Positions 1 through 27,842 of a stretch of DNA of 27,842 nucleotides are shown in pieces (the stretch's first letter is position 1; every line of letters begins with the position of its first letter). The stretch spans positions 1 to 27,842 of the IMG/VR virus record IMGVR_UViG_3300021368_002180; one strand, given 5' to 3'. The stretch comes from a virus. The notes beneath the pieces are model-generated. The model was not told the origin of the DNA and searched no databases. It saw only the letters and a program-made list of their open reading frames with translations. The position numbers were made by a program, and so were the translations under genes.

Positions 1-3000
1 GCTAGTACCTCTGTTAATAAATGTTGGGTTAGCTAGTGCGCCATTACCAATTTTTGCATTAAGAACAACATCTTCAATATTACCAGGGTCTGTAACTGTA
101 ATAGTTGGTGCAGTGCCTTCGTATCCACTGCCTGGTTCTTGCATTCTAACTTCGAATATTTTTTCATTTGCAACACTTGCTCTACCTAGTGCAGGTGCAC
201 CTCTGTAAATAACTTTAGCAGTATTTGATGTGTCATCTATACTACAGAATCTACCAATTGGTGTTGATGCTCCAACAGTGTGTGGGTTACCAAATGCAAC
301 TTTTTCTCCAATGTCTGCAAGTCCAGTTACATCTGTCCATGTTACACCATCAAAAGATTCAGCAATTTTTGTTTCAATTGAACTGTAAGTTACAACAAAT
401 ACACCTTGTCCATATGCAAGTCCGCTTGGTGTTGCAGTTGCATCTGGAGTGCTTGCCGCCACCCAATTTGTTCCGTCTATACTGTATGCCATATTGTTGG
501 CGCCTGTATCACTTGATAGTGCTACAAAAATACCATTACCCCAAGCAACATCAATCCATGTTTTACTATTTGGTAGTGTTACTTGTGTCCAAGTTTCACC
601 GTCTGTTGATATAGCACCTGCGGCCTGGCCGCTTCTTAGAGCAACATACAATCCTTTACCATATGTTAAACATGAGTATCCTGTTCCTCCTGGAAGCACA
701 GTAGCAACATTAGTCCATGTAGCACCTGAATCTGTTGAGTATTCAATATCTGTGTCGTTGTTTGATATTGCAACAAATTTATTTGTGCCTGCACCTAAAT
801 AACCGTATGCTACACTCATCACAGTACCAGCTGTTAGTGAAAGTGTTCCAGTACCCCAAGTAGTCAATGTTTCATCTGTAGACCTATCAACTGTTGTTGA
901 GCTTGGTCTTGTTGCAACAACTGCATGTGGTTTGAATGTTGTTGAACCGTCATTTTGTAATCCGCTTGCTAGTTTTTGGTGGTTACCTGTTACAGTTCTA
1001 TTTGTCCAAGTTGCTCCACCATCTACACTGATATAGAAGTTTCCGTCTGCAAGCGCAGTAAAGTAACCCTTGCGTCCAATACCTGCAAAATCGAAATCAA
1101 CTACAGCACCATTTGCATTTACTGTTGTAATTGTAACTGTAATATCGTTATCAGGAGTTGCACCTCCTACGCTAGTTCCTAGTATTGTTACAGTGTCTAG
1201 TCTAGTAAATTCTTGTCCTGTGGCATTTACAGTTACATAGTATTTTGCACCATTACGTGTAACATCAAATGTTGCACCACTACCATCGCTGTTTGATACA
1301 CTTGCAACACCTGTGTACTGTGCTGATGTTTCAACAAATTCAATGTCGTTAAATGTATCTGTTGCAATTACATTAGATGCATCTGCTGTATTGTTAGGAG
1401 CAGGAATAGTAATTCTTGGTTCAACTACATATGTTGAACTACTGTTAGGAGCAACAATTGTTGTACCTGGTACAACATGGCTCCATCCTGAATTGCCATA
1501 TCTATCACTAACGTTTGCAAGTTTGGAACCTGAATTGTAACTTGTGATATAACCGTAGTTACCAGTAGCCGCACCACCTGTAATATAAATTGCCATACCA
1601 ACATAAGCACTAGACAAACTACCATCTGTAGCCGCTAAGTTAATACTTGTAAGTGAACCTGCTTGAGCTGTGTTACTTACAACAGTATAGTTTGTACCAC
1701 CAGCGTTACTTGGAGATTCTACAGTTTCACCGATTTCAATCCTATGAATAGCTCCATCTCTAAATTCGTCTGCTAAAAGTGCTTCACCTGTACCAGCACC
1801 AAATATGTTAATATTTGCTTCAGTATAATCGTTACCAGCATGTGAGTATTCTAGTCTTAACAATTGATCTGTATCTGTAAACACATTAGAAATTGTTGCG
1901 TTATACTGAGTTGAGTTATCAACAATAGCTGTTACTGGAATTTCTTCTGGATCAACACCTTCAGCTACTGAACCAAATGTACCATATGAGTTGTTACCGT
2001 TAGTTGCACGAGCTCTACCACCTGTTTCACACAAGTAACCAATATGTGAGTAGTACGTAAACACTGACACAAGTTCTGCCCTACCGTTGTTTAACAACCA
2101 TGCACCAATACCATCTGATATTACTTGTGTAAAGTCGTTTGAAACAATAGAGTCATTACCACCGTCGTGTAATGCACCATCAATTTTTTGTCCAACAGCC
2201 GCATAACCAAATGTTGATACGTTTTGTACGTATGGAGAACGTGCAGTAATCCAAACTCTTTCATCTTTAGGACCCCAACCTGGATCAAGTGAAGCGTATG
2301 CTCCTGCTGTTGGTCTACGTGTGCCGAAAGCGTTTTCTGATCCTAGATCTCCTTGTAGTCCATCTAAAGATTGTAATCTTAATCCTGTACCATTTCTTAG
2401 ATAGTACATGTCTTCTTCTTGTGAACCTAACACACTATTTGCATAGTATCTTGCGCCTAGTGCTGATCTATACCAACCTGTGTAATCCATTTCTGTATCT
2501 GTTCTATCGTCTACATTCAATGGAGCTGGATAATTTGTTTTCCAGTTTCTTGAATACTGTGCGTCCCACTTCATTGCATAGACATATTCTCTTACATCTC
2601 TTGCACAAAGGGTTCTGTTAAATGCATAAGTGCTACGAACTTGAACTAGTGCCGCGTAAGTGTTATCAAGATATCTTACTGCCTGCACCGTGATATGATC
2701 AGTTTCGTTGTTAATTTGAATTTGTGCTGATCTTAAATCTGCGTTGGCAAAATTTACATCTGGATATGTTGCCGCTGGTAGTCCTGATAAACTTCCTGCT
2801 GAAATAATATCTTCAATGATTTGTAAATTTGTTTGTGCTAAAGTACCTTCAGTTGCAGTGGCCGCTGTGCCTGATGTATCTTGTGTAGCGGCATTACCAG
2901 TACTTTTAGTAACCGATGTCTCTTGGATAACTTGGCTTGCTACTGTTGCTAGTCTATCAAATGCACCTACTGTTGCTGTTTGTTCTGCACCACTGTATCT

Positions 3001-6000
3001 TGCTGTACCGCTTATGACATAATTTCTTGCTTGTGCAACACTTGCACTTGTACCACCGTACATGATGTCGTAACATAGTGCATCAACTGCATAAAGTATT
3101 TCGTTTTGATGCTCAGTTGTCCAGGTCACTCCGCCATGATTAACTGCAACCCATGCTGTAATTTCTGCGCCTAAAAACGCTCTGTTTGCAATCAATTGAG
3201 CTACTGCATTTTGATTATTAGTTGAAGTAGTAGCTGGTACTGGGAATGTTAATGCATCTGCATTTCCTAATCCATTATTTAAAATATCTACTATTTCTGT
3301 AAATGCCGCATTTGCTCTTGATAAGCCTGTTGTGCTTGTTCTTACTTTGTAAAGTTCAGCTACTCTTGCTTTAACAAAGTTTATACCAGCTGTAGTTTGT
3401 GTAAGTTGACTACCTGTAACAACACTTGAATAACTTTGTCTATACAAGTTACCATTAGTAACTGCATTATAGTTTGTACCTAATGCAACATCATAACCTA
3501 CACCTTCTAAGATGTATCCGTAATCTCTACGACATTTTTCTTTATTGTATTGGAAAGCAGATTGTGTTGGATCAAATGCAAAACCAGCACCATTTACACT
3601 TGTGCTTACTGTGAAAGTCGTATCACTTACAATTTCTTTAACATAAAAATCTGTTTCTGTTGTTGTACCAATTTCTGCAACTGCACTAGCACTATCATCG
3701 TAGTTAAAGAATCTTACATTCATATTAGGTGTAAGCCAACTAGTGTCTGCAACATGAACAGTTCCGTCTGCTTCCACTTTTGAAACAGCCGCTCTATAAC
3801 ATTCATCTGCTTCATTAAGTGCTTCTTGTACTAACCATTCTTTGTTAGTTTCTAGCTGATAGTTTGAATTGTATATTTCTGGATCTGCAACTTGCTTGTT
3901 AGCACCTTCATGGCTTGCTGTCCAAATAATATCGTTTATCCATTCTAATGTTTCGTCTAACTGTCTAGAGGTGAATTCTTGTTCACTACTTAACTTCTGC
4001 TTCATTTGCTTCATTGCAAATTTGTTAGCCGCTATAGTTGCGTCTTTTTGATCGCCTAATACCTTAGAACTTCCTGCTCTTCTATAACTGTATGCATTAA
4101 CAATACTTGCGTAGTTTGTATCAAGCATAGCATCATAACGTGCCGCATCAAATATTAAACCTAAATCTCTTGTGCATTTTGCATGATTAAATTTAAAGTC
4201 GCTGTATGTATCAGTTACATATTGCAGTGTTGTTGCAACAATGCTATCTCTGTTAGAATCAAACAGTGCGTAGTCAGTAGCGGTTTGTCCTGTTTCTGTG
4301 CTTGTAACTTCAGTAGTTGCTGTAATACCTGTAGATACACCTGCATTAATAGCGTTGATACTTTCAGTTAAGAATGTGTTAACTTGTGTTGCTTCAGTTG
4401 CACTTGCAGGTGATCCTGCTGTGCTTTGTGTTTGTGTATTACCTGTCTGCTTAGTAACTGCTTGTTCTTGTACAATTTGTTGGCAAATGCTTGACATGTG
4501 TGTAAGTGCGCCAGCATATTGAGTAGTCTCACCAGTTATGATAATTGCTTCTTTATCTGTACCTGGAAGTTCAAAGAAACTTTTTGCTGTTCTTGTTTGC
4601 GCTATGTTGCCGCCGTACATGATATCAAATGCCATACCTTCTACAGCATCGCCAACATATTTTCTTAATCTATCTGCACTGTATACAAAACTACCTGGGG
4701 GGTTGTTGTAAGTATTTTCTACATATTGTATTACATCGTCTTCGATAAACACTTTGTTTGCAGTTAAGTTAGTCATTGCATCTTGTTTATCTTGTGCTGA
4801 ATTGTATGAAGGATAACTTGCTGAGTCAGCCGCATTTCTACCATTTTGAATAATATCAATAACTTCATTAAAGAAACTACGTGTTCTAGTGATATAAGTT
4901 GTATCAGTTAAATCGTCAATGATTTCATCTCTTGCTTTTCTAATCGCGCCAACTGTTTGTGTTTTTTGTGCGCCTAGTAAGTAAGCACTTGTGCCTCTTT
5001 GATACGCTCTACCTGCTTGTAATGCTAGATAGTTTGAACCAGTAAGCACATCATTTTGTGCTCCTTCAAATAATGTTTCTAAATCTCTTCGGCAAATACC
5101 TGAATCATATTTAAAGCTACCAAAGTTTAGGTTTATAAAGTCAATTGTATCTTTACCAACTTGTGCTTTGTTTGTATCTATAGCATTTGAATCTGCGAAT
5201 GTAAGTGCGTTTGTATTTGCAACGCTAGGATAAACAATTGATACAGTGCCTATACCATTGTCAATTATATCAATAATATCATCAAACAAATTACCAATTG
5301 TAGTTGATTCACTTGCGGTTCCACCTGTGCCAGCAATCTGAGCAACGTCAGTTTGTAATAAAGGAGTAACAGTAATGTTACGCTGTACAGTTTGCACCAA
5401 CTGCTTTAAGAAAGCATATGCCGCTAAAGTTGCCGCTTTGGAGTCTGCAGGAATGTTTAATTGTGTTCCTGTATAATATGCTTCGCCTGCAATAACACTT
5501 TGCCAGTTACCACCATATGTTAAATCGTATGCAACTGCGTCTAGTAAAAATCCAATATCTTGCTTACATTTAGTTCTTCCATAATATAGATTTGGATAGT
5601 TTGCGTTGATGTATGCTGTTGTTTCTGCTTTAATAAATTCTCTGTTGAGTAAAAATAGATCACGACCTCTACCAGCATTAGTGTTTGTCATATTCCATGC
5701 TTTTGGTAGTTCTGCATAAAGTTTTTCACCTAGTTGTGCATCTATGCTTCTTCTTATACCACGCATTTGACGAGTAACACCTTCCCATACTTGCGGAGTT
5801 TCAGCGTATGGATATGCTACTGTTTGAGTAAGTGTGTTTCCAGTTGTAGGAGTCATTGTTAAACCGGCGGATACGTTACCTACAACTTTTTCTAATCTTT
5901 CAAGAGCTTTGCTTGTGTATTTGTAATCACTTCTTGCAGTTAATGTGCTGTTTGTTGACTTACGTGGTTGTACATTTACTGCACGTAATTCGTCTCCCAT

Positions 6001-6174
6001 AATACAACATTCTGCTGGAACAATAATTGGAAGAACTTCTCTATATTGTCCTGTTGCAACTTTAATAAGTGTTTTTCTTATACTTCTTGCAGGAATATCA
6101 TTACTATTACCTGCTGTTACAGCATCAGTTATTATCTTTCCTAGATCCTGTATTGTTTCATATACCGTAGCCAT
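1..6174 (-). CDS. Giant modular virion/tail-fibre-like protein (3' end beyond window)
   Basis: The frame stays open from the ATG at 6174 to base 1 (2058 codons), and the stop lies outside the window. The ATG shares its A with the stop of the upstream 747-aa gene (TAATG), so translation is probably coupled. Residues about 30-70 form a beta-helix-type entry (motif MGDELRA). About 200-1220 carry alpha-helical repeats with a CxRDxG...YDxxxGxNY signature (Cys near 203, 361, 667, 881 and 1190; variants without the Cys near 505 and 1025). A beta-helix follows (ARSPYVQNV near 1309, RAELVSVFTYY near 1366). Then comes a beta-propeller near 1704-1964 with at least five Asp-box-like blades, two canonical (SVDGGATW, STDSGATW). 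From residue about 1220 on it parallels the 1859-aa protein; by that alignment about 320 residues are missing. A host-adhesion or fibre role is inferred from architecture; no enzyme motif was recognised. Confidence 0.85.
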   Translation of the reverse strand, partial: MATVYETIQDLGKIITDAVTAGNSNDIPARSIRKTLIKVATGQYREVLPIIVPAECCIMGDELRAVNVQPRKSTNSTLTARSDYKYTSKALERLEKVVGNVSAGLTMTPTTGNTLTQTVAYPYAETPQVWEGVTRQMRGIRRSIDAQLGEKLYAELPKAWNMTNTNAGRGRDLFLLNREFIKAETTAYINANYPNLYYGRTKCKQDIGFLLDAVAYDLTYGGNWQSVIAGEAYYTGTQLNIPADSKAATLAAYAFLKQLVQTVQRNITVTPLLQTDVAQIAGTGGTASESTTIGNLFDDIIDIIDNGIGTVSIVYPSVANTNALTFADSNAIDTNKAQVGKDTIDFINLNFGSFKYDSGICRRDLETLFEGAQNDVLTGSNYLALQAGRAYQRGTSAYLLGAQKTQTVGAIRKARDEIIDDLTDTTYITRTRSFFNEVIDIIQNGRNAADSASYPSYNSAQDKQDAMTNLTANKVFIEDDVIQYVENTYNNPPGSFVYSADRLRKYVGDAVEGMAFDIMYGGNIAQTRTAKSFFELPGTDKEAIIITGETTQYAGALTHMSSICQQIVQEQAVTKQTGNTQTQSTAGSPASATEATQVNTFLTESINAINAGVSTGITATTEVTSTETGQTATDYALFDSNRDSIVATTLQYVTDTYSDFKFNHAKCTRDLGLIFDAARYDAMLDTNYASIVNAYSYRRAGSSKVLGDQKDATIAANKFAMKQMKQKLSSEQEFTSRQLDETLEWINDIIWTASHEGANKQVADPEIYNSNYQLETNKEWLVQEALNEADECYRAAVSKVEADGTVHVADTSWLTPNMNVRFFNYDDSASAVAEIGTTTETDFYVKEIVSDTTFTVSTSVNGAGFAFDPTQSAFQYNKEKCRRDYGYILEGVGYDVALGTNYNAVTNGNLYRQSYSSVVTGSQLTQTTAGINFVKARVAELYKVRTSTTGLSRANAAFTEIVDILNNGLGNADALTFPVPATTSTNNQNAVAQLIANRAFLGAEITAWVAVNHGGVTWTTEHQNEILYAVDALCYDIMYGGTSASVAQARNYVISGTARYSGAEQTATVGAFDRLATVASQVIQETSVTKSTGNAATQDTSGTAATATEGTLAQTNLQIIEDIISAGSLSGLPAATYPDVNFANADLRSAQIQINNETDHITVQAVRYLDNTYAALVQVRSTYAFNRTLCARDVREYVYAMKWDAQYSRNWKTNYPAPLNVDDRTDTEMDYTGWYRSALGARYYANSVLGSQEEDMYYLRNGTGLRLQSLDGLQGDLGSENAFGTRRPTAGAYASLDPGWGPKDERVWITARSPYVQNVSTFGYAAVGQKIDGALHDGGNDSIVSNDFTQVISDGIGAWLLNNGRAELVSVFTYYSHIGYLCETGGRARATNGNNSYGTFGSVAEGVDPEEIPVTAIVDNSTQYNATISNVFTDTDQLLRLEYSHAGNDYTEANINIFGAGTGEALLADEFRDGAIHRIEIGETVESPSNAGGTNYTVVSNTAQAGSLTSINLAATDGSLSSAYVGMAIYITGGAATGNYGYITSYNSGSKLANVSDRYGNSGWSHVVPGTTIVAPNSSSTYVVEPRITIPAPNNTADASNVIATDTFNDIEFVETSAQYTGVASVSNSDGSGATFDVTRNGAKYYVTVNATGQEFTRLDTVTILGTSVGGATPDNDITVTITTVNANGAVVDFDFAGIGRKGYFTALADGNFYISVDGGATWTNRTVTGNHQKLASGLQNDGSTTFKPHAVVATRPSSTTVDRSTDETLTTWGTGTLSLTAGTVMSVAYGYLGAGTNKFVAISNNDTDIEYSTDSGATWTNVATVLPGGTGYSCLTYGKGLYVALRSGQAAGAISTDGETWTQVTLPNSKTWIDVAWGNGIFVALSSDTGANNMAYSIDGTNWVAASTPDATATPSGLAYGQGVFVVTYSSIETKIAESFDGVTWTDVTGLADIGEKVAFGNPHTVGASTPIGRFCSIDDTSNTAKVIYRGAPALGRASVANEKIFEVRMQEPGSGYEGTAPTITVTDPGNIEDVVLNAKIGNGALANPTFINRGTS

Positions 6175-8417
6175 TAATAGCCTCCTCCGCCTGGGTTATA
6201 ACCGCCACCTGGTGTTTGATCAGAGTAAGTACCTCCTGAACTACTTCCACTGATTTGACCCTCATACTCAACAGCGTCTTGAGCTCCTAGTGCCGTTTCG
6301 AAATATTGTGGTACAACTCTAGTTGAGTTGTCTCCGTTTGTTGTTTGATAATTTACAGCAGGTGCCTGTTGTGCAAGAACCTTTTGTATTAAGCTAATAC
6401 CGTAGTTAATACTTGCTACAGTTTCAGCTTCTTGTCCTAATGTATAAAATTTGCCTGGATTAGTAACATATTCTAGAGCCGCTTCCCTTGATTTTATATT
6501 ACCACCATGTGCTAAATCATAAATAAATGCATCAATGATGTATCCCATATCTCTTTCACATTTCTTTGAATCATATGTAAAACTTGTTGTAAAAGGTGAT
6601 ACGTTATTTGCAACTTGATACTCTGTCCATTCTACTATTTCTCTTTGAATAAATCTTCTATTCATTTCTAGTAGACGTCTTGCGTCTGGTGCTTTTGTAC
6701 CGCGCTCAACTTGCATTGCGGCATACCTAATAGACTTAAATGGTCTATCTAAACTTTTTCCATATATAGGTGCAGGATTGTCTGTTCCGTGCTCGGCAAC
6801 GTGATATACATCAACGCTTTTACCTAAGAACTCCCAATTTGGAACTCCATTTGGGCTAACAGTTAAAACTTGTCCATCTTGTCCTACTGGTAATCTAACT
6901 GGCGCCGCGCCGCTGTAATAAACCATGTCACCTTTTGTAGTAAGCACACTTTGTTCTGTACCAATTGCAATAACATTCCAGTATGTTCCTGCGGTATCTA
7001 GATCCGGTCTTGAATTAGCCGCAGATACTCCGCCTGTGTTATCTGGATCACCTGATGATCCGTCATCACCTTCTGAAATATGTCCTTGCACACAAACGTA
7101 GCTATTGTCACCGTAACGAACAGTATCACCTAAATAGTACTCCTGATCATCTAACCATGTACCTCTCCAACTAAATCCTGTGTTAAGTTTTTGCCAATAT
7201 GTTGTGTTTGGTGGCTGTTTACTATTGTGTCCTGTAATACAACGATATGTGTAACCACCTAATCTTACTACATCTCCAGGTAGATATTGTTCATTTGTAC
7301 TATCTGCCTCGTAGTCTCCTTTGAATCTTAAACCTTTGGTAAACAAGCTCCATTCAGATATATCATCTTCGTTAATTACAAAACTACCACCTGATGTGTA
7401 TGCTCCAAATGTTGTAGTGTTTACTACAGCAGTTAATGCACTATCAGTGTATAATTGGAATGTGTTGGCTGTTATTGCACCTACATAGTATTTGTTATTG
7501 TTTAGTTCTGTAGTTCCAACTACACCTGTAATTAAAATTCTTGCACCGTTGTAAAGCTCATGTAATGCACTTGTTATCACGCCTGGATTAGCATTTGTTA
7601 TTCCTGTTATATCGCCTCCGATAACTCCTGGCTTAACTCCTGTATTATCTTCTCTAGCAATATAATTATTGCCGCCAAATTCTACCACGTCACCTGGTTG
7701 ATATCCTCTAGTAGGCATCCATCCGTTTTCGTATTGAAATCCTTCAACAAACTTTGTCCACTTAGAACTATCAGCGGCAAATGTTGCCTGTGAAGTATGA
7801 TAGGTATTTACAATCCATAAACTTGCACCAAATTTAACTACATCATTTACTTTATATCTATATCCTGATGCCCAGTCACCTAGCCAATCAAATCCTTGAT
7901 TAAAAATTGTCCATTTAGATTGATCAGCTTCTAAACCTAATGTATCAGTTGCCGCAGATATATGATATGTGTTACACACATATGTTGAACCGCCATACTT
8001 AACTAAGTCGTTTGCTTTGTAATCAAATGTAGTAGACCAAGCGCCTTTGTAATCTAATCCTGTAGCAAATACTTCCCATTTAGCAATGTCTGGCTCTAAG
8101 CCTGTGCTTGAATCAACAGCAGATGTATGATCTGTTTTACAAATATAAACAGTAGCGCCGTAACGAACAATGTTATCTCTAATATAAGCTGTCTGTGGTT
8201 GCCAGTCGCCTATCCATTTTTGTCCATCACTAACTAAGTTCCATTTGGTAGGAACTACATCTAAATCTGTGAAGAAAGCCGCAGAACTGTCATGTCCAAT
8301 TACACAAATATATAATTTGCCGCCGTATTCAACAACGTCATCTTTATAGTATGTTGTAGCTGTTGTCCAACTGCTTTTCCATACAAATCTAATTCTACCT
8401 AACTTAAATTCTGCCAT
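6174..8417 (-). CDS. 747-aa virion protein with seven carbohydrate-binding-like repeats
   Basis: Residues 8 to about 485 hold seven repeats of roughly 50-75 aa with the pattern W-x-Y-x-GDxVxYGGxxYxC-x-H-S...W. This resembles the short beta-sandwich chitin/carbohydrate-binding modules (CBM5/12-like) found in phage fibres. Repeat 5 carries a beta-rich insertion at about 272-350. A TTKGD linker follows near 491, then a beta-helix entry near 537 (RPFKSIRYAA), one helical CxRDxG...YD unit near 620, and a glycine-rich tail over the last 20 residues (ending GGGGY). The start is supported by GGAG eight bases upstream and a late-type promoter at 8435-8443. Its stop overlaps the start of the giant gene. 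It matches the N-terminal third of the 1859-aa protein, so it probably works with the giant protein. Function is inferred, not shown. Confidence 0.85.
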   Translation of the reverse strand: MAEFKLGRIRFVWKSSWTTATTYYKDDVVEYGGKLYICVIGHDSSAAFFTDLDVVPTKWNLVSDGQKWIGDWQPQTAYIRDNIVRYGATVYICKTDHTSAVDSSTGLEPDIAKWEVFATGLDYKGAWSTTFDYKANDLVKYGGSTYVCNTYHISAATDTLGLEADQSKWTIFNQGFDWLGDWASGYRYKVNDVVKFGASLWIVNTYHTSQATFAADSSKWTKFVEGFQYENGWMPTRGYQPGDVVEFGGNNYIAREDNTGVKPGVIGGDITGITNANPGVITSALHELYNGARILITGVVGTTELNNNKYYVGAITANTFQLYTDSALTAVVNTTTFGAYTSGGSFVINEDDISEWSLFTKGLRFKGDYEADSTNEQYLPGDVVRLGGYTYRCITGHNSKQPPNTTYWQKLNTGFSWRGTWLDDQEYYLGDTVRYGDNSYVCVQGHISEGDDGSSGDPDNTGGVSAANSRPDLDTAGTYWNVIAIGTEQSVLTTKGDMVYYSGAAPVRLPVGQDGQVLTVSPNGVPNWEFLGKSVDVYHVAEHGTDNPAPIYGKSLDRPFKSIRYAAMQVERGTKAPDARRLLEMNRRFIQREIVEWTEYQVANNVSPFTTSFTYDSKKCERDMGYIIDAFIYDLAHGGNIKSREAALEYVTNPGKFYTLGQEAETVASINYGISLIQKVLAQQAPAVNYQTTNGDNSTRVVPQYFETALGAQDAVEYEGQISGSSSGGTYSDQTPGGGYNPGGGGY

Positions 8418-8434
8418 TTATTTGCTCCGTTACT

Positions 8435-8443
8435 GTATTTATC
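8435..8443 (-). promoter_or_regulatory. T4-type late promoter (GATAAATAC)
   Basis: On the minus strand this reads GATAAATAC, matching the T4 late consensus TATAAATA at seven of eight positions. It lies in the 36-bp gap between the stop of the 1859-aa gene and the ATG of the 747-aa gene, giving a leader of about 12-15 nt. The same octamer core recurs before three other genes in the window. It would drive the 747-aa and giant genes together. Confidence 0.7.
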
Positions 8444-8453
8444 TGATTGTTCA

Positions 8454-11400
8454 TTAACTTGATCCACCTTGAACTTCAGGAACGTATTCCATTGTAATTA
8501 ACATTTGACTTAGTATTGTTCCTGAAATTCCTGTTAAATTGTTATTAGCATCTTTACCACTGAAGTCTACCACTCTATTAAAATATAAGTACGTATCGTC
8601 TGTCATACTTATTTCGTTTGTGTCTGTACCAATTTTAACTCTACCAGCAACAATTCCGTTGGCTTCTAGATCTGAACCACCAACTGACAGTCTATCTGCT
8701 AAGAATGTTGCAATAGCTTTTTGTGTTGGTACAATATTGTTGCTATCTGCACTAAATGTTGGATCTGTACTAAATTCGTTAATAACAGCTCCTGATCCAC
8801 CTAATCTCACACCACCTAATGATAGCTGACTAAGTCCATCTAAGTCAAAGAATTCAGCACTAATTGTAACAATACCTGTTGCCTGTTGCACACTAAATAA
8901 TTCTCCAGCTCTAAAGTTACCATCTTGGTCTGTACTTACATAAAACACTCTACCACCATTAAGTTCTTCAACTTCGTTTTCTGGTGCACTTGTAAAGTAT
9001 CTTCCGCCTGCATATAAATCAGGATAGTTTGTTTCTATAAAATTTCCTGTACCTATGTCTAGGAAATCATGTCCTGTAATTCTACATTGACTATATCCAC
9101 TTCTTAGAGTTGCGGCTGTTCCATGACGCATGTTATTCTCATTACGTAATCTTGGACTAATAGTAAATCTAACTTTTCTAGATCCTGTGCCACTACCATC
9201 ATCTCCAAGATCAGTAATTTTAACTCCTGTATAAAGTTTTAAATCATCTGGATCTTCTGTTTCTACATCAGGCAATGTTGAAAATCTAATTTGCACTCCT
9301 GGGCCTGGTACTATTGCAACACCATCTAAAACAACGTCGTTCGTTTCTGGAATTATATCAGCGTATCCATCTCCACTAATAGTAATTGTTGAACTAGATG
9401 TTCTATAGCCTGCACCTCTGTCAATAAAATCAGGTTGTGACAATACCCCGTCACCATAGCGCATTTCTATTTCTAAGGGTACAACAAATGTTGTATCTGT
9501 GATAGTTAATGCACAAGGATTAGATTCCGAATATCCACTACCTGGGTCCCATATAATAATTTTTCTAAATGCACCTTGGAACACATCAGCTTTGAATCTT
9601 GCTTGTTTACCTGTGGTAACTCTTGCAGTTGCATTAGATGTTGTTTGATCTCCTAGAACCACAAATGTTCCAACATTGCTAAAGTTTCCTGGAGCAATTG
9701 TGCTATACAATCTAGCATTATTGTTAAGATTACGTTCAGTCCAAATTAAACCGTCTTCTGTTGTAGCACATCTATCTATTTCATCTTGCGATGGTTGTGG
9801 AGCACCAGTTCCGGGAACTGATTGATCTCCTACTGCCATAAACACACCTTGCAAATATCTGAAGTCTTTTACATGTAAATCTACTCCTCCTAATTGAGGG
9901 ATGCTTGTGCCTGTTTTAAATGTTGTACCTTTATCTAGAGAATATAATGTTGTTCCATCTGTTGTTACAGCAATAAATCTGTTGTCACCGTATGCTAGTC
10001 CTGCAAAGTCATAATCACCTGCAGGTAGACTATTCAAATATAATATCCAGCTTACACCATCAGCAGTTCTTGCTGATTGATTTCCACTACCTGATATACA
10101 AACAAATCTTCCTTGTCCGTAAGTAATTTTTTGCCATTGAGCTGTAGTAGAGTCATCGCTATCAGGTATAGTGCCGGCTGTCCAGTTTAATCCATCTGTA
10201 CTGTATACAACATTGTTGCTTCCTTCAGCTATCATAATAAATCGACCATTACCATATGCAATATCAACCCAGTTATCTGTGGTCGGAATACTTCTAGTAA
10301 TCCAATTTTCTCCGTCATATGAAAAACTTACAGTGTTGGTATTATTCGATATAGCCACCCATGCATCTTCACCTGCTACAACTTTCCTAAAATCTCCTAT
10401 GTAACTCATGTTACCTTCCACCCAAGCTATGCCATCATCTGAGTAAGCACTAAAGTTAGGATCTGCAATTGCAACCATACGCTTGCCTCTAGGTGTTCCT
10501 GAGCTACTAAATGTAAGAATAGCATTTGTACTATCATCTGAAACTGTAAGCACAGTAATAGTTAAATCATTAGCTGGTGATGTGCCTCCTAACAGTGTTC
10601 CTAAAACAGTAAATGTATCACCTACAGCATATCCAGCACCAGACACAGTTTTTGTAAGATTATAGTTTTGTCCTTTTCTTTGGATATTAAATCTTGCAGG
10701 AATTGGATCGTCATCAAATGTATCTCCAGTTCCGTTACTAATTGCAATGTTAGTATAATCCACAGTTTGGTAACCCCAGTCTGCACCTCTCCATTCTCTA
10801 GCCGCAGGAACATCTCCGTTTACAGCAACAAATCCTGGATGTGTGGATGCTATCCTTGGTTCTATTCTATAATTAGTTGTGGAATCAAAATCTGCAACTA
10901 AGTCGGTACCTGGGATAATATGATCCCAACCTGCTGTGTTATCTGACTCTTTAGCTACTGTGGTATCTCTAGTAATAACATCAAATCCTGTAATATATGC
11001 ATACTGTCCTGCACCTCTACCCGATGTTATAATGATACGCATTCCGTTAATATCTGATAAAAATTGTGTAGGATCGTTTGTGTTTAATCTAATTGTACTT
11101 GTTGCATCTACTGTTATTTGTGCAGAGTTTGCATTTACTTTAAATCCACTTCCGCCTTCTGAGCCAGAACCTTTTGTGTTTATTAGTCTAGGCTCAAATA
11201 CTCCGCCATCTCTAAAATCTGTGTATTCAATATCTGCATCATCACCTGCTCCTGTAATAACCGCATCAGCTGATGTATATTTTTCTCCGCAATTTTCGTA
11301 TTGAAAAACAAATAATTCGTCTGATGTACCACCAGCAAATGCACTGTCTACTAGTGCTTCGTTTTCTCTATTGTTCACAGTGACAGCATCTGGAGTTTCC

Positions 11401-14033
11401 AAAGGATCGTTTCCGTCTGATACCGATCCAAAACTTCCGTATGAGTTATTACCATTTGTTGCACGTATTACTCCGCCATTTTCAGCTAGATATCCAACCG
11501 CACAATAGTATGTAAACACTGACACAAGTTCTGCTCTAGCATTGTTTGTAATATAAGCACCAATACCATCACTTAGAACTTGTGTAAAATCGTTTGATGT
11601 CATTGATTTATTTCCGCCGTTATGTAAAGAACCGTCAACAACTTTTCCATAACAGCGTGTGCCGATATTTGTAACACCTTGTATATATGGAGATCTTTTC
11701 ATAATCCACATACGATTATCATCAGGACCCCACCCTGGATCAAGTGCAACACAAGCACCGCCTGTTGGACGCTGATAAATGTCGTATACACCTGGAGGGT
11801 TAAGTCCGCCTGATAATCCTTCAATTGTGCAGTTTCTTAATCCTGTGGTATCTCTGCAATAGAACATATCAGTAGTTGTTGACCCTGTTACTGCTCTTGC
11901 ATACCTATCCGCGGCCTTAAGTGTACCGTAGTTTCCAGGATATTCCAAATCTCTTATCATTGCACGAATGAAACTTTGTATATCATTTCTAATGCGAACT
12001 AAGTCTCCTGTAAAATTAGGAAACACATTTGAGATATAAGCAAAACAATCCTGTACAATAAACTCTTTATTTTGATTAATAATTGCCGCCGAATTTGTTA
12101 GACCAGAGTCAGAAGTTTTTGTATTAGTTCCTGTTATTGTTGGATTTGTATCTCCACTTTGTGAAAGATACAAGACCCTATCTTTATAAGTTTGGAATTG
12201 AGTTGACATGAATACAAATGCATCATTTGATCCTGCAGGCAGTGTACGCTTTTGTTCAAACGTATTTCCAGCTGAAACGACAACCGGTATATTTTGCACT
12301 AAATTCTGTGAAAGTGTTATAAATCTCTGTAATATGCTTGTATGGAAAGTATAATCGTCTTGATATTCTGTTCTAGGTCCTGTTGCAGTAATTGTAGTTG
12401 CTCTAAGTTCATCACCCATTACAACACATCCTGCTGGAATACTAATTGGCCCTATTTCCTCAAAATTACCTGCGGCTACTGCAACTTTAGTTGGTACTAG
12501 AGGATCAAAGTTATCTTCAATCCATTCGCAAGCGTGTCTAATTGTTCTAAATGGATTTTCCCATTCTCTACCATAACCTTCTTCATCTTTACCATTTGTT
12601 GCAACATATACAACTTGGCTTTCGTAATCTCTGTTACGCCAGAATATTTCTTGATCTGCTGTAACGCTAAGTATTTGGTTTTGCTCACCAATTCCTAATC
12701 TTCCATCACCTAATGAACTGTCATCTTCATAGTTATCAAATCTAAAATAATCATATGTAAGCAAATCACCTTTGGTTGTTAATGCCGCAGAACGTCCTGC
12801 CTGAACATTAAGATCCCAATAATTATATAAATCAACTGCTAAGTCGCCGGGCGCGGTAGGATAAGAACTTGTGTGTTCAAAATTACAAGTATAAGAACTA
12901 CCTAAATGATAGACTACATCACCTCTGCTATAAAGCTCACCTGTTGCCCATTGGCCGATCCATCTTTGCCCTTTTGCTATTAGGTTCCAAACTTCTGGAT
13001 CTACATCCGTTGCTGAACTATCATCACCGTCTTGTAAGTTTATATCTCTTACAGCTTCATATAAAAATCCACCTCTTTGTACAATATCACCTGTTTGATA
13101 TTTTCCTGATAAACTCCAGTCTCCTGCAAAGTCATTTGTTTTTGCAAGTATTTGCCAATTTCTTGTAGAATCTCCGCCTACAGCTTCTTTGATCACATTT
13201 CCATTTGCATCTATTGTGGACACAAATCCTGGTTGGCTATCCAAATTAGTGGCTACAGCACTATATATAAATCCGCCATAGCGGACAATATCACCTATAG
13301 AATAAACAATGCTCGAATCCCAAGTATTTTTAAAACTAGTACCTGTAAATCTTATGCTAAACTCGGTTGTAGATATTTGTGTGCCAGTTGAAGTGTGACT
13401 TGTTATGCATTCGTATATAGCACCACCAAAACTTACAAGATCGTTTTTTCTATAAATTGTTGCTGTTGCCCAAGCACCTTTCCATTCTATACCTGGATGA
13501 AACAAGTCCCAACAATTATCTGAAGGACTAGTAAAAATGTTGTCTTCTAATTTGGATCCAGCACTGTGCGCTTTAACACAACGATACACATTACCGCTAT
13601 ATTTTACAAGTGCGCCTTCACCATAATCTAAACCACTTACCCAATCACCTACAAAGTCTATTCCGTCAACAAAGTCTTCCCAATAGTTACTTTGCGCTCC
13701 AAAACTTGTTGCAGTATGAGGAACTGTACATAAGTGTAAAGTACCTTGATAAAATACTAATTCACCAGGTGCATAATCTTCTCCAGGTGTGTATGCTCCG
13801 CTGAAAGTTTTACCACTTACCATTACAATCCAGTATGGATCAGGTTGTGGAGGATTTGATCCAGGCAGTATTCTAGCGGCTTCATTGGCAAAGTTTGATG
13901 AACTTGTGTGTGCAGTTATACAAACATAACTTTTACCACCGTTATAAACAATATCATCTTTTTTGTATACAGTGCTTTCTTGCCATTCGCCTCGCCAGTT
14001 GTACTTAAACCTATCTAATCTAAATTCTGCCAT
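8454..14033 (-). CDS. 1859-aa modular virion protein: CBM-like repeats, beta-helix, beta-propeller
   Basis: Domains in order: seven CBM-like repeats (about 1-415; e.g. YKKDDIVYNGGKSYVC); a TTKGDLL linker (about 420); a beta-helix entry (about 475-540, GCVVMGDELRA); one diverged helical unit; the beta-helix core (RSPYIQGV near 780, RAELVSVFTYY near 834); a spacer with GWDHIIPG (about 1034); a beta-propeller (about 1182-1465) with six or seven blades of the type aYGnGrF...YSTDGLNWT; and a C-terminal region with NFRAGELFSVQQATG near 1704, a module shared with the 1265- and 1131-aa proteins. No signal peptide or membrane segment is evident. The start follows the previous stop by one base, with AGGA upstream. 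This build suits a tail fibre or surface adhesin. It is paralogous to the 747-aa plus giant pair. The exact role is unknown. Confidence 0.87.
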   Translation of the reverse strand: MAEFRLDRFKYNWRGEWQESTVYKKDDIVYNGGKSYVCITAHTSSSNFANEAARILPGSNPPQPDPYWIVMVSGKTFSGAYTPGEDYAPGELVFYQGTLHLCTVPHTATSFGAQSNYWEDFVDGIDFVGDWVSGLDYGEGALVKYSGNVYRCVKAHSAGSKLEDNIFTSPSDNCWDLFHPGIEWKGAWATATIYRKNDLVSFGGAIYECITSHTSTGTQISTTEFSIRFTGTSFKNTWDSSIVYSIGDIVRYGGFIYSAVATNLDSQPGFVSTIDANGNVIKEAVGGDSTRNWQILAKTNDFAGDWSLSGKYQTGDIVQRGGFLYEAVRDINLQDGDDSSATDVDPEVWNLIAKGQRWIGQWATGELYSRGDVVYHLGSSYTCNFEHTSSYPTAPGDLAVDLYNYWDLNVQAGRSAALTTKGDLLTYDYFRFDNYEDDSSLGDGRLGIGEQNQILSVTADQEIFWRNRDYESQVVYVATNGKDEEGYGREWENPFRTIRHACEWIEDNFDPLVPTKVAVAAGNFEEIGPISIPAGCVVMGDELRATTITATGPRTEYQDDYTFHTSILQRFITLSQNLVQNIPVVVSAGNTFEQKRTLPAGSNDAFVFMSTQFQTYKDRVLYLSQSGDTNPTITGTNTKTSDSGLTNSAAIINQNKEFIVQDCFAYISNVFPNFTGDLVRIRNDIQSFIRAMIRDLEYPGNYGTLKAADRYARAVTGSTTTDMFYCRDTTGLRNCTIEGLSGGLNPPGVYDIYQRPTGGACVALDPGWGPDDNRMWIMKRSPYIQGVTNIGTRCYGKVVDGSLHNGGNKSMTSNDFTQVLSDGIGAYITNNARAELVSVFTYYCAVGYLAENGGVIRATNGNNSYGSFGSVSDGNDPLETPDAVTVNNRENEALVDSAFAGGTSDELFVFQYENCGEKYTSADAVITGAGDDADIEYTDFRDGGVFEPRLINTKGSGSEGGSGFKVNANSAQITVDATSTIRLNTNDPTQFLSDINGMRIIITSGRGAGQYAYITGFDVITRDTTVAKESDNTAGWDHIIPGTDLVADFDSTTNYRIEPRIASTHPGFVAVNGDVPAAREWRGADWGYQTVDYTNIAISNGTGDTFDDDPIPARFNIQRKGQNYNLTKTVSGAGYAVGDTFTVLGTLLGGTSPANDLTITVLTVSDDSTNAILTFSSSGTPRGKRMVAIADPNFSAYSDDGIAWVEGNMSYIGDFRKVVAGEDAWVAISNNTNTVSFSYDGENWITRSIPTTDNWVDIAYGNGRFIMIAEGSNNVVYSTDGLNWTAGTIPDSDDSTTAQWQKITYGQGRFVCISGSGNQSARTADGVSWILYLNSLPAGDYDFAGLAYGDNRFIAVTTDGTTLYSLDKGTTFKTGTSIPQLGGVDLHVKDFRYLQGVFMAVGDQSVPGTGAPQPSQDEIDRCATTEDGLIWTERNLNNNARLYSTIAPGNFSNVGTFVVLGDQTTSNATARVTTGKQARFKADVFQGAFRKIIIWDPGSGYSESNPCALTITDTTFVVPLEIEMRYGDGVLSQPDFIDRGAGYRTSSSTITISGDGYADIIPETNDVVLDGVAIVPGPGVQIRFSTLPDVETEDPDDLKLYTGVKITDLGDDGSGTGSRKVRFTISPRLRNENNMRHGTAATLRSGYSQCRITGHDFLDIGTGNFIETNYPDLYAGGRYFTSAPENEVEELNGGRVFYVSTDQDGNFRAGELFSVQQATGIVTISAEFFDLDGLSQLSLGGVRLGGSGAVINEFSTDPTFSADSNNIVPTQKAIATFLADRLSVGGSDLEANGIVAGRVKIGTDTNEISMTDDTYLYFNRVVDFSGKDANNNLTGISGTILSQMLITMEYVPEVQGGSS

Positions 14034-14034
14034 T

Positions 14035-14472
14035 TTAGTATCCTATCGTTTCTGAACTGTATTTGGTCAATACTTGGTTGTCAACACCTTCACCGTAACC
14101 AGGTGTGCTTACTTTATCTGGATATTCATACGCTTCGGAAATACGCTGTACAAAAAATCCTGTTTCTTCTTCAATATAATATAACAAACTTCTGTTTTCC
14201 CATTTGAACTGCTGATATCTCAAGTTAGGATAAAGTTGCTCATGATCAACATCAATACCATCTAAAAAGTCAATACCTTCTTCAAAGTCTGGATAGTTTT
14301 CTGATGCAATACCTAGGTCGTTAACAATCACAACGTTTTGATCGCCACCTCTTAATTGATCTAGCACAACTAGAAACAATTCACCGTCTTCATTCCTACG
14401 TAGTCCGTAAAAATATCTTTTAATAAAACCTGCGGCTACTTCAGCTGGTGTAGTACCTATGTAATAACTCAT
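14035..14472 (-). CDS. Small acidic virion-type protein, 145 aa
   Basis: This is a compact, acidic, aromatic-rich protein that starts MSYYIGTTPAEVAAGF. The N-terminal GFIKRYFYGLRR, followed by an acidic Asp/Glu-rich middle (DFEEGIDFLDGID), gives it a recognisable pattern. I believe similar proteins occur among structural genes of marine T4-like phages, but I cannot confirm this without a search. Its ATG overlaps the stop of the 109-aa gene by one base (TAATG), and its own stop lies one base before the 1859-aa gene. The three are therefore probably translated as a coupled set. A connector or assembly partner for the neighbouring fibre protein is plausible but unproven. Confidence 0.8.
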   Translation of the reverse strand: MSYYIGTTPAEVAAGFIKRYFYGLRRNEDGELFLVVLDQLRGGDQNVVIVNDLGIASENYPDFEEGIDFLDGIDVDHEQLYPNLRYQQFKWENRSLLYYIEEETGFFVQRISEAYEYPDKVSTPGYGEGVDNQVLTKYSSETIGY

Positions 14473-14801
14473 TATACAATCTCCACGTAACTTATTATAA
14501 CGTCAACAGCGTCATTTAAGCTACAACTTACCCACATTTGATTACTGGGTGCTAATATTAATTTTTCACCTGTTGATACAGCTCTCAAACTTGTGCCAGA
14601 CGGTAGAACAGAATCTTTCAAATAATATCCTCTAACACTATCGTCACTTTGTATTTCAACATCACAATAAACAAACTTATCTGTTAGATTTGTAAAACTA
14701 ATACCTAACACTGTTGCTCTTTGCGATGCTGTAGTCTCCAATACTTTTACTGGAACCTTGCCTACGTTTTTGACTACTGTATTTCTAAAAAATGTTGCCA
14801 T
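14472..14801 (-). CDS. Small beta-rich virion-type protein, 109 aa
   Basis: The protein is mostly beta-strand and ends in DVIISYVEIV. The C-terminal half (LPSGTSLRAVSTGEKLILAP, then the ISYVEIV strand) parallels the end of the 114-aa protein at 22716-23060 (LPAGETFTF...VSYLEV). The two are probably distant paralogues placed beside the two sets of fibre genes. AAGGAAG lies upstream of the ATG, and the gap after the 1265-aa gene is 10 nt. A small virion decoration or fibre-attachment role is a guess from context. Confidence 0.8.
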   Translation of the reverse strand: MATFFRNTVVKNVGKVPVKVLETTASQRATVLGISFTNLTDKFVYCDVEIQSDDSVRGYYLKDSVLPSGTSLRAVSTGEKLILAPSNQMWVSCSLNDAVDVIISYVEIV

Positions 14802-14811
14802 CTATTCTTCC

Positions 14812-17800
14812 TTATCCAAACATAAGAGCTTGTAAAATTCCTATATCCTCTGCTTCTTGTTGGTTTACACCTGCCGCAGTGCCTGCAACACCTGTAAATT
14901 GTATGCCATCATATATTTCTACCCTTGAATCAAAAGTATTATATCTCATCATTCCGATTTCTGGTGTTGCTGGTCTTCCGCTTCCATCACCTTTTGGAAT
15001 AACAAGACCATACGTACCATCAAACTTCCAATATGCATCTGCACCTGTTTTTTCAAACAATGTTACAGCGTCTGCTACTGTGTTGGTAATTGTATTATCT
15101 TTGATAGCAAAGTTATCAATAATTACACTACCAGTGCCGTTTGCTGTAAACTGTAAATCAGCATTAGTTGTTACTGTACTTATCACATTTCCATCAATCT
15201 GTATATCATCTACGGTTACTCTTGGAGCGTTCAATCTAGTAGAATCTACATCAACTATAGTGTTGTTGTTTACTACAAATCTAATCACATCGTCGTTGCC
15301 GCCTTCGGTGTTTTCTGCTGTAACTTTAGTGTTTGCATCTAAATCTTCAACACCTTTGATATTGATCCAATTTGCGCCGTTGTAGCCTTCAAATCTGTTT
15401 AGTTCACTGTTGTATCTAAGTTGTCCTGCTACTGATGTTGGTCTTTGCGCTGTAGTACCTGATGGTAGTTTTATAGCACCAGTTGAAGCAAAAATTACAT
15501 TTTCACTGCCAGGAGAAAATGTCATGTCTCCTGTTGTGCTTATATCATTTACTTGGAACGTAAATCCTTCCGCTTGTACTGCTCCTGTACCTGCGGCTCT
15601 AAGTTCTAAATCGCTGTTACTATTAGTTGTTGTTATAAAATTATCATCTATTAATATATCACCAGTGCTAAAACTATTTGCAGTGATATCTCCTGTACTG
15701 TTAACATCGCTAACTGTAAATGTTCCAGCAACTGTTAGGTTACCAGTAACCTGTACATCATTGTTCGGAACAATAATTTTACCTGTTCCATTTGCTCTTA
15801 ATTCTAAATCAGCATTAGAAGTTGTTGTTGTAATAAAATTATCATCTACTAGTATTTCTTCAAATTGTGCTGAGCCGCTGATGTCTAAATTTTGTGTAGC
15901 AGTTAAGTTTCCTGTGATAACTGTATTACCAGTTTGATTGTAATCACCTACATGTGTAATTGTTCCTGTTATTCCAGTGTTTGCAAGTGTAGTTGTTCCA
16001 TCAACTTGTAGATTGTTTGTAACTTCTAGATTGTTATTAGGAATTAAAATTTTGCCTGTGCCATTTGCACGTAACTCAAGATCACTGTTTGAAACAGTTG
16101 TTGTGATATAGTTTGTGTTGACTTCAATATCATCAACTGCAATTTCACTTACCCACAGTTTACTCCAAATGTTTGTGCTTGTTCCTAAACTGTACGTATC
16201 TGTGGTGTCTGGCACAAGATTACTTGCTATACCAGCTACAATAGTAATGTTGTCAGTTGCTTCGTCACCTATTGTAATATTCCCACCAATTGTGACATCA
16301 CCGCTAACATCTAAATTTCCTGTAATGTCAACGTTGTCTAGTAGATTAATTACACCGCTTGCGCTGTCTATATTAATTGCACCAGCTGTGCTTGAAATAG
16401 TATTACCAGAAAGTCTTAGGTTTCCTGTGTCAATTCTTTCACCATTAATAAATGTGTTTTGCCCGTTGGTTGTAAATGTTGCACCGTTTGTAAGATTGAT
16501 ATTTAAATCACTTGCAACAAAGTTTACAGTACCATCTGCTTGATTAACACGGAATAGATCACCAACTCTAAAATCACCTTTGTGGTCTACGGAATTATAT
16601 CTTATCTTAGCGTCATTTAATTCTATAACTTCGTCTGCTTGATCAACAGTTCCTGGATCATTTGTAACTTCTTTACCATTACCTATGTATGCTAGATTTT
16701 GTCCAATAGCGTATACAATTACTCCAGCGCCATCACCTACCAGTCCTTGATTACCGTATACACTAGCAGAACCAATCATTCTTATTTCTGCACCAAAGTC
16801 CTGTAGATCTATGTTTTCAATTGAAGTTGCAGTTGCGCCAGAACCGTTTGAAATACTTTGCGGTGTTGTGTCAAATCCTACTAAATTAATGTTTCTACCA
16901 TCAACAGTAATTACATCACCGTCAACACTTTCTGCTGTAACATTTACTACTGTTGAACTATCAGTGGATGTAAATGTAATAGTATTCCCTGCGGCAAATG
17001 TTCCTGATACTCCGCCTAGTCTAATTTTTGTTTTACCATCACCTTTAATACCGTCATTGCTGTCAAATGCATAAACAGATCTATTTGCAAAATAAGTAAA
17101 TGAATTTAACCACTCAATTCTAGCACCGTTAGTTGCGGTTAATCCATCAACACCTGGTGTTATAAATGTCACTGAATGGAATAGCATACTTGCTTCTTTA
17201 GAATTTGCTGTAGCATATGCACCATCTACATAAGGACCTTTACCAGCATCTCCAGCATTGAATCCTCTAGGATCTTCTGCTGTTGTTGTACTACCTTGTG
17301 TAATAACTGTGATGTTTTTTATGTATGGTGAGCGTGTTGTAACTTCAAAATCTGTTGCAAAACGGAATGAATATCCATTGTCTGGAAATACTCTTGTTCC
17401 TCCATTACAGCTAAATGTTAGGTTAGAAACAAATACCTCTGTGCCTATACCTAAATCTACAGCAGGCGTAAAGAAAATAGCTAAATCACCTGTAGCTTCA
17501 TTATAGTTGGTAGGTGCGGTAACAGTATAAGTAGTACCACCTGCTGTTACTGTTCCGCCGCTTACATATGTGTGTGCTTGATCAGTTGTACCAACATTTA
17601 CTATTATGCCTCCAGCAAGTGAATTTGTTGTTGTAAAAAAGTTACCACCACTGTAAAAACCTGTTAGTGTTAACTCCTCAACTGTTGTTTCGCCATTTAA
17701 TAATACAGCATCATTATAGCGTGTCGCAGTTGTAGGTTGTATTGTAACAGTTCTAATTCCTTGGCCTTTGAGTGTTACACCTACTGGAATCGTTAAAGGA

Positions 17801-18609
17801 AATGCTTCTGTGTAGACACCTGGGAATACCATAACTGTATCGCCTGATGTTGCCAAACTTAAACCTTGTGTAATTGACGCTACCGGATCTTGTGGGTGCG
17901 TTCCTGTGTGAGTGTCATCACCGTTCTCTGCAACATAAATTATGTTGCCTGCTCTAAGCGTAAGATCAACTCCACCAACAGTTAGATTTGGTGTATTAAT
18001 AGTTGTAGCAACAACGTCATTAATATAACCAGTTGCCCAGTTTTTTGTTGCACTACCTAAATTGTATGTATTATTTTGATCGGGTATAATATCACTTGCA
18101 ATGTCAGCATTGATAACAATGTTATCTGTATCAGCATCACCTAATGTAATATCGCCGTCTGCTGTAATGTTTCCTGTTGCATGTATATTACCTGTGACAT
18201 TCATATCAGAATGTACGTCAACAGTACCTGTTCCGTTAGGACGAAGTTCTAAATTAGCATTACTATCATTTGTGCTGATAACATTGCCTTCAATATCTAT
18301 CGAATCTATTCTTGCTTTGTTTTGATAAACAACATTATCGAGTGTACCTAAGTTTAGTGTACCTGAAGTAGAACTAATAGTGTTACCTGTTATGTCAATA
18401 CTATTAATTTGAACATTATTATCTACTATAAGATTAGTTGTTCTGATTGTGCCGTTAACGTCTAATTCATATTGAGGGGTTGTGGTTTTTATACCGACAC
18501 GCTGGTTATTAACATCTAAATATAGCAGGTCTGTCTCAAATGCCAGATCTATGCCATTACGCAATAGATTTGACTTTAAGAGCGGACCGGATATGCGACC
18601 TACAGCCAT
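14812..18609 (-). CDS. 1265-aa fibre-like virion protein with beta-helix
   Basis: The N-terminus MAVGRISGPLL...NLLRNGIDLAFETDLLYLD is shared with the 1131-aa paralogue. Next comes a NGTGTVDV repeat (about 117) and an INADIASDIIPDQNNTYNLG block. A beta-helix runs from about 224 (IYVAENGDDT, then PGVYTEAFPL and RSPYIKNITV near 427). A DFRVGDLFRVNQADG module sits near 680. Several SDLELRANGTGK-type repeats lie near 842, 931, 998 and 1156. An LPSGTTAQRP...LRYN...FEGYNG module is near 1050, and the C-terminus ends ILQALMFG. Compared with the 1131-aa paralogue it has two insertions, about 320-423 and 527-598. AGGAG precedes the ATG, and a late-type promoter lies about 115 bp upstream. The repeat-built, beta-helical form fits a tail fibre or whisker-like structural protein; no catalytic motif was seen. 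Confidence 0.87.
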   Translation of the reverse strand: MAVGRISGPLLKSNLLRNGIDLAFETDLLYLDVNNQRVGIKTTTPQYELDVNGTIRTTNLIVDNNVQINSIDITGNTISSTSGTLNLGTLDNVVYQNKARIDSIDIEGNVISTNDSNANLELRPNGTGTVDVHSDMNVTGNIHATGNITADGDITLGDADTDNIVINADIASDIIPDQNNTYNLGSATKNWATGYINDVVATTINTPNLTVGGVDLTLRAGNIIYVAENGDDTHTGTHPQDPVASITQGLSLATSGDTVMVFPGVYTEAFPLTIPVGVTLKGQGIRTVTIQPTTATRYNDAVLLNGETTVEELTLTGFYSGGNFFTTTNSLAGGIIVNVGTTDQAHTYVSGGTVTAGGTTYTVTAPTNYNEATGDLAIFFTPAVDLGIGTEVFVSNLTFSCNGGTRVFPDNGYSFRFATDFEVTTRSPYIKNITVITQGSTTTAEDPRGFNAGDAGKGPYVDGAYATANSKEASMLFHSVTFITPGVDGLTATNGARIEWLNSFTYFANRSVYAFDSNDGIKGDGKTKIRLGGVSGTFAAGNTITFTSTDSSTVVNVTAESVDGDVITVDGRNINLVGFDTTPQSISNGSGATATSIENIDLQDFGAEIRMIGSASVYGNQGLVGDGAGVIVYAIGQNLAYIGNGKEVTNDPGTVDQADEVIELNDAKIRYNSVDHKGDFRVGDLFRVNQADGTVNFVASDLNINLTNGATFTTNGQNTFINGERIDTGNLRLSGNTISSTAGAINIDSASGVINLLDNVDITGNLDVSGDVTIGGNITIGDEATDNITIVAGIASNLVPDTTDTYSLGTSTNIWSKLWVSEIAVDDIEVNTNYITTTVSNSDLELRANGTGKILIPNNNLEVTNNLQVDGTTTLANTGITGTITHVGDYNQTGNTVITGNLTATQNLDISGSAQFEEILVDDNFITTTTSNADLELRANGTGKIIVPNNDVQVTGNLTVAGTFTVSDVNSTGDITANSFSTGDILIDDNFITTTNSNSDLELRAAGTGAVQAEGFTFQVNDISTTGDMTFSPGSENVIFASTGAIKLPSGTTAQRPTSVAGQLRYNSELNRFEGYNGANWINIKGVEDLDANTKVTAENTEGGNDDVIRFVVNNNTIVDVDSTRLNAPRVTVDDIQIDGNVISTVTTNADLQFTANGTGSVIIDNFAIKDNTITNTVADAVTLFEKTGADAYWKFDGTYGLVIPKGDGSGRPATPEIGMMRYNTFDSRVEIYDGIQFTGVAGTAAGVNQQEAEDIGILQALMFG

Positions 18610-18724
18610 CTTCTCTCCTCAATACGGGCATCCTGTGCCTCCAACCTGTTCAGACTTATGTCTCTATCGCTGGTTGACCACGGTTTGTACCTGCAGAACA
18701 ATGGTCGCTGTCACTGCATTAATA
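18610..18724 (-). other. GC-richer leader upstream of the 1265-aa gene
   Basis: This 115-bp stretch lies between the late-type promoter and the ATG. By eye it is clearly richer in G+C than its surroundings. One frame encodes SLNRLEAQDARIEE in its last part, which looks like coiled-coil protein, but a TGA lies upstream in that frame. The only start there would be a TTG at about 18701 without a ribosome site, giving 33 residues and overlapping the start of the 1265-aa gene. It could be a long structured leader, a very small gene, or the remnant of an older C-terminus. Confidence 0.35.
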
Positions 18725-18733
18725 GTATTTATC
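18725..18733 (-). promoter_or_regulatory. T4-type late promoter (GATAAATAC)
   Basis: On the minus strand this reads GATAAATAC and sits 22 bp after the stop of the 1131-aa gene. It has the same nine bases as the sites at 8435 and 24640. It would start transcription of the 1265-aa gene and the coupled small genes behind it, with an unusually long leader of about 115 nt. Confidence 0.65.
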
Positions 18734-18755
18734 GTTATTGTGAAAATGTATGGTG

Positions 18756-21700
18756 TTAGCCTAGTAAAAGGCTCCAGAGCTGACCTTCTTCTTCCATATA
18801 TGCTTCGTCAACTCCGCCAATTTCTCCAGCGGCTGGTATCCAAGCATCTGTAGTTCCGTCGTAAACTTCGAGTATCGTAGAATCCGTATTCCATCTTATT
18901 TCACCAGCTATTCCTAATGAACCTCTTGTAGAATTGTCTCCGTAAGGAATAACAATACCTGTTGCACCTACAAATTTATGCCAACCACCAAATCCTGTTG
19001 GATTTCCTGTTCCAGATAATGCAAATGATCCTGCAAATGACGCTTTGCTTGTTCCGTCATTTAGAAATGAATTTGAACTTAATTTAATATCACCAAATAC
19101 TGCTTTACCTGTTCCATCTCTTCTAAGTTCTAAATCGCTGTTAGATACACTTGTACGTATTGTGCTGTTGTCTAGATATATGTCATCTACATCTAGTCTA
19201 TGTATTGTAAGGCCATTGCCGTTTATTTCGCCTACTATTTTTGTACTGTCAGTTGTGCCAATAGCACCATTTACTGTAAGCAAAATATTATTTGCAGTTG
19301 CATCAGCTGTAATACTTGTTTGTCCGTCTGCTGAAAAAATACCTCCAAAGAATACATTATCAGTTGCATATCCTTCAAAACTATTACTATCTGTGTTGAA
19401 TCTTATGTTGCCTGCTGTTGCTATTCTTTCAGCAGTAGTGCCTTTTGGTAATTGTATGCTTCCTGTACTAGATACTGCAAAGTTTGCATCTGTGGTTAAG
19501 ACTAAATCAGGTAATGTGCTATCTCCGTGCCTAGTTGTAAGAGTTTCATCTATCACGCCTATATTTTCAAAATAAACATGTCCAGTACCTTGCCCTCTTA
19601 ATTCTAAATTTGAATTAGAGTTAGTTGTTGTAATATAATTGTTTTCAATAAAAATGTCACCTGTTGAATATGCTTCTGCTGTAACATCTTGGTTTGTGAA
19701 TATGTTGCTTGTTGATGTAATAGTTCCAACTTGTAGATTATTTGTAATATCTACATCTTCTTGCAGTATAACAAGTCCTGTTCCATTTGCACGTAGACTT
19801 AAATCTCTATCTGCTGTTGTTGTGTATAAAGCATTACCTTCAAAGTCTATTTCTTCAAAGGATGCGTTTGTTGCTCCTACAAAATTTCCTGTTGCTGTTA
19901 CATTACCTGTTATTGTGTTGTCACCGGTTTGTGTTCTATCTCCTACATGTGTAACAGTGCCAGTAATCCCTGTATCACTTAATGTTGTTGTTCCAACTAT
20001 TGTAGTAGCATTTGTTATTTCAAAATTATTGTTAGGAATTAAAATTTTACCTGTGCCGTTTGCACGTAACTCAAGATCACTATTTGACTCTGTGGTGGTA
20101 ATATAATTTGTATCAAAAAATAAATCGTCTGCTTGTATTGATCCTAAATGGGCTTTGCTCCAAGTTTTAGAAGCAGTACCTAAACTGTATAATCCGCTTA
20201 CATCTGGTACTAAATTTTGGCTGAACGGTGTGTTAAAATCTATTGTATCACCAGGTTCGTTACCAAAACCTATTGCACTGCCGCCGATTGAAAAATCTCC
20301 AGTCATGCTTATATTACCAGTTACGTTTGTACTGTCTAATAAATTAATTTGTCCAGAAAAGCTATCAAAATCAATACGTCCTTGAATCGAACTTATAGTA
20401 TTGTCCTTAATTAAGAATTCACCTACTCTAATTTCTTGGCCGTCAATAATTGTTGTGTTTCCGTTTGTAGTAAGCGTCAAACCGTTAAGTGAATCTACTT
20501 CTGCTTCAGTAATTGTAATTGTTGTTTCACCAGTATCTTGATTAATAAAAAACTGATCTCCGACACGATAGTTGCCTCTGTGATCAACTGTCTGATAATA
20601 GATGTTTGCACTATTTGCTTTGCTAATTTCTTGACTTTGTATTACTTGGCTTGGATCGTTTTCAACACTTTTTCCTAAACCAATATATGCCATATTGTGT
20701 TGTATAAGATAAAATAAAACACTAGAGCCATCACCTACTGCACCAAAGTTTCCGTATACATTTGCACTTCCAATTGCACGTAGTTCCGCACCGAACACAG
20801 TTGTACTTCCGTCTGAAGATAAATGTCCTGTGCTTCCATTTGTTGCATACAATCCTCTATTTGCAAAGTATGTAAATGAATTAAGCCATTCAACCCTGAC
20901 TCCGTTTGTCATTGTAAGTGCATCAACACCAGGAGTAATAAATGTAACTGAATGAAACAACATGCTTGCTTCTTGGCTTGTGCTTAATACGCTTGCTCCG
21001 TCAACCAATGCACCTTTACCTGCATCGCCTTCATCAAAGCCTCTTGGATCACTTGCACTTACAACACTACCTTTTGTAATTACAGTTACGTTCTTTATGT
21101 ATGGACTTCTAGACGTTACAGTTGCGTTACTAGCAAAACTAAATCCGTGTCCTGGACTGTAAAAATCTTTAATTGTTAGATTTTGTACAGTTGTTTCTCC
21201 ATTCAGTAAGAAACAATTGTTTGTGTTTGTAGCAGAAGTTGGTTTAATTATTGTGTTTCTAAAATCTAATCCGGCTACTGTTACATTTGTAGGAATTTCC
21301 AAAGGAAATATTTCTTCGTACTCTCCTGGATATATGTAGATTGTTACAGGACCTTGTATACTAGCATCTGCTCTTGCAAGTGCTTGCTTTACTGTAAGCA
21401 AAGGTGCATACATATTATCGCCAACGTTGGTATCGTTACCTCCTTTGGCTACATAAAAAATATTTCCTTGTGGTACATGGAAACTTGTTGTTCCTGATGT
21501 TACACCTTGTGCTGTGACTGTTGCAGATTCAATTGTATCTATATTAAGACTATCCCATTTTTTACCTGTAGCACCTATGTTATATGTGTTTGTTTGATCA
21601 GGTATAAGATCAGTTGCTATATCTGCATTAAGCACTAAATTATCTTGATCGTCATTACCAATTGTAATATTGCCGTCGGCTGTTATATTTCCTGTTGAAT

Positions 21701-22151
21701 GTAAATTACCAAATACTTCTAATCCATTTGTAACTTCAACAGTGCCAGTCCCATTTGTTAATAAATCTATGTTACTATTTGTATTGTAACTAGAAATAAT
21801 GTTATCGTCTATATTGATATTATCTGTTTGTAATGCACTTAAAACTATAGCTTCTGATGAATTTAAGTTAATTGGGCCAACTGGAGCACTAATTGTATCT
21901 CCGTTAGGACCTAAGCCAAATTCTAAATCGCCAGTATCTAATTGATTGTTGATGCCAAATATGACACCTTTTGTAGTTCCAAGAACATGTAGATGATCTG
22001 TGCCGGTGTTACCTGCGATAGCAATTTTACCGTTTACTACATCAAAATGGATCAACGCTGTATCAGATACAGTGTTTTTAAAATTTAAATTGATATTATT
22101 TCGTAATAAATTTTCTTGTAATAAAGGTCCGGATATTCTACCTACAGCCAT
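18756..22151 (-). CDS. 1131-aa fibre-like virion protein with beta-helix
   Basis: This is a paralogue of the 1265-aa protein, sharing the N-terminus MAVGRISGPLLQENLLRNNI. It has a NGTGTVEV repeat near 126 and a NADIATDLIPDQTNTYNIG block. Its beta-helix runs from about 231 (FYVAKGGNDT, PGEYEEIFPL, RSPYIKNVTV near 351, VEWLNSFTYFANR near 418). A NYRVGDQFFINQDTG module is near 528. NGTG-type repeats lie near 691, 781, 848 and 1004, an LPKGTTAER module is near 901, and the C-terminal IPYGDN...EIRWNT block (about 1064) ends LWSLLLG. AAGGAG lies nine bases before the ATG, and a late-type promoter sits directly upstream. I infer a tail fibre or other elongated virion protein. No hydrolase active site was recognised, so a structural role is more likely than depolymerase activity. 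Confidence 0.87.
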   Translation of the reverse strand: MAVGRISGPLLQENLLRNNINLNFKNTVSDTALIHFDVVNGKIAIAGNTGTDHLHVLGTTKGVIFGINNQLDTGDLEFGLGPNGDTISAPVGPINLNSSEAIVLSALQTDNINIDDNIISSYNTNSNIDLLTNGTGTVEVTNGLEVFGNLHSTGNITADGNITIGNDDQDNLVLNADIATDLIPDQTNTYNIGATGKKWDSLNIDTIESATVTAQGVTSGTTSFHVPQGNIFYVAKGGNDTNVGDNMYAPLLTVKQALARADASIQGPVTIYIYPGEYEEIFPLEIPTNVTVAGLDFRNTIIKPTSATNTNNCFLLNGETTVQNLTIKDFYSPGHGFSFASNATVTSRSPYIKNVTVITKGSVVSASDPRGFDEGDAGKGALVDGASVLSTSQEASMLFHSVTFITPGVDALTMTNGVRVEWLNSFTYFANRGLYATNGSTGHLSSDGSTTVFGAELRAIGSANVYGNFGAVGDGSSVLFYLIQHNMAYIGLGKSVENDPSQVIQSQEISKANSANIYYQTVDHRGNYRVGDQFFINQDTGETTITITEAEVDSLNGLTLTTNGNTTIIDGQEIRVGEFLIKDNTISSIQGRIDFDSFSGQINLLDSTNVTGNISMTGDFSIGGSAIGFGNEPGDTIDFNTPFSQNLVPDVSGLYSLGTASKTWSKAHLGSIQADDLFFDTNYITTTESNSDLELRANGTGKILIPNNNFEITNATTIVGTTTLSDTGITGTVTHVGDRTQTGDNTITGNVTATGNFVGATNASFEEIDFEGNALYTTTADRDLSLRANGTGLVILQEDVDITNNLQVGTITSTSNIFTNQDVTAEAYSTGDIFIENNYITTTNSNSNLELRGQGTGHVYFENIGVIDETLTTRHGDSTLPDLVLTTDANFAVSSTGSIQLPKGTTAERIATAGNIRFNTDSNSFEGYATDNVFFGGIFSADGQTSITADATANNILLTVNGAIGTTDSTKIVGEINGNGLTIHRLDVDDIYLDNSTIRTSVSNSDLELRRDGTGKAVFGDIKLSSNSFLNDGTSKASFAGSFALSGTGNPTGFGGWHKFVGATGIVIPYGDNSTRGSLGIAGEIRWNTDSTILEVYDGTTDAWIPAAGEIGGVDEAYMEEEGQLWSLLLG

Positions 22152-22168
22152 AACTACTCCTTGTAGTA

Positions 22169-22178
22169 GTATTTATTG
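22169..22178 (-). promoter_or_regulatory. T4-type late promoter (CAATAAATAC)
   Basis: On the minus strand this reads CAATAAATAC, right after the stop of the 177-aa gene (22180) and about 18 bp before the ATG at 22151. The ATAAATAC core is shared with the other three sites in the window. The leader would be very short, just covering the AAGGAG ribosome site. Confidence 0.65.
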
Positions 22179-22179
22179 G

Positions 22180-22713
22180 TTATTTGTCAAAGTTATGTAG
22201 GACAGTAATAGGTTTGCCAACATCTGGTGCTGATGTAAACTTTATATACCAGCCGTCAGCATATGGTGAATTAGGACCAGCTAAGTTACCGCTGGTACTT
22301 TGTTCAAGTGTGTAGTTGGTTGTTGATATTTGGAAAACATTCTCTACTAATACAAGAACATTTTGAGCGGCTAACGGAACTGGAAAATCTGCATCGCCAC
22401 TTGCTAAAGGACCAAACACTGTTTCTGTAGCATCGCCGTTACCTAGATTTTGTTGTGTAATGCCAGGATCTTGATTTGGTTCTTTAAATCGTAATTCTCT
22501 CCACGCACCGTTTTGATACGCTTCAAATTGATCATCGTCTGTGTTGTACCTCAAATGTCCGTTTGCAGGACTGCTAGGACGTTGTGCTTCTGTACCTTTT
22601 GGCACAAGCACTACATTTGTGCTGTCCATAATAACTTGATCGTTAATATCGTACTTCACACCTTTTCCGTATATATTACGTAAGTTTGTATTTTGAGCTT
22701 TTAATAATCTCAT
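22180..22713 (-). CDS. 177-aa virion-type protein with LPxGTxAxRP module
   Basis: Residues about 35-75 carry a module of the form VPKGTEAQRP...GHLRYNTDDDQFEAYQNGAW. The 1265-aa protein has the same module near 1050 and the 1131-aa protein near 901. It is widespread in phage fibre and tail proteins. The rest is beta-rich, with a conserved-looking FQISTTNYTLEQ and a C-terminal PDVGKPITVLHN that resembles adhesin-tip or trimerised beta folds. GGAAG lies eight bases upstream, and only two bases separate it from the preceding stop. It is probably a short fibre or connector component; the specific role is unknown. Confidence 0.82.
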   Translation of the reverse strand: MRLLKAQNTNLRNIYGKGVKYDINDQVIMDSTNVVLVPKGTEAQRPSSPANGHLRYNTDDDQFEAYQNGAWRELRFKEPNQDPGITQQNLGNGDATETVFGPLASGDADFPVPLAAQNVLVLVENVFQISTTNYTLEQSTSGNLAGPNSPYADGWYIKFTSAPDVGKPITVLHNFDK

Positions 22714-22715
22714 AA

Positions 22716-23060
22716 TTATACTTCCAAATAACTTACAACGGCTGCCAAGTTTCCGTTTACATCTCCAACGAAAGAAAGTTTATCTCCTGCATCTAAAACA
22801 ATCCTTTCAGAATCAAAAGTAAAAGTTTCTCCTGCAGGTAAACTTAGTTGTCTTACAACACAGTTTAATGCTGTAGATAGAGCTTCACCGCTTGGTAGTA
22901 AATGCATATCAAATAATGCAGTTTCAGCTTCTGGACTTGCACCGTTTGGATCATATGTGTTACAAACCATTATGTTTGTTATTGCATATGTTTTTCCTGC
23001 GGGTACTGTTATAATATCTTGTTGTGCCCCTGTGCTTATTGTTAATGTTTCTATAGCCAT
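22716..23060 (-). CDS. Small beta-rich virion-type protein, 114 aa
   Basis: The sequence MAIETLTISTGAQQDIITVPAGKTYAITNIMV opens a beta-sandwich-like protein that ends in VSYLEV. The end pattern (LPAGETFTF, an acidic DAGDKL turn, final strand) matches the 109-aa protein at 14472-14801, so the two may be paralogues. AAGGAAA precedes the ATG, and the gap to the upstream gene is nine bases. It belongs to the same tightly packed late operon. It is probably a small virion component; nothing catalytic was seen. Confidence 0.8.
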   Translation of the reverse strand: MAIETLTISTGAQQDIITVPAGKTYAITNIMVCNTYDPNGASPEAETALFDMHLLPSGEALSTALNCVVRQLSLPAGETFTFDSERIVLDAGDKLSFVGDVNGNLAAVVSYLEV

Positions 23061-23069
23061 ATCTTTTCC

Positions 23070-24116
23070 TTAAAATAACATGCTATAAACTAGCGATCTG
23101 TTATTGCTTATTATTTCGTCATTTGTGCTACTACTATTTACAAAAAATAGCCCACTTCCGCCAACACCCTGAGATTTGGCATAAATGATAGTTCCGTCTG
23201 ATGGTGCAGATGGATCTGTTTGTGCATCATCTGCATGAGGAGTAGCTCTTATTAGTAAGTTATCGTTTATTTCAACATGACCCGATGCTGGTGATTCTAA
23301 AATCAAATTGTCATTTGTGTTTATTGCTTGAATCTTGTTATCTTGAATTTGAATTTGGTCAAGTTGTAACCTATTTTGATAGATGTTAGCAATTACAGTT
23401 CCGTCAACTGTAACTTCAACCACGCTTTCATTTCCAGTAGTGTCAATGTCTCTTGTTCTTACTTTAGTATCACCGTCTTCAATACCTGGCTGTAAAATAT
23501 TTGATGCACTAAATGCTACATAATCTACAAGAGCTTTTGCATTTACAAGACCATCATTTTGTAATGTAGGGCCGCCACCCGGATCTGTAATAATAAAGTC
23601 ATTCTGTATTGCATCAAATGTATAATTAAATAAATTTCTTTCATAATTAACAGTGCCTGCAACATTCACAACACTTGCTGGTGTCGTAATATAAAGTGTG
23701 CTTTCAGCATTGATACTATTTGTTGTAATTGGCATAATGTCGCCATTTACATCTTGGAATCTAAATGCTCCTGTACCACTACTGCCACCTGTAATAAATG
23801 CTGTTTGTTCATTAAAAACTAAACGTGCGGCAGGTAAACTTCCTCTATCTATTTCTATACCAGAAATGTATCCTAAAGATGCGCTTACTCCTGCTCCTGC
23901 TTCGCCTTCATTTAAAGTAATAATATTATCAGCAATAGTAGTATCTGTAGATTCTACAGTTGTAGTTGTTCCTCTAACTTCTAGATTTCCATTTATTACT
24001 GTAGTTCCTCGTATAGAACTTGCACCTGCTGTTGTATCAAGTGTAATTGTTCCTGTAGCACCATTTGCAACTACAATTTTATAATTTCCGTCTGTTACTT
24101 TTACTATTTTTGACAT
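23070..24116 (-). CDS. 348-aa fibre-like virion protein
   Basis: This is a repeat-rich beta protein. The N-terminal part (INGNLEVRGTTTTVESTDTT, then DNIITLNEGE) is a pattern common in marine phage fibre and neck-appendage proteins. A DNLILESPASGHVEI segment near 271 is a diverged copy of the SDLELRANGTGK repeat of the 1131- and 1265-aa proteins. The C-terminus ends SLVYSMLF, like LWSLLLG and ILQALMFG in those proteins. An AGGA site lies nine bases upstream, behind a nine-pair hairpin at 24132-24154. It may be a shortened relative of the large fibre proteins, keeping the two ends but lacking the beta-helix. A structural role is likely. Confidence 0.82.
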   Translation of the reverse strand: MSKIVKVTDGNYKIVVANGATGTITLDTTAGASSIRGTTVINGNLEVRGTTTTVESTDTTIADNIITLNEGEAGAGVSASLGYISGIEIDRGSLPAARLVFNEQTAFITGGSSGTGAFRFQDVNGDIMPITTNSINAESTLYITTPASVVNVAGTVNYERNLFNYTFDAIQNDFIITDPGGGPTLQNDGLVNAKALVDYVAFSASNILQPGIEDGDTKVRTRDIDTTGNESVVEVTVDGTVIANIYQNRLQLDQIQIQDNKIQAINTNDNLILESPASGHVEINDNLLIRATPHADDAQTDPSAPSDGTIIYAKSQGVGGSGLFFVNSSSTNDEIISNNRSLVYSMLF

Positions 24117-24131
24117 ATAAAAATTCCTAAT

Positions 24132-24154
24132 TATAGGGGGACTAGCCCCCTATA
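24132..24154 (-). other. Perfect hairpin between the 129-aa and 348-aa genes
   Basis: A nine-base-pair stem (TATAGGGGG / CCCCCTATA) with a five-base loop starts two bases after the stop of the 129-aa gene and ends before the ribosome site of the next. The minus-strand transcript has no U-run after it (AATTAGG), so it is a weak terminator at best. It may stabilise or process the mRNA, or give partial termination. A plus-strand reading has a short T-run, but there is no plus-strand gene to end. Confidence 0.6.
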
Positions 24155-24156
24155 TT

Positions 24157-24546
24157 TTAGATAGCTGTTAGTACTAACACGTTTGCAGTTGAGTCGTCAG
24201 TTACTGACCATGTATAACGATTGTTATCAAAGTCAAACATTGTACGATTGTGTACCTTACGAATGTTTTTACCGTCGCCGCCTGTTGTAAATCCTTGTAG
24301 GATCATTTCGTTGTCGCCAAGTGCTCCAAACGCTTTATCTACTAGTGTACAAACACCAGAGTTTCCAGATGTACCATCTGGGTCATCGTGACAATTAAAT
24401 TTTGTCTCTGAACGTTGTGACAGTATACATCCATTTGCTACTGCTGAGTTAGATCCAACCTTACACATTACTGTAAGATTGTTACCTTCTGTGCCTACTG
24501 CACCTTCGGTAGCACCAAAGTGTCTTTTATTAAGTGGTCTTCCCAT
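24157..24546 (-). CDS. 129-aa virion-type protein (MGRPLNKR family)
   Basis: The protein begins MGRPLNKRHFGATEGAVG and runs into beta-rich segments containing SQRSETKFNC, GVCTLVDKAFG and a C-terminal NNRYTWSV strand. I recognise the MGRPLNKR start and the CTLVDK segment as typical of a small protein found in structural clusters of T4-like marine phages, though I cannot search for it here. I chose the ATG at 24546 over the upstream in-frame ATG at 24672. AAGGAG lies eight bases before it, whereas the upstream ATG lies inside a terminator stem. It has four cysteines, which is rather many for its size. It opens a late operon driven from 24640-24648. Confidence 0.82.
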   Translation of the reverse strand: MGRPLNKRHFGATEGAVGTEGNNLTVMCKVGSNSAVANGCILSQRSETKFNCHDDPDGTSGNSGVCTLVDKAFGALGDNEMILQGFTTGGDGKNIRKVHNRTMFDFDNNRYTWSVTDDSTANVLVLTAI

Positions 24547-24639
24547 TTGTTTTCTCCTTTTTAGAAGTCCGATGCGGGTTCTATCCGCTACGCTGTGGGT
24601 ACAGCATAAGTCCGCCTTGCGGCACACTATCTGACGTAT
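24547..24639 (-). other. Structured 5' leader of the 129-aa gene
   Basis: Between the late-type promoter and the ribosome site, three short GC-rich hairpins follow one another. They are CCGC/GCGG at 24612-24622, GCTGT/ACAGC at 24592-24605 and GCGG/CCGC at 24574-24588. The stretch is clearly richer in G+C than its flanks. No ORF fits it. It may stabilise a strongly made late mRNA; a regulatory role is only inferred. Confidence 0.45.
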
Positions 24640-24648
24640 GTATTTATC
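24640..24648 (-). promoter_or_regulatory. T4-type late promoter (GATAAATAC)
   Basis: On the minus strand this reads GATAAATAC. It lies directly after the terminator at 24655-24688, so it restarts transcription for the 129-aa gene and the packed genes behind it. It is identical to the sites at 8435 and 18725. Confidence 0.7.
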
Positions 24649-24654
24649 AAAAGA

Positions 24655-24688
24655 GAAAAAAGGCTCTACCAAGTTAATGATAGAGCCT
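24655..24688 (-). terminator. Rho-independent terminator
   Basis: An eight-base-pair stem AGGCTCTA/TAGAGCCT with a 12-nt loop is followed on the minus strand by a run of six T (TTTTTTC). It ends the short transcription unit that begins at the promoter near 24911-24938. Confidence 0.85.
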
Positions 24689-24718
24689 CAAATAAATATG
24701 ATAGGTAGGACTTAATGA

Positions 24719-24817
24719 TCACCTACAAATGCCAGTACAGATCATGTCTGTGTTACTAGCATAGCCCAGCATCGGATAGTTACTTCCAAATCTACATCTC
24801 TGTGTCTCCACAGTCAT
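24719..24817 (-). CDS. Possible 32-aa cysteine-containing peptide
   Basis: An ATG at 24817 opens 32 codons ending in TGA at 24719. The product reads MTVETQRCRFGSNYPMLGY and then ASNTDMICTGICR, with three cysteines and a sensible composition. There is no clear ribosome site, and two TAG codons lie just upstream in frame, so this ATG is the only start. The same DNA can fold into two perfect five-pair hairpins (24800-24813 with a GAGA loop; 24737-24751), so it could instead be a structured RNA. It lies between a host-type promoter and a strong terminator. I do not recognise a function. Confidence 0.4.
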   Translation of the reverse strand: MTVETQRCRFGSNYPMLGYASNTDMICTGICR

Positions 24818-24904
24818 GCAATGCTACTACAGCTACTAGCCAAGTTACGCCTCTGTAAACGCCGTTCCTTGCACTATCTAACTAAAGGATATCTCCTAAG
24901 TTAT
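24818..24904 (-). other. Leader or ncRNA 5' part of the short unit 24904-24655
   Basis: From the predicted start near 24904 there are about 87 nt before the 32-codon ORF. An AGGAG at about 24892-24896 has no usable ATG at normal spacing. CAAG/CTTG ends flank an internal loop with A- and G-rich sides, so the segment can fold. The short unit may be a small untranslated RNA of about 250 nt, or an mRNA with a folded leader. Confidence 0.35.
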
Positions 24905-24910
24905 GTTTTT

Positions 24911-24938
24911 AATATAACATATAAAAAATAAAAGTCAA
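24911..24938 (-). promoter_or_regulatory. Host-type sigma-70 promoter with extended -10
   Basis: On the minus strand TTGACT (24938-24933) is followed by 16 bases and TATATT (24916-24911), with TGT immediately before the -10 (extended -10). This is close to the bacterial housekeeping consensus and unlike the late motifs elsewhere in the window, so early or constitutive transcription is suggested. The -35 overlaps the stop codon of the 28-codon ORF. Confidence 0.65.
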
Positions 24939-25021
24939 CCTTTTTTTAATAAAAAGTTAATCTTTTTTTCACGATGCTGTTTGATTAGTTTTTGAAAGCA
25001 CCAAAACGTGAATCTATCCAT
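24935..25021 (-). CDS. Possible 28-aa basic peptide
   Basis: AGGAG stands seven bases before the ATG at 25021, an ideal ribosome site. The 28-codon product is basic and aromatic: it starts MDRFTFWCFQKLIKQHREKK and ends in KKG. An amphipathic helix is plausible. It follows the gp23 terminator by about 85 bases, with a structured leader (GCG/CGC and CTAC/GTAG hairpins) and a possible weak late-type promoter. The TGA lies inside the -35 of the next promoter. Function is unknown; it is shorter than most gene callers accept. Confidence 0.5.
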   Translation of the reverse strand: MDRFTFWCFQKLIKQHREKKINFLLKKG

Positions 25022-25096
25022 AACACTTCTCCTAGTTAAAGGTTTAAAGTGCGTTCCTTCGCTTATGCTACTTCCGTCCCGTAGGATGAACGTACA

Positions 25097-25106
25097 AATA
25101 TTTAGT
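25097..25106 (-). promoter_or_regulatory. Possible weak late promoter (ACTAAATAT)
   Basis: On the minus strand ACTAAATAT shares the TAAATA core with the four ATAAATAC sites and lies directly behind the gp23 terminator, as the 24640 site lies behind its terminator. The match is poorer (CTAAATAT against ATAAATAC), so this is a candidate only, for the 28-codon ORF. Confidence 0.3.
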
Positions 25107-25107
25107 C

Positions 25108-25136
25108 AAAAAAATAGGCCCCGTAGGGCCTATTTT
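25108..25136 (-). terminator. Rho-independent terminator after gp23
   Basis: An 11-pair stem AAAATAGGCCC/GGGCCTATTTT with a four-base loop is followed on the minus strand by a run of seven T. It lies 20 bases after the gp23 stop. The stem is symmetrical enough to work on both strands, but only minus-strand genes are present. Confidence 0.9.
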
Positions 25137-25155
25137 AATTAGTGTAAAGCTAAAC

Positions 25156-26328
25156 TTAGCTGAAGCTTACGTTACCGTTTGTGATAGCAACGTTAGCTAG
25201 ATAGTCAGCCGCGTTACCTAGTGACGAAGCTGTGTTTGATAGCTCAACATATCCGTAACGAGTCATAAATGATACGACTGGTTCGAATGATGTTGGATCT
25301 AGTACAACACCGCTTGACATTAGTGGGATGTATGGGCAATAGAACGCTGCCGCGTCTGATTCGCTTGATCCCTTGTAACCAACAATTACGTTTGCGCCGT
25401 CGCCAGCATATGTGTTTACGTACACTTTCATTGCATTGTTCAATGTACCAACCATTTTAGTGTTAGTTGGAGCTTCGAACGAACCTTCTGTTGTACGTGC
25501 AAATGCTGATGTTGTAGCAGACTGTAGAATTGTTAGCGCAAGTGGGCTAACAACTGCCCAGTTACCAGCGCCTCTACGTGTACGCTGAGCGATTAGGTTA
25601 GCCGCTCTGTTGATTTGAACTGCTAATGCCGCATGTTCGTCACCAACGAAAGTTGCTGTACCAGATACCGCTGCCTGGTCATATGTTTCTACTGCTGTAC
25701 CAGCAAGTGTATTTAGAGATGCTAGGACCTCTTGGTCGATCTCAGCAGTAATCTCTTGAGCCAAAGCGGCCATGATTTCTGCTTCTACATCGATACCATG
25801 CTGTGACTGTGCGTCCTGAGCTGACTCAAAAGTCCAACGTGCTGATAGCTTACGTGATTTAGCTTCAACAGTTTGCTTTAGAATCTGGATGCTTAGTCTG
25901 TTACCTGCTGAACCTTCACGAGCGGCAGTTGCTTCTGCTGTTCCGCCTGTTGCACCTGAATATGCTTCAGCAATTTTGAATGGTGAAAGTGCTTCTTCAC
26001 CTGCTACTGCACCGCTGGCGCCTGAGCCAACTGTATCTGAGTAGCGTACTCTTAGTGTGTGGATTTGACCCACTGGACCTGTCATCGGTTGTACACCAAC
26101 TAGCTCGTTTGCTATAACTGTTGGCATTACACGTCTGATAACGGGTAGGATAACACGATTAAGTGTTGCGACATTACCGGCAGATGTTGCGCCTGCTGTT
26201 GCAGTCTCTGACAAATACTTGCGAGTATTTTCAAGAGTAGCTGCCATTACAGATTTCTTTGTGCCTTGTAGGCCTTCAAGAAGTGCGCTTTTTGTATCTT
26301 GCCAGCGACTTTCTAGTAGTTCTGACAT
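25156..26328 (-). CDS. gp23: Major capsid protein gp23
   Basis: This is the shell protein of the T4-like head, HK97-type fold. The start MSELLESRWQ, ATLNRVILPVIRRVMPTVIA, GVQPMTGPVGQIHTLRVRY, the AEIDQEVL region, AQRTRRGAGNWAVVSP, FYCPYIPLMSS and the ending RYGYVELSNTASS are all typical of gp23 from T4-like marine phages. Length is 390 aa against 521 in T4, so T4's extra inserted domain is probably absent. LSE at residues 39-41 fits the gp21 cleavage pattern (L/I-x-E), giving a mature protein starting about residue 42. AAGGAGA lies upstream, 10 bp after gp22, and a strong terminator follows. The gene order 21-22-23 confirms the call. Confidence 0.96.
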   Translation of the reverse strand: MSELLESRWQDTKSALLEGLQGTKKSVMAATLENTRKYLSETATAGATSAGNVATLNRVILPVIRRVMPTVIANELVGVQPMTGPVGQIHTLRVRYSDTVGSGASGAVAGEEALSPFKIAEAYSGATGGTAEATAAREGSAGNRLSIQILKQTVEAKSRKLSARWTFESAQDAQSQHGIDVEAEIMAALAQEITAEIDQEVLASLNTLAGTAVETYDQAAVSGTATFVGDEHAALAVQINRAANLIAQRTRRGAGNWAVVSPLALTILQSATTSAFARTTEGSFEAPTNTKMVGTLNNAMKVYVNTYAGDGANVIVGYKGSSESDAAAFYCPYIPLMSSGVVLDPTSFEPVVSFMTRYGYVELSNTASSLGNAADYLANVAITNGNVSFS

Positions 26329-26338
26329 AATTATCTCC

Positions 26339-27430
26339 TTAATTTAAACCAGCAAGACGTCTAATGTCAATGACATTATCATCTGCTTTTGAACTAACGT
26401 TAGTTTTTTCTCGGTTGCCTGTTACTTCTGTGCCTTCTGTAATTACTGCCTTCTGCTTCGCTGGAGTTTTACCGTCGATAACTGCCGGTAGGTACTTATC
26501 AAACGCAGACTGTAGTCTGTCCGTTTGTACTGATTCCAGTAAATCTGTCATGATATCTCTTTGACCCTTGTTTAAAGGATCAATTAGTGATTCAATTTTT
26601 TGTTTGCGTTCAGCGATCTGTGCCATACGCTTGACTTCAGTATCTTTAGCTTCTGCTAAGTTCTTTGCTTTTACAGCAAATGCTTTTGCTTCTGCTAGTT
26701 GTTTGTCTTTTGCCGCTACAACCTTAATAAGTTTTGCAGTCTCTGACTTTTCATTCAGATGACTTGTTGCATACTCGGCTGCAAACGCTTCAAACATCTT
26801 ACGACCAAAATCATTTTTACGTGCTTCTTCAATATCTTCTTTCAATCCTTTAATTTCACCTTTGAGTGTGTTTTCAACGATTGTAGATACTTTATCGGCA
26901 CTTTTCGCAATGAAGCTTTGTTTAACTTCTGCAAATTTATTTTTAGCTTCTTTAATAAGTTTTACCTTAGTTTCAGCTAAATCTTTTTTGTCTTCGTGGA
27001 ACTCTGCAATTTCTTTTGCAAGTGCATCTACAATGAAGTTCTCAAGCATTGAAAATTTATTAGCCATTGCTTTTTGATCTTCATGTAGTTCAGAAACTTC
27101 TTTCTTTAGAGATTCCATTACAAAACCTTTAAGTAGGTTGGCATTTTCACGCTGTGCTACTGCATATTTTGCTTTGGCTTCTGCTAGTTGCTTACGGTCA
27201 TCCGCAAACTCTGCAATTTCTGACTCCAAACGCTCTGAAACCATAGCATCAATAGCTTCTACCATAGTAGATTTATCATGCTCATATTTCTTAGCAAATT
27301 CTTCGCGAAGTTCAGCAGTCACAGACTGCTTGTTCTCTTTGATCTTTGCTTCCCAAGCGTTTTCGATTTCGGCACGTACTTCTTCTGAAACTACATCATT
27401 TTCAAAAAGTGTTTTTAGTGCGTCCAACAT
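26339..27430 (-). CDS. gp22: Prohead core scaffolding protein gp22
   Basis: The protein of 363 aa is mostly charged coiled coil, rich in Lys, Glu and Ala, with no hydrophobic core domain. It has at least seven L/I-A-E tripeptides (four LAE, three IAE), the cleavage signal of the gp21 protease, as expected of a scaffold that is cut up during maturation. Internal repeats of the type EIAEFHEDKKDLAETK recur. The C-terminus ends IDIRRLAGLN. It is longer than T4 gp22 (269 aa). AAGGAG lies eight bases before the ATG. Its position between gp21 and gp23 matches T4. It forms the internal core on which gp23 assembles. Confidence 0.93.
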   Translation of the reverse strand: MLDALKTLFENDVVSEEVRAEIENAWEAKIKENKQSVTAELREEFAKKYEHDKSTMVEAIDAMVSERLESEIAEFADDRKQLAEAKAKYAVAQRENANLLKGFVMESLKKEVSELHEDQKAMANKFSMLENFIVDALAKEIAEFHEDKKDLAETKVKLIKEAKNKFAEVKQSFIAKSADKVSTIVENTLKGEIKGLKEDIEEARKNDFGRKMFEAFAAEYATSHLNEKSETAKLIKVVAAKDKQLAEAKAFAVKAKNLAEAKDTEVKRMAQIAERKQKIESLIDPLNKGQRDIMTDLLESVQTDRLQSAFDKYLPAVIDGKTPAKQKAVITEGTEVTGNREKTNVSSKADDNVIDIRRLAGLN

Positions 27431-27442
27431 ATTGTTCTCCTT

Positions 27443-27842
27443 CTATTGGAGTCTCGTGATTATATTAATCAGAGATTCTTTTAAGTACTTTTGTGCCTTT
27501 GTGTCATTTCTTGTTGCCTGTGCTAATTCGTAAGCCTTGTACCCTCCGCGGGCGTTCATTAAGTGTTCGTATATTGGCGTAGGGTACGCTCCTGGAGCAC
27601 TTGGTTGTGCAACAACGTCCACTGTAATAATTTCAAAATCAGAGACAGTATTACTACCGTCTTCTGAAACATTTCCACTACCTCTAGATGAGACACCTAG
27701 TTTCACACCGCTTTCTAGCATAGTGCGAACTAGGTTTCCCATTGGTGTTGGTAGAATTTTTAGTTTACCATAACCGTTTGCGCCATCCATCCAAGTTTCT
27801 TGAATCATATGACTTACACGGTCTAAGTTAATGTTAAGTCCT
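27443..27842 (-). CDS. gp21: Prohead protease gp21, C-terminal part (5' end beyond window)
   Basis: The frame is open through the right edge: codons before the ATG at 27808 read GLNINLDRVSHM, so that ATG is internal. The 132 visible residues contain GVSSRGSG, which carries the likely catalytic Ser of the T4 prohead protease family (MEROPS S77), and DFEIITVDVVAQPSAPGA, a conserved stretch near the active site. The catalytic His should lie outside the window. The enzyme cuts gp22 and the gp23 N-terminus after L/I-x-E during head maturation. The gp22 start follows after 12 bases, in the same operon. Confidence 0.92.
   Translation of the reverse strand, partial: GLNINLDRVSHMIQETWMDGANGYGKLKILPTPMGNLVRTMLESGVKLGVSSRGSGNVSEDGSNTVSDFEIITVDVVAQPSAPGAYPTPIYEHLMNARGGYKAYELAQATRNDTKAQKYLKESLINIITRLQ

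Follow-up and report, generated by a model that had tools for sequence, protein, structure and literature searches.

A predicted tail-fibre arm split over two genes beside its single-chain paralogue in an uncultured marine virus, with helical repeats related to phycobiliproteins

RESULTS

Organization of the locus

The DNA analysed here, referred to as the window, is an IMG/VR virus record of 27.8 kb from an uncultured marine virus of bacteria. Its structural genes lie on the minus strand and include P1, P2 and P3 (Table 1). P1 consists, in this order, of six CBM_5_12 repeats, a linker with the sequence TTKGD, a beta-helix entry, a degenerate helical unit of the phycobilisome family, a beta-helix core and a C-terminal half. 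P2 carries six CBM_5_12 repeats, the linker, the first strand and helix of the beta-helix cap, one phycobilisome-family unit and a Gly-rich tail. The giant chain P3 starts with the last helix of the split unit, followed by the entry strand with MGDELRA, seven further units, the beta-helix core and the C-terminal half; it is incomplete at the window end, and its complete relatives (L003 and L006) have 2340-2346 aa and a P1-type C-terminus.

P1 and P2 match CBM family 5/12 (PF02839) in six stretches each, scoring 126.1 and 119.6 bits where the cut-off is 26.2, and carbohydrate binding by these repeats is predicted from the Pfam match. The match to the tail fibre family PHROG 9851 is strong for P1 and P2 and weak for P3, and this family annotation is the basis for regarding the three as putative fibre proteins. 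In the region that a preliminary description of this DNA had labelled 'propeller', no Pfam match was found. Within the CBM array of P2, residues 282-346 (7380-7574, minus strand) form an insert with a weak match to E1_FCCH (E 1.2e-5, below the cut-off). Part of the 'tail tubular protein B' of Pelagibacter podoviruses and a protein of Vibrio phage MZH0603 are 40-48% identical to this insert.

Table 1. Positions of the fibre genes and their parts in the window
Feature	Position	Strand	Basis or remark
P1, 1859-aa single-chain fibre (putative)	8454..14033	-	ORF list, Pfam, relatives
P1 degenerate unit (RIRND, no Cys)	11838..12113	-	
P2, 747-aa N-chain of split arm	6174..8417	-	ORF list, Pfam, alignment to P1
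P2 linker and first part of beta-helix cap (TTKGD to SIRYAAMQVE)	6705..6941	-	aligned to P1 419-508
P2 phycobilisome-family (globin-like) unit	6348..6704	-	HMM E 2.5e-38; motif CERDMGY at residue 620
P2 Gly-rich tail (EGQISGSSSGG...GGGGY)	6177..6263	-	variable among relatives
Joint: GGAGG Shine-Dalgarno within last Gly codons and TAA/ATG one-base overlap	6174..6196	-	
P3, giant C-chain, 2058+ aa, incomplete at window end	1..6174	-	ORF list, relatives, alignments
P3 residues 1-34, helix VYETIQDLGKIITDAVTAG	6073..6174	-	unit's last helix in fused homologues
P3 residues 35-69, beta-helix entry strand to MGDELRAVNVQ	5968..6072	-	aligned to P1 515-549
P3 unit 1 (CKQD)	5356..5688	-	unit HMM E 5.7e-36
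P3 unit 2 (CRRD)	4885..5211	-	
P3 unit 3 (motif lost)	4444..4800	-	
P3 unit 4 (CTRD)	3967..4296	-	
P3 unit 5 (CRRD)	3325..3666	-	
P3 unit 6 (motif lost)	2899..3228	-	
P3 unit 7 (CARD), runs into beta-helix core	2371..2748	-	

P2 and P3 as the two halves of a paralogue of P1

The preliminary description had proposed that the 747-aa and giant genes are a split copy of the 1859-aa gene, and our alignments bear this out. P1 and P2 align over their N-terminal repeats with 159 bits. P1 and P3 align over the entire distal half with 405 bits (332 of 1039 residues identical), and an additional match of 72 bits begins at the entry strand. With hhalign, the P2 linker falls on P1 419-508 (E 8.8e-21) and P3 35-69 on P1 515-549 (E 5.8e-18), so that the N-terminus of the giant does show homology to P1 in the range of residues 500-600 and the two chains cover consecutive stretches of P1 with a gap of about six residues. 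The landmarks agree, TTKGD being found at residue 419 of P1 and 493 of P2, and GDELRA at residue 540 of P1 and 60 of P3. Judged from these alignments, P2 and P3 are two halves of one paralogue of the P1 gene. P1 and P2+P3 are thus tandem paralogous tail-fibre arms, one made of a single chain and the other of two.

Where P1 has its short loop, the second arm carries a helical module, the Gly-rich tail, a stop and a start, and then P3 residues 1-34. Because the loop of P1 has only about six residues, the cut lies inside an insertion that is absent from P1 at this position and is no plain cut of a P1-like chain. Two details of the preliminary description have to be adjusted accordingly. It let the giant begin at the beta-helix entry; MGDELRA is indeed located at residue 60 of P3, but the first strand and helix (VYHVAEHG...SIRYAAMQVE) belong to P2. 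It also described P2 as repeats and linker followed by the Gly-rich tail, which holds for those parts but overlooks a helical module of about 120 residues (572-690) that is homologous to the seven modules of P3.

The helical units belong to the phycobilisome family

A Foldseek search with the long fused model gave the first pointer to phycobiliproteins, the light-harvesting proteins of cyanobacteria. A profile of 34 units yielded 31 matches in the PDB at E up to 10, all of them phycobiliproteins (best E 0.0097), and in these matches the Cys of the unit falls on that of the CxRD motif. PF00502 matches 7 of the 34 units (best 6e-6) and exceeds the curated threshold in two phage records, and the phycocyanin, phycoerythrin and allophycocyanin models of NCBIfam match units weakly. 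In hhalign comparisons with 40 cyanobacterial phycobiliproteins we obtained 95.0% and 95.9% (E 3.7e-8 and 5.9e-9) over about 100 columns, compared to at most 0.6% for shuffled controls and 0.1% for a beta-helix profile. The top 50 Foldseek matches of a single-unit model are all phycobiliproteins or their relatives (probability 0.98-1.00, best E 0.005, TM about 0.43-0.67). PF00502 gave no match above the Pfam cut-off on P1, P2 and P3 of the window, so that the assignment of these units rests on the family profile and the fold. Our data indicate that the helical module is a distant globin of the phycobilisome family (PF00502-like). In eight cyanobacterial genomes the unit profile found no match at E 0.01, a search without positive control that shows little; the similarity thus remains remote.

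Split and fused second arms among relatives

As the preliminary description had suggested, relatives were surveyed for fused and split forms; they were drawn from IMG/VR and dereplicated at 98% identity for the trees. Both forms were found, the second arm being split in 33 loci and fused in 41 (17 and 21 after dereplication). P1 is one chain in 56 of 56 loci, consistent with the proposed pairing of a single-chain arm with a two-chain paralogue. The break point is identical in every split locus, and the P2 and P3 genes are always adjacent, overlapping or nearly so. Fused second arms (L008, L022, L060, L073 and others) have the same order of parts in one chain of 2256-3108 aa and sit beside an intact P1, as expected of the orthologous fused form. 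No surveyed locus contains both a separate N-chain and a fused giant. Giants that carry their own CBM repeats, which the preliminary description had held to speak against a split, do exist in a literal sense; they are the fused homologues and represent precisely the fused form that a split predicts.

Split N-chains end in ..STxxVxQYxxxxLGxQ..[Gly-rich]GGY and split C-chains begin with MAT..., most commonly as MATIFETI..LxxIVTDAITAG. An example of the fused sequence across the same place is ..QYFDANLTVESVYTEITGLTKIITDAITAG. Instead of the Gly tail, stop and restart, the fused chains have a short helical linker (e.g. DANLTVESVYTEI).

The preliminary description had also argued that the split is not decay. 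Comparing the window with relatives gave dN/dS values of about 0.02-0.2 wherever the two halves could be scored, the 34 residues that follow the new start among them; the values are 0.02-0.07 for LINK and up to 0.09 for ENTRY. Such strong purifying selection on both halves argues against decay, and by this pattern the split is conserved and functional. An assembly artefact is likewise hard to reconcile with an identical architecture that recurs across many metagenomes, in 33 loci that dereplicate to 17. Nothing but the stop codon itself points to decay or artefact, and we regard this explanation as practically negligible.

Trees were calculated for the region before the joint (N-side) and the region beyond it (C-side), with the joint columns left out of both. 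A single clade of split forms is rejected with AU p values of 1e-4 (C-side) and 5e-4 (N-side). The fused L073, together with its near-copy L079, nests inside the split clade in both trees, and when it is removed from the C-side tree, one split clade is not rejected (AU p 0.34). In a first N-side tree, calculated with the joint columns included, L073 fell outside this clade; it nested once these were left out. The joint peptide of L073 resembles that of other fused forms and the rest of its gene is closest to the split L069 and L070, so that exchange of the joint probably accounts for its return to the fused state. The simplest history is a single split followed by a single return to fusion. 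Given where L073 nests, more than one split, or recombination that swapped the joint, would also fit. The contigs of L073 and L079 stem from different metagenomes. L067 groups with the fused L060, L063 and L071 on the N-side and with the split clade on the C-side, which suggests recombination in its CBM part.

The Gly-rich tail encodes a ribosome-binding site

The preliminary description correctly located the meeting point of P2 and P3 at TAATG. The join reads GGCGGAGGAGGCTATTAATGG, the TAA stop and the ATG start sharing one base. GGAGG precedes the P3-type start at 17 of 17 dereplicated junctions, with a spacer of 4-10 nt in 16 of them. GGA makes up 33 of the 49 Gly codons at the last four positions, compared to 77 of 246 within the gene bodies. 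What stays constant in the tail is its end, GG(G)Y-TAA, which thus encodes the ribosome-binding site of the giant, while the remainder varies in length and sequence. From these signals, P2 and P3 are predicted to be arranged for coupled translation.

These results bear on the role of the tail, through which the preliminary description had suggested that a designed joint might run. In favour of a dedicated joint or clamp, all split N-chains end in GGY, and the Gly richness exceeds the codons that a ribosome-binding site needs. However, length and sequence of the tail are variable, and the GGA excess in its last Gly codons is what encoding of GGAGG would produce; since these codons encode GGAGG, the constant end is explained by translation. 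Furthermore, the 145-aa gene before P1 has the same ending, GGATACTAA, and no split exists there. A clamp function of GGGGY is therefore highly improbable, and the tail may simply be a flexible end.

Some fused protein might still be produced by re-entry into the other frame or by read-through of the stop at the joint. The two ORFs of L021 and of L058 are in one frame and separated by a single TAA (stop-start offset 3), which would suit read-through. Most junctions would instead need a -1 shift at TAATG, the offset of L068 is different again, and the strong GGAGG start signal is found at every one of the 17 junctions. No slippery site was noticed in a non-systematic look. Residual fusion thus appears quite improbable.

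The break interrupts two folds

The break lies within a helical module that is inserted in the first coil of the beta-helix. Of this coil, the split arm has the first strand and helix on P2 and the next strand on P3, which also carries the unit's final helix. An uninterrupted cap is frequent in a large family of homologues with the consensus VYYVSxxGxD...PFKTIKYACxYI...PATIFIKTGxYEEILPIxVPxDVALVGDELRS. Pfam assigns DUF1565 to 16 of 23 members (best 8e-8) and Pect-lyase_RHGA_epim to 11 of 23, and the predicted pectate-lyase-like beta-helix is based on these matches to beta-helix families. A sequence search of the PDB with the beta-helix gave no meaningful match.

The AF2 model of the module from the fused homologue L022 has a pLDDT of 88 and a pTM of 0.85. 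Its helix 150-166, the part that belongs to P3 in the split form, is predicted with confidence and closes one domain. Foldseek alignments of this module extend over 155-160 columns and thus exceed the part before the break (residues 11-115), so that the helix after the break is probably included. In an AF2 model of a 1076-residue fused segment the beta-helix entry has a pLDDT below 50, and completion of the first coil therefore rests on homology. With the last helix and the next strand on the second chain, it seems likely that the halves rejoin by completing the two folds. The break inside the helical domain and the first coil is a more plausible joint than the GGGGY tail.

Alternatively, the chains might no longer join, with P2 acting as a separate CBM-bearing adhesin or baseplate cap and P3 as an independent fibre whose N-terminus is new. 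P2 does terminate in a flexible Gly-rich tail, and in the DSL-LC03 homologue the linker match begins only 97 residues into a protein of 3161 aa, which is too short for a CBM array and indicates that the N-part is modular. On the other hand, both halves keep incomplete parts of one cap under strong constraint, the genes stay together in all split loci, and the start of the giant retains the helix seen in fused forms. We consider separate chains rather unlikely.

Our preferred explanation is that the ancestral second arm would have been one chain with CBM5/12 repeats, a linker, a beta-helix interrupted by globin-like units and a distal part. In one lineage, a short Gly-rich cassette with a stop codon, a Shine-Dalgarno sequence and a new start would have cut this chain inside its first unit. 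Translation of the giant would be coupled to that of the 747-aa chain, so that both are made together. The chains would then rejoin non-covalently, the first helix of the giant completing the globin unit begun in P2 and its next strand completing the first beta-helix coil begun there, and the tail, whose codons provide the ribosome-binding site, would otherwise be a flexible end. Of this explanation we observed the homology, the unchanging position of the break, the purifying selection and the ribosome-binding site in the tail; to the whole we assign a probability of roughly 0.68.

Distribution of the units and relatives of the genome

A tblastn search with the unit consensus matched 355 phage records. 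Of these, 354 come from phages of Synechococcus or Prochlorococcus or from cyanophages, and the remaining one is from a marine single-cell virus. The unit-bearing genes in phage records are mostly annotated as baseplate wedge, tail or other structural genes. The L051 contig (G017:C1:34963-48363) contains one frame of 4962 aa with at least 20 matches to the unit profile. psbA is present in the four cyanophage isolates tested and in 0 of 17 contigs of the window's wider clade, so that a cyanobacterial host is not established. The major capsid protein of the window (25156-26328, minus strand) is closest to those of Sinorhizobium, Vibrio and Pseudomonas jumbo phages (PA5oct group), with 68-69% identity. 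The relatives of the fibres, unlike those of the capsid, are cyanophages and a pelagiphage, and the genome thus looks mosaic.

Conservation of the CxRD motif

Phycobiliproteins frequently attach their bilin via CxRD, and photoglobins have the related CxQD (PMC10151467). In 89 aligned dereplicated units, Cys is conserved in 82%, Arg in 80% and Asp in 97%, and C, R/K and D occur together in 67. The 37 units from cyanophage isolates contain Cys in 36, Asp in all and the full CxRD (or CxKD) in 25. Of the eight units of P2 and P3, five have CxRD and one has CxQD; the P1 unit is without the motif. Another Asp, eleven residues past the motif Asp, is invariant in the 89 units. It is not part of the known bilin motif, and a structural role is equally possible.

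These units, which cyanophages and this clade carry in tail and baseplate proteins, might still bind bilins and give pigmented virions, which we consider unlikely. Of 23 records, 4 contain a bilin reductase, and three of these carry no units; CpeT was found in 1 of the 23. Reductase and units occur together in a single record, which counts against a pigment role. The absence of both psbA and CpeT from all 17 contigs of the window's wider clade, and the kinship of the window's capsid protein with Sinorhizobium, Vibrio and Pseudomonas jumbo phages, also count against it. We rejected the idea that phage bilin reductases pigment the phages' own fibres: P-SSM2, S-SSM7 and Mosig have a reductase without units, and most unit carriers are without reductase. 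In S-PM2 (L307), S-CAM3 (L309) and S-MbCM7 (L304), a giant structural gene with CxRD units has cpeT within about 2 kb on its upstream side. The position of cpeT is compatible with such proximity in about eight further species, and it is far away in S-RIM2-like and P-HM2-like phages. This proximity may be inherited synteny.

DISCUSSION

Fibres of PHROG 9851 in S-CAM1, S-CAM3, P-SSM2, S-SSM7 and Mosig EXVC030M likewise consist of CBM5/12 repeats, linker, beta-helix core and C-terminus, and in S-CAM3, P-SSM2 and S-SSM7 the fibre gene is preceded by small genes of similar size, as in the window. The PHROG 9851 records examined have one gene, one chain and one arm, whereas the window has two arms, the second of which is split and laden with helical units. 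The T4 proteins gp34, gp35, gp36 and gp37 build one fibre from several gene products. In T4 the borders between chains lie between domains; here, the border is inside a domain and the fused form is extant in relatives. Fission of the fibre gene is a variation on known gene fission, and the two-chain arm itself is conserved. A fission inside a domain, an extant fused form and one apparent return together provide a natural experiment on the assembly of giant fibres.

The larger surprise is that the helical repeats are related to phycobiliproteins and have kept the bilin-attachment motif. Phycobiliproteins and bilin-binding globins (PF00502; BBAGs, PMC10151467) have the globin-like fold in common with the phage units, with similarity in sequence and structure, and their bilin-attachment Cys is aligned with the CxRD of the units. 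The phage units differ in being short repeated domains of structural proteins with a near-invariant extra Asp. We found no earlier report of phycobilisome domains in phage tails, of PF00502 in phages or of such a fission, in a search that barely covered subscription journals. As far as searched, the phycobilisome-family identity of the repeats is unreported, and it is the more surprising part compared to the fission.

If the units do bind bilins, a virion pigment could serve light sensing, structural stabilisation or protection. Such a pigment would also give CpeT, the bilin lyase encoded by phages, a target in the virion, and the same would hold for the bilin reductases that some phages have. 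The role of the phage pcyA and pebS genes has been called 'a mystery' (PMC3037559). Although the co-occurrence of the genes is not simple, a domain of the bilin-binding type in the virion renders one answer to this question testable.
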